NCBI RefSeq assembly: GCF_001417735.1
Contig: NZ_BBUZ01000050.1
Location: 1 to 64,000 of the forward strand
Reading direction: 5' to 3'
Length of the DNA stretch: 64,000 nt
From: Streptomyces sp. NBRC 110028
Lineage (GTDB): Bacteria > Actinomycetota > Actinomycetes > Streptomycetales > Streptomycetaceae
In this document: piece by piece, positions 1 to 64,000 of the stretch
Numbering within the stretch: the stretch's first letter is position 1
How the letters are laid out: every line of letters starts with the position of its first letter
Translations under genes and position numbers: made by a program
The notes under the pieces: generated by a model
The model's input: only the letters and a program-made list of their open reading frames with translations
Told to the model about the DNA's origin: nothing
Databases searched by the model: none

Positions 1-33
1 GGGTGACATAATTCCCGGCACCCACAGGCCACA

Positions 34-161
34 CGCAGCAGCACGACAGATCATGATGCCGCCGGGCCCTGCGTAGGTGAAGACCCCGGGGTGAACGTCG
101 AGGGGCTCCGAAGATCCGTGATCAGGCCTCGACCTGCGTGGATGATTTATCGGCACCCGCA
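34..161 (-). mobile_element. Terminal remnant of an IS-B element (5' end only)
   Basis: This stretch is nearly the same as the transposase-start end of the IS-B copies at 8776-10014 and 29627-30728: it carries the first codons of the transposase, the untranslated leader and the terminal repeat ending TTTATCGGCACCCGCA. The rest of the element is missing, being cut off at about position 33, where another IS-like end (CCGGCACCCACAGG, positions 16-29) abuts. It is a dead end-fragment. Confidence 0.75.
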
Positions 162-176
162 ATCTCCACACCGCCT

Positions 177-210
177 CTCACCAGGGCGGATGGGTTTTCC
201 GGCAGGCGCA
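177..210 (-). mobile_element. Terminal remnant of an IS-C element
   Basis: CACCAGGGCGGATG followed by TTTTCCGGCA matches the transposase-start end of IS-C at 22133-22166. Only about 34 bp remain. With the adjoining IS-B end it shows that the first 210 bases are stacked scars of successive insertions rather than coding DNA. Confidence 0.55.
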
Positions 211-278
211 ATGAGCGGACCCTGTCCGGCGCGCGGAGGTATGTGCTCGCGGTGACCTGATTCCTGATAGACCCCTGC

Positions 279-707
279 CTATCCCTGATAGTGCCAAGGA
301 TTAACCAGTTCGACGCCGGTACGGGTCAGGTGTTTGGTGTTGCGGCTTGCGAGGGTCCAGCGGTTGGCCAGGGCTGTGGCGGCGATGAGAGCGTCGAGTG
401 GGTCGATGGGTTGGCCGGTGGACTTCAGGGCCTTGTGGAGGGTGAGGTAGGCGGTCGCCTCTGGTTCGCCGATTGCGGCGATGCGGTGGCGGTACTCGCT
501 CCGTAGCGTGGTCAGGGCTTGGCGGTAGCGGGCTTGGCGGAGTGGATCGGAGGTAGCGGCGACGCCGGCTTCGATCTCGGCCACAGTGACCACGCTGAGG
601 TAGAGGTTCGGGCTGGGCGTGGAGTGGAACCATGCGATGACGTGGGGATCTGGCTTGGGGCGGGTGGTGAGCTCAGCGACGACGTTGGTGTCGAGCAGGT
701 AGATCAT
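279..707 (-). CDS. PIN-domain ribonuclease toxin (VapC/FitB-like)
   Basis: A 142-residue PIN protein, the usual length for VapC toxins, predicted to be a Mg2+-dependent RNase that halts translation. The acidic site is visible: Asp in LLDTNVVAEL near residue 6, Glu in VAEIEAGV near residue 45, and Asp in DALIAATAL near residue 105. Its ATG overlaps the stop of the upstream antitoxin gene by four bases (ATGA, 704-707), the translational coupling typical of such pairs. The FitB-like pattern (IDPLDALIAA) suggests the chromosomal PIN subfamily found with diverse antitoxins. The gene appears intact. Confidence 0.85.
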   Translation of the reverse strand: MIYLLDTNVVAELTTRPKPDPHVIAWFHSTPSPNLYLSVVTVAEIEAGVAATSDPLRQARYRQALTTLRSEYRHRIAAIGEPEATAYLTLHKALKSTGQPIDPLDALIAATALANRWTLASRNTKHLTRTGVELVNPWHYQG

Positions 708-979
708 TCGGGTCCCTGAGCCTCGTCGTACGATCGAGTGCCGAACTCAAGATCTTCGAAGGGGGCCTGCTGGAGGAAGTCTACAAAGCCGTCGTGTGCG
801 GTCGTGGCCCAGCGGGTGAGCATGGCGGGGAGGTCGTCAAGATCAGTCACGGCCAGTTCGGCGTCGAAGTGGGCGACCTGGTCGGCGGGGAGAGCCTCTC
901 TGATGTCACGGATGGTACGAAGTGGATGGGCTGGCTCGGAGGAAGAAGGTCCCACGGGATGGTCATGTGCTGTGCTCAT
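704..979 (-). CDS. Antitoxin partner of the PIN toxin (DUF6247-like)
   Basis: A 91-residue acidic protein beginning MSTAHDHP; this start is preferred over the longer frame because GGGAGG lies six bases upstream. The core (IREALPADQVAHFDAEL, then DLDDLPAMLTRW) resembles small actinobacterial DUF6247-type proteins that accompany PIN toxins; no classical ribbon-helix-helix or AbrB motif is obvious. By position it should bind and neutralise the toxin and perhaps repress the pair. The identification rests mainly on context (upstream order, ATGA overlap). Confidence 0.65.
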   Translation of the reverse strand: MSTAHDHPVGPSSSEPAHPLRTIRDIREALPADQVAHFDAELAVTDLDDLPAMLTRWATTAHDGFVDFLQQAPFEDLEFGTRSYDEAQGPE

Positions 980-1042
980 GGCATCCTCCCAGTTGGTCGC
1001 TGCGCCCCCCAATGATATAGATGACTTCGCCGCTACACGCGC

Positions 1043-1093
1043 CCACACTCTGGTGTGGTTGAACAGTCTGGTACTGCGCTGAATAGCGCAGTA
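1043..1093. promoter_or_regulatory. Two palindromes upstream of the toxin-antitoxin pair
   Basis: CCACAC-TCTG-GTGTGG (1043-1058) and TACTGCGCT-GAAT-AGCGCAGTA (1072-1093) are perfect inverted repeats 65 to 115 bases upstream of the antitoxin start. Antitoxin/toxin complexes usually autorepress through such repeats, so these are operator candidates. The second could instead be a stem-loop ending transcription entering from the scar region. Confidence 0.4.
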
Positions 1094-1154
1094 CGGCTAG
1101 TGATCGGCGTTGCAGGGCTTCTGAGCAGCCTCGATGCGGTGATCGGCGGCATTG

Positions 1155-1199
1155 CTGGGGGTCAAGGGGTCGCAGGTTCAAATCCTGTCGTCCCGACCA
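1155..1199 (+). other. 3' half of tRNA-Pro(GGG); probable attachment-site scar
   Basis: From the anticodon loop CTGGGGG (GGG at positions 34-36) the sequence runs through the 3' anticodon strand TCAAG, a T-arm (GCAGG-TTCAAAT-CCTGT), the acceptor strand CGTCCCG, discriminator A and encoded CCA. No 5' half lies upstream, so this is not a functional tRNA. Integrative elements of actinomycetes use tRNA 3' ends as att sites and leave exactly such a duplicated half at one boundary. A tRNA-type terminator follows at once. No integrase gene lies nearby. Confidence 0.7.
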
Positions 1200-1217
1200 G
1201 CGTTTTCGCAGGTCGGA

Positions 1218-1250
1218 GGCCGTTTCCGCGGGTAGCGGAAGCGGCCTTTG
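1218..1250 (+). terminator. Rho-independent terminator behind the tRNA fragment
   Basis: GGCCGTTTCCGC and GCGGAAGCGGCC form a 12-bp stem with one G-T pair around a short loop, followed by TTTG. It lies just downstream of the tRNA 3' end, as normal for a tRNA gene, so it was probably carried with the attachment site. Confidence 0.65.
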
Positions 1251-1474
1251 TCGTGTCTGGGCTGGGAGCGATGGGGAGCCCTCTGGGAGCCCTCGTGCTC
1301 CCAACTCCCCGCGGTGTCAATCCCGCCCGGTTTGTCCGTCACCCGATCCGGTCGACTTGCCGCGCGGTATGGCGCCACTGTGCACCGTCGTCAACCATAG
1401 GCCGCCAAGGTCACCCCGCCGGTATGGATGTCCTCGCCATCGAGAGGCATAAGAACCCCTTGATGGCTCCCGGA

Positions 1475-2672
1475 CCTGTGCCGTTCAGAAACGCGTCACT
1501 GCTGGTCATGCCGCGTATCTGTACTCATTGATCAGGCCACCGAGGATACGGGTCTGGAGTAGCCGTCCTGGGGTTTTCAAGTCGCTCAGCGGCGCAGTGT
1601 GGTGATCGGCGAGTGGAGGTAGTTGCTCTCGGGCCTGATGCGGTCGATGCCCGTTGTAGTGTCCGGCGTAGGTGCTGAGAACGTGGAGAGCGTGGCGCTC
1701 GCTCCAGAGCAACAGGTGGTCGAGGGCCTCGCGCCGTAGCGTCCCGATAACTCTCTCGCAGTGTGCGTTCATCCGCGGGGACTGCGGGGCGGTCTTGAGG
1801 GTTTTGATGCCCTCAGCTTCGAAAACCGCGTCGAAGGAGTCGGTGTACTTGTCGTCCCGGTCGCGGATCACAAAGCACAACGACTCCAGGCGCACGCCCA
1901 CTTCAAGCGCAAGGTTGCGGGCCTGTTGGGTCGTCCACTGTGCGGTCGGATGCGCGGTTACCCCGGCGATGTGGAGGCGGCGTGTGCCGTGCTCGAGGAA
2001 GATCAGTGCATAGACGCGGCGAAGATCCACCAGATCGATGTGCAGGAAGTCGCAGGAGATGATGGCCTCGGCCTGGGATGTCAGGAACTCACGCCATGTA
2101 GGCCCGCCGCGGCGGGGAGCCGGGTCGACCCCGGCTGCCGTCAAGATCTTCCATACCGTAGACGCGCCGATCCCGTGGCCCAGCCGGGCGAGCTCTCCCT
2201 GGATCCTGCGGCAGCCCCAGCGCGGGTTCTCCCGCGCCAGCCGCAGCACCAACTCCTTCACAACTTCCGCCGTCGCTGGCCGGCCCGGCTTGCTCCGGCA
2301 CGCACTGTAGTCCCATCTGCGTGCAACGAGACGCCGATGCCAGCCGAGCAAGGTCCCCGGTGTCACGCGGAACACCTGCGCCCAGCGACGCCGAGGTATC
2401 AGCGAAGACAACGCCGCGAACCACAACCGGTCCGCCCACTCATACCGCACCGGACTCGAAAGTTGCCTGCGCAGCACCGCGTTCTCATGCCGGAGCACGA
2501 GCAACACAGCGTCTGTGGCCTCCGCCGACGCAGCAGCACCGCTGGGACCGACAGAAGCTTCCGCGTGACCTGATACACCAATGAGACGATCACCTGCACA
2601 TGGTCCCAACGAGCCCGCAGATCCCGCCAGACCGCCTACGACCTGCAGCGACGCATTTCTGAAAGGCACAGG
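1475..2672 (-). mobile_element. IS-A copy 1, rve-type insertion sequence, 1.2 kb
   Basis: Bounded by imperfect inverted repeats: CCTGTGCCGTTCAGAAACGC at 1475 and the complement of GCATTTCTGAAAGGCACAGG ending at 2672 (about 28 bp with a few mismatches, extending to CACTGC/CGCTGC). It contains one transposase gene on the minus strand. No target duplication is apparent. It sits inside an IS5-family gene whose tail continues at 2673. The same terminal repeat recurs at 5856, 15418, 28632/29626 and 54780/55637. Confidence 0.8.
1506..2593 (-). CDS. IS-A transposase (rve/DDE integrase core), frameshifted near N-terminus
   Basis: DDE recombinase that would cut and join the IS-A ends. The catalytic triad is present: Asp in ISCDFLHIDL, Asp in VIRDRDDKY, Glu in AHCERVIGTLRRE; the protein ends GGLINEYRYAA like its relatives. 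The expected start (GTG at 2593, VIVSLVYQVTRKLL) lies in another frame from the rest; the shift is at about 2520-2530, between LLRR and EATDAVLLVLRHENAVLRRQL. An upstream start in the open frame would give only an unrelated leader. It is therefore probably inactive unless the indel is a sequence error. Confidence 0.75.
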
Positions 2673-2847
2673 TGAACTCACCCTCACCGAGCGGACCGAG
2701 AACCGGGCCCTGTCCGCGGCCCGGGCACCTGTCGAACGAGGCATGGCACGGCTGAAGTCCTGGCAGATCTTCCGCAGATCCCGCATCAGCCCCAACCGCA
2801 TGAGCGTCATCACCAAGGCCGTCCTCACCCTGGAGAAGCACCGCTGA
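2673..2847 (+). pseudogene. C-terminal fragment of an IS5-family transposase
   Basis: The frame reading ELTLTERTENRALSAARAPV then ERGMARLKSWQIFRRSR and ending AVLTLEKHR-stop is the characteristic tail of IS5-family (DDE_Tnp_4) transposases, where APVERG-ARLK-W follows the catalytic region. It starts exactly at the IS-A terminus, so IS-A inserted in the IS5 gene and the upstream portion was later lost. Confidence 0.7.
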
Positions 2848-2862
2848 AAACGCTCAGTAACC

Positions 2863-4308
2863 TCAGAGCAAGGCGGCCTGACGGTCCGTTTCCTGCGCGA
2901 CATACCGTAGTGCCTGGTCCAGGTCCTCGGGCCCTACCAAAGGGTTGAGCAGTACGGTGCGCAAAACGGTGTTCCCGCCCACCCGGGTCGTGGACAGCAG
3001 AAGCCGTCCGGACTGGAACAGAGCCTGCTGCACCCGCTCGTGCAAGAGATCCACGTCCTTCTGTGAGAGACCTGGCCGAACCAGCCTGAAACACACGACG
3101 GTGGTGTCCGGCTCCGTGACCAGTTCCACTCCCGGGGTCTTGTGGATGCGTTCGGCAAAGGACATGGTGCGCTCACGCACCCGGCGCAGGATCTGGGTGT
3201 ATCCGGCAGTCCCGAGATGCCGGATGCACATCCACAGCTTCAGCGCTTCGAGCCTGCGCGAGCCTTCCAGCCGCCGGTCGCCGGCGTCTTGATCCGAGTT
3301 TCGCTTGAGCGCGTACTCGGCATGGAAACGCAGCCTGTCGGATTCGTGATCATTTCGCAGGAGCAGGGAACCCACCGCATACGACGCGTACAGCGTTTTG
3401 TGCGGGTCCCAGGAAACGGAATCTGCCTCGCACCAGTCAGACGTGGCAGCCGGATCGGTCAGTGTCAGCATGCCTCCCAGGGCCGCGTCCATGTGACACC
3501 ACGCCCCGTGGCTGCGGGCCGAGGCCAAGAACTCAGGCAGTGGCTCCACCACACCGGCGTTGGCGGTACCCGCAGTGCAGACAAACAGGAACGGATGCAG
3601 ACCCTCACCCGCCAGTTCGTCGGCCAGCCTGCGGACCGCGCCGTCACGCAGCCGGCCGGTCACATCCGTAGGCACCCGGACAATCGTGTCCTGGCCCAGT
3701 CCGGCCAGCGAAGCGGCCTTGTCCAGCGAAACATGAACCTGGTCACTGGCCACGATACGCAGCGCCGTCAGATCCCGGCCCTCTTGCACGGCCCGCTCGC
3801 GAGCCAGGTGCAACGCAAGGAGGTTGCTCATGGTGCCGCCAGAGGTGAGCATGCCGCCCGCACCAGCCCCATACCCGACACGGGCACAGAGCCAGTCCAC
3901 GACCTGCCTTTCCAGCGTGGCAGCAAGCGGTGCTTCCTCGTAGATGAAAGCGCACTGATTCGTGGCACCGATCAACAGGTCCGCAAGCACAGATATACCG
4001 AGCGGCGGCGGGACCATATGCGCCATCGAAAGAGGATGCCGCGTATCTACGGCATGCCGCACGAACGTGTCACGCACCTCAGCGAGAACATCATCCAACT
4101 TTGCACCCTCATCGCCTGACAGTGCCAGGCTGACCGTCCGGGGCGGCGTGAACGGATTTCTCCGCGGCACCTCAGCCTCAACGGACTCCAGCAGTGTGCG
4201 TGACGCCGCCTGGACATCTGGCAGGCCGAAGAGGCCCAAAAGCCAGGGAGCCAGGGGTTCTTCCGGGGGCGCGGTCAGTGCTCCAGCAGCTTCTTGGGTT
4301 ACAGACAT
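2863..4308 (-). CDS. Group II pyridoxal-phosphate amino acid decarboxylase
   Basis: A 481-residue cytosolic PLP enzyme of the glutamate/diaminobutyrate/aromatic amino acid decarboxylase fold. HMDAALGG holds the Asp that pairs with the PLP pyridine nitrogen, and SWDPHKTL the Schiff-base Lys (DPHK); LTSGGTMSNLLAL is the family substrate/cofactor loop. The usual aromatic residue after HK is Thr here, so the substrate cannot be assigned. The start MSVTQEAAG is chosen because GGAGAATC lies directly upstream, shortening the longest frame by 24 codons. It stands alone between IS5 and ISAs1 debris; with the P450 at 6958 it may be a survivor of a lost biosynthetic cluster. Confidence 0.85.
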   Translation of the reverse strand: MSVTQEAAGALTAPPEEPLAPWLLGLFGLPDVQAASRTLLESVEAEVPRRNPFTPPRTVSLALSGDEGAKLDDVLAEVRDTFVRHAVDTRHPLSMAHMVPPPLGISVLADLLIGATNQCAFIYEEAPLAATLERQVVDWLCARVGYGAGAGGMLTSGGTMSNLLALHLARERAVQEGRDLTALRIVASDQVHVSLDKAASLAGLGQDTIVRVPTDVTGRLRDGAVRRLADELAGEGLHPFLFVCTAGTANAGVVEPLPEFLASARSHGAWCHMDAALGGMLTLTDPAATSDWCEADSVSWDPHKTLYASYAVGSLLLRNDHESDRLRFHAEYALKRNSDQDAGDRRLEGSRRLEALKLWMCIRHLGTAGYTQILRRVRERTMSFAERIHKTPGVELVTEPDTTVVCFRLVRPGLSQKDVDLLHERVQQALFQSGRLLLSTTRVGGNTVLRTVLLNPLVGPEDLDQALRYVAQETDRQAALL

Positions 4309-4420
4309 GATTCTCCGTGTGGCCGTGTTTTCTGCACACATGGTCATGGTGCCTTTTCCGGCTGCTTGACCATCCGTCAATGTATCAGGGTCATTGCGTG
4401 TAGTCGATCTGTCTGGTTGA

Positions 4421-5532
4421 TCACCTGATCCCGAGGGCTGTCAGGGGTCGTTGTGGGTCGCGTGCGGTGTGGCGGCAGGCGGCGGCGATGTTGGTGTGGT
4501 CGTCCTGGCGGAACACACTGATCGCGAGGTTGCGGAGGCTTGCCATCACGCGGGGCAGGCTGCCGGTGTGAGTGGTGGAGGCGTCCTCGGCGAAGGTCGT
4601 GTCGCGGACGTGGTGGAGCTGGTTCTCGATCTTCCAATGCCCTCGGATCCAGTCGGCGATCTGTTCGCCGGTGGCGGCTCCGGACGGGAGACTGGTGACG
4701 AAGTAGAGCCGTTCGATCGTGATCTTCTTGCTGGTCAGGTTCATGCGCCAGCGCATCACGCGCAGGGCCTGGCGGGCGCCCGGGTAGTCGAGGTGCCGGA
4801 AGGCGACGGTCTTAGTACTGCAACGGTGCTTGCCGTGACTGCTGACCAGGTCGGTCGTTGGTGTGGTTATGGGTGGGGACCTTGCTGATGTCAGGCTGTG
4901 GGCGAGTGAACTGAACGCTGTGCACGAGCGGTTCGTGCACCGTTTCAACAGGTCGGAGCCGCGTGAGTCGGCACTGGCCTATATGCGGGGACTGATCGCT
5001 CCGCTGCAGCCCTAGTCCCGGCGTGGTCCATCGCGGCCAGCAGCCACACCGCTTTCCCGCCGCCCGCTCGCGATCCGCGCAGCTGCTTCCCGTCGACGGC
5101 CACCGCCCGCCACCGGCGGGATTCCCCGCTCTGCCGGTTATGGGCTCTGGCCTGCAGGAATGTGCAGATCACGTTGTCGAAGGCGTCGCCGTAGAGACGG
5201 CCGAGGAGCCGCATCACCGTGGTGGCGTGCGGGACAGCGACCGATCTGGTGAACGGGTCGACAGTGAACCCGAGGGCGCGTAGGGCCCACGGGGGCGCGT
5301 CAGCGGTCCACTCGGCGATCGCGGTCAGGGACCGGGCGCCGGCCAGAACACCAGCGGCCGCGGCCGCAACGAGCGCCGTCAGCGGGAAGCGCCGGCCACG
5401 ACGGTCACGCGGGTCGGGCAGCCCGGCGAGAAACCGGACAAGGCACACCGCATCGGGCAACGGCTGCGGCGACGGGATACGGGCCAGTTCCTCCAGGCCC
5501 GACGGCATGGGAGAGGATGAGACAGCAGGCAC
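4421..5532 (-). pseudogene. ISAs1-family transposase, internally deleted and frameshifted
   Basis: The N-terminal part (MPAVSSSPMPSGLEELARIP, FLAGLPDPRDRRGRR, AVDGKQLRGSR) is the DDE_Tnp_1-associated region of ISAs1 transposases, and the C-terminal part (VMRWRMNLTSKKITIERLYF, IRGHWKIENQLHHVRD) is its end with catalytic Glu in WKIEN. The middle, normally carrying TADALHTQ and KKNQPTL, is missing; unrelated sequence joins the halves near 4950, where two frames overlap by four bases. The protein cannot be active. Confidence 0.8.
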
Positions 5533-5689
5533 GGTCTTCGGCTGTGGTCACGTGAACTCGACACTCACATGATCAACGAGACCGTGCCTGCACCTGCATC
5601 CGGACCTGCCTGCCATGACCGGCCATCACCGGGCGATCCCACCCAATCCGCAAACACGCAAGGTCCCTGATCCGGCAGCAGCTTCTTCA

Positions 5690-5856
5690 CGAGCAACTCC
5701 GCGTCCTTCGTGGCCTGGCTGCGCAGCAGTACCCGGGGGATGGACAGTAGCTTGCGCACGACCTTGTACACCAGTGAGACGGTCACGCGGACATGCTCTC
5801 AGCCGAGGCCGAATACCTGACGTCACCTGCAGCGACGACTTTTCGAGCCCCACAGG
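5690..5856 (-). mobile_element. IS-A remnant: transposase N-terminus plus terminal repeat
   Basis: Reading from a terminal repeat ending GGGGCTCGAAAAGTCGTCGC (complement, outer base 5856) the fragment encodes MTVSLVYKVVRKLLSIPRVL then LLRSQATKDAELLV, the conserved IS-A transposase start, and then breaks off where ISAs1-associated DNA begins. About 35 codons remain. It truncates the FAD oxidoreductase gene. Confidence 0.7.
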
Positions 5857-6118
5857 TATGGGCTTGGGTGTCGATGTCCGTCACCGTCGCGGTGACGCGA
5901 CGGACGCCGATCGGGCCAAGGACACGGTCCAAGGGCACCCGCTTGCTCTCCGGGTCGTCCTCGTAGAGACGGGGACGCACCACCAGGTCGTCACCGCCGC
6001 TGATCAGGGTCACCTGTAGTTCCTCACCGGCCTTGCCGGACTCACGTGCGGCTCGTACTGCCCCCGCCGCAGCCCACACGCCTGCGAAGCCCCCGCCAAC
6101 CACCAGGACGCTCCTCAT
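5857..6118 (-). pseudogene. NAD(P)/FAD-dependent oxidoreductase (NDH-2-like), truncated by IS-A
   Basis: About 87 N-terminal residues remain. They begin MRSVLVVGGGFAGVWAAAGA, a Rossmann FAD-binding GxGxxG motif, and continue with the second strand LQVTLISGGDD and VRPRLYEDDPE, as in type II NADH dehydrogenases and related disulfide reductase-fold enzymes. The start has a good GAGGGAG ribosome site. The reading frame runs into the IS-A terminus at 5856 after DIDTQAHTCG and has no FAD-completing or NADH domain, so it is not functional. Confidence 0.75.
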
Positions 6119-6715
6119 CGTTTCTCCCTCGTCTGATTGCCCCATGCGCTGGAACCGCACGGCGAGGCACATGCAGAGGGCAGCCGTGTGCAACGTCATC
6201 GAGTCCCACGCAGTCGCCCGCCCTGTCCATTCCATAGGCCCGTCCTGCCATGAGACCGGCACGCCATCCGGCGAAGGCCGTGTTCGGGCACGCAGGTTCC
6301 ACAACCGTTTCGCAGTCATGACCGAGTGCACTGTGAATCTGTGACAGGTGCGGCCGACCGCCTGTTCGCTCCTTGAGGGCTCCCTCGGCGCTCAGGGCCG
6401 GTCAGGGCCGGTCAACCCAAGGATGGTGCCTTGTCGTCGCGTTCGACCACGCGACGCGCGGGCACCTGTCAGGACCAGTCGTTACGGGCCATCAGGCCTC
6501 TTTTTCCTGACTCATGCCGAGCTTCACCTTCCGCCGGGGACAGGCCGGATGAGAGACACGTCACGCCCGACTTCCTGTCACACACAGCCGGTTGTCCCGG
6601 TCATCACTGTGTGTCCCCAACACGGCGAGGAGATCACCGTAGAATCGTGTCCCAACACTTTCGGCCACCCCTTCGGGAGAGAGGTGGTGAAGCACATCAA
6701 CTCGGCAGACAAGGT

Positions 6716-6871
6716 AGGTTCGGACTCAACCCGACCGACGAGGACCAGTTCATCGCCCTGATCTCCCTCATCAATACCCGCAACCGCATCGACGTCATCA
6801 ACCGGCAGCCTGCCGGGGCCTGCCAGCGCGGCCAGGCCGGCTGGAACCAGATCACCCGGAAGCGGCCCTGA
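6716..6871 (+). pseudogene. Possible C-terminal fragment of a carboxymuconolactone decarboxylase/AhpD-like protein
   Basis: The reading NPTDEDQFIALISLINTRNR followed by IDVINRQPAG resembles the last helix of AhpD/CMD-family proteins (ALINxWNR-I). No upstream portion with the CxxC motif is found in frame, so if correct this is a gene tail. The rest of 6119-6957 shows no gene that can be defended; the other frames lack recognisable motifs. Confidence 0.3.
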
Positions 6872-6957
6872 GCCCGCCATTCCGCATCAGCCAGCGCGGG
6901 CGAGCGTGCTCATTAGGCCCCCTCCACCTCGCTACCACGGCCTGAAGGAGAAGACAC

Positions 6958-8187
6958 ATGTCTCTGCCCCTCCCGTTCGTCATCGATCCCAACGGTGCCG
7001 ACCGGCACGCGGAATACCAGGCTCTGCGGGCTCGTGGTCCGGCCACCCGCGTGGACATACTCGGCCTGTCCGCCTGGGCGGTCAGTGACCCTGCCCTCCT
7101 CAAGACCCTGCTCACCAGCCCCGATGTCTCCAAGGACGGCCGCGCTCACTACCCAGCTTTCGAGGAGACGACCAAAACGTGGCCGCTCGCCTTGTGGATC
7201 GAGGTGCAGAGCATGCTCACGGCGTACGGCGCGGACCACCGCAGGTTACGGCGGATGGTCTCCCCCGCCTTCAGCGCACGTCGCATCGCCAAGCTGAAGC
7301 CGACCATAGAGGCCATGGTCACCGAACTGATCGACGACCTTGCCTCGGTGCCCGCCGGCCAGGCGGTAGATCTGCGCGAGCGACTGGCCTACCCGCTGCC
7401 CATCAACGTGATGGTCCACCTGATGGGCGTGCCGGAAGACCAGCGGGGCGATTTCCGACAGCTCGTCGACAACGTCTTCGACAGTACGCTCACGGCTGAG
7501 CAGGCCCAGGCCAATACCGCGCGTCTTTTCGAGAGTACCGACCAGTTGATCGCCACCAAGCGCAGCAACCCCGGTGACGACATGACCTCTTTCCTCATCG
7601 CGGCCCGCGACGAGGAATCGGACGGCTCGGGCTTCACCGATGTGGAACTGCGCGACACGCTGATTCTCATGATCAACGCCGGGTACGAAACGACCGTCAA
7701 CGTCATCGACCAGGCCGTCTTCGCCTTGCTGACCTCGCCCGGCCAGCTTCACCTCGTCCGCACCGGCCAAGCCACCTGGGATGACGTGGTGGAGGAGACC
7801 CTGCGCATCGAGCCCGCCATCAAGTACTTCCCGATGCGCTTCGCCGTGACCGACGTAGACCTGCCCGACGGGCAGACCATCTCCGCGGGGGACCCCATCC
7901 TCGCCGCGTACGCCGCCGCCAACCGTCACCCGGAGTGGCACGGGCCCGACGCCGACACCTTCGACGCCACCCGCAAGGTCAAGGACCACCTGGCGTTCGG
8001 CCACGGCGTGCACTTCTGCCTCGGCGCTCCCCTGGCCCGTCTCGAAGTCGCAGAAGCCCTGCGACAGCTCTTCGAGCGTTTCCCGACCATGTCGCTCGCG
8101 GTACCGGCCGACGGTTTGCGTCCGATACCCACCCTCATCAGCAACGGTCACCAGGAACTCCCCGTGAAGCTGCGCGCCGTCGCCTAG
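6958..8187 (+). CDS. Cytochrome P450 (CYP107-like)
   Basis: A 409-residue soluble bacterial P450. The I-helix oxygen-binding motif is AGYETT (about residue 241), the K-helix ExxR is EETLR (about 279), and the haem-ligand loop FGHGVHFCLG (about 345) gives the proximal Cys. Length and sequence style fit actinomycete CYP107/CYP105 tailoring enzymes, which hydroxylate polyketides, macrolides or xenobiotics with electrons from a ferredoxin. Ribosome site AAGGAG lies eight bases before ATG. No ferredoxin or biosynthetic partner is adjacent; the nearest metabolic gene is the PLP decarboxylase at 2863. The substrate is unknown. Confidence 0.92.
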   Translation: MSLPLPFVIDPNGADRHAEYQALRARGPATRVDILGLSAWAVSDPALLKTLLTSPDVSKDGRAHYPAFEETTKTWPLALWIEVQSMLTAYGADHRRLRRMVSPAFSARRIAKLKPTIEAMVTELIDDLASVPAGQAVDLRERLAYPLPINVMVHLMGVPEDQRGDFRQLVDNVFDSTLTAEQAQANTARLFESTDQLIATKRSNPGDDMTSFLIAARDEESDGSGFTDVELRDTLILMINAGYETTVNVIDQAVFALLTSPGQLHLVRTGQATWDDVVEETLRIEPAIKYFPMRFAVTDVDLPDGQTISAGDPILAAYAAANRHPEWHGPDADTFDATRKVKDHLAFGHGVHFCLGAPLARLEVAEALRQLFERFPTMSLAVPADGLRPIPTLISNGHQELPVKLRAVA

Positions 8188-8275
8188 TGAGCCGGTCGTG
8201 CGTGAGTGGTGCTCTGTTTCAGATCATGGGTCTGGGTGGTGACAGGGCCTGGTGGTGTGCGGTCTGCTGGTCGGT

Positions 8276-8775
8276 ATGGGGGACAGCAGGCTGGAGCCGC
8301 TGGTGTTGTCCGAGGCCGAGCGGCTGACATTGCAGGGGTGGGCCAAGCGCCGGACGACCGCGCAGGGTCTGGCGAAGCGGGCGCGGATCGTGCTGATGTG
8401 CGCCCAGGGACTGGGTAATACCGCGGTGGCGGCCCGCCTGGACACCGATCGGGGGACAGTGCGCCGCTGGCGGACCAGATTCCTGCGGGACTGCCTCGAC
8501 GGGCTGTCCGACGATCCGCGCCCGGGGGTGCCGCGCACCATCACCGACGCCCAGGTGGAGGAGGTGGTGGTGCGCACCCTGGAGGAGACACCCGAGGGGG
8601 CCACGCACTGGTCGAAGCGGGAACTGGCCAGGCGGGTGGGTATCTCGCCCACGAGCGTGCTGCGCATCTGGCACGCGTTCGGCCTGCAGCCCTGGCGGAC
8701 GGAGACCTTCAAGATTTCCCCGGACCCACTGCTGATCGACAAGGTCCGCGACGTGGTGGGCCTGTATCTGGCGCC
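8276..8775 (+). pseudogene. IS630-family transposase, N-terminal part, truncated by IS-B
   Basis: Encodes the helix-turn-helix half of an IS630 transposase: LSEAERLTLQGWAKRRTTAQ, RARIVLMCAQG, AARLDTDRGTVRRWRTRF, then WSKRELARRVGISPTSV and the start of the linker before the DDE domain (KVRDVVGLYL). The normal continuation to the VDEKSQ catalytic motif is replaced by the IS-B terminus at 8776; nothing resembling the second half is found beyond 10014. Confidence 0.8.
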
Positions 8776-10014
8776 TGCGGGTGCCGATAAATCATCCACG
8801 CAGGTCGGGAGCCTGATCACGGATCTTCGGTTCTCCTCGACATTCGCCCAAGTGCATTCACCCGCAAGGGCCGGGGCGGCATCATAATCTGTCGTGCTGC
8901 TGCGCCTGGCCTACGTCGCCGCGACCAACGCCCTGGCGTTCCTACGCCTCCTGCCGATGAGCGACAGAGAAAAGGACGTCGAGATCCTGGTGCTCCGGCA
9001 CCAACTGCTGGTTCTGCAGCGTCAGGTGGGCAAGCCGAGCTTCACCGACAGCGACCGTGCCGTCCTCGCCGGCCTGCTCCACCACCTCCCCAAAGACAGA
9101 CTGCGGCACCTTCTGCTGCTGGTCCGCCCCGAGACCGTCTTGCACTGGCATCGCGAACTGCTCAGGCGGCGCCATGCCGCAACCTGCGTACCCAGGCGAC
9201 GCGGACGCCCGCGCACCCTACGGTCAATCCGCGCCCTGGTCCTGCGCATGGCCAGGGAGAATGCCTCGTGGGGCTATCGCCGGATCCACGGCGCTCTCGC
9301 CGCACTGGGGTTCAAGGTCGCCGCCTCCACCGTCTGGGAGATCCTCCGCGAGCACGGCATCCCACCCGCACCCGAACGGCAGAGCACCACCTGGGCCGAC
9401 TTTCTCCGCAGCCAGGCCAAGGCTCTTCTCGCCTGCGATCTTTTCGAAGTCCGCACGCTGACGGGGGCGCGCCTGTACGTCTTCGCCGTCATCGAGCACA
9501 CCACCCGTCGTATCAGGGTCCTCGGCGCCACGGCACACCCCACCGGGGACTGGATCGTGCAGCTCGGACGCAACCTCCTCATGGACCTCGAAGACGCGGT
9601 CAGCAGGGCACAGTTCCTGATCCGCGACCGCGACTCGAAGTTCACAGCCGCCTTCGACGCCCTCATGACCGACGCCGGTCCCAAGGTCGTCACCACCGGC
9701 ATTCGGATACCGCGGATGAACTCGCTCGTGGAGCGCTGGATACAGACCTGCCGCAGGGAGCTGCTGGACCGGACCTTGATCTGGAACCAGAGCCACCTTC
9801 TCCACGCCCTGCGCGAGTACGAATCCTTCTATAACGAGCACCGCCCGCACAGGGCCCTGGAGCAGGCGGCCCCATGCCGCCCGCTACCCCCACCCATGGC
9901 CCAACAAGCCCAACTCGCCCACCTGGCAGTCCGTAGACGAGACCGACTCGGCGGAACCCTCCACGAATACCAGCACGCGGCGTGAACTGCACGGATGATT
10001 TATCGGCACCCGCA
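8776..10014 (+). mobile_element. IS-B copy 1, complete rve-type insertion sequence
   Basis: Terminal inverted repeats TGCGGGTGCCGATAAATCAT (8776) and ATGATTTATCGGCACCCGCA (ending 10014) are perfect over at least 20 bp. The 1239-bp element contains one intact transposase. No clear target-site duplication is seen. Related ends occur at 34-161 and 30610-30728. It interrupts an IS630 gene, so it is the younger insertion. Confidence 0.88.
8894..9985 (+). CDS. IS-B transposase, intact (rve/DDE)
   Basis: A 363-residue transposase with N-terminal helical region (LRLAYVAATNALAFLRLLPM, EILVLRHQLLVLQRQVG), a helix-turn-helix/HTH_21-like section (WGYRRIHGALAALGFKVAAS) and an rve core with Asp in LLACDLFEV, Asp in LIRDRDSKF and Glu in NSLVERWIQT. 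It ends GGTLHEYQHAA, the C-terminal signature shared by all related transposases in the window. All catalytic positions are present and there are no frameshifts, so this is the one IS-B copy here that could still move. Confidence 0.9.
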   Translation: MLLRLAYVAATNALAFLRLLPMSDREKDVEILVLRHQLLVLQRQVGKPSFTDSDRAVLAGLLHHLPKDRLRHLLLLVRPETVLHWHRELLRRRHAATCVPRRRGRPRTLRSIRALVLRMARENASWGYRRIHGALAALGFKVAASTVWEILREHGIPPAPERQSTTWADFLRSQAKALLACDLFEVRTLTGARLYVFAVIEHTTRRIRVLGATAHPTGDWIVQLGRNLLMDLEDAVSRAQFLIRDRDSKFTAAFDALMTDAGPKVVTTGIRIPRMNSLVERWIQTCRRELLDRTLIWNQSHLLHALREYESFYNEHRPHRALEQAAPCRPLPPPMAQQAQLAHLAVRRRDRLGGTLHEYQHAA

Positions 10015-10071
10015 GTCCTCCGTGTATGCCTGGATCGTCATGCAAATGGGGCCCGTTGCGCGAATCGACAC

Positions 10072-11151
10072 TTAGGGCCCGGAACCGTCCTCTGTTGCGC
10101 TGTCCATGTCGAAGTCATCGTTGAAGGGGGTCGCGGGCGCGTCGAAGCGACGTAATAACTCTTCCGCCGTTTCGTTGCGACCTTGGGTGACGAGGATTTC
10201 AGCGATCTGCCGAGTGAGGATTCCGCGCCGGACATCGCCAGCATCTAGCCCCATTCCCTGGAGAAACGCGTCGAAGTGGTCTGCCGTGGAGCCTGTATGT
10301 CCCAGCGGCTGGTCGGCTGTTCCAAGGCCGTCTGCTTCTTCAGGTTCCGCGTCTTCGGCATTCGGCGGTGAGAGGAGATGCAGGAGGCGCTCAGGAACGT
10401 CGGTGTCATTGGCCGCTGAGGTCAGTTGGGCGAGAAGGCCAAGGTCCTCCACGGCCTTGTGCACCTGATCGTCGTTCTTGGCCAGCCACCACACGACGGC
10501 GCTGCCGGTGTCCTTGAGCACGTCGTCGCCCAGGTATTCGCGTTTACTCTGCTCGTACTTCCTCTGGTGCTCCCAGACGGCCTTGTCCTTGCGTACCGAG
10601 GCAAGACTGCTCAGACGTTCCTGATCGTGTTCGGAGAGAGTGAGGGTGATGGCCTCGGCCATGGCTTGGAGGTTTCCCATGGGCTCCGGTTGCATCCTGC
10701 TCAGCGCACCGCTGAGTTCGTGCTGGACGAACGAGGCCCAACCGGGTTCACGATCCTTGGTTATCGCACGGGCGCGCTTGAGGACTGCTTCGACCGCCAG
10801 CCCGGCAGGGTTGACGATCGGTTCTTCCGCTGGTTTGCCCGTCGGGCACCAGCGGGCGGTGGCAGAGAACAGGAAGTCGTAGTCATCCCAAGCGCTCGGC
10901 AGTGAGACATGCGAGATCTGCTCCTCCCTGCGCTCTACGGGCACCGGCGGGAGGTAGGGCGTCAGCTCGGGGGGTAAGGACCGACGGCGGATGCCTGCGA
11001 TCTTTGTGATCAGCAGAGGAACACTGAGGAGCAGGGCAACCAGTGCGGACCAGGCCCACCATGGCCAGTTGCCGCATATGGCGACGATGGTGAGCAGCAG
11101 GCCGCAGAGGATGGTGAGGAAGACGGTCACTGTCTTGGCGCCGGATGTCAT
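10072..11151 (-). CDS. Two-helix membrane protein, last gene of the TIR/NTPase operon
   Basis: A 360-residue protein I do not recognise. Residues 5-30 (VTVFLTILCGLLLTIVAIC) and 33-50 (WWAWSALVALLLSVPLLI) form two membrane helices; the rest is a hydrophilic, mostly helical cytoplasmic part with acidic C-terminus. The ATG overlaps the NTPase stop by four bases (ATGA, 11148-11151), so the two are translationally coupled; the longer frame upstream is a shadow of the NTPase gene. The C-terminal part ends with a helical QIAEILVTQGRNETAEELLR segment. By analogy to other two- or three-gene conflict operons it could be the membrane-acting effector or anchor, but this is inference. Confidence 0.75.
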   Translation of the reverse strand: MTSGAKTVTVFLTILCGLLLTIVAICGNWPWWAWSALVALLLSVPLLITKIAGIRRRSLPPELTPYLPPVPVERREEQISHVSLPSAWDDYDFLFSATARWCPTGKPAEEPIVNPAGLAVEAVLKRARAITKDREPGWASFVQHELSGALSRMQPEPMGNLQAMAEAITLTLSEHDQERLSSLASVRKDKAVWEHQRKYEQSKREYLGDDVLKDTGSAVVWWLAKNDDQVHKAVEDLGLLAQLTSAANDTDVPERLLHLLSPPNAEDAEPEEADGLGTADQPLGHTGSTADHFDAFLQGMGLDAGDVRRGILTRQIAEILVTQGRNETAEELLRRFDAPATPFNDDFDMDSATEDGSGP

Positions 11152-13136
11152 GATGTTGGTTCCTCGGGATTGTGTCGTGGTGGCTGCTGCCGTATGCCCT
11201 GAGCTGTGGAGATCTTCCGCAGGAGAAGATCGGTGAGGGCAGAGCCGTGTTTTCTGCCACCGGGAGCCGTGAGTTCTGCCCTTCGTGCGGTCGCGTACAG
11301 GGCTCCGAACACCTCTCCTCGACCGGCTGCGCCGCTGACCAGGATGTCGAGGAGTGGGTCTGTGTGATGTTCGTCGGAGCACGCGGTGTGCAGCCAGTGC
11401 CGCACATGCTTCTCCCAAGTGGATAACGGGAGTTGGCCGAACACCGTGCCCCATCCCGCGATCAGCTGATCACGGACGACGGTTTCACCGAGGAGAGAGT
11501 GGGCGCGTCCGCCCAGGTGCGTCAGGGCTGCGGGATCAGAAGTCTGCAGGAAGAGGTCAATGTCCGCCGACCAGGAGGTGGGCCTGTTGACGAGCCGGTG
11601 CAGCATGCGTCGGCGCAAGCGGTGGTCCTCCTGCATCAGTCGGCACAGAGCATCACGTGCGCGAGTGGTGCGGCGCTCCCGCCTGGCCAGGTGATGGAGG
11701 CGGACCAGCGCTTGGTCTGGGTGTTGTACCGCGATCACTTCGGCACATACCTCGACGAGGACCTGCGCGAGTGGTTCGCCCAGTCGGCTGTTTCTGGACC
11801 AGTCATAGATCTTGTCCCGGAAGGAGCGGCCGTGCCGTTCGTCGAGAAGACCGCGTTCCAGCGCCTGTGTGGCTGACCGCAACCGCCGCGCGGTGGTGGG
11901 CACCGCGGTCCACTGCTCCGCGAGTGTCGCCAGCTCCTCACACCGGCCGGTGCGCAAGTATTGGTCCGACAGGTGCTGTACCACGTGGCGGCGGTCGTCC
12001 GGGGACAGCACCGGGTCGGTGAGTTCTACGGTCCGTCCCACCCAGGTACGCAGGTGCTCGCGGAGGTCGGGCCTGTGGTCCCAGAAATGGGTTCGGACCG
12101 CGGTGTCGTACTCGAGTTCCTTGAAGCGCACCGCCCCGTGCTGGGTGAGTCCGGCGGACACTTCTTCCAGCCGCATGGCCAGGTCCGCGTGTTCCAGCAG
12201 CGGGCGGTCGTCCTTGGGATGGTCGACGGCACGCAGCAGGAGGGTGGTGGCGCTGTGTACAGCATCGGCGTGGGCTCCGTGCAGCATGGCCGTGGTCAGC
12301 AGCAGTGCCCGCTGCGGTCCTCCGGTCATGGCGGCGACATGCTTCGCGACCTGCGGACCTCGGTCGGCCATGGCTGCGCGGGCGATTTCACACCAGTCGA
12401 TGAAGCTTTCCCCGGCTGGAGCGGCTGCCCGTGCCCGCACGATCAAGCTGGCGAATTCGGCGATTTCCCTCATCGGTCGTGGTGTGTTCAGGAAGTCGGA
12501 CACGGCCGGAGCCGAATGGGCCCGGTCGGCATACTGAAGGCCGTCTTGGCGTAGGTGGCGCAGCAGCACCTCCATGCCTCGCGGGCGAAAAATCTCTACG
12601 CGGTGCCGATCGAGCTCCACCGGCAAGCGGTCCGTCCGACCCAAGGGCAGGACGACCACGAGGTGAGCGCGGTGGTCGACTACCGTCTTGCGGAAGGACG
12701 GAAGCTCCTCTAGCACTTCCGTCCATTGCGATTCGTCCGCGGCTGCCAGGTCCAGCAGCAGTCGGTCCTCGTCCCCGACCAGGCCGGGGTCGAGGAGGGA
12801 TTCGCCTTCCTCACCGGGCAGCAGCTCGTGGAATGAGCCGACATCGCGGCGTAGCTCGTGAAGAAGGACGCGGGCCGCTGACGTTCTCCCGCTACCGGGG
12901 GCGCCATCGAGCAGGACGGTGCTGGTCTCGGCCAGCATGTGGCGTGCCTCGCCGAATCCGTTCGGATAGACGAACCGCTGCCAGAGCCAGAGAAGTTGGT
13001 CTTCGGCGAGGCGCCGTGGGTTGCGGCCTTGGCGGTCCTTCCCGAACGCTTCGAAGATGAGGTTGATCTGGTCTCCGAGGCCACTTTGGACCGGGCCGCG
13101 TGGGTCGTGGATCTGTGATTCGGCGGAATCGCTCAC
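11148..13136 (-). CDS. P-loop NTPase with long helical C-terminal region (conflict-system type)
   Basis: A 662-residue protein. The head contains GPVQSGLGDQINLIF (residues 14-28), a glycine/asparagine motif also seen in the TIR protein. A P-loop follows at about residue 77: GAPGSGRTSAARVLL, with Arg in place of the usual Walker A Lys; DRLLLDL (about residue 123) is a Walker B candidate and AHLVVVLP a sensor strand. From residue 200 to the end there is only helical, repeat-like sequence. This layout resembles STAND-like NTPases of actinomycete conflict systems, though the family is not certain. Start overlaps the TIR stop by four bases (ATGA), stop overlaps the membrane gene. Confidence 0.75.
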   Translation of the reverse strand: MSDSAESQIHDPRGPVQSGLGDQINLIFEAFGKDRQGRNPRRLAEDQLLWLWQRFVYPNGFGEARHMLAETSTVLLDGAPGSGRTSAARVLLHELRRDVGSFHELLPGEEGESLLDPGLVGDEDRLLLDLAAADESQWTEVLEELPSFRKTVVDHRAHLVVVLPLGRTDRLPVELDRHRVEIFRPRGMEVLLRHLRQDGLQYADRAHSAPAVSDFLNTPRPMREIAEFASLIVRARAAAPAGESFIDWCEIARAAMADRGPQVAKHVAAMTGGPQRALLLTTAMLHGAHADAVHSATTLLLRAVDHPKDDRPLLEHADLAMRLEEVSAGLTQHGAVRFKELEYDTAVRTHFWDHRPDLREHLRTWVGRTVELTDPVLSPDDRRHVVQHLSDQYLRTGRCEELATLAEQWTAVPTTARRLRSATQALERGLLDERHGRSFRDKIYDWSRNSRLGEPLAQVLVEVCAEVIAVQHPDQALVRLHHLARRERRTTRARDALCRLMQEDHRLRRRMLHRLVNRPTSWSADIDLFLQTSDPAALTHLGGRAHSLLGETVVRDQLIAGWGTVFGQLPLSTWEKHVRHWLHTACSDEHHTDPLLDILVSGAAGRGEVFGALYATARRAELTAPGGRKHGSALTDLLLRKISTAQGIRQQPPRHNPEEPTS

Positions 13137-13884
13137 CGGTCGTCGTCCTCGCGGCGGGAGCCATCACCGACGCGCTGGTGAATGCCTCCCTGATTGTCCC
13201 CTTCGAAATACGTCATACCGTCGCCGGAGAAGTGCCGCCCGCCGGAGATGTGGCGTGAGTTGTTGTAGATGTCGCCTTTCCCCGTGTGAACCGGGCCCGA
13301 GCTGTCTTTGATCACGGTGCCCACATCCCCGGTGATGTCCCGGCTCTGTATCACCGGGCCGTTGACCTCCCCCGTCGCATTGCTCACCGCGCCGGCGCCA
13401 GGGGAGAGCCGTTCGTGGCGCTCGTGTGCCTTGAGTGATGGCACCATGTCGGCGACCACGTCGCCGAGGCGCCTGAGATCTGCCACCGCGTTCTGCATGT
13501 CCAGCCGGACGGATTGCACCTCAGCGAGCCGCTCCAGCTCGGGTGGAAGATCGGCTCCATTCAGCCGTTCCGTCTTCCGTCCCTCGAGTACGGGGACGAC
13601 CGGCACTCCGCACTCGAACGCCTCAAGGATTTCCCTGCGGACCCAGTCGTCCGCCCTACGCAGCTCGGCGAAACGTGTCCACGCGGACCCGACCACAGCC
13701 AGCAACAGAGCGCTCTGCGTCGAACGCTTCGGAGCAACTCCTCGGGGTAGCGCGCGCCGGGTGGGATGGATTCCGAGGCACGGAATGCACTGTTCTCCCC
13801 GAAGCGGTATGACAGCTCCCTCTTGATCAGGGCAGCCGTTTTCTCCCCGTCTCCCGTACGGTAGTTGATGAATACCTCGGCCAT
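13133..13884 (-). pseudogene. TIR-domain protein, frameshifted at about 13700
   Basis: The first frame reads MAEVFINYRTGDGEKTAALI and FRASESIPPGARYPEELLRSV, the start of a TIR domain; the second frame continues LLLAVVGSAWTRFA, DDWVRREILEAFECGVPVVP, which contains the Glu position of NAD-cleaving TIRs. The switch is one base within CGACGCAGAGCGC. The restored protein would be about 250 residues: TIR (1-140) and a Gly/Asn-rich tail (GDITGDVGTVIK-like, GPVHTGKGDIYN). Start has AAAGGGG upstream and lies 13 bases after the regulator gene. Either the gene is dead, which would disarm the operon, or the base is an error. Confidence 0.75.
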
Positions 13885-13897
13885 GGTGGCCCCTTTC

Positions 13898-15187
13898 TCA
13901 TGGGGTGATGAGACGTAAGGAAGTGCCGAGCTGCGGTGCCAGTGCGCGGACTGATGGATTGCGTGGGTGGCGGCCCAGAGTGTGTGCGAGACGGCGCAGA
14001 TCGGCTGAGATGGTCGCGGAACTCACCGCGACGGCACCACCGAGCAGTTGGGCTGCCAGGTCACAGGCATGCTCGATGTCACCAGCCGCCGCATGCGCGA
14101 GAGCGCGGCGCACCCCGTAGCGGACCTGAGTGCGCAAGGCGTGTGGGGGAACTCGCGCCAGCTGTTGGTCCAGGGCCTCGGCTGCCTCGCGTGGACGCCC
14201 CAGGTCGTAAAGACACCAGCCTGTGATCATGCCTACCGGATCGGGTAGATGCATGGTTCCGATGACGGGGGTGCCGGAGTCCGGGGTATGGCGGTCGAGC
14301 AGCTCGCGGGCTCGGTCGAGGGCGCGCAGACAAGCGTCTCGGTCGCCGGCGATCGCATGTCCCTGGGCTTCACGTTGGGCGGCAAGCCCCCGAATGCGTG
14401 GGGGAAGGCTGCTGTTCTGGGCCTGCCGCGCCAGCGCGATGGTCTCCTTCGCGTCCTCGCGGTACAGCGTGATCAGGGCCCGGCGCACCAGGGCGTACCC
14501 GGCCAGATGCCGGTCACCACCAGCGGCCGCCAGGTCGACGGCACGCTGGGTCCACCACAACGCGGCCCGTTCGTTTCCGGACTCCTGCACCAGCCAACCG
14601 ACGTACTCGGCATACCGGGAGCCGAGCGCGAGCAGCTGCTGGCGGGTCCGAGGGTCGGCGTGGGCGGACGTCTCCCGCAATGTGTGCGTCTGCGCGATGA
14701 GACCGGGGAGCAGGAACCCCGGACCGACCGTCTGGCCGAGGCGCCGATAGTGGTCGAACAGCGAACGGGACACCTCCAGCACCTGTGCGCCACCCGGTGT
14801 GGCCAAGGCCTCCGAACCGCCCGCACCCAGACTCACCAGCGAGGCGGCGCCCGCGCTCACCACCTGCCTGCGGGGCACGGGCTTGAACCAGCTCCCGCCG
14901 TCAGTGGACAGCTGCATCAGCCATACCTCCTCATCGAAACCATCTGGCTCCTCATTAAGGCCGTCGGTGGACGGGTCCGGCAGTAGTGCCACAAGTGCGC
15001 CTCCGGCCTCGAGGGCGGCATCGCACAGACGAGCAAGGTCACGACTGGGAGCCTTGATCCCACGCTCGACCTTGCTCAGCTGCCCTTTGCTGTAGTGGAC
15101 CCTCAGGGCCAGTTCCGTGAGGGTCAGGCCGGCATTGAGGCGTCGCTGCCGGAGTTCTTGAGCGAACGGAATGGACGGCATCTTCAC
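13898..15187 (-). CDS. XRE-family regulator with TPR-like domain, first gene of the TIR/NTPase operon
   Basis: About 430 residues. The N-terminal helix-turn-helix is clear: FAQELRQRRLNAGLTLTELA, VHYSKGQLSKVERG. After a linker (about residues 75-125) come tandem helical hairpins typical of tetratricopeptide regulators of Streptomyces (ALWWTQRAVDLAAAGGD, ALDRARELLDRH, REAAEALDQQLA). A GTG start at 15187 has GGAGG five bases upstream; the long frame beyond is read-through of IS debris. It would bind DNA and sense a peptide or protein through the TPR part. Its position 13 bases before the TIR gene suggests it controls the operon. Confidence 0.85.
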   Translation of the reverse strand: MKMPSIPFAQELRQRRLNAGLTLTELALRVHYSKGQLSKVERGIKAPSRDLARLCDAALEAGGALVALLPDPSTDGLNEEPDGFDEEVWLMQLSTDGGSWFKPVPRRQVVSAGAASLVSLGAGGSEALATPGGAQVLEVSRSLFDHYRRLGQTVGPGFLLPGLIAQTHTLRETSAHADPRTRQQLLALGSRYAEYVGWLVQESGNERAALWWTQRAVDLAAAGGDRHLAGYALVRRALITLYREDAKETIALARQAQNSSLPPRIRGLAAQREAQGHAIAGDRDACLRALDRARELLDRHTPDSGTPVIGTMHLPDPVGMITGWCLYDLGRPREAAEALDQQLARVPPHALRTQVRYGVRRALAHAAAGDIEHACDLAAQLLGGAVAVSSATISADLRRLAHTLGRHPRNPSVRALAPQLGTSLRLITP

Positions 15188-15417
15188 ACGCACCTCCGTA
15201 CCCGTCCGTCCGGCGAGCGTGGATGCCGCACCACAGACTGCGGCAGAGCTCATCGGACGGACAAGGCGAACACGGGTGTTTCCCGTTTCCTCTTCTGGAG
15301 GCAAGCGGAAGCGGTCCGGCCTGTCGAGATGGCACCGGTGACTGGGTGGGCTTGCCTGCACGTCCTCCGTGAGCGAGGGCAGTTGCCCATGACTCGATGT
15401 GGCAGGCCGGTCGAGCC

Positions 15418-15520
15418 CGTCTGCCGCTTGAAAAGTCATCACTGCGCAGGTCATCCATATGTCCGTACTGGTTGATGAGGCCGTCGCGTAGCTGCCGGGT
15501 GCCGTGCTCGGATCGTCGCG
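15418..15520 (-). mobile_element. IS-A end fragment
   Basis: CTGCCGCTTGAAAAGTCATC then ACTGCGCAGG followed by codons that read DGLINQYGHMDD in reverse is the transposase-stop end of IS-A (compare GGLINEYRYAA and the end at 54780). It is fused in about 15510-15530 to an ISL3 fragment; the exact junction cannot be fixed by eye. Confidence 0.55.
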
Positions 15521-15757
15521 TAGGTCCTGCGGCGCCGCATAACGAACCGGTCGACACCGAGGACCGGGACGGGGACCGGCTCCGGGTCGGATAGTGCGCG
15601 GATCAGCCGAAGTAGTGTGTCCTCGCAGGGCGAGATGGACACTCGCCTGGGCGGGCGGCTTTCTGGATGGCAGCCCAGGAATAGCGCCACCTCGGTGAGT
15701 AGGACGGTGAGGGACTGCGTCCGGCGGACGTGGCGGCGAGTCAGCCCGTGTCTGTTC
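15521..15757 (-). pseudogene. ISL3-family transposase fragment
   Basis: The frame reads RRTQSLTVLLTEVALFLG, then SPCEDTLLRLIRALSDPEPV and VPVLGVDRFVMRRRRTYATI, which is the central ISL3 sequence leading to the first catalytic Asp (LGVDxFA-RRG--Y-T). It is cut on the right by unidentified sequence and on the left by the IS-A end. About 80 codons remain. Confidence 0.65.
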
Positions 15758-15765
15758 AACAAACA

Positions 15766-16251
15766 TCCTGTGGATGCAGGAGGCGTTCTCTCAGACGAGG
15801 CGTCGTGCCCGCAGCTTTATCGGCACACGTCGGCTGGCGATGGGACGGTCGGCCGGGCACCGCTCAAAGAGGAGATCAGCCACACGTACCGTTTCGTCCA
15901 TACCAGGTGGTCCTCGGTTGCCGATCCACGGCTCCCAGATCAGCGACAGACTCAGAAAAGCTTGCAATGCCTATTTTCCGGCACCCACAGGGGCAGGGCT
16001 TGTGTGGCGGTATTCAGCCGATACCACCCATTGCCCCGGGTATCGCCCCGCCATGTCGCCGCTCAGTTGCAGCTTTGTCGGTGCGTAGAGGAACGGTTGC
16101 AATCGGGCCAGATCATGTCGAATCTGCGCCGCAACCCCGGATAAACGTCACAAGAGTCACGTCCGGCCTGTGACCTAAGGATAGATCGCCCCAGTTCGCG
16201 GCCCTTGCCCGTCAGCGACCATCGTAGAAATGTTCCCGATGTAATAGTTCG
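15766..16251 (+). other. Gene-free spacer before the toxin gene
   Basis: No convincing gene on either strand. It holds TTTTCCGGCACCCACAGG (15963-15980), which shares CCGGCACCCACAGG with positions 16-29 of the window and resembles the ends of the IS-B/IS-C groups, so it may be another IS terminus. The promoter for the toxin gene must lie in the last 150 bases. Confidence 0.4.
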
Positions 16252-19200
16252 ATGAATTCGATCTATCAGCCCGCCCCGCGACATGAGGCGGGCGGAGGGG
16301 GACATATAACGTTGTCTGGGTTATCCAGAACAAGACGCAGACTGTCCATTGCTTTAGGCACTGTGCTGCTGACCACTAGCGGCACGGCCATAGCGATCGT
16401 CCCGACGGCGGACGCCGCCCCGTCGGCAACCGACAGGGCATCTGCCCGCGCCGCGGACCCGAGCGAGGCCAAGGTCCGCGCAGCCGATTTCGAGTGGGCG
16501 GTCAAACACAGTAAGAGCGGCATCCCCTGGGCCCTGACTCAGGCGAAGAACACGGGGAAGAAGAAGCTCGTCTCCGACGAGACCACGGCGACATCCATCA
16601 CCCATGCGAACCCCGACGGCACGCTCACCTCCGAGCTCACCGCCGGTCCGGCCCGCATTCAGCAGGACGGCCGGTGGGTGGACGTGAATGCCAGGCTGAC
16701 GACGGCCGCGGACGGCAGAGTGAAGGCGAAAGCGCACCCGAATGGGCTGGAGCTCAGTGGCGGGGGCGGCACGCCCATGAAGTCGTTGAAGGCCGCCGAT
16801 GAGGCCACGGCCCGCGACCCTGGTCACTCTCGGTGAGGGCACCGAGCAGGTCACCCTGCAGTGGAAGGGCGGCCTGCCCAAACCCGACCTGGATGGCACC
16901 CGTGCCACCTACAGGGATGCGCTGCCCGGCACCGATGTGATCGTCGAGGCCACCCGCACCGGCTTCGAACAGTACGTGAAGCTGGACCAGCGCCCCACCG
17001 ACGCCTACAGCTACACGATGCCGCTGAAAGCCAAGGGCTTGAAAGCCGCTGCGCGGACGGACGGCTCTGTTCTCTTCACCGACGCGAAGACGGGCGCTGA
17101 GCGGGCCGTAATGCCCGCTCCGGTGATGTGGGACGCGTCCGTGGACAAGGTGTCGGGCAAGCATGAAAACCGGCACCCGGTGAACATGAAGGTGGTCGAC
17201 AGGGGCAACGGCGACGTCGACCTTGTTGTCACCCCCGACAGGGCCTGGCTGGCAGACCCGGCGACCCAGTACCCGGTCACCGTCGACCCCTCGACGGCAA
17301 ACCTGACGAACGTCTTCGATACCTACGTTCAGCAGGGCGAGACCGGGGACCTGTCCACCGACGTCGAGCTGGACTTCGGCAACCCCGGCACCACCAACAG
17401 CGATGGCACGCCGCGTACCGCCAGGTCGTTCATCACCTGGAACACCGCGGCGTTCAAGGACGCCTTGGTCACGAACGCGGACGTCAGCCTGTGGAACTTC
17501 CACTCCGGCAACGACGACTGCAAGGCGTACGATTGGACCATCTGGGACACCACCGCCTCCTCCACCGCCTCGCGGTGGACGAAACAGCCGACATGGCAAC
17601 GGCAGTACCACTCGTCCACCCAGACCAAGGGCAACTCTGCCTGCACCAACGCCCCAGACGGCTGGATCAGCGCGGACGTCACGACTCTGGTGCAGAGTTG
17701 GTCCTCTGCTCTGGACGGCAAGGGCCACATGGGGCTGCGCGCGGCCACGGACGACGTCAAGGCATGGAAGCGCGTCAACTCCGCTAACGCCACGTCCAAC
17801 CCGCCGAAGCTGAACGTCACCTGGAACTACCGCCCTGGGGACGGCACCGCGCAGCAGGGCCGGCCCGCCCTTCAAGTCCTACGCTGGGTTGTGGGCCGTG
17901 AACACCACCACCCCCACTCTGCGGGACAAGTTCTCGGATGCGGACGGTGACACCGTCAATGGCACCTTCCAGGTCTACGACGCGGCGACGAACAAGCCCA
18001 TCACCACCCCGGCCGGAGAGGGCTTGATCGTCTCCGAGTTCGTCAAGCCCGGCGAGTGGGCGAGCGTGAAGGTGCCGGCCGGGCAACTGGTCGACGGCAA
18101 GACGTACAAGTTCCGGACGAACGCCTACGACGGTACCCACTACAACCTGAACTTTTCGCCGTGGCGGGAGTTCGTCGTGGACACTACCGCCCCCGGTGTG
18201 CCGAAGAGCGTCGTGTCGGAAACGTACCCGGAGAACCTGCCGGGCGGTGCCGTGGGGGAGCAGGGCCGGTTCGACATCGATACCGGCGTCGATGACGCCC
18301 GCGACGTGGAGTACCGGATCGGGCCGGCCGACACTGACGACGACGGTAACAGCGGTAACACCAGCACTGATGGATGGCAGCGCACCCCGACGACCAACAA
18401 CGGCTTCGCCGCCAAGGCCTCGTTCTACGCCGCCCCTGCCGACGACGGCAACCATCAGGCGGAGGTGCGGTCAGTAGACCGGGCAGACAACACGGGCGCG
18501 ACCCGCGTCTACGGCTTCGCGTCGCCGAGACGCACCGACACGGGCCGCGCCAAGAAGATCGATATCAACCTTCCCAAGCCGAACATCGGCGCGACCGCTC
18601 CCGGGTATCACGATGAGCCGCAGCCCGCGTGGGATTGGGCCACCGTGCAGCAAAACGGCATGGTCAGGGGCGGCAAGCCGCAGGTGTACCGCAGTACCGG
18701 TCCGAAGAGCCGTTCAACGGTGACATTGAAGCCGCTGGCGGAGTTGAAGCGCAGTCCGGAGGATGCGGCGAGGGCACGGCGGCAGTTGCGACTGCCCGAA
18801 TACCCGGACCCGATCATCACGGGCGGTTGGTGTGACCCGACGCTGGTGAACATCAAGGCACAGATGACGCGGACGGAGGCGTGTCTGCCGACACAGGTGA
18901 CCTTTGAGGTTACGGATCTGGCGTCCCAGCCGCCGAAGGTGTACCAGCAGATGTTCGACGTGCTGTACATGCTGAAGACCGATCCGGAGAGTAACAAGAT
19001 CAAGACGTGGATGCAGATCGACCCGAGGGATTGGGCGATCCCTGCACCCAAGCTGCCGTTCCCCGGCGGAGCGAACGGGATGATTCTGCTTGACGTCCAG
19101 TCGTGGTGCCAGTCCGACGGCTGCGACAAGCAGGCCCAGGACTGGGACTTCTACGGAGGTCGGTCCAGGTGGAGCGGCAACCAGGACCAGCACATCATCA

Positions 19201-20072
19201 CCGGAGTCGCCGACTTCGAGTGGAACGGCAGCGTCAACAACTCCTCTGGGAGCAAGGACAAGGACCTCTCCAGGAAACTTCCACTGCGGTGGTGGATGGA
19301 CTGGGGTACGACTATTCCGGGTGTCCCTGATCCGACTGGCGAGGACGAGATAGTGTCGCCGCCAACGGTGGCCCGCTGCGACAAGGTGATATCTGGCAAG
19401 GACCCGGGGTGTGTGCTCCCGTCGTACAAGCCGGGGTACACCATCAACTCCGAGGCGTTCCCGGGCGCGGCGGCGCACATCTGGCTGATCCAGAACAAGC
19501 ACGCGAAGAAGCTGGGCAAATCCCCGCAGACGCCGCTGCACTATCTGCCGTCCAAGGCGCGCAACGCACCCAGCCAAGAGCCGGAGAACAAGTTGGACAA
19601 CGGCAAGCCGGGGAACCGTAAGGCGGTGTGCGGGCGCGCGTTCCGCAAGCACAACGACACCGCCACGATCGCGACCCCCAACGGCAACCCCGACCCGATC
19701 TCGTGTGACGAGTTCCCGTTCGCGGCGACATACGAGTCTCCCGGATTCCCTGCGGCCGACGGCGGCCTGAACCCGGCCAAGAACTCCGACTACGCCGGTC
19801 TGGAGTGCGTGCAGACGGTGGTGGCGAAGGGCGACGGAACGCGTGAGCACCTGTACAACGACACCACCTACGACGACCCCAAGTGGCCCGCGCTGTGCGG
19901 CCGGTCGTCGATGTCGAACTACATCAATACTCAGTCGATGCAGCCATTCGGCGTAAGCTTCGCCAAGCAGTTTCGGCTGCTGGACCACGACGAGTACTGG
20001 GTCGACCCGGCCAATGGCCGTTTCGCGGACTGCGACCCGTCCAAGGACGAGATCAAGTGCACGATGAAGTGA
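16252..20072 (+). pseudogene. Secreted DNRLRE protein with C-terminal NucA/NucB-type DNase, two frameshifts
   Basis: Three frames form one polypeptide of about 1270 residues: 16252-16836, 16799-17950 and 17840-20072. It starts with a Sec signal (RTRRRLSIALGTVLLTTSG...ADAAPSA), then a beta-rich DNRLRE-type region (VFDTYVQQGETGDLSTDVEL, SWSSALDGKGHMGLRAA), Ig/Fn3-like segments, and a C-terminal domain with the NucA/NucB hallmark SCDEFPFAATYES. Such proteins are polymorphic exported toxins; the downstream SUKH gene fits as immunity. Each frame change equals one extra base (near 16815 and 17855, both in G/C runs), so decay or consensus error is possible. An alternative TTG start lies near 16310. 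Confidence 0.75.
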
Positions 20073-20201
20073 CCGGTCGCTGCATCGTGCAGGTTCGGAT
20101 GGCCTGACCTGTGCGGTCCGGCAACGCGGGGGCACGCCCACCTGGTGGACATCGGGTAGGCGTGCCCCTCTTTCCCCTCGCCTACGTCAATGGAGGACAC
20201 G

Positions 20202-20828
20202 ATGAGCGACGTTCTGCTCGCCTGGACCGCCATCACCGACTGGCTGGCGGTGCACGCGCCCGCCTCGCACGCCACCTTACGGCCGGGCGCTGCCGTCGCA
20301 GACGTTCGATCCGCCGAGGACGCATTGGGAATGGGCCTGCCCGTCGACCTGGTGACGCTGCTGATGGTGTGCGACGGAACGGTGGATGCTTCAGCCCTTG
20401 ACCGAGACCCCGACGAGTACGACCCGGGCTTGTTCCTCGCCCAGCATCATCTGCTACCGCTTGAGGAAATCGCGCAAGTCCGGGGCCGCAGAGGGAAGAC
20501 CGACCCGTTCTGGGGCTTGTGGGTTCCGTTCGCCGTCACCGACTACTCCCTTTCCCCGTGGGGCGGCCTGGCAATCGACGTCGAAGGCCGCCTCGCCATC
20601 TTCAGCCAGGACGGCGGTGAGCCGCCGTCGGCACCGCTCACCTCTCCTGGGTACGGATCCCTCAGCGAGTTCCTGGACATTGTTGCTGAAGCCCTCACTC
20701 AAGGCACCGGCCCGTTGATGGCCGAGGCTACACCCGGGTTTCACCGGGGCGCACTGGTATGGGGGCCGTTGCCGGGCGAGGGCGCTCCATGGACGTCGGT
20801 GCACCCGGAGGACGGCTCCACAGCCTGA
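20202..20828 (+). CDS. SMI1/KNR4 (SUKH) family immunity protein
   Basis: About 208 residues with the SUKH fold signature: ADVRSAEDALGMGLPVDLVTLLMVCDG near residues 35-65, where E-ALG--LP-D---L----DG is the family motif, then LLPLEEIAQV and a C-terminal FLDIVAEAL. SUKH proteins bind and block toxins, often nucleases, of contact-dependent or secreted systems. Its place 130 bases after the NucA/NucB toxin on the same strand makes it the likely immunity partner. ATG at 20202 is chosen because GGAGG lies five bases upstream, rather than the ATG at 20190. The gene is intact. Confidence 0.85.
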   Translation: MSDVLLAWTAITDWLAVHAPASHATLRPGAAVADVRSAEDALGMGLPVDLVTLLMVCDGTVDASALDRDPDEYDPGLFLAQHHLLPLEEIAQVRGRRGKTDPFWGLWVPFAVTDYSLSPWGGLAIDVEGRLAIFSQDGGEPPSAPLTSPGYGSLSEFLDIVAEALTQGTGPLMAEATPGFHRGALVWGPLPGEGAPWTSVHPEDGSTA

Positions 20829-20908
20829 GGGCAACGCGATACGGCCATGAGGCAGACCGGGGAGCAAATAGCGAGCGATTGTCAGTCATCCCTGTCCAGC
20901 GATGACGC

Positions 20909-22166
20909 TGCCCTTGCCGGAAACCTCATCCGTGCAGGTCAAGCCGCATTCTGGTATTCGTGGAGGATGCCGCCGAGGCGATCGCGTCGACGTATGTCGA
21001 GGCGGGCTAACGTGTCCGGGTCGTCGATCGGTGGGGGGGGGCAGGGGGTGCAGAGGTCTGGCGTTGGCGATGCCCTGGTGTGGTCGGTGTCCGTTGTAGA
21101 ACTGCTCGAACTCGCGCAGGGTATGGAGTAGGTGTCGCTGGTTCCAGATCAATGTCCGGTCCAGGAGCTCGCGACGACAGGTCTGTATCCGGCGCTCCGT
21201 GATCGAGTTCATTCGTGGCATCTGGATGCCGCTGAGGACGACGTCGATCCCCGCGTCCTTGAGGACGGCATCGAAGAGGGCGGGGAACTTCCTGTCCCGG
21301 TCCCGGATCATGAACCGTGCGCGGCGGCCGAGGTCTTCGAGGTCCATGGCGAGGTTTTTCGCCGTTTGCGCTACCCAGGATGCGCTCGGATGCGCGGTGG
21401 CGCCCAGGACGCGGATCCGGCGACTGCCGTGTTCGATCACCACGAGCACGTACATCCGCATCCCCGACAGCGTGACTGTTTCCATGAAGTCACAGGCCAG
21501 CAGGGCATCAGCCTGTGCGCGAAGGAAGGTGGCCCAGGTACGGGAGTTCCGCTCGGGTGCTGGGGCGATGCCAGCCTCTTTCAAGATGTCCCAGACGGTG
21601 GACGCGTCCACTTCCACCCCCAGCACGAGCAGCTCACTGTGCAGGCGCCGGTACCCCCCAGCTCGGGTTCTCCTTCGCCAGCCGCAGCACCAGGATGCGG
21701 ATCGAGCGCACGGTGCGCGGTCGTCCCGGGCGTTTGGGTCGGCAGGAGGAGGCATGGCGGCGTGCGACGAGGTCGCGGTGCCAACGCAGTACCGTGTCGG
21801 GGCGTACGAGCAGCCGTAACCGTCGCAGGACGTGCAGGGGCAGCCGGTGCAGCAGCGCTGCCAGGTACGCCCGATCGCTGGGTGTGAACCGGATCTTGTC
21901 CTTGCCGAGTTGGCGTTCCAGCACGGTGATCTGGTGGCGCAGGGCGAGGATCTCCGCGTCCTTGTCCCGGTCGGTCATCGGCAGCAGGCGAAGCATCGCG
22001 AACGCGTTCGACACACCCAGGTAAGCCAGTCGCAGCAGCACGATCAATCATCATGACGCGCTGACAGCAGCTGCGCCAGAGCGTCGGACCGAGCGACCGC
22101 GGCCAAGATTTCGGGAACCCGAAGAAGCGGTCCCCACCAGGGCGGATGAGATTTCCGGCAAGGGCA
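20909..22166 (-). mobile_element. IS-C copy 1, rve-type insertion sequence
   Basis: Ends TGCCCTTGCCGGAAACCTCA (20909) and TGAGATTTCCGGCAAGGGCA (ending 22166) form an inverted repeat of about 23 bp with few mismatches. It carries one frameshifted transposase. Remnants of the same element lie at 177-210 and 31992-32408. Confidence 0.82.
20939..22047 (-). pseudogene. IS-C transposase, frameshifted
   Basis: The N-terminal frame (LLRLAYLGVSNAFAMLRLLP, EILALRHQITVLERQLG, RLAKENPSWG) stops making sense at a run of six G on the coding strand; the other frame continues YRRLHSELLVLGVEVDASTV with the DDE core (LLACDFMETV, MIRDRDRKF, NSITERRIQT). IS-B copies have five G at the same site, so this copy has one extra base. 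A second shift in a long G run near 21031-21040 separates the shown C-terminus from the native GGILHEYQNAA-stop (20939). Confidence 0.8.
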
Positions 22167-22216
22167 GTGGCTGTACCGGCCGTCGGCCGATCTGCCGCCC
22201 GTTGCGGCGCCGCACC

Positions 22217-23827
22217 TCAGGGCACGTGCGCGGCCGGGGGCTTCTTCCGTAGCACCTTCCCCGGCCGGTTCACCGAGAACACGCCGTCACGGAGCACTGG
22301 ACTGCCATTGACGAGGACATGGCGCACACCGCGGGCGTAGGAGAGCGGTGCCTCGTAGGTGGCGGTGTCCGTGATCGTCGCGGGGTCGAAGACCGTGATG
22401 TCGGCGACCATGCCCTCGGCCAGTGTGCCGCGGTCGGTGAGGCCGAGGCGTGCGGCAGGGAGTGCGCTCATCTTGCGCACGGCCTGTGACAGAGTGAGGA
22501 TACCGCGATCCCGCGCATACCGCGCCAGGGCGCGGGCGAAAGCTCCGAAGTGGCGCGGGTGCGGGTGTCCGCCGCCAGTCAGGTCCAGTTCCCATCCGTC
22601 GCTGACGACAGCGCTGTTCCGGTGACGCAGCACGGTCTCGACGTCGGCCTCGGACATCGCGTGGTTGACGATCCACACCTCCCCTCCGTGGCCGCGCAGC
22701 ACGTCGAGGGAGACCTCAGCAGGGTGACGACCCTCGGCGGTGGCGATCTCCCGGATGGAGGAGCCCACCCACTCCGAGTAGCGGCCCGGAACCATGGCGG
22801 CGAGGACGGTGCCCTCGGGAAGGAAGGTGCGTCCGATCTTGGCGCGCAGTTCCGCGGCGATCGCCTCGCGTGTTTCCCGGTCCTCCAGTCGTGCGAGCAG
22901 CGCTTCCATGCCGCCATCCAGCGCCCAGTCGGGCAGCCGGGAGGTGAGCCGGGTCGAGGACGCCGCGTACGGGTAGACGTCGCACGCCACGTCCAGACCT
23001 TCCGCGACTGCGGAGTCGATGAGGGTGAGCGCTTCGTGCACCTTGCCGTGATTGGCCGGTCCCATCGCCTTGAGGTGTGAGATCTGCAGACGAACGCCGC
23101 TGCGGCGGGCGGTCTCGAGGGCCTCGACAACGGCCTCGATGAGGTGATCCCCCTCGTCCCGCATGTGGGTGCTGTAGAGCAGTCCAGCCCGTCGCGCCTC
23201 GGTGGCGAGCAGCACGATCTCGTCGGTGTCGGCGAACGATCCGGGGGCGTATATCAGTCCGGTGGAGAGGCCGAACACGCCCTGCTCGGCGGCTTCGGCG
23301 AGCAGCTTGTGCATGGTGGCCGTCTCTTCGGATGTCGGGGGGCGCAGCTCCGTACCGAGGGCGGCGATGCGGAGGGTCGCGTGGCCGACCAACGCCGCGA
23401 GGTTGACGCGCGGGGCGGCCGCCTCCACTTCGCGGGCGAAGCCGTCGAAGTCCTCCCACGGCATCTCGGCGCTGCTGCTGCCTCCGCGGGCGAGCGTCGT
23501 GTCGTGTTCGTGGCGCCGCGCGGGGTTGATCGGGAAGGGAGATGTGCCGCAGTTGCCGGTGACGATGGTGGTCACGCCCTGCCGGATGCAGGATTCGGCA
23601 GCGGGCGCGTCACGTATCGTGAAGTCGGCATGCGAGTGCAGGTCAATGAAGCCCGGTGTGACCACCTGGCCGGCACAGTCGATCACCTCGCGGGCGGTGG
23701 CGCCGGACGGGGCGTCGCCGACGAACACAATCCTGCCGCCCCGGACGCCGACATCCGCGCGCCGTCCGGGCGCTCCGGTGCCGTCCACGACGGTTCCCCC
23801 GACGGCGAGCACATCGAGCTCGAGCAA
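22217..23827 (-). CDS. N-acyl-D-amino-acid deacylase (D-aminoacylase)
   Basis: A 536-residue amidohydrolase that splits N-acyl-D-amino acids into D-amino acid and fatty/acetic acid in the cytoplasm. The TIM-barrel metal motif is FIDLHSHADF; TGNCGTSPFP, QISHLKAMG and SDGWELDL are family motifs, and the composite domain closes with GTLAEGMVADITVFDP and VLVNGSPVL. The TTG start at 23827 has GGAGGAG five to six bases upstream; the longer frame is a shadow. It follows a permease and a PLP enzyme in one minus-strand operon, suggesting uptake and use of D-amino acid derivatives. Length matches the family. Confidence 0.9.
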   Translation of the reverse strand: MLELDVLAVGGTVVDGTGAPGRRADVGVRGGRIVFVGDAPSGATAREVIDCAGQVVTPGFIDLHSHADFTIRDAPAAESCIRQGVTTIVTGNCGTSPFPINPARRHEHDTTLARGGSSSAEMPWEDFDGFAREVEAAAPRVNLAALVGHATLRIAALGTELRPPTSEETATMHKLLAEAAEQGVFGLSTGLIYAPGSFADTDEIVLLATEARRAGLLYSTHMRDEGDHLIEAVVEALETARRSGVRLQISHLKAMGPANHGKVHEALTLIDSAVAEGLDVACDVYPYAASSTRLTSRLPDWALDGGMEALLARLEDRETREAIAAELRAKIGRTFLPEGTVLAAMVPGRYSEWVGSSIREIATAEGRHPAEVSLDVLRGHGGEVWIVNHAMSEADVETVLRHRNSAVVSDGWELDLTGGGHPHPRHFGAFARALARYARDRGILTLSQAVRKMSALPAARLGLTDRGTLAEGMVADITVFDPATITDTATYEAPLSYARGVRHVLVNGSPVLRDGVFSVNRPGKVLRKKPPAAHVP

Positions 23828-23877
23828 CTCTTCTCCTCCATATGCGACGTGTGATGCAGGACTCGGGCAGGTGCGTC

Positions 23878-25305
23878 TCAGACCAGCAACGTCAGGATCA
23901 GGCCGTACATGACCGCGGCGGGGATGAGCACCTGCCAGCCGACCGAGAGCAGTGTCCTGAGGCGGGTGGCTTCGGCGAAGCCGAGGGCGGACATCATGTT
24001 GGGGTTGGGGAAAGGGCCGTAGGTGTCGGCTTTGGAACCCCACAGATAGGTCACAGCCCACGTGGCGGGGGTGAGCCCGATGCTGGTGCCGAGTGGACCG
24101 AACACGTTGTTCAGCAGCACCACGTGTGCCGCGGTAGCGCCCGGGACGCCCAGCCAACCGAGCAGCGCCACCGCTACGGCGAACGACAGCACCGGCAGGT
24201 CGTGCAGCTGCGGGCCGAACGAGTCCAGGAGGACGTCGTACGGCTTGAGTTCGTTGACCATCTGGAAGAACGCGGCGAGTATCCAGAACAGCAGGAAGGT
24301 CTCCACCATCCGTCCCGCGCCGCGGCATAGCGCGTCGATGGTGTCCCTCACGGACAACCCGCCGGCCATGGCGGTGACCACGGCCATCACTGGGAGGGCC
24401 AACAGGGGGAAGGCGGTGCCTCCCTTGCTCATCGTGGCGTAGGCCACCGAGACCACGAGGACTACCGAGAATGCCCAGGTGGCGCGCACGGTACGGGGCC
24501 CAGGGGCTTGCTCGTCCGCTTCGGTCAGGTCGTCTTCGTAGAAGTCGTCGCCGCCAGGTGCCGAGCGGCGCTGCACACGCGGCACGACGACTATGGAGAG
24601 CAGCAGGGACAGCAGGGCGAGGGGACCCGCGGCGACGAGGACATAGGTCCCGTACTCCACTCCGGAGGCGTCCAGGATTGCGATGTTCGCCCCGGCGAAG
24701 GGGGCCAGCGCCAGCCCCGCACAGCCGCCCAGGAACATCATGCTGGCCGTCGCTGAGCGTGTGAAACCGGCACGTGCTGTGATGGGGATGAGGATCGGTG
24801 CGGCGATCGCCAGCGCGCCGGCGAGCGTGCCGAGCGCGAAGACCAGTACCAGGCAGGACATCATCACGCCGAGTTGGATCGCCAGTTGGCTGTCCCGCCG
24901 TACGACGCGCATGACGCCGCGGACCAGGAGGTCCGCGGCTCCTGTCTGCCGCAGTACCTCCCCCAGGCCGGAGCCCAGCAGACAGATGACACCGATGACG
25001 GTCACCGTGTCACCGAGCGCGCTGCCGAGGAGGATGCCGACGTCCGTGGGCGGACGCTGCGCGAGGACGACCCCGGCCAGCAGGGAGATCACGGTGGCCA
25101 GCAGGAGATTCATGCCGCACAGCGAGAGCACCGCGTAAAGGACGATCGGGAGCAGACCCCAGATCGTCGGGGTGTGCACCAGGAAGCCGAGCACGAGCGC
25201 GGCGATCAGGCCGGCTCCCGCGATGGCGTACTGCGTGACGGTCAGCAGCGAGCGTCCGCGCCGGGGCGCGGCCGCGGCAGCGAGGGGGTTCTTGGTCATC
25301 GACAT
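23878..25305 (-). CDS. Multi-pass permease (GntP/NhaC-like ion-transporter superfamily)
   Basis: A 475-residue membrane protein with about 12 hydrophobic helices in two halves separated by an acidic cytoplasmic loop near residue 240 (DDFYEDDLTEADEQ). Paired re-entrant-like segments (FLGGCAGLALAPFAGANIAI, WLGVPGATAAHVVL) are typical of ion-coupled carboxylate transporters. It overlaps the PLP gene upstream by 10 bp and precedes D-aminoacylase by 50 bp, so the natural guess is uptake of an acylated or free D-amino acid. The substrate cannot be read from the sequence. Confidence 0.75.
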   Translation of the reverse strand: MSMTKNPLAAAAAPRRGRSLLTVTQYAIAGAGLIAALVLGFLVHTPTIWGLLPIVLYAVLSLCGMNLLLATVISLLAGVVLAQRPPTDVGILLGSALGDTVTVIGVICLLGSGLGEVLRQTGAADLLVRGVMRVVRRDSQLAIQLGVMMSCLVLVFALGTLAGALAIAAPILIPITARAGFTRSATASMMFLGGCAGLALAPFAGANIAILDASGVEYGTYVLVAAGPLALLSLLLSIVVVPRVQRRSAPGGDDFYEDDLTEADEQAPGPRTVRATWAFSVVLVVSVAYATMSKGGTAFPLLALPVMAVVTAMAGGLSVRDTIDALCRGAGRMVETFLLFWILAAFFQMVNELKPYDVLLDSFGPQLHDLPVLSFAVAVALLGWLGVPGATAAHVVLLNNVFGPLGTSIGLTPATWAVTYLWGSKADTYGPFPNPNMMSALGFAEATRLRTLLSVGWQVLIPAAVMYGLILTLLV

Positions 25306-26801
25306 GGTGCGCTCCGGACCTCGTGGTCATCGCGGTCGTTGATCGTGGGCCCTGGCGGGCTGGGGGGAGCGGTCAAGGAGACGGGTGGGCCGGCGACCGG
25401 TGTCGTGGCGTCCGGCCTACCAAGGGAGAGGAGGGCGTCCGCCTGGTCGGCGCCGCTCTCGGCGAGGATCTCCTCGAGGGACTGCTCCGGGCGGACCGTG
25501 GCGAACCGTATGGCCGGTCCCTGAGTGGTGAAGCCGTGCACGGCGGGCCGGGCGAGGCTGTTGTACGACCATGGCGTGGAGAAGTAGTAGCCGCCGGTGT
25601 CGTGGAGCACCACGAGATCCCCCGGTTCCAGCTCGGGCAGTTCGACTCCGCGGGCCACGAGGTCACCGGCGAAGCAACATGGTCCCGCGACGTCCTGCGC
25701 ACGCGGCGTCCCGCGTTTGGGCCGCCCTTCGGCGTCGTACACCCCGACCCGCAGTGGCCATGCCTGTGGCATGAAGACGGTGCGGGTCGCGACGTGGGCT
25801 CCGGCGTGCGTCAACGCGATCCGGCGGCCGCCGGTGTCCTTGGTGTACTCCACGACCGCGGCGATGAAGCCATTCTTGGCCACGAGCGAGCGCCCGAACT
25901 CCGTCACCAGCGAATACCGTCCGTCGAAGAGCCCCGGCACACTGGTCCTCAGCTGCTCGACATAGTCCGCGTAGGAAGGGCGGATCTCGTCGTCGTCGAA
26001 GTTGACCGGCAGGCCGCCGCCGATGTCCAGGCTGGTGACCTGCTGCCGACCTGCAGCGGTGTTGATCTCCTCCGCGAGTTCGTACCCAGCGCGCACCCCT
26101 TCGCCGATCAGTTCCAGGGAACATCCCTGTGATCCCACGTGCACATGCACTCGGGTGAGCCAGGAGCGCGCGGCGAACGCGTCGAGGATGCGCCGCCGGG
26201 CTCCGGTGTCCTGTAGCGGAACACCGAACTTGGAGCTCAGCGACGCGGTGCTCATGGCGTCGATCGACCCGGCGCCGACCTGCGGGTTGATCCGCAAACC
26301 GCACACCGAGGAGCTGTCACCTGCCGAGCGCAGTGTCCCGATCCGGTCCAGCTCGGCGAAGTTGTCGGCGTTGACCGCTACGCCCAGGGAGAGCGCGCGC
26401 GCCAGCTCGGCTTGTGTCTTGGCGGGTGAGTCCAGAACGATCCGCTCCGGCGAGAAACCCGCGGCAAGGGCTTGCGCCAGCTCACCCGGGCTGGCGACCT
26501 CGCATCCCATGCCGGACCGAGCGAGCAGCCGCAGCACGGGGACCAAGGACGCGGCCTTGGCGGCGAAGGTGTGCAGGACGGGGGCATCACCGAACGCCTC
26601 CCGCAGATCACGCACGGACTCCCGGACGCCGTCGGCGTCGAAGAAGCCCGCGACCAGGTGATCGGCACCGATCAGACCTGCGCGGACCGCTTCGCGGACG
26701 ACCCCGTCGCGCCGGCCGGGATCGACCCGGCGGTACGTCCCGGACCCGCCCGTGCTGCTGACTCGTCCTTTCCCGCTGTTCTTGTCGTCGTGCGCATACA
26801 T
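25296..26801 (-). CDS. Fold-III PLP enzyme of the diaminopimelate/ornithine decarboxylase family
   Basis: A 501-residue alanine-racemase-fold decarboxylase. HTFAAKAASLVPVL near residue 80 has the PLP Lys; VHVGSQ and DIGGGLPVNF (glycine loop binding PLP phosphate) follow; GPCCFAGDLVA corresponds to the CxxxD catalytic region and HDTGGYYF to the C-terminal Tyr region. It is more divergent than LysA and has a low-complexity C-terminal tail (TAPPSPPGPT). ATG 26801 is chosen because AGGAGG lies 12 bases upstream; a longer frame runs into the divergent promoter. It is first gene of the D-aminoacylase operon, so it may act on a D- or meso-amino acid. Confidence 0.85.
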   Translation of the reverse strand: MYAHDDKNSGKGRVSSTGGSGTYRRVDPGRRDGVVREAVRAGLIGADHLVAGFFDADGVRESVRDLREAFGDAPVLHTFAAKAASLVPVLRLLARSGMGCEVASPGELAQALAAGFSPERIVLDSPAKTQAELARALSLGVAVNADNFAELDRIGTLRSAGDSSSVCGLRINPQVGAGSIDAMSTASLSSKFGVPLQDTGARRRILDAFAARSWLTRVHVHVGSQGCSLELIGEGVRAGYELAEEINTAAGRQQVTSLDIGGGLPVNFDDDEIRPSYADYVEQLRTSVPGLFDGRYSLVTEFGRSLVAKNGFIAAVVEYTKDTGGRRIALTHAGAHVATRTVFMPQAWPLRVGVYDAEGRPKRGTPRAQDVAGPCCFAGDLVARGVELPELEPGDLVVLHDTGGYYFSTPWSYNSLARPAVHGFTTQGPAIRFATVRPEQSLEEILAESGADQADALLSLGRPDATTPVAGPPVSLTAPPSPPGPTINDRDDHEVRSAPCR

Positions 26802-26896
26802 GTCGACCGCGACCTCCTGTGAAGCACCCGTGGCATGCACCAGAGTCGAGGAAATCCACGAGAAGTCGTCACATGCGCGGGAAAACGTCACGTCCG

Positions 26897-26909
26897 CACG
26901 TTGAACGTG
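26897..26909. promoter_or_regulatory. Palindromic operator between PLP operon and AsnC regulator
   Basis: CACGTT-G-AACGTG is a perfect palindrome in the 145-bp divergent intergenic space, 38 bases before the regulator start. AsnC/Lrp proteins bind such short palindromes and typically autoregulate and control the divergent operon. A nearby ACGTCACGT at 26885-26893 may be a second half-site. Confidence 0.5.
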
Positions 26910-26946
26910 GGTAGGCGCCCAGGAATCCATGTGGTAGAGACGTGGT

Positions 26947-27972
26947 GTGGTGCAGGATATCGTCGACGAAAGAGACCTGGCGCTGGTCAACGCGTTGCAG
27001 GTCACCCCTCGCGCCTCCTGGGCTCAACTGGGGCAGGCCCTGGACTTGGACCCCATGACGGTCGCGCGCCGCTGGGGGCGCCTGTGCGGCACCGGACTGG
27101 CCTGGGTCACCTGTGTCGCCGGGCCGGCACTGCACGGTGATTTCTGCATGGCCTACATCGAGATCGAGTGCGGTCCGGGGCAGCTGGAGGCAGTGGCGGC
27201 GACGCTCAGTGCCGAGCATCCTGTCCGTTATGTCCACCACATTACGGGCGCGTACGGCCTACTGGTCGTGATCGCGCTGCGGACGCCCGCGGCGGTGTCC
27301 GCCTACTTGCGCCACACGATCGACCGTCTGCCCGGTGTGCGGTCGTCCCGAATGGAGATGCGGACCGTGGGATACAGCGAGGCGAGCCGGTGGCGGCTGC
27401 GCAGTCTGGAGCGGTCGCAGCAGCACGTGCTCGAGTCGCTCGGGACGCTGCCCGCGGCAGCGGGCGGGGCGCGGGTGGATGCCACGGATCAGGAGCTGTA
27501 CCGGCTGCTGCACGAGGACGGCCGCATGCCGTTCACCGTGCTGGCCGACCGTGCCGGGATCAGCGAGCCCACCGCGCGCCGCCGCGTCAAACGGCTGCTC
27601 GCGAGTCGGCTGCTGCGGCTACGCTGCGAGGTGGCGCAGTCCATATCGGGCTCGCCGGTGACCGCGGTGTGCTGGGCGAGCGTCCCGCCGCAGCATCTGG
27701 AGTCCGCGGCACGCTCGTTGACCGCGCTCCAGGACGTCCGGCTATGTTGCGGCTTGACAGGGCGCCGGAACCTGCTGTTGATGGTCTGGTTGCGGACGCT
27801 CGGCGATCTGCCGCGGCTGGAGGCGCTGATCGCCGAACGTTCCCCCCATGTGACCATCGTCGATCGGGCCACCTGCCTTCACACCGTCAAGCAGATGGGT
27901 CGACTGCTGAATGCTGAGGGACGAAGCATCGGTAATGTGCCGCCCAATGTCGAGGTGCTGGCGGAGTCCTGA
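26947..27972 (+). CDS. Duplicated Lrp/AsnC-family transcriptional regulator
   Basis: A 341-residue protein made of two Lrp units. Unit 1: helix-turn-helix ERDLALVNALQVTPRASWAQ to VARRWGRL, ligand domain residues 60-150 (GDFCMAYIEIECGPGQLE). Unit 2: HTH at about 178-225 (ATDQELYRLLHEDGRMPF, ISEPTARRRVKRLL), ligand domain to residue 320. Typical Lrp proteins are about 150 residues; fused dimers of this size are known in actinomycetes. GTG start. Divergence from the PLP/permease/D-aminoacylase operon suggests it senses an amino acid, possibly a D-amino acid, and controls that operon. Confidence 0.85.
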   Translation: MVQDIVDERDLALVNALQVTPRASWAQLGQALDLDPMTVARRWGRLCGTGLAWVTCVAGPALHGDFCMAYIEIECGPGQLEAVAATLSAEHPVRYVHHITGAYGLLVVIALRTPAAVSAYLRHTIDRLPGVRSSRMEMRTVGYSEASRWRLRSLERSQQHVLESLGTLPAAAGGARVDATDQELYRLLHEDGRMPFTVLADRAGISEPTARRRVKRLLASRLLRLRCEVAQSISGSPVTAVCWASVPPQHLESAARSLTALQDVRLCCGLTGRRNLLLMVWLRTLGDLPRLEALIAERSPHVTIVDRATCLHTVKQMGRLLNAEGRSIGNVPPNVEVLAES

Positions 27973-28105
27973 CAGGGATGGGCTGCGGTAGGCGTCGGGG
28001 GTCCGGTCTTGTGCGGCGGTCGCCCGACCCATTCGGCAGCGGGGCCATGGCGCATTGGCGGAGTCCTCGGTTGCTCCTCTGCGCGGCGCCATCTCGCGGC
28101 CGATG

Positions 28106-28355
28106 TCATCCGTCCTGTGACCGCTTGAGCCTGGCTCGCACATGCATGCGCTCTCCCTGGTGGCCGAAAAGGCTGATGATCTCTGCTTGGGCTCCGTCAG
28201 GGCTGCCGAACCAGTGGGGCAGTCGCGTGTCGAACTCCGCCGCCTCACCTGCGGCGAGTACCAGGTCGCGGTCGGCCAGGACCAGCCGCAGACGGCCGGC
28301 CAGGACGTACAGCCACTCGTGACCCTCATGGGTTTTGAGCTCGGGGGGCGGTCCG
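28106..28355 (-). pseudogene. Cupin domain, C-terminal part of a regulator (truncated)
   Basis: Reading LKTHEGHEWLYVLAGRLRLVLADRDLVLAAGEAAEFDTRLPHWFG, split here only to name it as one cupin barrel, it matches the sensor end of XRE-cupin regulators (EGxEWLYVL-G-L-L, HWFG). The N-terminal helix-turn-helix is missing; upstream sequence belongs to an MFS transporter on the other strand, with a junction around 28345-28360. It is a gene remnant. Confidence 0.65.
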
Positions 28356-28631
28356 TACCTGTCGTTCGGCCTCGCGGTCGTCGGCATGTTCGGCCTGTTC
28401 CTCTTCCTCACGTACTATTTCCAGATCGTCAAGGGATACAGCCTGGTCGTGGCCGGTCTGGCGTTCCTGCCCTTGATGGCCTGCATGATCATCGGCTCCA
28501 CCCAGATCAGCGGACGGCTGATGTTCCGCGTCCAGCCGCGTCTGCTGATGACCTCGGGCTTCCTGGTGGCCGGCGTCGGCATGCTGATCCGCACGCTGAT
28601 GGAGCCCGGCAGTTCCTACCTCGCTCTCATC
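28356..28631 (+). pseudogene. MFS drug-transporter fragment (DHA2-type), truncated on both sides
   Basis: About 90 residues covering three to four membrane helices: AVVGMFGLFLFLTYYFQIVK, LVVAGLAFLPLMACMIIGS and LLMTSGFLVAGVGMLIRTLM, as in 14-helix MFS multidrug exporters (Y-Q--KGYS---AGLAFLP). The left end meets the cupin fragment and the right end is cut at the IS-A terminus at 28632 after YLALILVPFG. Confidence 0.75.
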
Positions 28632-29626
28632 CTTGTGCCGTTCGGAAACTCGTCGCTGCTGGTCAGGCGGCGTATCGGACCTCGCGCCGCAGGGTTCCGA
28701 TGACCCGTTCGCGTTGCGCGTTCATCCGGGGCGTTCGAGGCGCTGTCGGCACGACCTCGATGTCGTCGGCTGCGAAGACTGCGTCGAAGGACTCGGTGTG
28801 CTTCGCGTCCCGGTCGCGAATCAGGAAGCGCAGCGAGTCCACCCGCACACCCAACTCGATGGCGAGGTTTCTCGCCTGTTGCACCGTCCAGGGGCCGGTG
28901 GGATGGGCTGTCACGCCGGCGATGTGCAGTCGGCGTGTGTCGTGCTCAAGGAACACCAGCGCGTACACGCGGCGCAGGTCGATCAGGTCGATGTATAGGA
29001 AGTCGCAGGCGATGATGGACTCGGCTTGCGCGGTCAGGAACTCGCGCCACGTCGGGCCTCCCCGGCGTGGGGCTGGATCGATGCCCGCCGCTGTGAGGAT
29101 TTCCCATACTGTCGTCGAGCCGACCGGGTGTCCGAGCCGGATGAGTTCGCCCTGGATCCGTCGGCAGCCCCACCGCGGGTTCTCCTTGGCCAGCCGCAGC
29201 ACCAGCGCCTTCACCACACGCGTGGTCGGCGGTCTCCCGGGCCTGGCCCGGTGCTTGCTGTTGTCCCATTTCCGAGCGATCAGCCTGCGGTGCCATGCGA
29301 GCAGCGTCGCGGGCGTCACCGGGAACGCGTTCGCCCACCGGCACCGGGGGATCAGCGACGACAGCGCCGCGAACCACAGCCGATCCGCCGGCTCGTATCG
29401 CACAGGCCTCGTGAGCTGTCTGCGCAGCACCGCGTTCTCGTGTCGCAGCACAAGCAGTTCCGCATCCTTGGCCGCATCCCGACGCAACAGCAACGCCGTG
29501 AACGCGAGCAGCTTCCGAGCCACCTGGTACACCAGAGAGACGATCACCCGGACAGGGTTCCAGCAGACCGTGATGGAACGCCAGACCCGCTCCGAGCAGC
29601 AGCGATGAGATTCCGAACGGCACAGG
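28632..29626 (-). mobile_element. IS-A copy 2, with internal deletion
   Basis: Ends CTTGTGCCGTTCGGAAACTC at 28632 and GAGATTCCGAACGGCACAGG ending 29626 are IS-A terminal repeats. The element is 995 bp rather than about 1.2 kb because of a deletion inside the transposase. It separates MFS debris from IS-B copy 2 and truncates both. Confidence 0.8.
28663..29547 (-). CDS. IS-A transposase with in-frame internal deletion
   Basis: A 294-residue open frame: MIVSLVYQVARKLLAFTALL, RHENAVLRRQLTR, WGCRRIQGELIRLG, DDE core Asp in ACDFLYIDL, Asp in LIRDRDAKH and Glu in AQRERVIGTLRRE. Immediately after RRE it jumps to VRYAA-stop; copy 1 has about 80 more residues here before its RYAA end. The catalytic triad is retained but the region after the last helix is gone, so activity is doubtful. 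It shows that both ends of the gene are kept while the middle is lost. Confidence 0.8.
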   Translation of the reverse strand: MIVSLVYQVARKLLAFTALLLRRDAAKDAELLVLRHENAVLRRQLTRPVRYEPADRLWFAALSSLIPRCRWANAFPVTPATLLAWHRRLIARKWDNSKHRARPGRPPTTRVVKALVLRLAKENPRWGCRRIQGELIRLGHPVGSTTVWEILTAAGIDPAPRRGGPTWREFLTAQAESIIACDFLYIDLIDLRRVYALVFLEHDTRRLHIAGVTAHPTGPWTVQQARNLAIELGVRVDSLRFLIRDRDAKHTESFDAVFAADDIEVVPTAPRTPRMNAQRERVIGTLRREVRYAA

Positions 29627-30609
29627 CATGGGGCGGCGTTTTTCAGTGCCCGGTGCGGGCGGTGTTCGTTGTAGAAGGCCTCCTACTCGCGCAGGGCGTG
29701 GAGAAGGTGGTTCTGGTTCCAGATCAAGGTCCGGTCCAGAAGTTCCCTGCGGCAGGTCTGTATCCAGCGCTCCATGAGTGAGTTGATCCGTGGTATCCGA
29801 ATGCCGGTGGTGACGACCTTGGGACCGGCATCGGTCATGAGGGCGTCGAAGGCGGCTGTGAACTTCGAGTCGCGGTCGCGGATCAGGAACCGTGCCCTGC
29901 TGACCGCGTCTTCGAGGTCCATGAGGAGGTCGTGTCCGAGCTGCACGATCCACTCCGCGGTGGGGTGTGCCGTGGCGCCGAGGACCCTGATACGACGGGT
30001 GGTGTGCTCGATGACGGCGAAGACGTACAGGCGCGCCCCCGTCAGCGTGCGGACTTCGAAAAGATCGCAGGCGAGAAGAGCCTTGGCCTGGCTGCGGAGA
30101 AAGTCGGCCCAGGTGGTGCTCTGCCGTTCGGGGGCGGGTGGGATGCCGTGATCGCGAAGGATCTCCCAGACCGTGGAGGCAGCGACCTTGATCCCCAGCG
30201 CCGCGAGTTCGCCGTGGATCCGGCGATACCCCCACGAGGCATTCTCCCTGGCCAGGCGCAGGACCAGGGCGCGGATCGACCGTAGGGTGCGCGGGTGTCC
30301 GCGTCGCCTGGGTACGCAGGTTGCGGCATGGCGCCGCCTGAGCAGGTCGCGATGCCAGCGCAAGACGGTATCGGGGCGGACCAGCAGCAGAAGGTGCCGC
30401 AGTCTGTCTTTGGGGAGGTGGTGGAGCAGGCCGGCGAGGATGGCACGGTCGCTGTCGGTGAAGGTCGGCTTGCCGACCTGACGCTGCAGGACCAGCAGTT
30501 GGTGCCGGAGGACGAGGATCTCGATGTCCTTGTCTCGGTCGCTCATCGGCAGGAGGCGTAGGAACGCCAGGGCGTTGGTCGTGGCGAGGTAGGCCAGGCG
30601 CAGCAGCAC
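29627..30609 (-). pseudogene. IS-B transposase, nonsense mutation and truncated C-terminus
   Basis: The 309-residue frame matches the intact copy (LRLAYLATTNALAFLRLLPM; core Asp in LLACDLFEV, LIRDRDSKF, Glu in LMERWIQT) but stops at HALRE-stop: the Tyr codon TAC of HALREYESFYNEHRPH is TAG here (29681-29683). The frame after the stop still reads EAFYNEHRPHRAL before IS-A begins. Two lesions make it inactive. Confidence 0.85.
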
Positions 30610-30728
30610 GACAGATCATGATGCCGCCCCGGCCCTTTGCGGGTGAAGGCACTTGGGCGAATGTCGAGGAGAACCGAAGATCCGTGATCAGGCCCCCGAC
30701 CTGCGTGGATGATTTATCGGCACCCGCA
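29627..30728 (-). mobile_element. IS-B copy 2, truncated by IS-A
   Basis: The transposase-start end is complete and terminates in TTTATCGGCACCCGCA at 30728; the transposase-stop end with its repeat is missing, replaced by the IS-A terminus at 29626. The internal sequence is almost identical to IS-B copy 1, indicating recent spread. Confidence 0.8.
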
Positions 30729-31077
30729 GAGTCGGGCAACATCCAGTAGGCGTCCGATAGACGGGCGAATCTTCACCATGGCTGCCGGTCCACGTTGTCG
30801 TTGGTTTCCTACATGAAGGCTTCAACCATCTGCGAGTTGGCGGGCGACTGCTGATTTTCAGACGTCGGTTAACGTGTGGAATCGAACAGTTGATTCGAAT
30901 GTGCCAGCACTGGGCCGTGAATAGTTGCTGCAGCAACGCCGCAGCCTGCGGTGACGATGGGGATCCGAGCGGACAGCACTTCCCATCACTACAGCACGGT
31001 GCCGTACCCGGGCAACATTGGCGCTTTCGCCCCTGCACCGGTGATTGGGGGATGGAGATTCAGGAAAACCATGAGCT
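30729..31077 (+). other. Spacer between IS-B and a membrane-protein gene
   Basis: I find no gene here. Base composition is lower in GC than the neighbours, with AT-rich patches near 30830-30900 (TGCTGATTTTCAGACG), which is typical of intergenic DNA in such genomes. The promoter of the gene at 31078 probably lies within it. Confidence 0.4.
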
Positions 31078-31884
31078 GTGGCTGAACTTAGTGAGGCAGA
31101 GGGCGGTAGGCCCGGTGATGGCGCGAACACGGCGGGGCCGGCCGGCGATGACGAAGGTCGGCGTCGCGCTGACACTGCGGATGTCAGCGACAGGCCATCC
31201 GGACCAGCTGCCGATGCCGACGAGCAAGGACGGAGCTCAGGCGGTGAACGGGACGCGGCGGGCTCTGCTCCCGTACGCGGCGGAGGAGAATCGGGGGAGT
31301 CGGATGCCTCTTCTGAACCACCAGTGATGGACGTTGCCCGATTGGGAACAATCGTGGGAACACTTATCACCGTCCTCGCAGCTCTCGGCGGCCTGATTCT
31401 CGGTATCAGGGCTGAGCAACGGGCCACCAAGGAAGAAAGCCGAGCCGTCAACGAGGAAAAGGAAGCAAGCGTGCGTGACAAGTCGGCGTACGCGCGGCGT
31501 GTGGATTTCTATCAACACATGTCAACGCTGACGATCATCAACGGTAGTTCCCGGGTCATGGACATGCGCCTCGTCCTGAGAAAGCCTGACGTGTGGTGGG
31601 ACCTTCAGGCCCTCCCGCCATGCCAGCAGTTCGACATTCCCACTGGACTGCTCAAGAGCGCGATGTCGGCCAAAGAGCCAAGGGTGGCGAAGCATCTTAC
31701 GGACGGAGACTTGAGTAGACTACAGCTTGAGCTCCGAGACCCGAATGGCAGAGTCTGGCGCCGGGACAGCGGAGGGCTTGTCGCTCGAGTAGGGGACTGG
31801 GGTCGACCACCCAAAGGCTTGCGCGTGGTGAGTAGCGAGCCGTGGAACATGGGGCCCGAGAAGTCTCCGTACTGCGGAGACTGA
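31078..31884 (+). CDS. Hypothetical protein with one membrane helix and disordered N-terminus
   Basis: 268 residues, GTG start. Residues 1-82 are charged, Gly/Ala/Asp-rich and probably disordered; residues 88-110 (LGTIVGTLITVLAALGGLIL) form a membrane helix; a charged helix follows (EQRATKEESRAVNEEKEAS), possibly coiled coil; residues 135-268 form a compact-looking domain with no motif I recognise (VDFYQHMSTLTIINGSS, PCQQFDIPTGLL). Codon use is less GC-rich than the flanks. No family can be named. It stands alone between mobile elements, so a recently acquired accessory function is likely. Confidence 0.6.
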   Translation: MAELSEAEGGRPGDGANTAGPAGDDEGRRRADTADVSDRPSGPAADADEQGRSSGGERDAAGSAPVRGGGESGESDASSEPPVMDVARLGTIVGTLITVLAALGGLILGIRAEQRATKEESRAVNEEKEASVRDKSAYARRVDFYQHMSTLTIINGSSRVMDMRLVLRKPDVWWDLQALPPCQQFDIPTGLLKSAMSAKEPRVAKHLTDGDLSRLQLELRDPNGRVWRRDSGGLVARVGDWGRPPKGLRVVSSEPWNMGPEKSPYCGD

Positions 31885-31953
31885 GGTCTTCGGGGTGACG
31901 GTTCGTTGGTCTCGGTCGTCGGCTTCGAGATCGATGGGGTAGTTTGGGGCGAT

Positions 31954-31977
31954 AAACGAACACGACAGGGTTCGTTT
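31954..31977 (+). terminator. Stem-loop downstream of the membrane-protein gene
   Basis: AAACGAAC (31954-31961) and GTTCGTTT (31970-31977) pair perfectly around an eight-base loop, 70 bases after the preceding stop codon. The trailing T tract is short, so termination is plausible rather than certain. Confidence 0.45.
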
Positions 31978-31991
31978 GCTGCGGGGCGTCG

Positions 31992-32408
31992 TGCCCTTGC
32001 CGGAAACCTCATCCGTGCAGGTCAAGCAGCATTTCGGTGCTCGTGGAGGATGCCGCCGAGGCGATCGCGTCGACGTATGTTGAGGCGGGCTAACTAATGT
32101 GTCCGGGTCGTCGATCGGCGGGGGCAAGGTCTGTAGCGGCGTGGCGTTCGCGATGCCCTGGTGTGGTCGGTGTCCGTTGTAGAACTGTTCGAACTCGTGC
32201 AGGGCGTGGAGAAGGTGTCGCTGGTTCCAGATCAATGTCCGGTCCAGGAGCTCGCGGCGACAGGTCTGTATCCAGCGCTCCATGATCGAATTCATCCTCG
32301 GTATCTGGATGCCGCTGAGCACGACGTCGATCCCCGCGTCCTTGAGGACGGCATCGAAGAGGCTGGGGAACTTCCCGTCCCTGTCCCGGATCATGAACCG
32401 TGCCCTGC
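31992..32408 (-). pseudogene. IS-C copy 2 remnant: transposase C-terminal part and terminal repeat
   Basis: Begins with the IS-C end TGCCCTTGCCGGAAACCTCA (31992) and encodes, in reverse, ARFMIRDRDGKFPSLFDAVL, NSIMERWIQTCRRELLDRTL and FYNGHRPHQGIANATPL. A native ending GGILHEHRNAA lies in another frame. The 5' two thirds are gone; the break is the IS-D terminus at 32409. The 437-residue frame across the region is an accidental chimera of this and IS-D. Confidence 0.8.
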
Positions 32409-33591
32409 GGGGTTCCACAACACGGCCACCTGTGATGACATGCGTTTCTACGCCGCTCGCTCGTATTCGTTGATGAGGCCGCCGAGACGCTGTCGGCGCT
32501 TGATCCGCTCGTGAGAAGGGTCGGCGATGGGGTGGTCGGGCCGTGGCGGGTGGAGTTGTTGTCCGCAGTGGGGTCTTCGTCCGTTGTAGTGCTGGATGTA
32601 CTCGTTCAGCACGGTGCGTAGGTGGCGTCGACCGAAGATGAGGATCTGGTCGGTGACCTCTGAACGGACGGTGCGTCCGAATCTCTCCGCGTACGCATTC
32701 GCTTGGGGGCACCGCGGAGGGATCTTTACGACTTTGATGCCCTCGCTGGCGAGGACCATGTCGAACGACCTGCTGAACTGGCTGGCCCGGTCGCGTATGA
32801 GGAAGTCGAACTCGGATGCGCGGTGGCCGAGGTCCATCAGGAGCTCGCGGGCCTGTTGCGTGGTCCAGGGGTCGTCCGGATGGCCGGTCACTCCGAGGAC
32901 GTGCACGTACCGGGTGCCGACTTCCATCGCAAAGAGCACATACAGCCGCCGCAGGGTGACGGCGCAGTCCACGTGGAAGAAGTCGACGGCGAGTGTGGCC
33001 TGGGCCTGGGTGCGGAGGAAGTGCCGCCACGTTGTGTCGGACTGCCGTTCAGGTGCCGGGGGTATCTTCCGGCGTTTGAGGACTCTGCGGATGGTGGAGG
33101 CGCCCACGCGGTGGCCGAGCTTGAGCAGCTCGCCCTGGATGCGCTGGTATCCCCACGAGGTGTTCTCCCGGGCGAGTTGTTCGATGAGCCTGGCGATCGC
33201 CCGGTCGATCGGCGGGCGGCCGGTTCGGTTCGGGTACGTCCACTTCTTCGTCACCAGTCGGCGGTGCCACCGCAGAATCGTGTCGGGTGTGACCAGACGG
33301 TGCCGTCGCAGTCGCCGCGGCAGCTGTCGGATCAGCACGGCGAGGTACGCGCGGTCGGCCCAGGTAAAGCGCGGCTTGGGGTTCGTGCGGCGCAGCACCG
33401 CTACCTCGTGCCGCAGAACGAGCAGCTCGATGTCCTTGGATGTGGAGGAACGGCAGAGGAGCACGCACCAGCCGAGCAGCCGGGTGAAGATCAAATAGAG
33501 CAGGCGAAGCGGCACAATCCGAGTCCTTCCCAGCGAGTGCTACTCCACTCATTACCGCTGGTCATCGCGCCGGGCCGAGTTCTGGAACCCC
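32409..33591 (-). mobile_element. IS-D, complete rve-type insertion sequence
   Basis: Ends GGGGTTCCACAACACGGCC (32409) and the complement of GGCCGAGTTCTGGAACCCC (ending 33591) form a 19-bp inverted repeat with two mismatches. It holds one intact transposase and is the only copy in the window. A 2-bp GC occurs on both sides; no longer target duplication is seen. Confidence 0.8.
32448..33515 (-). CDS. IS-D transposase, intact (rve/DDE)
   Basis: 355 residues: N-terminal MPLRLLYLIFTRLLGWCVLL, LVLRHEVAVLRRTNPKP; HTH-like WGYQRIQGELLKLGHRVGAS; catalytic core Asp in LAVDFFHVD, Asp in LIRDRASQF and Glu in NAYAERFGRT; end GGLINEYERAA. All catalytic positions and both ends are present with no frameshift, so the element may be active. 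The same group of transposases as IS-A to IS-C by its terminal signatures, but only distantly similar in between. Confidence 0.88.
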   Translation of the reverse strand: MPLRLLYLIFTRLLGWCVLLCRSSTSKDIELLVLRHEVAVLRRTNPKPRFTWADRAYLAVLIRQLPRRLRRHRLVTPDTILRWHRRLVTKKWTYPNRTGRPPIDRAIARLIEQLARENTSWGYQRIQGELLKLGHRVGASTIRRVLKRRKIPPAPERQSDTTWRHFLRTQAQATLAVDFFHVDCAVTLRRLYVLFAMEVGTRYVHVLGVTGHPDDPWTTQQARELLMDLGHRASEFDFLIRDRASQFSRSFDMVLASEGIKVVKIPPRCPQANAYAERFGRTVRSEVTDQILIFGRRHLRTVLNEYIQHYNGRRPHCGQQLHPPRPDHPIADPSHERIKRRQRLGGLINEYERAA

Positions 33592-33631
33592 GCAGGCAGA
33601 GTTCCTGGGGTGAACGCCTGCGGTCAGTCAG

Positions 33632-34066
33632 TCACTCTCCAGGTGGTGGATCGGAAATGCTCATTCCAATCATCTGCGGCCGCTTCTCGTGAGATCCCCA
33701 ATCCAAGATTGCGCGAAGCTTGTTACGCAGATCTGCATTGGTGGTCCCTGATTCGCGTAGATCTATTTCCACGGGAGTGGGGATTTCAAGAATTTCCGCA
33801 TCCTCGGCTGTGAATTCTAGGGTGAGTAGTGAATCGGTAAGCCGTACGCTGTGCAGGCATCCATAAACCGTGAAGCCCCGTTCTGTCGAGATGTTGTAGG
33901 AGTCCATTCCAGACTGGACTTCCTGTTCGTCAGGCTCGTAGGTGGATCGCTGGATTGAGATTGACCTCCTGGAGCCCGCGTCATCGACCCCGGCGATCGC
34001 TACCTCGAGAACCTCCTCGTCCTCGTAGTCCTCGAAGAAGCCGACGTTTGTGGCGGTCAATCTCAT
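33632..34066 (-). CDS. Imm10-like immunity protein, orphan
   Basis: About 144 residues beginning MRLTATNVGFFEDYEDEEVL. The pattern of an N-terminal beta strand, ED-E-E-L-VA, then SISIQRSTYEPDEQEVQSGMDSYN, YGCLHSVRLTDSLLTLEFT and a C-terminal LRAILDWG matches Imm10, a family that guards against polymorphic toxins. No toxin gene remains on either side: IS-D lies downstream and IS256 upstream. It may protect against a neighbour's toxin or be the relic of a lost pair. The start at 34066 is preferred over the longer frame because of the conserved N-terminus and GAGG just upstream. Confidence 0.65.
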   Translation of the reverse strand: MRLTATNVGFFEDYEDEEVLEVAIAGVDDAGSRRSISIQRSTYEPDEQEVQSGMDSYNISTERGFTVYGCLHSVRLTDSLLTLEFTAEDAEILEIPTPVEIDLRESGTTNADLRNKLRAILDWGSHEKRPQMIGMSISDPPPGE

Positions 34067-34238
34067 TTCCTCATGCCCCCTCGTGCCGCCCAGGTTCCAG
34101 CGCCTTTGGCCCCGGACCATTCATATGTAACTGACACTCCCAGTTCCCTGACCATGCGGTTCATCGCTCCCCTGCACCTTGAGCAAGGTGGAAGCTGACC
34201 TCGCATCGTAACCACGTCGCCAGGACTCAACGGGTACT

Positions 34239-35637
34239 GGGTCTGTCAAACGAGTGGTGTAACTGGGGCTGATGGGTTACTGACGGGCTGCGGAGAGGCG
34301 GCCGTCGAAGGTGATGTCGAAGGCGTTCAGCGCGGTCTTCCAACGCATGGTCCAGCGTGCCTGGCCCTTGCCGGTGGGGTCGAGGGACGTGATCGCCATG
34401 TAGACGCACTTCAGGGCGGCCTGCTCGTTGGGGAAGTGACCGCGGGCCTTGACCGCCCGGCGGATGCGGGCGTTGACCGACTCGATCGCGTTGGTGGTGC
34501 AGACGATGCGGCGGATCTCGGTGTCGAACCGCAGGAACGGGATGAACTCCTCCCTGGCGTTCTCCCACAGCTTCACGATCGCCGGATACTTCCGGCCCCA
34601 GGCGTCGGCGAACTCGGCGAACCGCTCCAGGGCGGCCTCTTCGGTCGGCGCGGTGTAGACGGGCTTGAGAAGCTTGGCGATCTTGTCCCAGTCCTGGCGG
34701 GCGGCATAGCGGAAGGAGTTCCGCAGCAGGTGCACCACGCAGGTCTGCACGATCGTCCGCGGCCAGACGGTCTCCACTGCCTCGGGCAGGCCCTTGAGCC
34801 CGTCGCAGACGAGCATGAGCACATCACTGACGCCGCGGTTCTTGATTTCGGTGAGAATGTGCAGCCAGTGCTTGGCGCCCTCGCCGCCGTCGCCGGCCCA
34901 TAGCCCCAAGATCTCCCGCCGGCCTTCGGCGGTGACGGCCAGGGCCACGTAGATGGGCCGGTTGGCCACCGCGCCATCGCGGATCTTCACGTGGATGGCG
35001 TCGATGAAGACCACCGGATAGACGGCGTCGAGGGGGCGACTCTGCCATTCGGCCATGCCCTCCAGGACCTCCAGGACCTTGTCGGTGATGGTGGAGATGG
35101 TCTGGCGGGAGACCTCGGCACCATAGACCTCCGCCAGGTGGGCCTGGACCTCGCCGGTGGTCAGGCCCTTCGCAGCCAGCGAGATGACCATCTCATCGAC
35201 GCCGGTCAGACGCTTCTGCCGCTTCTGCCGCTTCTTGAAACAATCTTCGGCTCGAAGGAGCCGTCGCGGTCGCGGGGCACGGTTATCTCCACAGGTCCGA
35301 CGTCGGTCAGGACTGTCTTGGAGCGTTTGCCGTTGCGGGAGTTGCCGCCGTTCTTGCCCTCCGGGTCGTGCTTGTCATAGCCGAGGTGGTCGGTGATTTC
35401 GCCCTCCAGGGCGGACTCCAGCAGCCGCTTGGTCAGCTGCTGCAGCAACCCGCCCTCACCAGTCAACTGCAGACCCTCGGCCTGAGCCCGGCCCACCAGC
35501 TCGTCGATCAACTGGTCGTCCACGGCCTTCGCCGGCACAGCCTCCACGGGCTCGACAGCCTCGGAGCCGGACACGTTCTCACTGGTCATCGATGCATCTT
35601 CCATGATCGGGAGTTACACCGAACGTTTTACAGTCCC
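34239..35637 (-). mobile_element. IS256-family element
   Basis: Ends GGGTCTGTCAAACGAGTGGT (34239) and the complement of CGAACGTTTTACAGTCCC (ending 35637) share GGG-CTGT-AAACG---GGTGTAAC, the IS256-type terminal pattern. No 8-bp target duplication is present (CGGGTACT on the left, GGCCCGGC on the right), so flanking DNA has been rearranged; the right end cuts off the start of a monooxygenase gene. Confidence 0.8.
34277..35604 (-). pseudogene. IS256-family (mutator type) transposase, frameshifted
   Basis: N-terminal frame 35206-35604: AVDDQLIDELVGRAQAEGLQ, ALEGEITDHLGYDKHDP, GPVEITVPRDRDGSFEPKIV. C-terminal frame 34277-35191: LTTGEVQAHLAEVYGAEVSR, VVFIDAIHVKIRDG with catalytic Asp, LMLVCDGLKGLPEA with the second Asp, and NAIESVNARIRR with the Glu. 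Between them an insertion with a repeated CGGCAGAAG changes the frame after KIV, near 35200-35240. Otherwise complete; inactive if the shift is real. Confidence 0.85.
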
Positions 35638-36585
35638 GGCCCGGCCCTGACCGCTTCCGCCACCTCCACGATCCGCCTCGGCTCCGGAGCCGTACAGCTC
35701 GGCCACCGCACCGCTCTGTCCACCGTGGAGGAGTTCGGCCTGATCGACGCCCTGCACCCCGGACGGCTCGACCTGGGGCTCGGCCGCTCCTTCGGGCGCC
35801 CCGTCGACCGGAGCGCGGACGCGCCGCCCACCACGACACCCGTCGTCGACGGACGTACCCCCGGCGGCCTGCGCATCCCGCCCAAGTTCTCCTTCCAGCG
35901 ACTGCTCGGATCGCCGCGTATCGCGCTCCAGCGGCAACTCCTCCAGCAGCCGGGCGCCGAAGCCCAGGACTACGGCGAACAGATCGACGACATCCTCGCC
36001 CTGCTGCGCGGCGACTACCGGTCGGCCGACGATGTCGAAGCACACGCGATCCCCGGCGAAGGCGCCGACGTGCAGGTGTGGATCCTCGGTAGCAGCGGCG
36101 GGCAGAGCGCGCTGGTCGCGGGCCGGGGCGGCCTGCGCTTCGCCGCCAACTACCACGTCAGCCCGGCCACCGTCCTGGAGGCGGTCGAGGCGTACCGCGC
36201 CGCGTTCCAGCCGTCCGAAGTCCTCGACAAGCTGTACGTCAGCGTCTCCGCCGATGTCGTGGTGGCCGAGGACGACGCGACCGCCCGCGAGTTCGCCACG
36301 GGCTACGGGTTGTGGGTCCGCAGCATCCGCACCGCCGAGGGAGCCATTCCCTTTCCCACCCCCGAACAGGCCCGCGCCCACGTGTGGTCCGAAGCGGACC
36401 GGGAGCTGGTCGCCGACCGCGTGGACACCCAGTTCGTCGGCTCGCCCGCGCGCGTCGCCGACGAACTCGAACGACTCCAGGAAGCCACCGGCGCGGACGA
36501 GTTGCTCATCACCACCATCACCCACCGCCACGCCGACCGGGTGCGCTCCTACGAACTGCTCGCCGAGGAGTGGCGACGCCGCTGA
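35638..36585 (+). pseudogene. Luciferase-like (LLM) flavin monooxygenase, N-terminus lost to IS256
   Basis: About 315 C-terminal residues of a flavin-dependent monooxygenase: IRLGSGAVQLGHRTALSTVE, LGLGRSFGRP, VWILGSSGGQSALVAGRGGL, RFAANYHVSPATVLEAVEAY, FVGSPARVADELERLQEATG. Roughly the first 50-60 residues, including the first barrel strand, are missing where the IS256 end abuts. In-frame start upstream belongs to the IS. It faces the ssu-like operon and probably belonged to the same sulfur-scavenging locus. Confidence 0.8.
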
Positions 36586-36616
36586 GCCGGGTACGACGAG
36601 CCGCGCCGTTCCACGG

Positions 36617-37174
36617 TCACGCGGCGACGGCGTCGGCGGAACCCGGGCCGCTCAGCACCGCCGAGAACTGGTCGACGACCTGTTCGAGTCCTGCACGTGC
36701 GACGGCGTCCACCACGACAGCTCCCTCGTCCCGGGCTTCGATGTGCTTGTCCAGCACGAACCAGCCCGGCGTGATGTGTGCCGCCCCCATGGAGGCGAGC
36801 ACCGGCCGCAGCCCGTAGTCGATGGCCAGCACATGAGCGGTGCTGCCGCCGGTTGCCAGCGGCAGCACGGTCTTGCCTTCCAGCGCGTACTGCGGCAGCA
36901 GGTCGAGCAGCGACTTCAGCAGCCCCGAGTACGCGGCCTTGTAGACCGGGGTGCCGATGACGACGGCGTCGGCCCGTGCGACGAGCTGCGTGGCGCGGAC
37001 GATCTCCGGATGCCCGAAGTCCGCGTGCAGCAGGGCCTCGGCCGGAAGCGTGCGGACGTCCAAGGAAATCACCTGGTGCCCCTGTGCGGCGAGCCGGGAG
37101 TCCAGCCCGCGCAGGAGACGGGCGGTGCGGGAGGTGGCGGAGGGGCTTCCGGAGACGGACAGGACGGTGGACAT
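36617..37174 (-). CDS. NAD(P)H-dependent FMN reductase (SsuE-like)
   Basis: A 185-residue flavodoxin-fold reductase that supplies FMNH2 to the monooxygenases. VLSVSGSPSATSRTARLL is the phosphate-binding loop, VIGTPVYKAAYSGLLKSLLD the flavin-site motif and LPLATGGSTAHVLAIDYGLR a family motif of SsuE. It is the last gene of the minus-strand sulfur operon. No redox cofactor motif is missing. SsuE partners with SsuD, encoded at 40972-42084. Confidence 0.9.
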   Translation of the reverse strand: MSTVLSVSGSPSATSRTARLLRGLDSRLAAQGHQVISLDVRTLPAEALLHADFGHPEIVRATQLVARADAVVIGTPVYKAAYSGLLKSLLDLLPQYALEGKTVLPLATGGSTAHVLAIDYGLRPVLASMGAAHITPGWFVLDKHIEARDEGAVVVDAVARAGLEQVVDQFSAVLSGPGSADAVAA

Positions 37175-37217
37175 GGAGGGTCACCTCGAAATCGTCGGTG
37201 CGGGGTATGGGAAACAG

Positions 37218-38657
37218 TCAGAGCGCCTTGCCCGGGTTGAGGATGCCGTGCGGATCGAAGGCCGCCTTGATGCGGTGCTGGAGCCGGTGCTGGTCCGGTC
37301 CGAGCTCGTCGGCGAGCCATCGCCGTTTGAGGGTGCCCACGCCGTGTTCACCGGTGAGCGTGCCGCCGAGGCGGAGGGCGGCGCTGAAGATGTCACCCGC
37401 GGCCCGCCAGACGGCGTCCGGGATGCCAGGGAGAGCCGGGTCGAGAACGAGAATGGGGTGGAGGTTGCCGTCGGCGGCATGGGCGAAGGTGAAGATCCGC
37501 ACCCCGTGGCGGTCGGCCGCGGCGTCGATCTCGCGCACGGCGGTGGCCAGCCTGTTCCGGGGTACGGCGATGTCCTCGATCAGGACCCGGCCCAGCCGCT
37601 CCAGCGAGGGCAGGGCGAGCCGCCGCGCGGCGAGCAGCCGATCCGCCTCGGCCGGATCCCCTGAGACCTCGACCGAAGTCGCCCGTCCGCGCAAGCACCG
37701 TACGGCCGCCTCGGCCTCGGCCGCCGCGCCCCGCCCATCGCACTGCAGGAGCAGCAGCGCGCCCCCGCGCGACCGCAGAGCCGTGCCCTGGGCATCGTCC
37801 ACCGCGCCCAGTACCGGGCCGTCGAGCAGCTCGGCCATGGCGGGCTCGACACGGGCGGCGGTGAGCGCGGAGACGGCCTCGGCGCCTTCAGCGAACGTGG
37901 CGAAGTACGCGGCGACCGTGACCGTCTCCTCGGGCACTGGACGCAGCCGCAGGGTAGCGGCGGTGATCACCCCGAGGGTGCCTTCGGAGCCGGTGAGCAG
38001 GCCGGTCAGGTCATAGCCGGTGACGCCCTTGACCGTGCGCCGTCCGGTCCGTACGAGTGTCCCGTCCGCGAGCACCGCGTCCAGGCCCAGGAGCGCGTCC
38101 CTGGTGACCCCGTACTTGGCGCAGCGTAGCCCGCCCGCGTTGGTCGCGATGTTCCCGCCGATGGTCGAGATCGCCGCGCTCGCCGGGTCGGGTGCGTAGC
38201 GCAGCCCGAACTCGCCTGCCGCGCGGTCCAGTTCGGCGGTGATGACGCCCGGTTCGGCGACGGCGATCTGCTCCTCGGGGCTCAGCTCCAGGATGCGGTT
38301 CATGCGTGACAGATCGAGGACGACACTGCCCGCCCCCGCGCTCGCCCCTCCGGACAGCCCTGTTCCCGCCCCGCGCGGCACGACCGGTACCCGTAGGTCG
38401 TGGGCGTGCCGCAGAGTCGCCTGAATGTGCTCGGTGCGCGTGGCGTGGACGACCGCGAGCGGGACGCCATCCGGCCTGCTGCCGGAGCGGTCGGTGGCGT
38501 AACGGCCGGTGGCCTCGGAACCGGTGGCCAGCGCCTCGTCCGGCAGGTCGCGGCGCAGGGCCGTCAGCAGCGCGGCGGAGGCATCCGTATCGGTGGCATG
38601 CGTGGGTGCGCCGCCCGCGCGGTCGGCCGTGTCCGGATCGGACAGCGGAACGGTCAT
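37218..38657 (-). CDS. FAD-binding oxidoreductase (GlcD/lactate dehydrogenase-type)
   Basis: 479 residues of the vanillyl-alcohol-oxidase superfamily. FAD loop PRGAGTGLSGGASAGAG near residue 95; second FAD-site motif TIGGNIATNAGG and YDLTGLLTGSEGTLGVIT; C-terminal FAD-linked oxidase domain with HAADGNLHP and TGEHGVGTLKRRWL. These oxidise 2-hydroxy acids to 2-oxo acids. In this operon it may process the carbon skeleton left after desulfonation, such as a hydroxy acid, but that is inference. Its start overlaps the stop of the acyl-CoA-dehydrogenase-like gene by four bases (ATGA). Confidence 0.88.
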   Translation of the reverse strand: MTVPLSDPDTADRAGGAPTHATDTDASAALLTALRRDLPDEALATGSEATGRYATDRSGSRPDGVPLAVVHATRTEHIQATLRHAHDLRVPVVPRGAGTGLSGGASAGAGSVVLDLSRMNRILELSPEEQIAVAEPGVITAELDRAAGEFGLRYAPDPASAAISTIGGNIATNAGGLRCAKYGVTRDALLGLDAVLADGTLVRTGRRTVKGVTGYDLTGLLTGSEGTLGVITAATLRLRPVPEETVTVAAYFATFAEGAEAVSALTAARVEPAMAELLDGPVLGAVDDAQGTALRSRGGALLLLQCDGRGAAAEAEAAVRCLRGRATSVEVSGDPAEADRLLAARRLALPSLERLGRVLIEDIAVPRNRLATAVREIDAAADRHGVRIFTFAHAADGNLHPILVLDPALPGIPDAVWRAAGDIFSAALRLGGTLTGEHGVGTLKRRWLADELGPDQHRLQHRIKAAFDPHGILNPGKAL

Positions 38658-39829
38658 GTCGGCCTCTCACTTCCTGTGCCGAGCGCGGCCGCGCCGATGG
38701 CGAGCAGCGCCGTGTCTTCCTGTGGGGCGTGTACCGGGGCGCACTGGACGTCCCGGAAGTGGCGCTCCAGGGGGTTGTCGCGGGACAGCCCCGGATTCCC
38801 CAGCAGCCGCAACCCCAGGGCGACCGCCTCGGTGGCGTGCCGGTCCGCCAGGACCCGGGCGCCCAGCGCGTGTTCGGGGGCGTACGAACCGTCGGCGCCG
38901 TCGACCCGCTCCGCACCCGTGAACACCAGATGTTCGGCCAAGTCCAGCCGCAGAGCGATCTCACCGGCCACGCGCCGGAAGCGCTCGGTACGGGCCACCG
39001 GATGGCCGAGGTTGGCGGGGATCCGCTCGTGGGCGAAGCGGTGGACGTAACCCTGGGCGGCGCGCGCCACACCCAGGTAGAGGGCGGCGAGCGGCAGGTG
39101 GAGGGCCGCGCCCGCGCGGTTGTCCTGCTCCGCCTCGGCGCCGTGCCCGGCCAGGTCGATGACGTTGCCCTCGGGGATCTCGACGTCGTGCAGCGCGATG
39201 TCGTGGCTTCCGCTGGCGCGCAGCCCCAGATGGTCCCAGCGGTGGGTGATCTCGATCCCGGGGGCGGTGCCGGGCACCACGAAGGTGCCGACCCGTGGCG
39301 TGGGCTCGTCCGTGGTGGCCCACACCAGCAGCCAGTCCAGCCCTTCCACACCGGTCGCGAAGCGCTTGCGGCCGCTGAGCGACCAGCCGTCGGGGGTGCG
39401 CCGGGCCACCGTCGAGGGCAGTCCACCGCGCGCGGGCGAGCCGAGTTCGGGCTCGACACGGACGTGGTTGAGCAGCACCGGCCGCGAAGCGGCCTCGGCC
39501 AGCACCTGCCCGTAGAGCTCTTCCGGCCAGTGCGGCCGCATGGCCTGGCGGCGGTGGACGGCGAGGCTCATGGCGGCGATCAGCGCCACCGACGGATCGC
39601 CTTCGCCGAGCGCGTGCAGGATGCGCGCGGTGTCCGCCACCCCGAGGGCGGGGCCCCCGTACCGCTCGCCGACGGTGGCGGTGAGCAGCCCGGCCTCGTG
39701 CGCTGCGCGGATCCCCTCGGCCGGAAACGTGCCGTCGCGGTCGTACGCGGCCGCGGTCGCGGCGAGCCGTCGCGTCACGGAGGCCAGCGAGGAGAGATCC
39801 GGGACGGGAAACGGAAAGTCGCCGGTCAT
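38654..39829 (-). CDS. Acyl-CoA dehydrogenase-fold flavoenzyme (SfnB/DszC-like)
   Basis: 391 residues: helical N-terminus (EGIRAAHEAGLLTATVGERY), barrel strand motif DGWSLSGRKRFATGVEG, WDHLGLRASGSHDIALHD, and C-terminal helices. The catalytic Glu of true acyl-CoA dehydrogenases is not obvious, and the WDHLGLRASGS motif and context fit the FMNH2-dependent group that includes DszC and SfnB, which act in sulfur acquisition. Overlaps both neighbours by four bases. It would use FMNH2 from the SsuE-like reductase. Confidence 0.82.
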   Translation of the reverse strand: MTGDFPFPVPDLSSLASVTRRLAATAAAYDRDGTFPAEGIRAAHEAGLLTATVGERYGGPALGVADTARILHALGEGDPSVALIAAMSLAVHRRQAMRPHWPEELYGQVLAEAASRPVLLNHVRVEPELGSPARGGLPSTVARRTPDGWSLSGRKRFATGVEGLDWLLVWATTDEPTPRVGTFVVPGTAPGIEITHRWDHLGLRASGSHDIALHDVEIPEGNVIDLAGHGAEAEQDNRAGAALHLPLAALYLGVARAAQGYVHRFAHERIPANLGHPVARTERFRRVAGEIALRLDLAEHLVFTGAERVDGADGSYAPEHALGARVLADRHATEAVALGLRLLGNPGLSRDNPLERHFRDVQCAPVHAPQEDTALLAIGAAALGTGSERPT

Positions 39830-40905
39830 GAGGCGAGTTCCCGGCGCAGCAGCGGAGTCAGACGGTCGCTCCAGAATTCGCTCACCGTCAGCTTCCGCTT
39901 CACCGCGCCGAGGTCACCGAAGGCGTCGGCCACCTTCTGCTCGGAGGCGGTGGCCCCAGGGCTCACCGGCCGGATCCCGGTCCCGCGCTGGGCCTGTCCC
40001 GCCGTGAACTCCTCCAGCGCCTGATCCACCGGCTGGTGGGTGGCGGCGGCGATGACCTTCGCGTATTCCTTCTGGCGCCCGTCGCGCACATAGGCGTACG
40101 CCTTGTCGAGGCGGGCCAGCAGATCCGCCAGCGCTCCGCGCCGGGCCGCGCCGCCGAGGGTGTCGTCCGAGGCCGTCCACAGGAAGTTGCCGGAGAGGAT
40201 GTCCTTGCCGGAACCGATGGTGCGGGCACCCCGCTGATGGGCGGTGATGACCGCGTTGCCATATCCGGCGAACGCGTCGACGGAACCGCCGTTCAACGCG
40301 GCGATCCCCTTGTCGGGATCCAGCGGGGCGGCCTCGATGTCGTCCCAGCCGAGCCCGGCCCGCTTCAGCAGCTCGTAGAGGAAGTAGTGGGCGGTGGTGT
40401 TCTTGACGTAGCCGACCCTCTTGCCCCGCAGCTGCGACATCGAGGTGATCGTGGACCCCTTGGGGGCCACGACCTCCTGGTTGAGGGTGTTGCCGCGCTC
40501 CACGGCGACGACCTTGAAGTTCGGCTTTCCGCCGCCCGCCGCGAAGACCGGCGGGATCTCGCTGGAACTCGCCACGTCCAGGGCGCCGGCGCGCACCGCC
40601 TCCAGTTGCCTGTCGCCGCCCTGGAACAGGCTCCACTTCACCTGGTAAGGGGTGTCGTCCAAGTGCGCGAACTTCAGCAGCGCCTCCTCCTCCTTCCAGC
40701 CGGTCGCACCGACTCGGAGGGTGACGGAGGATCCCTTCCCGCCCCCGTCCGCGCCCGCGGTGCCGCCACAGGCGCTCAGCGCACCGGCGGCCAGCGCCAC
40801 GACGGCGCCGAGAGCGGTACGGGCGCGAGCGCGCCGGGGACGGGAGCGGGCGCGCCGGGGACGGGAGCGGGCCGGTGGCCTGGACATCCGGGTGATGCCT
40901 TTCAT
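39826..40905 (-). CDS. ABC transporter substrate-binding lipoprotein (SsuA-like, sulfonate type)
   Basis: About 359 residues with a lipoprotein signal: Arg-rich start, hydrophobic stretch, lipobox LSAC then GGTAGADGG. The mature protein follows the NMT1/SsuA fold: VRVGATGWKEEEALLKFA-type beginning, ALDVASSSEIPPVFAAGG, GKRVGYVKNTTAHYFLYELL, NGGSVDAFAGYGNAVITA. It would capture sulfonates outside the membrane. An internal ATG at 40887 has AAAGG nine bases upstream and could be the true start. Two copies of a repeat encode the Arg-rich leader (40835-40873). Confidence 0.87.
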   Translation of the reverse strand: MKGITRMSRPPARSRPRRARSRPRRARARTALGAVVALAAGALSACGGTAGADGGGKGSSVTLRVGATGWKEEEALLKFAHLDDTPYQVKWSLFQGGDRQLEAVRAGALDVASSSEIPPVFAAGGGKPNFKVVAVERGNTLNQEVVAPKGSTITSMSQLRGKRVGYVKNTTAHYFLYELLKRAGLGWDDIEAAPLDPDKGIAALNGGSVDAFAGYGNAVITAHQRGARTIGSGKDILSGNFLWTASDDTLGGAARRGALADLLARLDKAYAYVRDGRQKEYAKVIAAATHQPVDQALEEFTAGQAQRGTGIRPVSPGATASEQKVADAFGDLGAVKRKLTVSEFWSDRLTPLLRRELAS

Positions 40906-40971
40906 GAGGAGAACGGTGAGAACGAGGAGAAGGGGTGAAGGGGTGAAGGGGGTGAAGACGGTGGCCGGACG

Positions 40972-42084
40972 TCAGACGGCCGAGGTGGCGGCGCGGTGCG
41001 CCAGCTCCTGACGGACCAGCGGCAGTACATGACGCCCGTAGTCGATGGCGTCGTTGAGCGGGTCGTAGCCACGGATGGACAGCAGCTCACAGCCGATGTC
41101 GACGTAGTCGAGCAGCGCCTTGGCGACCGTCTCCGGGGAGCCGACCAGTGCCGTGGAGGCACCGGCGGCGTTGGTGGCCGCGGCGGGTGCGGTCCACAGG
41201 CAGCGGTCGTGCACCTCGCCGCGCTCGGCGACGGCCAGCAGCCGCTGCGATCCGACGTTGGACGGGGTGCCCTGGCCGACCGCCGGGTAGTGCCTGCGCT
41301 TGGCCCGCTCGGCGTGGTTGGCCTTCACGGCGCCCAGGGTGCGGTGCGCCTTCTCCCATGCCAGCTCGTCGGTGGGGACGATGATCGGCCGGAAGGACAC
41401 CCAGATGCGCGGCCGGGGCCGGCCCGCGGCGTCCGCGTACGCCTTCACCGAGGCGATCTGCTCGGCGGTCTCCTTCAGCGGCTCGCCCCACAGCCCGAAG
41501 ATGTCGCCCTGCTGCCCGCCCACCCGGTACGCGTCCCTCGACGAGCCGCCCACCGAGATGGGGATGGTGCCGTGGTACGGGGCGACATCGGAGCGGAAGC
41601 CCTCGAAGCGGTAGTACGGGCCCTCGTGGGAGATCGGCCCGTCGGCCTCCCACACCCTGCGCAGGATCCGGATGTACTCGTCCGATCGGGCGTACCGCTC
41701 GCTCTTGCTCAGATAGTCGCCCTCGCGGTGCTGCTCCTCGTCGTTGCCGCCGGAGATGATGTGCACCACCAGCCGCCCGGCGCTGATCTGGTCCAACGTG
41801 GCCAGTGCGCGGGCCGCGTGGGTGGGGAATACCACCCCGGGGCGGTGGGCGAGCACCGGTTTGACGCGCTCGGTGTGATGGGCGACGAACTGGGCCAGCT
41901 GCAGCGCGTCCGGGGCGGCCGAGTGGTAGGTGACCAGGGTGTAGTCGAAGCCGGAGTCGTCCAGAGCCCGGGCGTAGCGGCGGGCGTAGTCCACATCGAT
42001 CCCGGAACCCGCGGTGGGGTCGCCCTCGGTGGCGGGGTTGGGGTGGACGGCGCTGATGAACTCGACGGGCATGGCTGCGGTCAC
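40972..42084 (-). CDS. ssuD: FMNH2-dependent alkanesulfonate monooxygenase (SsuD-like)
   Basis: 370 residues, the usual SsuD length, a TIM-barrel luciferase-family enzyme that converts alkanesulfonate and FMNH2 to aldehyde and sulfite. Motifs: HRPGVVFPTHAARALATLDQ, RLVVHIISGGNDEEQHREGD, YARSDEYIRILRRVWEADGP, GPYYRFEGFRSD, GTIPISVGGSSRDAYRVGG. GTG start overlapped by the TGA of the second binding-protein gene (42081-42084). With FMN reductase, binding proteins and SsuB/C it makes a complete sulfonate uptake and desulfonation set. The exact substrate may be another organosulfur compound. Confidence 0.85.
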   Translation of the reverse strand: MTAAMPVEFISAVHPNPATEGDPTAGSGIDVDYARRYARALDDSGFDYTLVTYHSAAPDALQLAQFVAHHTERVKPVLAHRPGVVFPTHAARALATLDQISAGRLVVHIISGGNDEEQHREGDYLSKSERYARSDEYIRILRRVWEADGPISHEGPYYRFEGFRSDVAPYHGTIPISVGGSSRDAYRVGGQQGDIFGLWGEPLKETAEQIASVKAYADAAGRPRPRIWVSFRPIIVPTDELAWEKAHRTLGAVKANHAERAKRRHYPAVGQGTPSNVGSQRLLAVAERGEVHDRCLWTAPAAATNAAGASTALVGSPETVAKALLDYVDIGCELLSIRGYDPLNDAIDYGRHVLPLVRQELAHRAATSAV

Positions 42085-43100
42085 TCCTTGACGAGGCTGG
42101 TGTCGACGTGGTCGGCGAGGGTCGGCTCGGGGGTGAGCACACCGATGCCGTGCATGGTGTCGCCGACCTCCTGCACGGACCGGATCACCGGCTCACTCAC
42201 CGGCAGCAGTTCGCTGTTGGCCTGGTCGACCAAGTCCTTGGCCACCGTGGCCGAGGCTCCGTTGGTGTGCTGGATGGCCTTGGCGTATTCCGCGGGGTGC
42301 CGGCGGGACCAGGCCAGCGCCTTGTCGAGCCGGCGCAGATAGTCGGTGATGGCCTTCTTCTTCGCCGGGACTTCAAGGGCCTGCTCCGAGGCCCCGATGA
42401 AGCCGTAGCCGCTGACCCGCCCGTTCGCCCCGTTGACCAGGAGACGGCCCCCGTGCTGCTCGGCCACCGTCTTGTACACGCCGAACGTGGCCCACGCCTC
42501 GACCTTGCCGGAGGTGAAGGCGGCCTGTGCGTCGGTGGGTAGCAGGTACTGCACACGGACGTCCGAGTAGCTCAGCCCCGCCTGCTCCAGCGCGTGCGCC
42601 AGCAGATACTCGGCGATGGACCCCTTGGCCGAGGAGACGACGACCTTCTTCCCCTTGAGGTCCTTGACGCTCTTCACCGGTGAGTTCTCGCGGACCACGA
42701 TCCCGGTGTGGGTGCCGTCGTTGTGCAGCGCCCCGACGGCCTTGACGCGTACCCCGCCGGCGAGTGCCTGGAGGGTGGGCAGATCGGCGGCGTACGAGGT
42801 GTCGGCGGCCCCGGCCTGCACGGCCTGGAACAGCGGTGCGGCGCCCTCGAATTCGGCCCACTTCACCTTGTACGGCGTTCCCTTGAGGGCGCCGGAGGCG
42901 TCGAAGAGCGTCTTCAGGTTCTTGGCCTGGTCACCGAGGGTCAGTGTCACCTTCGACGGATCGGTCTCGGACGCCGCCCGGCTGTCGCCCGCGCACGCGC
43001 TGGTGGCGAGGAGGGCGGTGAGCGACAGCGCGGCGCCGAGCGCGCGTGCCGCGACCGAAGCCTTGCGGTTCCCAACGTTCAAGCAGGTCAAGCGGTTCAT
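42081..43100 (-). CDS. ssuA: ABC transporter substrate-binding lipoprotein (SsuA-like), second copy
   Basis: About 339 residues. Lipobox LLATSACAGD follows a hydrophobic signal. The binding-protein fold is visible in TLFDASGALKGTPYKVKWAE, AGAADTSYAADLPTLQALAG, LKGKKVVVSSAKGSIAEYLL and GKVEAWATFGVYKTVAEQHGG. ATG 43100 overlaps the SsuB stop by four bases (ATGA), which rules out the longer frame. It is directly behind the transporter genes, so it is the cognate binding protein; the other copy at 39826 may widen substrate range. Confidence 0.88.
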   Translation of the reverse strand: MNRLTCLNVGNRKASVAARALGAALSLTALLATSACAGDSRAASETDPSKVTLTLGDQAKNLKTLFDASGALKGTPYKVKWAEFEGAAPLFQAVQAGAADTSYAADLPTLQALAGGVRVKAVGALHNDGTHTGIVVRENSPVKSVKDLKGKKVVVSSAKGSIAEYLLAHALEQAGLSYSDVRVQYLLPTDAQAAFTSGKVEAWATFGVYKTVAEQHGGRLLVNGANGRVSGYGFIGASEQALEVPAKKKAITDYLRRLDKALAWSRRHPAEYAKAIQHTNGASATVAKDLVDQANSELLPVSEPVIRSVQEVGDTMHGIGVLTPEPTLADHVDTSLVKE

Positions 43101-43843
43101 GCGGTCACCTCTTCCCGATGGTGCGAAAGCGCCGAGGCGTCGTCGACGCCCAGCCGTCGCAGGAGTTCGCCGCGCAATGCCACGAAGTCGGGGGAGCCGA
43201 GGTCGCGCGGGCGGTCGAGGCCCACCCGCGCCTCGTAGGCGATGCGCCCGCCGTCCATCACCAGCACCCGGTCGGCCAGCAGCAGCGCCTCCTCGACGTC
43301 GTGCGTGACCAGCAGGATCGAGCAGCGGTGCCGCTGCCACAGATCGGCCACCAGCCGCTGCGCCTTGCCGCGGGTGAGCGCGTCCAGCGCGCCGAACGGC
43401 TCGTCCAGCAGCAGCAGTTCGGGTTCGTGCACCAGCGCACGGGCCAAGGACACGCGCTGGGACTGACCGCCGGAGAGCGTCCGGGGCCAGGCACCCGCGT
43501 ACTCCTCGATGCCGACCTCGGCCAGATACCGCTCGGCGAGCGCGCGGTCCCCGCGCGGCAGACCGAGCACGACGTTGTGCCACACCCGCAGCCACGGCAT
43601 CAGCCGTGGCGACTGGAAGGCCACCGAGCGCCGCTCCGGTACGTCCACTTCGCCCTCGGTCTCGCTGTCCAGCCCGGCGAGGATCCGCAGCAGTGTCGAC
43701 TTCCCGCAGCCGCTCTGGCCGAGCAGGGCCACGAATTCGCCCTCGCGGATGGTGATGTCGAGCCCGTCGAGCACCGTCTTGTCACCGAAGGCGCGGGTCA
43801 GTCCGCGGACCTTCACGCTGTTCGTGCCGTTCACCGCGGTCAT
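43097..43843 (-). CDS. ssuB: Sulfonate ABC transporter ATPase (SsuB)
   Basis: 248 residues: Walker A GQSGCGKSTLL, Q-loop SVAFQSPRLMPW, signature LSGGQSQRVSLARAL, Walker B ELLLLDEPFGALD, H-loop VTHDVEE. This is the cytoplasmic ATPase of the NitT/TauT/SsuABC type importer. Start 43843 overlaps the permease stop (ATGA). Length and motif order are normal for SsuB. Confidence 0.92.
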   Translation of the reverse strand: MTAVNGTNSVKVRGLTRAFGDKTVLDGLDITIREGEFVALLGQSGCGKSTLLRILAGLDSETEGEVDVPERRSVAFQSPRLMPWLRVWHNVVLGLPRGDRALAERYLAEVGIEEYAGAWPRTLSGGQSQRVSLARALVHEPELLLLDEPFGALDALTRGKAQRLVADLWQRHRCSILLVTHDVEEALLLADRVLVMDGGRIAYEARVGLDRPRDLGSPDFVALRGELLRRLGVDDASALSHHREEVTA

Positions 43844-44769
43844 GCTCCCTCCCCTTCGAACGAGGCGCGCCAGTCCAGCAGCCGCCGGGACAGCAGCCGC
43901 ACCGCGAAGTCGCAGAGCAGCCCGAGCACCGCGTACACGGCCAGGCACAGGACGATGACGTCGGTTTGGAAGTACTGCTGGGCGTTGCTCATCAGATAGC
44001 CGATACCGGCGTCCGCGTTGACCTGCTCGGCGAAGACCAGGGCCAGCCACGCGGTGGACAGCGCGTATCGCAGCCCGACCAGCGCGCCGGGCAGCGCGGA
44101 CGGCAGGATCACGTACCGGATCAGTCCGATGCGGCCCAGGCCCACCATCCGCCCGGCCTCGATCAGCTGCGCGTCGGCGGAGCGGATGCCGCCGTAGATG
44201 TTGAAGTACAGCGGGTAGGTGACACCGAGCGCCACCAGCGCGATCTTCGGTGTTTCGTCGATGCCGAACCAGACGATGAACAACGGGATCAGGCCCACCC
44301 AGGGGATGGCCCGGAACATGCCCATGGAGGCGTCGATGACGTCCTCGCCCAGCCGGAACAGCCCGGCGGTGAGTGACAGGGTGAGCGCCACGGCCGCACC
44401 GATGAGGAAGCCGAGGGCCGCGCGACGGCCGGAGGCGGCGATGGCCTGCGGCAGCTCACCGGTGCCGATGAGGTCCGCCCCACGCCGCACGACGTCGATG
44501 GGGGAGGCCAGCACGGACTCGGGGAGCACGCCCGTAGCGGCGGCCAGGAACCAGAGCAGCAGCAGCCCGAGGGGCCCGGAGGCCCGCCGGATCCCGCGCG
44601 GCACCCGCAAGCGGGGCCGGGACCGGGTGCGCCTGGCGGCGGGGCGGGATGTCCGCGCAACGGCGGGCTCGGCGGGCGGAGTCGAGTCCTCCGCCGCACC
44701 GGGGGGTGGGGGTGCGGAGGTGTGCGGGGGCGGTGAGGCCCCGGACACAGGGGAGTGCGGGGAGGGCAT
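43840..44769 (-). CDS. ssuC: Sulfonate ABC transporter permease (SsuC)
   Basis: 309 residues: a long Pro/Arg-rich cytoplasmic N-terminus (about 65 residues) followed by about six membrane helices (LGLLLLWFLAAATGVLP, ALGFLIGAAVALTLSLTAGL, VGLIPLFIVWFGI). The coupling EAA loop is EAGRMVGLGRIGLIRYVILP. The pair SsuB/SsuC forms the importer. ATG 44769 lies 51 bases after the upstream rhodanese stop, the only gap apart from 40905-40972 in an otherwise overlapping operon. The N-terminal extension is longer than usual. Confidence 0.9.
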   Translation of the reverse strand: MPSPHSPVSGASPPPHTSAPPPPGAAEDSTPPAEPAVARTSRPAARRTRSRPRLRVPRGIRRASGPLGLLLLWFLAAATGVLPESVLASPIDVVRRGADLIGTGELPQAIAASGRRAALGFLIGAAVALTLSLTAGLFRLGEDVIDASMGMFRAIPWVGLIPLFIVWFGIDETPKIALVALGVTYPLYFNIYGGIRSADAQLIEAGRMVGLGRIGLIRYVILPSALPGALVGLRYALSTAWLALVFAEQVNADAGIGYLMSNAQQYFQTDVIVLCLAVYAVLGLLCDFAVRLLSRRLLDWRASFEGEGA

Positions 44770-44820
44770 GATGCGGCCTCTCGGTCGGGAAGTGTTCACA
44801 GGAGATGTGCGGGCGGCGGA

Positions 44821-45672
44821 TCAGCCCGGCGTCGCGCCCACGGCCGCGGGGCGCGCGGTGTCGGCGGACCAAGCGGACCAGGAGCCGGGGTAGAGCGCGG
44901 CCGTGATGCCGACGCGGGCCAGGGCCGCGACCGTGTGGGCCGCGGTGACGCCGGAGCCGCAGTAGACACCGACCTTCGTCGTGTCGTCGGCGCCCAGCGC
45001 GGCGAAGCGCCGCGCGAGTTCCTCCGCGCTGTGGAATGTGCCGTCCGGCGCCAGGTTGTCGCCCGTCGGTGCGGACAGGGCGCCGGGAATGTGCCCGGCG
45101 CGCGGATCGACAGGCTCGGTCTCGCCCCGGTACCGTTCGGCTGCCCGCGCATCCAGCAGTACGCCGGTGCGCGCCACCTCGGCTGCCACGTCGGCATCGA
45201 GCACCGGCAGTTGCCCCGTGATGAGCACGACATCCCCCTCGGCCGGCGGGGCGGGCTCGCCCGTCTCGACGGGCAGTCCGGCCGCGCGCCACGCGGCCAG
45301 CGCCCCGTCCAGCAGCGAGACCCGCTCGACCCCGGCCCACCGCAGCAGCCACCAGGCGCGAGCGGCGGCGGTGTTGCCGTTGTCGTCGTACACCACCACC
45401 GGCCGGCCGGTGGTGAGTCCCCAGCTGCGCGCGGCCCGCTGCAAGGCGACGGGGTCCGGCAGCGGATGGCGGCCGCTCTCCGGGGTGGGAGGAGCGGCGA
45501 GTTCGGTATCCAGGTCGACGTACACCGCGCCGGGGATGTGCCCGGCGAGGTAGCGGTCATGGCCGTGCGGATCGCCGAGCCGCCACCGTACGTCCAGGAC
45601 GACGGGCGCCGGATCACCGTGGAACAGCCGGGAGTACAGCTCGGCCGGAGTGGTGAGGACGGGGGCGCTCAT
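44821..45672 (-). CDS. 3-Mercaptopyruvate sulfurtransferase (two-domain rhodanese)
   Basis: 283 residues with two rhodanese domains: an inactive one (VVLDVRWRLGDPHGHDRYLA, HIPGAVYVDLD) and an active one (LLDARAAERYRGETEPVD, GHIPGALSAPTG). The active loop CGSGVTAAH is the mercaptopyruvate type seen in E. coli SseA, not the thiosulfate type CRKG. It transfers sulfur from mercaptopyruvate to thiols or cyanide and could feed sulfide pools. It lies at the head of the ssu operon and overlaps the upstream hydrolase by four bases. Confidence 0.9.
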   Translation of the reverse strand: MSAPVLTTPAELYSRLFHGDPAPVVLDVRWRLGDPHGHDRYLAGHIPGAVYVDLDTELAAPPTPESGRHPLPDPVALQRAARSWGLTTGRPVVVYDDNGNTAAARAWWLLRWAGVERVSLLDGALAAWRAAGLPVETGEPAPPAEGDVVLITGQLPVLDADVAAEVARTGVLLDARAAERYRGETEPVDPRAGHIPGALSAPTGDNLAPDGTFHSAEELARRFAALGADDTTKVGVYCGSGVTAAHTVAALARVGITAALYPGSWSAWSADTARPAAVGATPG

Positions 45673-46403
45673 ACGAGGTCCTTTGTGACGGCGATGGGTG
45701 CCAGACCGGAATCCAGCCGCAGCCGCTCCAGGAAGAGGACCACCGTGGCGGCGGCGGTGCGGTGGGTCACGTCGTTGAGGACGTCGTGCCGCGTGCCGGC
45801 CAGGCTCACCAGCTCCGCGCCGGGCTGGCCGCGGAACACATGGCGGACCTCACCGAGGGGGCTGACGGTGTCCTCGGCACCGTGCAGCCCGAGCACCGGA
45901 ACGGAGATCCCGTCCAGCACCGGCGACTCCGGTGCCGACGAGCCCGCCAGGGCGCCGCGCCGAAAGTCCGCGTCGGCGGTCAGCCTGCCCCGGTGCGTGG
46001 GGCAGGCGGTGCGTCGCTCCAGTTCGTCCTCCCAGTCCGAAGCGGCCACCTCGGTGGAGTGCGGCCGGGTCGGCAGTCCGGCGAGGATCAGCGCGTCCAG
46101 CCCGGGCGGCTCGAGGGCGGCGAGCCGCGCCGCGTGGGACGCCCCGGTGTCGGAGCCGACCAGTACCCGAGGGCCGGGGAGTGTCTCGTCGCGCAACAGC
46201 TTGATGGCCGTCTCGGTGATGGCCTCCGGGTCGGACGAGGCGTCCCCCAGGGCACGGACGCGATAGCCGTCGGCGGAGATCCGGTGGCCGAACCGCTCGT
46301 ACACACCGCCGTGTTCGCCCCGCCCCGGAAGGAGCACGAGCGTGCCACGCGGGGCGATTCCGGCTGGTTCGTCCCATGAGCGGACAGGCTGAGCAGAGGA
46401 CAT
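45669..46403 (-). CDS. Alpha/beta-hydrolase family protein with Asp at the nucleophile position
   Basis: About 244 residues, first gene of the ssu-like operon. Lysophospholipase-like fold: GTLVLLPGRGEHGGVYERF (oxyanion loop), VLVGSDTGASHAARLAALEP, where the nucleophile elbow GxNxG reads GSDTG and the usual Ser is Asp; VPVLGLHGAEDTVSPLGEV (acid) and GTRHDVLNDV (His). Asp nucleophiles occur in dehalogenases and epoxide hydrolases of this fold; otherwise it is non-catalytic. Start may be ATG 46403 or ATG 46418; neither has a strong ribosome site. Its stop overlaps the rhodanese start. Confidence 0.75.
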   Translation of the reverse strand: MSSAQPVRSWDEPAGIAPRGTLVLLPGRGEHGGVYERFGHRISADGYRVRALGDASSDPEAITETAIKLLRDETLPGPRVLVGSDTGASHAARLAALEPPGLDALILAGLPTRPHSTEVAASDWEDELERRTACPTHRGRLTADADFRRGALAGSSAPESPVLDGISVPVLGLHGAEDTVSPLGEVRHVFRGQPGAELVSLAGTRHDVLNDVTHRTAAATVVLFLERLRLDSGLAPIAVTKDLV

Positions 46404-46543
46404 GAGAACTCGATTCATCGACAGCGACGCCCGCCCCAACGAGCGAGGCGGAGCGGCCGTGCGGGTGCGGAGGCGCGGAGGCGCGAATGGGAAAGGGTGA
46501 GGCGAAGGCAGGAAGCACATGCCGACGCGCGAGGAGACGCACA

Positions 46544-46599
46544 TGCGACGGCGAACGTGCGACGGCGAACGTGCGGCGGCGAACGTGCGGCGGCGAACG
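46544..46599 (+). repeat. Four tandem 14-bp repeats in the LysR/hydrolase spacer
   Basis: TGCGACGGCGAACG occurs twice followed by TGCGGCGGCGAACG twice, end to end. It lies in the 480-bp spacer (46419-46895) between the divergent sulfur operon and its LysR regulator. Reading frames across it exist but look like shadows. Function is unknown; it could be a replication-slippage tract or a regulatory array. Confidence 0.75.
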
Positions 46600-46854
46600 G
46601 GCGAAGGCCTGGCGGCGAGCGCCCGGGAAGCCGTCGGTCAGCGACAGCGCATGGCGCCGGTACGGCCGAAGTCGACCACGCGTCGCCGGGTCAGCCAGGC
46701 GCACGTGGCGCGGCACACCACCGGTCCGGCGGCCGAAGGCCCGGAACCGGTGCGGTGCGTGCGCGGCCTACGGGCCGCCACGAGCGGTGTGCGTGGCATG
46801 ACCTCAGAATGCACGAGCCCGGAGTCGGCCGTCCAACGATGATTTGCCATCAAA

Positions 46855-46881
46855 ACCGATCGTGGTTCGCGATCGATCGGT
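46855..46881. promoter_or_regulatory. Inverted repeat in front of the LysR gene
   Basis: ACCGATCG (46855-46862) and CGATCGGT (46874-46881) form a perfect inverted repeat with an 11-base spacer, ending 14 bases before the LysR start. LysR regulators bind such dyads (T-N11-A type) for autorepression and activation of the divergent operon. Confidence 0.55.
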
Positions 46882-46895
46882 GCTAGCCTGCACAC

Positions 46896-47777
46896 ATGCT
46901 GCCGGTACTGGACATCGTGGCGTTGCGCAGCCTCATCGCCGTCGCCGAATACGGAGGGTTCCACCGCGCCGCCGGCGCACTCGCCCTCAGCCAATCCACC
47001 GTCAGCCAGCACATTCGGCGGCTGGAGAAAACACTCGGACGCCCCATCGTCGAACGCGACGGCAGGAAAACCCGGTTCACCGCCCACGGCACCCGACTGC
47101 TGGAAGAAGCCCAGCAGATCGTCGGCGCACACGACGCCGCCCTCCGCCGGCTGATGGGGGAGGACCGGCCCGACGAAGCGCCCGTCGCCATCGGCGCCAC
47201 CGAGCACGGCGCCGACCAGATCCTTCCCGTACTCACCGCGGCCGTACGCGACACCCGGCCCGGCGCCGAGGTCCGCGTGCGCATAGACCGCTCGGCACGG
47301 CTGACGGACGCCGTCGCACGTGGCGAACTCGACCTCGCCGTCTACGTCACCGAGGCGGCACAGGCCCCGGGTACCCCGGTGGGCGAACTCCCCCTGCGCT
47401 GGTACGCCGCCCCGGGCTGGAAACCACCCGCCGCCCCCGCCCCCTTGCCGCTGGTCGCCATCAGCGACCCGTGCGTGATCCGCCGCCGCGCACTGACCGC
47501 GCTCGCCTCCCACCACACACCCGCCACCGTGGTCGCCGAGGCCGGGTACCTCGCCGGAGTCCTGGACGCGGCCCGCGCCGGACTCGGCGCCGCGCTGCTC
47601 GCCATCCCCGGCAGCCCGTACCCCGACGGCCTCACGCCACGCCACGACCTCCCCGCCGTCCCCCCGGTCCGCCTCAGCGCCCGGGCCCGCAGCGGCTTCG
47701 ACCCTTCCCTGACCCGCGCCACCATCGAGGCGGTACACGCCCTGCTCACCTCCCGCGAGGCGGACACCGCGGGGTGA
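46896..47777 (+). CDS. LysR-family transcriptional regulator of the sulfur operon
   Basis: 293 residues. Winged helix residues 1-65: ALRSLIAVAEYGGFHRAAGA, SQSTVSQHIRRLEKTLGRPI. The effector-binding region spans about 90-285 (APVAIGATEHGADQILPVLT, GELDLAVYVTEA) with the short helix-strand pattern of the family. The gene is divergent from the minus-strand ssu-like operon across a 480-bp spacer containing a dyad and tandem repeats, so it likely activates that operon under sulfur limitation, as CysB/Cbl do in other bacteria. This is inferred from context. Confidence 0.87.
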   Translation: MLPVLDIVALRSLIAVAEYGGFHRAAGALALSQSTVSQHIRRLEKTLGRPIVERDGRKTRFTAHGTRLLEEAQQIVGAHDAALRRLMGEDRPDEAPVAIGATEHGADQILPVLTAAVRDTRPGAEVRVRIDRSARLTDAVARGELDLAVYVTEAAQAPGTPVGELPLRWYAAPGWKPPAAPAPLPLVAISDPCVIRRRALTALASHHTPATVVAEAGYLAGVLDAARAGLGAALLAIPGSPYPDGLTPRHDLPAVPPVRLSARARSGFDPSLTRATIEAVHALLTSREADTAG

Positions 47778-47837
47778 GCCGACGCCGCATCGGCAGTCTC
47801 GTCGTCCGGCGGGACGGTTGCGGACCGGCGCGTGTGC

Positions 47838-48249
47838 TCAGGCGCTTCGGACGCGGCGGATGAGGAGGTACATCTCGCAACCGAGGCAGTAGCCGAAGGC
47901 CGCGTTGAGGAAGGCCGCTGCCAGGGCCAGCCCGGTCGCGGCCATGCCCAGCCAGTGATCATCGGCGAGGTGGCCGACGGTGCCGACGAGGCCGAAGGCG
48001 AAGCCGACGCCCTGGGCGGAACGGGGTGGCCTGGCGTCCCTCCAGCTCGTTCGGCGGGGAGAGCCTGGGACGAATGGCGACTTGGTACAGCCAGCCGTAC
48101 GGAGAGTACAGCAGGCCGGCGAACGCACCGACCGCGAAAATCACGGTTTGCAGGGCGAGCAGCGCACTGCTGCCGGTGATCAGTGCGGAGCACAGGACGA
48201 TGGTGGTGAGCGCGGCGGCGGACCGGGGGCCGCGCGGGTCGATCTGCAT
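47838..48249 (-). pseudogene. DUF4395 membrane protein, frameshifted
   Basis: The first frame (MQIDPRGPRSAAALTTIVLC, LLALQTVIFAVGAFAGLLYS, PYGWLYQVAIRPRL) and the second (RPPRSAQGVGFAFGLVGTVG, LALAAAFLNAAFGYCLGCEM) together make one DUF4395 protein of about 137 residues with four membrane helices and the CLGCEMYLL motif. They join near 48045 in CTGGAGGGACGCC. DUF4395 genes often sit with rhodanese or thioredoxin genes, which fits the surrounding sulfur locus. A single-base error or decay is possible. Confidence 0.7.
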
Positions 48250-48418
48250 GGATCACGGTAGTCGCGTGGCATCGAGGGGCGATGGCCAGGTGGCGGCAGT
48301 CATCGCCCGGGCGACCGGGGCCTCCGTACGCTGTGGCAGGGGGTCGGCGCCGGGGAACAGGACCACCCCGGCAGCTCGACGCGGCGGGGTGGAGGCCCTG
48401 ATCCCGGAAGAACACCGA

Positions 48419-50116
48419 CTACCCTGCGGCGGCCCTGAGCGCCTCGCCGTCTCCGTTTGCGCGGGCCGCGCGGCGCAGCCGGGCCTCCGCCGGGTCGAGC
48501 ACGGGGACGGCTGCCAGCAGGGCCTTGGTGTACGGGTCCTGGGGGGAGTCGTAGACCGTGTCCGACGGCCCCTCCTCGACGACGGCGCCCCGGCGCATGA
48601 CCGCGACCCGGTCGCTGGCCTGCCGCACGACCGCGAGATCATGGGCGATCAGTACCAGAGCGAGCCCGAGGTCGCGCTGGAGCTGTGCCAGGAGGTCCAG
48701 GACCTGTGCCTGGGTGCTGACGTCGAGCGCGGAAACCGGCTCGTCGCACACGATGAGCTTGGGTCCGGGCGCGAGTGCCCGGGCGATGCCGACGCGCTGG
48801 CGCTGACCGCCGCTGAACTCGTGTGGATAGCGGTGGTACCACCGTGGGTCGAGCCCGACGCGTTCCAGGAGTTCCCGTGCGCGGCGGGTGATCTCCGCGT
48901 CGGTGAGAGTTCCGGTGGCGCGCAGCGGGTCGGCGACGGACTCGCCGATGCTGCGGCGCGGATTGAGCGAGGAGACCGGGTCCTGGAACACCATCTGCAG
49001 GTCGCTGTGGACGCCGGTCAGCTCGCGCCCCCGGTAGCGGACGATGCCATCACTTGGCTCCAGCAGACGGACCAGCATCCGGCCCAGTGTGGTCTTGCCG
49101 CTGCCGGACTCGCCGACGATGCCGAGGGTCTCACCGGGCGCCACGGTCACCGACACACCGTCCACAGCGACCGTTCGGTCCTTCCGGCGTCCGAACTCCC
49201 TGCGCACCCGCACCGCTTCCAGCAGCGTGTCTTCGCCGGAAGCCGAGGGGCCACCAGTGGCGAGGGCGGCCATCGGCGCCCGCCGGGTCTCCATGCGGGG
49301 GACGGCGGCCAGCAGTTCCCGGGTGTACGACTGCCGCGGGGACGTGAGGACCGTGCCGACCGGGCCGCGCTCGACGGCGCGTCCGTCCTTCATGACCAGC
49401 ATCTCCTCCACACTGCCCGCCACCACACCCAGGTCGTGGGAGACCAGGACCAGGCCCATGCCGGTCTCCGCGCGAAGGTCGTGCAGCAGGTCGAGGATCT
49501 GGGCCTGGACCGTCACGTCCAGGGCGGTGGTCGGCTCGTCGGCCACCAGCACCCGTGGCTCGCAGGCGAGCGCCATCGCGATCAGGGCACGCTGCCGCAT
49601 GCCGCCGCTGAACTCGTGCGGCCGGGAGCGGGAGCGGCGTGCCGCATCGGGGATGCCGACCCTGTCCAGGACGGTCACCGCGCGATGCCGCGCGGCTCGC
49701 CGGGAGACGCCCGGGGCGTGTGTCCGGTGGACCTCGGCGATCTGGTCGCCGATGGCCATATAGGGATCGAGGGAGGACAGCGGGTCCTGGAAGACCATCG
49801 CTGCGACGGAGCCGCGCAACCGTCGCAGCTCCCGCACGGGCGCGGTGCCTACGTCGATGCCGCCGACCCGTACGGTGCCGGTCAGGTGTGCTCCGGTGCC
49901 GCGGTGGAGGCCCAGCAGCGCCGCGGCGACCGTGCTCTTCCCGGACCCGGATTCGCCCACGATGCCGAGCGCCTGCCCGGCGCCGAGCCGGAAGGAGATG
50001 CCGTCGACCGCGCGCACGGACTCCGTACCCGTGGGGAAGCCGACCGTCAGTCCTTGGACGTCGACCAGCGGTTCAGCGGTCTCGGCGGCCGGACCCGCCG
50101 GCTGCTCCGGGGTCAT
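48419..50116 (-). CDS. Fused double ATPase of a peptide/organosulfur ABC importer (DppD-DppF type)
   Basis: 565 residues with two ABC ATPases. First: Walker [17 protein letters not shown], signature [15 protein letters not shown], Walker [14 protein letters not shown]. Second: [46 protein letters not shown]. The OPN-type C-terminal stretches ([27 protein letters not shown]) are present. These power oligopeptide, nickel or glutathione uptake. Overlaps the permease start by four bases. Located in the sulfur block, so a thiol peptide substrate is a plausible guess. Confidence 0.9.
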
Positions 50117-51120
50117 GACAGGACCACCCTTCGGTCGGCCAGGGCGTAGAGGATGTCCGCGACGGCGTTGGCGAGGACCACCGCGGCCCCGATCACGAGA
50201 ACCACACCGACGACCACCGGCAGGTCGACGGAGTGCACGCTGTCGACGAGGAGCCGGCCCAGGCCGGGCAGACCGAAGAGCTGCTCGGTGAGCATCGCGC
50301 CGCCCATCATCTGCCCTACGTCCACGGCGGTCAGGGCGATCACCGGGGGCAGCGCCCCGCGCAGCGCGTGCCGGGTGACGACGGCGCGTTCACTCAGTCC
50401 GTAGGCGCGGAAGGTGCGGATGTGGTCCTCCGCGAGGACCTCGAGGGTGGAGGAGCGGGTGAGACGGGCGTACTTCGCGCTCTCGAAGAGGCCCAGTGTC
50501 AACCAGGGCAGCAGCATGTTCCAGGCCCACTGCTCGGGATCCTGGGCCAGCGGAACGTACGACGGGAACGGCAGCCATTGCAGATAGGCGCACGCGGCCA
50601 TGAGCAGCAGCAGGCCCAGGATGAAGACCGGGGTGCCGGTTCCGGCCAGCGTGAGGACGGTCAGCACGCGCTCGGTCGCCCCGCCACGGCGCAGCGCGGA
50701 CAGCAGACCCGTGCCGAGACCCAGTACGAGCCACACCGTCATCGCGCCGAAGGCGAGCGAGGCGGTGGCCGGAAGCCCCGCCACGATCAGCGAGGTGACC
50801 TGCTGGTCGTTCTGGTGGGACAGGCCCAGGCAGGGTGCGGCGCAGTGCTGCACAGAAGTGCCCGTCGAGTAGTCGCGTCCCGCGAATATGCCCTGCAGGA
50901 AGTGCAGATACTGGGCGTACGCCGACTCGTCCAGTCCCAGTTGCTCGCGCACCTGCGCCACCTGGGCCGGGTTGCAGCGCTCGCCGCAGGCGAGCTGGGC
51001 GGGGTCGCCGGGGACGAGATAGAAGAGCGCGTACAGGACGACGGAGAGCACCAGCAGTACGAGTACGGCGCCCAGCAGGCGTTTCGCCGCGAAGCGCAGG
51101 CCCGGAAAACGGTCAGTCAC
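50113..51120 (-). CDS. ABC importer permease (DppB-like)
   Basis: 335 residues with six membrane helices (LLGAVLVLLVLSVVLYALFY, LAGTGTPVFILGLLLLMAAC, VVVGVVLVIGAAVVLANAVA) and the coupling loop around TFRAYGLSERAVVTRHALRG, typical of DppB. GTG start at 51120 overlaps the DppC stop by eight bases (GTGACTGA). A periplasm-side insert after the first helix (CGERCNPAQVAQVREQLGLD) has the usual family pattern. Partner of the permease at 51113. Confidence 0.9.
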   Translation of the reverse strand: MTDRFPGLRFAAKRLLGAVLVLLVLSVVLYALFYLVPGDPAQLACGERCNPAQVAQVREQLGLDESAYAQYLHFLQGIFAGRDYSTGTSVQHCAAPCLGLSHQNDQQVTSLIVAGLPATASLAFGAMTVWLVLGLGTGLLSALRRGGATERVLTVLTLAGTGTPVFILGLLLLMAACAYLQWLPFPSYVPLAQDPEQWAWNMLLPWLTLGLFESAKYARLTRSSTLEVLAEDHIRTFRAYGLSERAVVTRHALRGALPPVIALTAVDVGQMMGGAMLTEQLFGLPGLGRLLVDSVHSVDLPVVVGVVLVIGAAVVLANAVADILYALADRRVVLS

Positions 51121-52102
51121 GGGTCGTCTCCTTGCGGGTGCCCACCCGAAGGCGGCTCGCCTCACGAGGGTCGAGTGCGGTGCGTACCGCGTCGCCAAGG
51201 ACCGTGAAGGCGAGGACGGTCACGAACAGCAGCCCGGACGGCAGCAGGACGTACGCCGGGTCGGCGCGGAACCAGGTGGTCGCCGTCGACAGCATCTGGC
51301 CCCACGAGGGCGCGGGCGGCTTCACGCCGATGCCGAGGAACGACAGTGAGGCCTCCAGCACGATGTTGGACGGAAGGAGGATGGCCGCGTAGGTGATGAC
51401 GGGCGCCGCGAGCGACGGCAGCAGCTCCCGCCGCACCACGCGCAAGGGACCCGAGCCGCCCAGCCGGGCCGCGGCGACGAAGTCGAGGCGACGCAGGGCC
51501 AGGGTCTGGGCCCGTACCAGGCGGGAGGTGCCGCCCCAGTTGAGGACGCCCATGACGAAGACGAGCAGCAACGGGCGCGGAAAGTCCTCGGGCACCACGG
51601 TGGTCAGCGCGATCGCGAGGACCAGCATCGGCAGTGCCACCATCACATCGGTGATCCGGCTGAGGACCCGGTCCGCCCATCTGCTGCCGAGCGCCGCGGC
51701 CAGGCCCACGCTCACACCGATCAGCACCTGCAGCAGCGTCGCCCCCGCCGCCACGAGCAGCGAAACCCGGGCGCCGTACAGCAGCCGGGCGAACAGATCG
51801 CGGCCGGTGCCCGGTTCGACCCCCAGCCAGTGGGCGCCGCTGACGCCGCCGAAGGAGCCTTGCGGGGCTCCGCCGCTCGCGGAGTCGACCAGCTCGTCGT
51901 GGTAGGTGTACGGGTCCTGTCCGCTGAGCGCCGCGAGCAGCGGCGCGGCGAGTGCGGCGAGGATCAGCGTGGCGAGCACCGCCCCCGCGATGACGGCCGA
52001 GGGCCGGGTGCGCAGCCTGCGCCACACACCGCGGGCCCCGGCCGCCGGGCCCGGGGCGGCCGGTTCGCCCGCCCCGGTGACCAACGCGTCCTGCACGGCC
52101 AT
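51113..52102 (-). CDS. ABC importer permease (DppC-like)
   Basis: 329 residues: N-terminal helix preceded by a charged tail (MAVQDALVTGAGEPAAPGPA), then ALAAPLLAALSGQDPYTYHD, and five further helices with the EAA-type loop LRRLDFVAAARLGGSGPLRV. The segment SFGGVSGAHWLGVEPGTGRD is the conserved DppC extracellular loop. ATG at 52102 overlaps the binding-protein stop by one base (TAATG). Confidence 0.9.
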   Translation of the reverse strand: MAVQDALVTGAGEPAAPGPAAGARGVWRRLRTRPSAVIAGAVLATLILAALAAPLLAALSGQDPYTYHDELVDSASGGAPQGSFGGVSGAHWLGVEPGTGRDLFARLLYGARVSLLVAAGATLLQVLIGVSVGLAAALGSRWADRVLSRITDVMVALPMLVLAIALTTVVPEDFPRPLLLVFVMGVLNWGGTSRLVRAQTLALRRLDFVAAARLGGSGPLRVVRRELLPSLAAPVITYAAILLPSNIVLEASLSFLGIGVKPPAPSWGQMLSTATTWFRADPAYVLLPSGLLFVTVLAFTVLGDAVRTALDPREASRLRVGTRKETTRD

Positions 52103-53829
52103 TACTTGACCGCCACCTGTGAGATGTCGAGGACGCCGGTCCAGTCGCTGATGACGACGTGTCGGATGTCCTTGCCGACCAGTCGCTGGTAGACCGGGTG
52201 GTAGAGCGGCACCGTGAGGGCCTGTTCACCGATCTTCTTGTCCAGCGCGCCCCAGCGCTTGGCCGCGGCGTCCAGGTCGGTGAGTCCGCTGATCTCGTCG
52301 ATCTCCTTGTTGACCGCGGGGTCGTCGAGCTGGGCGTGGTTGAAGTTGGCGCCGTCCTTGACGATCTGCCGCCCGTCGAAGATCGGGGCGAGGAACGGGT
52401 AGCCGGCGGGCCAGTCGGCGCCCCAGCGGGAGAGGAAGAACCCGGGGCTGCCCTTGGCGTCCCAGCGCTTCTCGTTGTAGGCGTTGCCCTCCAGGCCCTT
52501 GAGCTTCACCGTGATGCCGGCCTTCGCCAGGGACTGCTGGACGGCCGCGGCGACCTTGGGACCCATCTCGCCCTCCTCGGTGGAGTGGGTGAGGGTCACG
52601 GTGAGCCCGTTGCCGTAGCCGGCCTTCTTCAGTACCTCCCTGGCCTTCGCGGGATTGCCGTTCTTACCTGCCGGGAAGTGGTCGTACGGCGTGTAGCCGA
52701 AGGCCTTCTGGTTCGGCAGGAAGGTGGTGGCCGGCTCGGCGAGCGAGGAGCCGCCCACGGCGTTGACGACGCTGCTGCGGCCGATCGCGTACGAGATCGC
52801 CTGCCGTACCCCTGGCTTGTCGAACGGCTTCACCTTCGGGTTGAACGCCAGGTAGTCGGTGTAGCCGAAGTGGCCGATGCCGACCCGGGACTTCAGTGCC
52901 TTGTTCTGGCCGATCTGGGCCAGCTCGGCGGGGCCGAGGTTGGTGTCCGTCGTGATCGCTCTCGCGTCATCGCCCGAGCTGGTCGACAGCCGCTGGTTGA
53001 TGACCGCCGCGTCGAGCCCGGAGCGTACGTCGATGGTGTCCGGGTAGGCCTTGCGCTGGTCGTCGACCTTCTCCGACCAGTGCGGATTGCGCTCAAGCTG
53101 GAGCCGTTCGCCATCGTTGGTGTTCTTGACGACCTTGTACGGCCCGGAGGAGATCGGGTGCTTCTCGTACGCGGTGCCGGTGTCCTTGTCCTTGGGCACC
53201 GGCGCGAACTGGGTCTGGGTCGCCAGGTAGGGGAAGTCGCCGACTGGCTTCTTCAGCTTGAAGACGATGGTCCGTTCGTCCGGCGTCTCGATGGAGTCGA
53301 GCGTCTTCTTGCCCTTGCCGGACTTGTAGGGGCCCTGATACGTGTCGCCACCTATCAGCCAGTCGCGCAAGTACGGTGCCCCGCCGGACAGTTCGGCGGC
53401 GAAGGACCGCTCCACGCCGTACTTGATGTCGGCGGACGTGATGGCGGACCCGTCCTCGTACTTCAGTCCCTTCTTCAGTGTGTACGTCCACACCGTGGCG
53501 TTCTTGCTGGGGGTGCCGAGGCCCGTGGCGAGGTCGGGGACCACTTTCGTACCGGCGGCACCGGCTGCTCGTTTGCGGGTGGTCAGCGTACGGAAGACGA
53601 GCGAGGGAACATTGCCCCCGCCGGAGGTGTACAGGCGGGCCGGGTCGAAGTTCGCCTGGGTCTCGGAGTTGAGCACGGTGAGCTCGCCGCCCTTGGTGGC
53701 CTTCCCACCGCTCTCTGCGGAACTCGCTCCGTTGTCCTTCGGCCCGGAGCACGCCGCGAGCCCTCCGAGAACGACCAGGCTGATGGTCGCCACGCTGGCG
53801 CGCTGGAATACCGGTCTGCGTTTACGCAT
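52102..53829 (-). CDS. ABC importer substrate-binding lipoprotein (DppA-like, SBP family 5)
   Basis: 575 residues. Lipoprotein signal with lipobox GGLAACSG, then the family 5 fold: GGELTVLNSETQANFDPARL, GLKYEDGSAITSADIKYGVE, LSGGAPYLRDW, PISSGPYKVVKN, VRQAISYAIGRSSVVNAVGG, LEGNAYNEKRWDAKGSPGFF. ATG 53829 is the start; a longer frame lacks a signal. Upstream (53830-54242) lie three 16-bp repeats, a possible leader peptide and a palindrome. It captures peptides or related compounds for the importer encoded downstream. Confidence 0.92.
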   Translation of the reverse strand: MRKRRPVFQRASVATISLVVLGGLAACSGPKDNGASSAESGGKATKGGELTVLNSETQANFDPARLYTSGGGNVPSLVFRTLTTRKRAAGAAGTKVVPDLATGLGTPSKNATVWTYTLKKGLKYEDGSAITSADIKYGVERSFAAELSGGAPYLRDWLIGGDTYQGPYKSGKGKKTLDSIETPDERTIVFKLKKPVGDFPYLATQTQFAPVPKDKDTGTAYEKHPISSGPYKVVKNTNDGERLQLERNPHWSEKVDDQRKAYPDTIDVRSGLDAAVINQRLSTSSGDDARAITTDTNLGPAELAQIGQNKALKSRVGIGHFGYTDYLAFNPKVKPFDKPGVRQAISYAIGRSSVVNAVGGSSLAEPATTFLPNQKAFGYTPYDHFPAGKNGNPAKAREVLKKAGYGNGLTVTLTHSTEEGEMGPKVAAAVQQSLAKAGITVKLKGLEGNAYNEKRWDAKGSPGFFLSRWGADWPAGYPFLAPIFDGRQIVKDGANFNHAQLDDPAVNKEIDEISGLTDLDAAAKRWGALDKKIGEQALTVPLYHPVYQRLVGKDIRHVVISDWTGVLDISQVAVK

Positions 53830-53949
53830 GGTGTGTGGATGCCTTTCGAGGCGGAGGGTGCGTCGGAAGGCATCGAAAGCAGCTGGAGGAGGACGCTGAG
53901 CCGCGCGAACCGCACCGACGACACGGGAGAAGTGGTGTGCCGGACCGGG

Positions 53950-53997
53950 CTCGACGGGTGACAACCTCGACGGGTGACAACCTCGACGGGTGACAAC
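53950..53997 (+). repeat. Three tandem 16-bp repeats upstream of the binding-protein gene
   Basis: CTCGACGGGTGACAAC repeated three times without interruption, 121 to 168 bases upstream of the DppA-like start. It may form part of the untranslated leader. Function unknown. Confidence 0.75.
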
Positions 53998-54032
53998 GGA
54001 GCTGCGGGCAGCCCCTTTTTCGAGCCCGTGGC

Positions 54033-54125
54033 TCAGCGACAGTCGACGTCGGACACCGCATGCGCGTGCACACCGATGAGCGCCAGGCGGAAGCCGGCGT
54101 GTTCGGAGACGCGGTGACTCGACAT
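54033..54125 (-). CDS. Possible cysteine-containing leader peptide of the importer operon
   Basis: A 30-codon frame reading MSSHRVSEHAGFRLALIGVH then AHAVSDVDCR-stop, 200 bases before the DppA-like gene. Actinomycete sulfur-uptake operons often carry a short leader ending with His-rich residues and a Cys codon just before the stop, which can sense cysteinyl-tRNA by attenuation. The Cys-Arg-stop end and location fit; no clear ribosome site is seen before ATG 54125. Treat as a candidate only. Confidence 0.4.
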   Translation of the reverse strand: MSSHRVSEHAGFRLALIGVHAHAVSDVDCR

Positions 54126-54161
54126 GAGGAGAAGACTGGACGATCGGGCCGCACGAGACAA

Positions 54162-54176
54162 CATAGTTTCACTATG
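54162..54176. promoter_or_regulatory. Perfect palindrome upstream of the importer leader
   Basis: CATAGT-TTC-ACTATG is a perfect 6-bp inverted repeat in an AT-rich patch, 37 bases upstream of the leader frame. It looks like a repressor operator or part of the promoter. I do not recognise the cognate regulator. Confidence 0.5.
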
Positions 54177-54242
54177 CGAGACAAGGTGTCCGTATGGCGG
54201 CTGACGTGCTTCAGGGCTCATTCGGAAGCATGGAATATCCGC

Positions 54243-54779
54243 TCATGGCGAGAACCGCCTTCCGGGGTGGGGTCGCCGGGCTGGGGTTCGGATGTGCGCC
54301 GGGCCCCGCGCGGCGCGGTAAGCAGGTGGGATGCGCTCGCTCCGGCGATGGCCACCACGAGCATGAGCAGCGGCTGCGGGTTGGATCAGGCTGACCGCGA
54401 CGGCGGACAGCAGCGCCGTCACCGCGGGCTGGATCACGGTCGCCGGGATCCGGGCGGACAGGGCCGAGCCGACCAGCACCCCGGGAATCCCGCCGACCAG
54501 CACCGAACCGGTCAGCGCGAACTGCACCTCGCCGAAGAGCAGGTGGCCAACCGTGGCGGCGCCCACCAGTGGAATGGCCTGCACCATGGCGGTGCCGATG
54601 AGGTGGTTCGGCCGCAGTGTCGGGTAGACCAGCAGCAGCAGGGCGATGATGACCGAGCCCGAGCCGACCGAGGTCGGTCCGACGACGAAGCCGCCGAGGA
54701 TTCCGATGAGCACGGTGAGCACCGGCCGGACACGCGGGGCGGAGCCGGAGCTCTGCGTCTGGTTCGCGTGACGGTCGAG
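54243..54779 (-). pseudogene. TauE/SafE (DUF81) sulfite exporter, N-terminal half lost to IS-A
   Basis: The remaining half reads VLTVLIGILGGFVVGPTSVG, SVIIALLLLVYPTLRPNHLI, TAMVQAIPLVGAATVGHLLF, FALTGSVLVGGIPGVLVGSA: the second repeat of a TauE-type exporter with about four helices. The first repeat is missing where IS-A begins at 54780, and a frameshift after SLIQPAAAAHA replaces the native end. It would have exported sulfite released by desulfonation, consistent with the neighbouring operon, but is now dead. Confidence 0.75.
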
Positions 54780-55637
54780 CCTGTGCCGCTCGAAAAGTCA
54801 TCGCTGCATGTCATGCCGCGTATCTGTACTCGTTGATGAGGCCGCCGAGGATCCGGGTGCGCAGGACTTTGCCGGTGCTGAGGCCAGGCGCCGCGGCGGG
54901 GTGTTCGTGGGCGCCGGGTGGTAGCTGGTTTGGTCGAGGGCTTCGCGTCGGATGCTGCCGATGATGCGCTCGCAGTGCGCGTTCATGCGGGGAGCGCGGG
55001 GGGCACTTTCGAGGATCTCCATCTCCTCGGCCTGGAAGACAGCGTCGAAGGCCCCCCGTACTTGCCACCGCGATCGCGTAACAAGAGGCGCAGTGTCTCG
55101 ATGCGTATGCCCAGGTCGGCGGTAAGATTCCGTGCCTGCTGCACCGCCCGGTCCCGGGTCGGGTGGGCGGTGACCCCGGTGATGTGCAGCCGCCGGGTCC
55201 CCTGCTCGAGGAACACCAGCGCGTACAGCCGTCTGCCGAGCGCGGTGTCGATGTGGAAGAAGTCTGCGGCGACGATGCCCTCGGCTTGCGCGGTCAAGAA
55301 CTCGCGCCAGGTGGGACCTGAACGACGTGGCGCCGGATCGAAGCCCGCTGCGTGCAGGATCTCCCAGACCGTCGAGGCGGCGATCCGATGCCCGAGTCGG
55401 GTCAACTCCCCTTGGATCCGTCGGTGCCCCCACCGCGGATTCTCTCGGGCCAGCCGCATGACGAGCGCCTTGATGGCGGCCGGGGCGGGCGGTCGTCCCG
55501 CGACGGAGGAGCACCGCTGGAACGGTCAGCAGCTTCCGGGTCACCTTGTACAGCAAGGAAACGATCACGCGGACATGGTCCCAGCGGTCTGGCCACACCT
55601 CGCCCGCCTGCGGCGATGACTTTTCGAGCGGCACAGG
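54780..55637 (-). mobile_element. IS-A copy 3, degraded
   Basis: Ends CCTGTGCCGCTCGAAAAGTC (54780) and GACTTTTCGAGCGGCACAGG (ending 55637) are perfect inverted repeats. The 858-bp body keeps pieces of the transposase: VIVSLLYKVTRKLLTVPAVL, MRLARENPRWGHRRIQGELT, AADFFHIDTALGRRLYALVF, NAHCERIIGSIRREALDQ and, in another frame, GGLINEYRYAA. Several frameshifts and deletions make it inactive. It inserted in the transposase at 55638-55919. Confidence 0.8.
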
Positions 55638-55919
55638 CTGCGTCCACTTCTGCTTCACCAGACGCCGGTGCCACGCCAGCAGGGTGCGCGGGGAGACGAT
55701 CCGGCGTTCGCGCAGGGCTTGAGGGATCAGCCGGGTCAGAACGGCGAGCAGCGCGCGGTCCGGCCAGCCGGGCTTGGGCGCGGTGACCTGTCGACGCAGA
55801 ACCGCGAGCTCGTGCCGAAGGATCAGTATCTCCTCATTCTTGGCCGCAGAAGATCGAGACATCAGGAACAGCCACGCGAAGATTCGCGTGCCGATGAGGT
55901 AGACAAGTCGAACCAGCAC
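55638..55919 (-). pseudogene. N-terminal fragment of another rve-type transposase
   Basis: MLVRLVYLIGTRIFAWLFLM, SSAAKNEEILILRHELAVLR and TLLAWHRRLVKQKWT are the start of a transposase of the same superfamily as IS-D, but a different copy. After WT the frame is broken by the IS-A terminus. The 373-residue frame covering 54798-55919 is a chimera of this and IS-A copy 3. Confidence 0.7.
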
Positions 55920-56085
55920 GAGGACTGATCATGCCGGATACCTGCTGGTCAGTTGCGTTGCCTCAGGTCAAACCCGGTGAAGCCATTTTGGAGCGCTACG
56001 GGGCATGGACCACCCACCGCCGGGACGAACGCCCGAACCGCCGCCCATGAGCACCCCTATCCGCGCACCTTATGTCCCGTCGACG

Positions 56086-57300
56086 TCAGGGCGCGACCTT
56101 CCGGTCCTGCATGCACCAGTGTCTGCTTGAGCCCCACGCTATCGCCGCTGCTATGGAGACCGCTGCGAGCGCCACCCAGCCGAGCGCTCGAACTCCGGCG
56201 CTGGCAAGCACAGCGCCACCAGCCAGGGCACCTCCACCGATTCCCAGATTGAAGGCGGCGACGTACCAGGACGAGGCTGTGTCGTGAGCTGTGCCGGCGA
56301 TGCGCAGAACTGTCGCCTGCAAGCACACCGGTGCGGCTGCGAAGGCCATCCCCCAGACGGCGACAGCCGCCACGGTGACGGGTATCAGCGAAGCTCCGAA
56401 TGCCAACAGGCCGATCGCCAGCGCCATCGCCCCAGTGGTCCCGAATATGGCGGCAGACGGCGCGCGGTCCACCCAGAGACCCGCAAGCCACGTGCCGCCG
56501 AGCCCTGTCACACCGTACGTCGCCAGGAGCGCGCTCACTCCGGCGCCGTCCGGTATCCCCGTGCTGTGGAGCAGTGGGGTGACATAGCTGTACAGCGTGA
56601 AGTGGCCAAGCACGAGCACCATCGTGGTCATCACCAACGGGAGGAGACCGGGCAGGCGCAGTGCATGAGGGCCTCGGCCGGCTTGTTGTGGATTTCCTGG
56701 AACCGGCGGAAGCACCCTCATGGCCACTGTCAGCACCAGCAGCGCGGCGAAGGCCACCAGCCAGAAGGCCGCTCGCCAGCCCACAGTGCCGCCCAGCGCA
56801 GCGGTCAGGGGCACGCCGAGGACCAATGCTCCCGAGTTCCCGGCGAAGACGACCGCCGTTGCTCTGCCCGGTCGCTCCGTAGAGGCGAGGGCTGCGGCGT
56901 AACCGGCCACGATGGACCAGAACACGCCGTGCGCGGCACCGCAGACGAGCCGGGCAACAGCCAGCAGCGCAAAATTCGTCGCCGCACCGGAGAGGACCGC
57001 ACCCACGGCGAAGATCCCCACGACCGCGAGAAGGAGGCGCTTCCTCGGCCAGCTCGCGGTCCAAGAGGTCAACGCTGTCGCAGTCATTGCCACCGTGAAG
57101 GCATAGGCCGTGAGCAGCATCCCCGTCCGGGACTCGGACACCTCCAGACTCGTGCTGATCGCGGACAGCAACCCAACAGGGAGCATCTCCGTGGTGACCA
57201 CGATGAAGGTGGCCAGGGCAAGGACCGCCAGGCCGCCGCGGTGCTCTCCCATGGGAACACGCGGAGCTACGGCCTGGCCCTGCACGTCCTTGGTGGTCAT
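56086..57300 (-). CDS. Major facilitator superfamily exporter (DHA1, AraJ/chloramphenicol type)
   Basis: 404 residues, 12 helices. LAVLALATFIVVTTEMLPVG and LLTAYAFTVAMTATALTSWT are the first helices; ARLVCGAAHGVFWSIVAGYA and NSGALVLGVPLTAALGGTVG carry the motif-C-like glycine pattern of drug antiporters. Start ATG 57300 has its stop-side neighbour, a hydrolase, overlapping by four bases. With the divergent MerR regulator and its operator it forms a drug- or metabolite-responsive export unit. The substrate is unknown. Confidence 0.87.
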   Translation of the reverse strand: MTTKDVQGQAVAPRVPMGEHRGGLAVLALATFIVVTTEMLPVGLLSAISTSLEVSESRTGMLLTAYAFTVAMTATALTSWTASWPRKRLLLAVVGIFAVGAVLSGAATNFALLAVARLVCGAAHGVFWSIVAGYAAALASTERPGRATAVVFAGNSGALVLGVPLTAALGGTVGWRAAFWLVAFAALLVLTVAMRVLPPVPGNPQQAGRGPHALRLPGLLPLVMTTMVLVLGHFTLYSYVTPLLHSTGIPDGAGVSALLATYGVTGLGGTWLAGLWVDRAPSAAIFGTTGAMALAIGLLAFGASLIPVTVAAVAVWGMAFAAAPVCLQATVLRIAGTAHDTASSWYVAAFNLGIGGGALAGGAVLASAGVRALGWVALAAVSIAAAIAWGSSRHWCMQDRKVAP

Positions 57301-58106
57301 GCGGACATAGGGCCAAGAGACGCCACGAAACGGCGTACGTGGCCGAGCCAGAGCGCCCGGTTGTCCGCGTCGAGGATGTGTCCCGCTCCGGGCAGTTCGA
57401 TCAGCGTGGCCCCCTGGATTCCCGCAGCGAGGCGGCGGGAACTCTCCGGAAGCACCAGACGGTCTCCCGTCGGCGCGAACACGAGGGTGGGGGCCGTCAC
57501 GCCGGTGAGGTCGCCGCGGACGTCCACGCGGGAGACAAGGTCGAAGTGGTCGAGCATGCCGGGAGGCATCGACGCCTTCACCTGCGCCACCGCCTCCTCC
57601 ATCTCGGTCGGCGACAGCCCGTTCAACTGGCTCTCGGACAGGCACGCCAGGAAAGCCAGCCGGGCCACCTCCTCCCACTCGCCCGCCTTGCCGAGAAGGG
57701 CGATCAGTTGGGAGGCGTGTGCGAGGACCGGATCGGCCACGGGAAACCCTGCCGTGAGCACCAGTCCTGTCACCCGTTCGGGATGGCGGGTCGCGGCGCG
57801 CACCGCGATGGCAGTCCCCAGGGACTCTCCGAGGATGACGAACGTCTCGTGCCCGCGCGCCACAGTGGAGGCGACAAGGGCGTCTGCGAGCTCGTCGGGA
57901 TCGAGCGGTTCCGTTGCGACCGGTGTGCTGCCCGCTCCTGGGTAATGCGGACCGATCAGCGTGTGGTCCCGCGCCAGATCGTCGAGCACCAGCCCGAAGT
58001 TGCCTTCGATACCGCCGCCGGCACCGTGCGCCAGCAGCAGGGCAGGGCCGCTGCCCTGCACGTACACATCAAGATTCCGTTCAAGAACGGCCTGTTCAGC
58101 ACTCAT
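57297..58106 (-). CDS. Alpha/beta hydrolase
   Basis: 269 residues. GPALLLAHGAGGGIEGNFGL is the oxyanion segment, GESLGTAIAVRAATRHPERV the nucleophile elbow (Ser in GESLG), APTLVFAPTGDRLVLP the acid, and PGAGHILDADNR the His. A GTG two codons upstream (58112) is an alternative start. First gene of the pair with the MFS exporter, 27 bases from the MerR operator, so its expression is probably induced with the exporter. Confidence 0.87.
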   Translation of the reverse strand: MSAEQAVLERNLDVYVQGSGPALLLAHGAGGGIEGNFGLVLDDLARDHTLIGPHYPGAGSTPVATEPLDPDELADALVASTVARGHETFVILGESLGTAIAVRAATRHPERVTGLVLTAGFPVADPVLAHASQLIALLGKAGEWEEVARLAFLACLSESQLNGLSPTEMEEAVAQVKASMPPGMLDHFDLVSRVDVRGDLTGVTAPTLVFAPTGDRLVLPESSRRLAAGIQGATLIELPGAGHILDADNRALWLGHVRRFVASLGPMSA

Positions 58107-58120
58107 GGACACGACGCTAA

Positions 58121-58142
58121 ACTCCGACACCAATGTCAGAGT
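58121..58142. promoter_or_regulatory. MerR-type operator between hydrolase and MerR genes
   Basis: ACTCCGACA-CCAA-TGTCAGAGT is a near-perfect dyad (one mismatch). On the minus strand TTGACT lies just before it and TTTAGCGT just after, which places the dyad in a 19- to 20-base spacer, the hallmark of promoters remodelled by MerR-family activators. Confidence 0.7.
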
Positions 58143-58168
58143 CAAGTCGCCGGGAGAGGCAGCACCCC

Positions 58169-58588
58169 ATGCGTATGAAGGAGATGGTCCAGCGGACTGG
58201 AGTGCACGAACGACTCCTGCGCTACTACGAACAGCAGGGGCTGCTCGCCCCGACCCGACTTCCCAGCGGATACCGGGAGTACAGCGACGCAGACGTGGAG
58301 GCAGTGCGCCGTATCCGTAACCTCCTGACGGCCGGTCTGTCCACCACCGTGATCGCTCAAGTTCTGCCCTGTGTTGCCGACGACAGCGACCGCCTGGTCC
58401 CTACGTGTCCGGACCTGGTCCGCCGACTCCAAGGCGAACGGCAGCGGATTACACAGGAGATCGAGGCTCTTCAGACATCGAGGGCCATGCTGGACACGGT
58501 GCTCGACGCAGCTCCGTCAGCCTTCGCGAGCGAACAGCCTACGGGGTGTAGCACCCTCCCCGGCAGCCGCTTGATCTGCTCGGAATAG
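58169..58588 (+). CDS. MerR-family transcriptional regulator
   Basis: 139 residues. Winged HTH: MKEMVQRTGVHERLLRYYEQ, QGLLAPTRLPSGYREYSDAD, VRRIRNLLTAGLSTTVIAQV. A helix then leads to a coiled-coil dimerisation region (RRLQGERQRITQEIEALQTS). No metal-binding Cys triad typical of metal sensors is evident (LPCVADDSDRLVPTCPD has two Cys), so a drug sensor like TipA/BmrR-short is more likely. The tail after DAAPSAFASEQ seems to run into recombinase-derived DNA and may not be native. GGGAGAGG before ATG 58169 supports this start. Confidence 0.87.
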   Translation: MRMKEMVQRTGVHERLLRYYEQQGLLAPTRLPSGYREYSDADVEAVRRIRNLLTAGLSTTVIAQVLPCVADDSDRLVPTCPDLVRRLQGERQRITQEIEALQTSRAMLDTVLDAAPSAFASEQPTGCSTLPGSRLICSE

Positions 58589-58602
58589 CCGGCCTGCCAG
58601 CC

Positions 58603-58762
58603 CGGATGAACTCCGCCAGGGCCGTGAAGACGTGGAAGACCAGGCGGTCGCCGGGCGTGGTCGTGTCGAGCGCTTCGTACAGCGAGGTGAATCCGATGCC
58701 GCGCTTGCGCAGGCCGGACACGATCGCGATGAGGTCCTGGATGGAGCGGCCGAGCCTGTGGG
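58603..58762 (-). pseudogene. Serine recombinase (resolvase/invertase) fragment
   Basis: Reading SGTHRLGRSIQDLIAIVSGL, RKRGIGFTSLYEALDTTTPG and LVFHVFTALAEFIR gives the middle of a small serine recombinase (GI-FTSL-E-DTTTPGG-L-FHVFAALAEFER). Both ends are missing: the catalytic Ser domain start and the DNA-binding end. The piece lies between the MerR gene and IS-E. Confidence 0.7.
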
Positions 58763-59235
58763 TGCCGGAAACGGTGTCACTCTATGCGACCTGCGTGTAT
58801 TCGTGGATGAGGCCGTCGAGTCGAAGGACTCGAGTGTTGTCGGTGGCGGTGGGTGGTTCGGGCTCGCTGAGTAGGTCCGGCGCCCGTTGTCCGAGGGATC
58901 GGTGTGGCCGGTGTTGGTTGTAATGATCTGTGTACTCACTGACGACGAGGCGTAGGTGGCGCTCTCCCGTGATCAGGATGCGGTCGGTTGCCTCGCGTCG
59001 GCATGGGCCGATCCAGCGTTCCGCGATGGCGTTCATCCGGGGTACCTGGGGCAGCGTTGGAAGGACGTGCACGCCGATGGCCTGGAAGATGGCGTCGAAG
59101 TTGTCGGTGAAGTATGCGCCGCGATCCCGGATGAGGAACTTGATCGACTCGGCGTGGTCGCCGGGGTCCATGAGGTAGTTCCGGGCTTGCTGGGTGATCC
59201 AGGGGCCGGTCGGGTGTCGGGTGATCGAACCAGCG
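58763..59235 (-). pseudogene. IS-E remnant: C-terminal part of an rve-type transposase
   Basis: KFLIRDRGAYFTDNFDAIF, PRMNAIAERWIGPCRREATD and HYNQHRPHRSLGQ are the second half of a DDE core (second Asp and Glu present). It ends GLIHEYTQVA-stop at 58782, with a terminal repeat starting near GGAAACGGTGTCACT. The N-terminal half is missing beyond about 59235. It is a fifth, distinct group of this transposase superfamily. Confidence 0.7.
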
Positions 59236-59249
59236 CGTTTTGCTCCTTG

Positions 59250-62042
59250 TCAGTCGGGGGCGAGGACGCCGGGGCGCCGTTGTTCCGTCCAGATGTACTT
59301 GCCTGTTGCGGTGAACCGGGCGCCCCAGCGGTAGGAGAGGGCGGCGACGAGCTGCAATCCCCGGCCGCCCTCGTCGTTGTCGCCGGCGTGCCGGATGCGA
59401 GGGGTGGCCGGGCTGCCGTCGGACACTTCGCAGATGAGGGTCCGGCCGCGCAGCATACGCAGATGGACCGGCCCGTCGGCGTGCCGGATCACGTTGCCGA
59501 CCAGCTCGCTGACGAGCAGCTCGGTGGTCATCGACAGCTCCTCCAGGTCCCAGTCGCCCAACTGAGCGCGCACCAGTTTGCGGGCCTGGCCTGCGGCTAG
59601 GGGGTTCTCCGGCAATGACCAGGAGGCCATGTCGCCCGGGTCCAGTGCATGGGTGCACGCCACCAGCAGGGCCGCGTCGTCGAGGTGCGGTTCCCCGAGC
59701 GGCAGCAGATTCGCGGTGACTCGGTGACAGAGGTCTTCGAGACGCACGGAGTCGCCGCCCGGGCCCGACGGGTACGGGGTGTGACCCGTCGGCGGGCGGG
59801 ATGCGGCCGCGGTGACGGAACGGCCGAGCTCTGCCATGCCCGCGTCGATGTCCGTAGCGGGCGACTCGACCAGCCCGTCGGTGTACATCACCACTAGGCT
59901 CTCGGGGGGCAGCACGAGTTCCACGGTGTGCAGCGGAGGCTGGACCAGGCCGAGCGGGGGGCTCGGATCAAGGGGCGGGAAGTAGGCGCTCCCGTTCGGG
60001 TGGAGGATCGCCGGCGGCGGATGACCGGCGCTGGCGAAGGCGAGCGTGCAGTTCGTCGGGTCGTAGACCGCGTACAGGCATGTGGCGCTGGAGGCGCCGC
60101 CGAGGGTGTTGACCAGGCTGTCGAGGCGGGTGAGTAGTTCGTCGGGCGGCACGTCGAGATCAGCCAGGGTACGCACGGCGGCTCGCAGGCGTCCCATGGT
60201 GACAGCCTCGGAGACCCCGTGACCCATGACATCGCCGATGACGAGGGCCACGCGTTCGGACGGCAGGGGGATGACGTCGTACCAGTCGCCGCCGACTTCG
60301 GCGTCCGGACCGGCCGGGATATATCGGGCCGCCGCGGAGACCGCCGGGAGCACCGGTAGCGTCTGGGGTAGCAGGCCCCGCTGGAGTTCCTGGGCCCGGG
60401 AGTGCTCGGCGTCGTAGAGCCGGGCGCGTTCGAAGGCATGGGCGACCAGTCCGGCCAGCGCGACCAGCAGCGTGCGTTCCTCGTCCTTCAGGGTCCGGGG
60501 AGTGTCGAAGGCGATGACGCAGTAGCCGACGGACCGGCCCGAGGCGATCAGGGGCAGGAACGCCCACGCCTGTTTGCCGCCCCGGGCGCGTAGGTCGGAC
60601 AGGTGCGGATATCGTTTGTCGTATTCGCGGGCCGATGAGATGAACATCGGGGTGCGGCTGCGCAGCGCGTCCGTGGCGGGCGACATGGCGTCGAGACCGA
60701 TGGTGTCGAACAAGTCGATGAACTCCTTCGGATAGCCGAAGGACCCGACCACGTGCAGCCGCCGCCCGTCGATGGCCGCGGTCACCAGGGCGGTCGCGCC
60801 GAAAAGCGGGAGGACGGGGACGGCCATCGCCTTCACGACGTCTGAGACGGTGAGTGCCTGGGCAAGTCCTTCGGTGAGTTCGGCGATCCGGGCGGCGCGT
60901 TGCTCCATCCTCTGTGCCGCGCTGATCTGCTCCGCCGGGTCCGGTTTCCCGGTGTTCCCAGCCAGGAAGCCGTCAGGCGTGGGCCGCAAGGGTTTTTCCG
61001 TGGCGTCGCGCGTGGCCCTGGTCCAAGTGACGTCCCAGACGGTTCCGGCCAGCCGGGCCACGCCGCCTCCGGTGCCGGGTGCGGCGTGGCCGCGGCCTTC
61101 GACCCACGCCGTTCCGCCGTCCGGGCGGTGCACCCGGTACTCAGCGACGTAGTCGCCACCGCCCGCCACGGCGTGCTCGGCGGCAGCGCGCGTGACGGGG
61201 GCGTCGTCGGGGTGCACGGCGGAGAACCAGGTTTCGGCCCGTTCGTCATAAGTGTCCCGGCTCAGCCCCATGACCCACAGTGCGGTGTCGTCGGCGACAA
61301 CCCGGTCGGCACCTGGGTCCCAGTCCCAGAGTCCGACGTTCATCTCCCGGATGTTCTCCGGGACGCGTGAGAAGGGGTTCGGTCGCCGTACCGCAGGGAG
61401 GGTTCCGGTGGCGACGTGGAGCCAGCGGTCGTCGGTCGCGGCTGCCAGCTCACCGAGAAACCGCTGGTCAGAACCGGACAGCGGCTCCGGCAGCGCCATG
61501 AGCACGCTCAGCACACCCTGCGGGTGCCCGGGCCCGGTCAGCGGAACGCCGATCACTCCGGCGGCCAGGGGGAATGCCCTCCAGCGGGGCGGACGCGACG
61601 GATCGAGAGGCAACCTGACCAATCGCCCCTCGCGGAGGGCCACCACCGGGCCGTCCCGTGCGGCAGACGGCAGTTCCTCCCGGGCTCCGGCCTCTTCCAG
61701 CGGCAGGCCGTCCCGCGCGGCAGCCGCTTGCGGCGGCGAATCCTCCCGCCTGCCTGCCACGTCAAGCGGCAGATCGTCCCAGGCTCGGGCCGCGTCCGGT
61801 GACAAGCCGCATGCAGCGACCAACCGGAGCCGGTCGCCTTCACGCACGTGGGCGACGCCGCCGAGGCCACCGAGTCCAGCCACCACCTGATGGAGGACGA
61901 AAGGCAGAAGCTCGGCCTCGCTCAGGGCGCCGACGGCCGCCGCCATGCGCAGCCTCGGTGCGTCCGGCTCCACCTCCTGGGACCCCGAGTGCTCTTCGTC
62001 CACCACTGACTCCCGGTCCTGTTCTCCGGTTCGCATAGGCAT
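59250..62042 (-). CDS. GAF/PAS sensor with SpoIIE phosphatase and HATPase domains
   Basis: 930 residues. N-terminal GAF-like domain (about 30-215), PAS domain (about 235-335: VGLWDWDPGADRVVADDTAL, WFSAVHPDDAPVT, YRVHRPDGGTAWVEG), second GAF (about 400-545), PP2C/SpoIIE phosphatase (about 560-760: LQRGLLPQTLPV, EVGGDWYDVIPL, GDVMGHGVSEAVTMGRLR, VVMYTDGLVE) and C-terminal HATPase (LVSELVGNVIRHADGPVHLR, DEGGRGLQLVAAL). It would both dephosphorylate an anti-anti-sigma factor and act as kinase. TATAAT lies at 62046-62041 over the first ATG, so the real start may be ATG 62036 or GTG downstream. Confidence 0.9.
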   Translation of the reverse strand: MPMRTGEQDRESVVDEEHSGSQEVEPDAPRLRMAAAVGALSEAELLPFVLHQVVAGLGGLGGVAHVREGDRLRLVAACGLSPDAARAWDDLPLDVAGRREDSPPQAAAARDGLPLEEAGAREELPSAARDGPVVALREGRLVRLPLDPSRPPRWRAFPLAAGVIGVPLTGPGHPQGVLSVLMALPEPLSGSDQRFLGELAAATDDRWLHVATGTLPAVRRPNPFSRVPENIREMNVGLWDWDPGADRVVADDTALWVMGLSRDTYDERAETWFSAVHPDDAPVTRAAAEHAVAGGGDYVAEYRVHRPDGGTAWVEGRGHAAPGTGGGVARLAGTVWDVTWTRATRDATEKPLRPTPDGFLAGNTGKPDPAEQISAAQRMEQRAARIAELTEGLAQALTVSDVVKAMAVPVLPLFGATALVTAAIDGRRLHVVGSFGYPKEFIDLFDTIGLDAMSPATDALRSRTPMFISSAREYDKRYPHLSDLRARGGKQAWAFLPLIASGRSVGYCVIAFDTPRTLKDEERTLLVALAGLVAHAFERARLYDAEHSRAQELQRGLLPQTLPVLPAVSAAARYIPAGPDAEVGGDWYDVIPLPSERVALVIGDVMGHGVSEAVTMGRLRAAVRTLADLDVPPDELLTRLDSLVNTLGGASSATCLYAVYDPTNCTLAFASAGHPPPAILHPNGSAYFPPLDPSPPLGLVQPPLHTVELVLPPESLVVMYTDGLVESPATDIDAGMAELGRSVTAAASRPPTGHTPYPSGPGGDSVRLEDLCHRVTANLLPLGEPHLDDAALLVACTHALDPGDMASWSLPENPLAAGQARKLVRAQLGDWDLEELSMTTELLVSELVGNVIRHADGPVHLRMLRGRTLICEVSDGSPATPRIRHAGDNDEGGRGLQLVAALSYRWGARFTATGKYIWTEQRRPGVLAPD

Positions 62043-62207
62043 TATATCCGCTGATTTTACAGCAAACAGCTCTTATCATTTCATTCGCTTCAGATGATGT
62101 TGGCGCGAAGCAGGAACTCGCAGGCCAGCCGTACCGGCGGATTGAAGGTTCCCCTTGATCGTGGACATCTGGAGACTGGGACGAGGTTCCAGAGGGAGTA
62201 GTGCCAG

Positions 62208-62484
62208 GTGAGACGTCAGTACTCGAAGCGGTATTCGGAGGAGTCCCAAGCGGGACGCGATCGCGTTGGCCCGCTCCTCCAGCAAGACGATCACGGAGGT
62301 CGCGCGGGATCTTGGGGTGAGTCCTGAGAGCCTGCGCGGCTGGGTCAAGCGTGACCGGATCGACCGCGGTGAGGGTGGGCCGGGCGAGCTGACCAGCGCC
62401 GAGCGTGAAGAGTTCACACGGCTGCGCCGGCAGAACGCCGAGCAGCAGAAGACGATCGAGATCCTGAGAAAAGCCGCGGCCTTC
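62208..62484 (+). pseudogene. IS3 OrfA, first exon, frameshifted
   Basis: GTG start at 62208 (VRRQYSKRYSEE), then a one-base insertion in GAGGAGTCCCAAGCGGG changes frame before RDAIALARSSSKTITEVARD, LGVSPESLRGWVKRDR and RRQNAEQQKTIEILRKAAAF. This is the helix-turn-helix/leucine-zipper protein that starts IS3 transposition. After KAAAF the group II intron begins; the coding continues FARDSDR-stop at 63809. Confidence 0.8.
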
Positions 62485-63027
62485 GTGCGTCCTGAACGGA
62501 AAGGAACTACCGATGTAGGAAGGTAGCGCCTAAGGGCTGTCCCGCAATCCCCAGCGGGCTCCCGACGCCAGCTACGGCCACTCGCTGCGTTGTGCTGCAC
62601 AAGTGATGAGGGCCCCTCGGAGTCGCCCGGCGGAGGGGGCTCCAAACCGCCTCCGGTTGCATTGGCTGAAGACCGTCGTGATGAGCGCAGGAGGAAAGGC
62701 GTTTCTGTCGGAACGTCAGGTGGGGATCGGGGAGGCGAACGCAAGTGAACCACTGCTGAATGCTTGGACGGCATCAAAACCGAGGCTTGAAGGCGCCGAG
62801 GGGTGAGCCTGGCGGGCGATCCGCTTACTGGCCAGGCGGTGTCCGGCGTGAAGGTGGCGCCAGCCCGGTCTGCGGCACTCGTGCGGAACAGGAGAAGGCG
62901 TGCTCGTGCACGCTGGCGGACCGGCTCGTAGTAGCGAGGAAGCTCCTGTAATGGGGGTGGAGCGAAGGGGCCGGGGCGCTCGTGGCTCGTTCATTCGATC
63001 AACCGGACGTTCTCCGGGAGGAGTCTC

Positions 63028-63754
63028 ATGGATGGGTTGAAGTCACCGGACAAGCCGTTCGAAATCTCGAAGTGGCTGGTAGAGGAGGCGTGGGAGAAGG
63101 TCAGGGCAAACAAGGGCGCACCGGGTGTGGATGAGGTGAGCGTGGCGGAATTCGAGAGGGATCTGCGAGGCAACTTGTACAAGATCTGGAATCGGATGTC
63201 ATCAAGCGGCTATTTCCCGTCGCCGGTGCGCATGGTGGAGATTCTGAAGCCCCAGGGGGGCGTCAGGGTGCTGGGCGTTCCGACTGTGAGGGATCGTGTC
63301 GCGCAAACCGTCGTGGCCATGGTGCTGGAAAGGAAGGTCGAGCCGATCTTCCATCCGGACTCCTACGGCTATCGGCCGAGGCGCGGGGCGATAGGCGCGG
63401 TAGGGACGTGCAGAATGCGGTGCTCGAAGTACGACTGGGTGATTGATCTCGACATCAAGGCGTTCTTCGATTCGGTACCGTGGCACCTGATGCTCAAGGC
63501 GGTGGACTCAGTGTGCGATCTGCCGTGGGTACGGCTGTGTGTCAAGCCATGGCTGGCAGCTCCTTTGGAGAAAGCCGATGGCACCCTCGAAGCGCGCACT
63601 CGGGGAACACCTCTGGGCTCGGCGGTCTCACCCGTCCTGGCGGATGCGGCGGAGTTGGTCGGCGACCCTTCGCGCGTGGTGGCACGGAGTGGAAACAGCA
63701 CCCCGTCTTTTCGCGCACTGGGTTTGGGTGACCGAGCCGTCGCGGATCTGGTGA
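63028..63754 (+). pseudogene. Group II intron-encoded reverse transcriptase (LtrA-type), internally deleted
   Basis: RT domains 0-4 are partly present: KSPDKPFEISKWLVEEAWEK, KVRANKGAPGVDEVSVAEFE, VRVLGVPTVRDRVAQTVVAM, PIFHPDSYGYRPRRGA, IDLDIKAFFDSVPWHLMLKA, RTRGTPLGSAVSPVLA. The palm motif YADD and the maturase domain X are missing. After PVLAD an internal deletion joins to a tail, LFAHWVWVTEPSRIW, the conserved end of such proteins, in another frame. GGGAGGAG precedes ATG 63028. No enzymatic function can remain. Confidence 0.82.
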
Positions 63755-63772
63755 TCAGAGCATGTACGGTTC
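63734..63772 (+). ncRNA. Group II intron domain V hairpin
   Basis: GAGCCGT ... ACGGTTC forms the lower helix of a domain V-like hairpin, with an AGAGCATGT segment carrying the AGC triad and a GATC-TGGT-GATC upper helix. Located 36 bases before the intron 3' edge, as expected. Confidence 0.65.
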
Positions 63773-63828
63773 CGTGGGAGCCCGGGGGAGGTCCCCGGGC
63801 CACCCGACTTCGCCAGGGACAGCGACCG

Positions 63829-64000
63829 GTGAACGGGGTCCACCAGTTCATCGCCGCGGAGAAGGCCGTCTGACCGGTGACCCTGTTGTGCCGTGTCCTG
63901 GGCGTGGTCCGCTCCTCCATCTACGCCTGGCCGGAAGCCGAACAGGACCGGCGGGCACGTGAGCGAGCCGATGAGGCCCTGGCCCACGAGATCACCCTGA
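63829..64000 (+). pseudogene. IS3 OrfB transposase, 5' part, with premature stop
   Basis: GTG start overlapping the OrfA stop: VNGVHQFIAAEKAV then TGA, followed in the same frame by PVTLLCRVLGVVRSSIYAW and EAEQDRRARERADEALAHEI, the beginning of an IS3 OrfB DDE transposase. The stop codon at 63871-63873 breaks it. The rest lies outside the window. Confidence 0.78.

Follow-up and report, generated by a model that had tools for sequence, protein, structure and literature searches.

A half tRNA-Pro(GGG) gene in Streptomyces sp. NBRC 110028 as a probable attachment-site copy in a tandem array of integrated elements that carry diverse toxin-antitoxin units

The 3' half of a tRNA-Pro(GGG) gene that is located near the start of contig C50 of Streptomyces sp. 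NBRC 110028 appears to be an attachment-site copy left by the insertion of an element, by a tyrosine integrase, into the 3' half of the tRNA-Pro(GGG) gene, with repeated insertion giving rise to a tandem array; we put the probability of this reading at about 0.9. The window, that is, the whole stretch of DNA that was analysed, spans 64,000 nt (C50:1-64000) of a contig of 65,092 bases, in a genome of 8.92 Mb assembled into 96 contigs. Around the half, the window contains the following features:

279-707, minus strand: gene for a VapC-like PIN-domain toxin of 142 aa (PF01850, E 6.2e-15, above the cut-off)
704-979, minus strand: gene for an antitoxin-like protein of 91 aa, overlapping vapC by 4 nt (DUF6247, E 9e-4, below the cut-off)
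1050-1154, no strand assigned: putative right end of the vapBC-carrying element, unlike the block at five other halves (from alignment, with inferred borders)
1155-1199, plus strand: tRNA-Pro(GGG) from the anticodon loop through CCA (3' half), the attachment-site core (elsewhere in the genome, one intact copy and a further six halves)
1200-1472, plus strand: arm block with candidate integrase arm sites (seven genomic places, each beside a tRNA or a half)
1214-1250, plus strand: 16-bp hairpin, similar to a tRNA terminator, with a weak T-run (fold compared with shuffles)
1264, 1274, 1285, 1297 and 1466: five GGGAGC/GCTCCC hexamers in the arm block
1477-2903, minus strand: insertion sequence after the arm, with an end repeat (1477-1510) and an rve_3 transposase gene (1506-2903; PF13683, E 1.1e-12)

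On the plus strand, the half runs from the anticodon loop (CTGGGGG, with the anticodon GGG) through the encoded CCA. The 5' half is absent and ARAGORN calls no tRNA in the whole window, which confirms what the first-pass annotation had noticed. Of the terminator named there, the strong hairpin stands (-30.5 kcal/mol, z -6.95 against shuffles), but the T-run is poor, with only TTTGTC after the hairpin, and the hairpin is not among the calls of a consensus terminator scan. Hairpins are also found 3' of intact tRNA-Pro genes in other genomes. A promoter scan of positions 900-1500 made no call. The same annotation had seen no integrase, and this holds for all of C50, which has no match to PF00589.

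The 32-nt 3' end, searched with at most two mismatches, occurs eight times in the genome (a control pattern, not once). One occurrence is an intact gene (C29:212266, called by ARAGORN as tRNA-Pro ggg), and the other seven are halves without an ARAGORN call: C29:273873 (plus strand), C33:6863, C33:221558 and C33:234608 (minus), C50:1168 (plus; the half in the window), C66:6109 (minus) and C63:20268 (minus). Thus, the intact gene predicted from the window is present, and the 45-nt copy expected elsewhere recurs, as seven halves and not one. Only C29 and C33 carry more than one copy, and within each of them the strand is the same throughout. As in elements that integrate into tRNA genes, the core is identical to the tRNA 3' half and is repeated at the end of the element, and an intact tRNA is found at the other end on the same strand, within this genome for one of the seven halves (that on C29). 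Since the seven halves are spread over five contigs, they do not prove a single array in this genome. The 45-nt sequence itself is present in 133 of 150 genomes of the genus, this one included, often in two to four copies, and 28 of the 30 loci read across the genus are intact genes, as are all six in genomes G106 and G118. Given that most copies read are intact genes, the mark of a scar is the missing 5' half rather than the sequence alone.

In nine relatives, a search with the 43-nt core, followed by reading of every copy, yielded eight intact genes, 28 halves and one degenerate copy, with one to five halves in each relative compared to seven in this genome. Seven relatives (G096, G212, G197, G392, G055, G416 and G069) have the intact gene on the same contig as halves. 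In these and on C29, the 23 halves on the strand of the intact gene are all 3' of it, 17-354 kb away; two halves on the other strand are located elsewhere (G212 541594 and G197 9252286). An intact copy immediately upstream of the half in another assembly, which the first-pass annotation had named as evidence against a scar, is not seen in the seven relatives, where the intact gene precedes the first half by 17-143 kb. The degenerate copy (G212 8924206), 472 kb from the intact gene, has no tRNA call and retains part of the anticodon stem, which means that truncated copies are not all clean scars. The intact genes of G096 and C29 have the same transketolase neighbours (80-83%). In G036, G090 and G137, the intact gene is flanked by orthologues of the C29 neighbours at lower identity, with no second copy listed nearby, and this is the unoccupied site. 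Genes behind the intact tRNA vary between relatives. The native downstream genes of G036, G090 and G137 were sought on the five contigs, with no match of at least 50% identity. Some intervals, 156 kb in G096 and 215 kb in C33, are long for single elements. The smallest intervals, in G069 (L163:7068-10843) and G416 (L164:7549-11100), have two halves 3.5-3.7 kb apart that enclose transposase-like genes, judged by eye, and one TA-like unit.

Integrases found at the same site in relatives support the claim that the half is a scar of integration into a tRNA gene, as the intact gene or a half is followed directly on its 3' side by a gene for a member of one family. In G096, the half at 7497996 is followed in this way by an integrase frame of 513 codons (L089:17995-19533, that is, C6:7497995-7499533; PF00589, E 3.2e-23) that runs on the opposite strand. 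The frame crosses the terminator hairpin into the tRNA half, so that the attachment site would encode a tail at the C-terminus. A near-full-length relative of this integrase (64-75% over aa 18-504) is encoded behind the intact tRNA of G416, also on the opposite strand, as would be expected at the front of an integrated element. G197 (59.6% over 235 aa), G182, G212 and S. himastatinicus (L049) have integrase fragments in the same position. The genome of strain NBRC 110028 contains integrase fragments at C33:7287-7427 (83%) and C33:88080-88214 (87%) and PF00589 matches below the cut-off at C29:262855 and C33:140889; no complete integrase of the G096 family is found in the examined stretches of this genome or beside the half in the window. 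Weak integrase matches, which in part are the site itself, occur at the last G096 half, on the NBC_00073 plasmid and, over 16-20 aa, at halves of this genome. On the linear plasmid of Streptomyces sp. NBC_00073 (L108:5001-5070), a half with part of the terminator adjoins an annotated ISAs1 transposase; the weak match there is to the C-terminus of the integrase.

Other recombinases are encoded beside the same core. A different tyrosine recombinase (320 aa, PF00589) is complete behind the intact tRNA-Pro of G096 (L088:2896-3855), and its start is also found 3' of halves in S. samsunensis (L046) and S. antioxidans (L051). Two similar genes that look by eye like those for membrane proteins follow this recombinase in G096. 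At the half of G135, a further integrase is recognised by similarity only (27.5% to the Giles integrase). In mycobacteriophage Giles, which we take to integrate at tRNA-Pro, the core at 25137-25179 is followed, about 105 nt apart and on the other strand, by the integrase gene gp29 (from 25285). As in G096, the integrase is encoded 3' of the core on the opposite strand, and the 43-nt core is 95% identical; in contrast, Giles is a phage, and its integrase is only 32% identical to that of G096 over 348 aa.

The sequences upstream of the core fall into several types of element end. About 70-100 nt, ending with ...GCGGAGAGTTGCCGCGC before the core, are common to five of the seven halves (C33:221558, C33:234608, C33:6863, C66 and C63). 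Upstream of C29:273873 there is a second type that retains the last stretch of the common block, whereas the sequence upstream of the half in the window is of a third type. As an exact pattern, the end of the common block occurs at nine places in named genomes, all of them Streptomyces, namely S. coffeae, S. samsunensis (three), S. rugosispiralis, S. himastatinicus (two), S. endocoffeicus and S. antioxidans, a search from which records near this genome may have been left out. With at most two mismatches, it is present in 10 of 392 genomes of the genus, this one included. The species with this block presumably form the S. violaceusniger clade. In a second end class (L092:3084 and L185:1500), the upstream sequence ends with ...AGAATTGGCGC or a similar sequence, and a 196-aa gene without a Pfam match takes the place of a TA pair; in G096, a very long gene, by eye similar to WXG or polymorphic toxins, lies behind it. 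A fourth upstream type, with ...CTCAGCCTCGACGCAA or the like before the core, is found at G197 3744348, G096 7482907 and G416 8267051 (L181, L179 and L201), and no TA unit was found at these three halves.

Many element ends carry a toxin-antitoxin or similar unit next to the site. In the window, vapC and its partner are transcribed away from the half. The pair has the PIN-domain toxin expected of a type II vapBC unit; the partner has no match in NCBIfam, and its weak resemblance is to DUF6247, which we assume to have an antitoxin role. A two-gene TA or similar unit reading away from the half is present at 21 of 35 halves, and a recognised toxin domain at 13 of the 35. The 35 comprise the seven halves here (five with a unit, three of them recognised) and the 28 in the nine relatives (16 and 10, respectively), all read on the 5' side, with the degenerate G212 copy dropped. 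A unit is a tblastn match to any of 14 proteins from the first junctions, so that units of other kinds would be missed, and 'recognised' stands for a Pfam PIN or Gp49 domain over the cut-off in the protein itself or in one at least 84% identical. The tally includes G182, with a 50-aa remnant only, and G197 9252286, where the Gp49 gene matches in two pieces; it leaves out nine junctions of named genomes (9 of 9 with a unit), some of which are from the same genomes. Junctions gathered through the upstream-block pattern favour the unit-bearing class (12 of 14); among those gathered through the tRNA pattern, 2 of 11 have a unit (two of the 11 are also in the upstream-block set), as does one of the last three halves read. 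The 14 halves without a unit include C29:273873 and C33:6863. Among halves of the second upstream type, no unit was found at C29:273873, G096 7543084, G055 7438217, G389 20190 and G392 2120093; at two of the five there are long genes of other kinds, with no Pfam match for the protein tried. Besides the pair in the window, the units are of the following kinds:

PIN toxin with a weakly RHH-like partner: C33:221558 (the toxin frame has a stop)
PIN toxin with VapB: C33:234608, G197, G055, G416 and G389
Second vapBC: G096, G212, G197, G392, L046, L048 and L050
Gp49-like gene with an HTH partner: L047, L049, G212 and G197
DUF6247 gene with a small partner: C63, L044, G212, G069, G055 and G416
Overlapping C66-type pair: C66, L043, L045 and G069, with a remnant in G182

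In G197, G055, G416 and G389, a remnant of the C66-type pair is located between the PIN/VapB unit and the half. The DUF6247 match of the fifth kind is below the cut-off at C63 (E 2e-5) and just over it in G069, and the small partner has no informative Pfam match; in the window, a DUF6247-like gene is paired with a PIN toxin. For the C66-type pair, a HEPN/nucleotidyltransferase assignment suggested by eye (R-x4-H) was rejected, as the sole Pfam match of the pair is a DUF6882 hit of the first gene at E 0.064; the first gene matches nothing in NCBIfam and only a weak unnamed PADLOC model, and the AlphaFold models (mean pLDDT 65 and 63) have no Foldseek match at E<=0.001. Of the seven PIN matches in the genome, three are within 1.2 kb of a half, a limit chosen after the data had been seen, compared to about 0.007 expected by position alone (7 x 8.4 kb / 8.92 Mb).

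On the other side of the half, the arm block of about 270 nt recurs after the intact gene and after five other halves with 78-87% identity, and elsewhere in the genome the query matches only through the 34-nt end of the insertion sequence. C33:6863 retains only the first 81 nt of the block; lacking the arm block, this half was a candidate for the chromosomal end of the array, but the assignment was rejected, as a relative (88%) of the LysR gene located beyond it is found upstream of a half in G182. In 80 other genomes, no match among those listed (eight candidates scored in each) extends past position 91, beyond the terminator. In a search of 144 loci of relatives, many of which had been selected for having the core, there are 46 matches, and every one of them has the tRNA core upstream at a distance of at most 250 nt. 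The arm block is tied to the tRNA site. It follows five of the seven intact genes that head arrays (G212, G069, G392, G055 and G197, not G096 and G416) and therefore could be a native flank in this clade; the seven copies in one genome speak for element DNA. Three to eight GGGAGC/GCTCCC hexamers are found in the first 400 nt behind seven of the sites, and none behind C33:6863, against a contig background of 0.96 per kb. They may be arm sites of the integrase; arm-type sites beside phage cores are known from an earlier report (PMC3203893). The 34-nt end of the insertion sequence that follows the arm is also found at C33:49039, C33:135417, C33:205908, C66:4477 and C66:5652 (84-100%). Next to the junction, positions 2863-4380 encode a pyridoxal-dependent decarboxylase (PF00282, E 5.4e-50).

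The halves could, in principle, have arisen without integration. It is very improbable that they are decayed paralogues of multiple tRNA-Pro(GGG) genes that lost their 5' parts by deletion with no mobile element involved. The abundance of mostly intact copies across the genus is compatible with such an origin, and the degenerate copy in G212 looks like a case of it, but in nearly all halves the tRNA identity begins at the same base of the anticodon loop (G392 2107123, one base later, is the exception), the upstream stretch common to five of the seven halves here is not tRNA sequence, and integrase genes adjoin the site. Copying of the half and arm around the genome by adjacent insertion sequences would account for the transposase-like genes that follow five of the seven halves at a distance of less than 2 kb, including that in the window (all assigned by eye, with Pfam for the latter only). 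Nevertheless, these proteins appear to be of more than one kind, also by eye, the 34-nt end occurs without a half as well, and the halves hold to one strand and to one side of the intact tRNA, which makes this origin even less probable than the decay of paralogues. Least credible of all is the retention of the half as a functional RNA, for example, as a tRNA-like decoy or as a substrate for the VapC nuclease encoded next to it. In other bacteria, tRNAs are cut by PIN toxins, many halves are adjoined by TA units, and the half together with the hairpin folds with z -6.05 against shuffles; however, most of this signal comes from the hairpin, site-specific recombination accounts for the conservation, and the 14 halves without a unit do not fit this role.

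Under integration into the tRNA gene, the reading preferred here, a tyrosine integrase, perhaps of the family found in G096 and G416, would insert elements at the anticodon loop of tRNA-Pro(GGG). Each element would bring its own tRNA 3' half and terminator, so that the tRNA would be restored intact at the front and a half left at the back, and repeated insertion would line up halves 3' of the intact gene. Inner junctions are predicted to have the order TA unit, half, and arm or integrase. At G096 7497996, the order is TA unit, half, integrase, and the window has the same order except that the integrase is missing. Accordingly, one element would end with positions 1-1154, its vapBC adjoining the site, and the sequence from 1200 onwards would represent the front, or arm, of another one, the integrase of which would have been lost or displaced and the front of which would have taken an insertion sequence at about 1477. 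Because this is the order of an inner junction, the half probably separates two elements. Thus, the first-pass proposal of a half at one end of an island holds as to the integration scar, but probably not as to the outer end, and the whole window may lie inside the array although C50 has no second half.

Tandem accretion as such is already known; the new part is the slot common to unrelated TA units beside one site. At a tRNA-Arg gene of Streptomyces, one to three AICEs with traB accrete (PMC9513070), and the arrays described here resemble these in having several elements per tRNA gene, direct repeats between them, decayed members and some TA cargo, but differ in the number of halves, seven in this genome. 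Membership among AICEs was rejected since FtsK-like TraB (PF01580), with 10 matches in the genome, has none on the contigs concerned (C29, C33, C50, C63 and C66). Tandem AICEs of Frankia and S. avermitilis are likewise inserted into tRNA 3' ends, but as two elements and in other tRNAs (PMC3218068). The closest parallel to the placement of the units is GI21/CGI48 of Shewanella putrefaciens, with an integrase at the left end and hipAB, which stabilises the island, by the right attachment site (PMC8978831); however, that is one hipAB in one island at another gene, compared to seven sequence-distinct units (two of them 36% alike) at one site here. In SXT, the single pair mosAT has been tested and guards the integrated element against loss (PMC2654960), and the TA pairs at the halves may do the same. 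No description of a TA slot or of tRNA-Pro arrays in Streptomyces was found in the titles and abstract beginnings of the open-licence literature.

A more far-reaching and doubtful possibility is that a dedicated slot by the attachment site, marked by the conserved upstream block, exchanges unrelated TA modules like cassettes, so that each new element would bring its own addiction module and the array would thus resist deletion between its direct repeats. Altogether, insertion into a single tRNA gene would explain how a group of Streptomyces can have variable DNA, in amounts of up to several hundred kilobases, attached to that gene. The junctions form a natural set in which the same attachment site is combined with different TA modules, so that the question whether such modules keep integrated elements in place becomes testable, by comparing or deleting the modules at otherwise like junctions.
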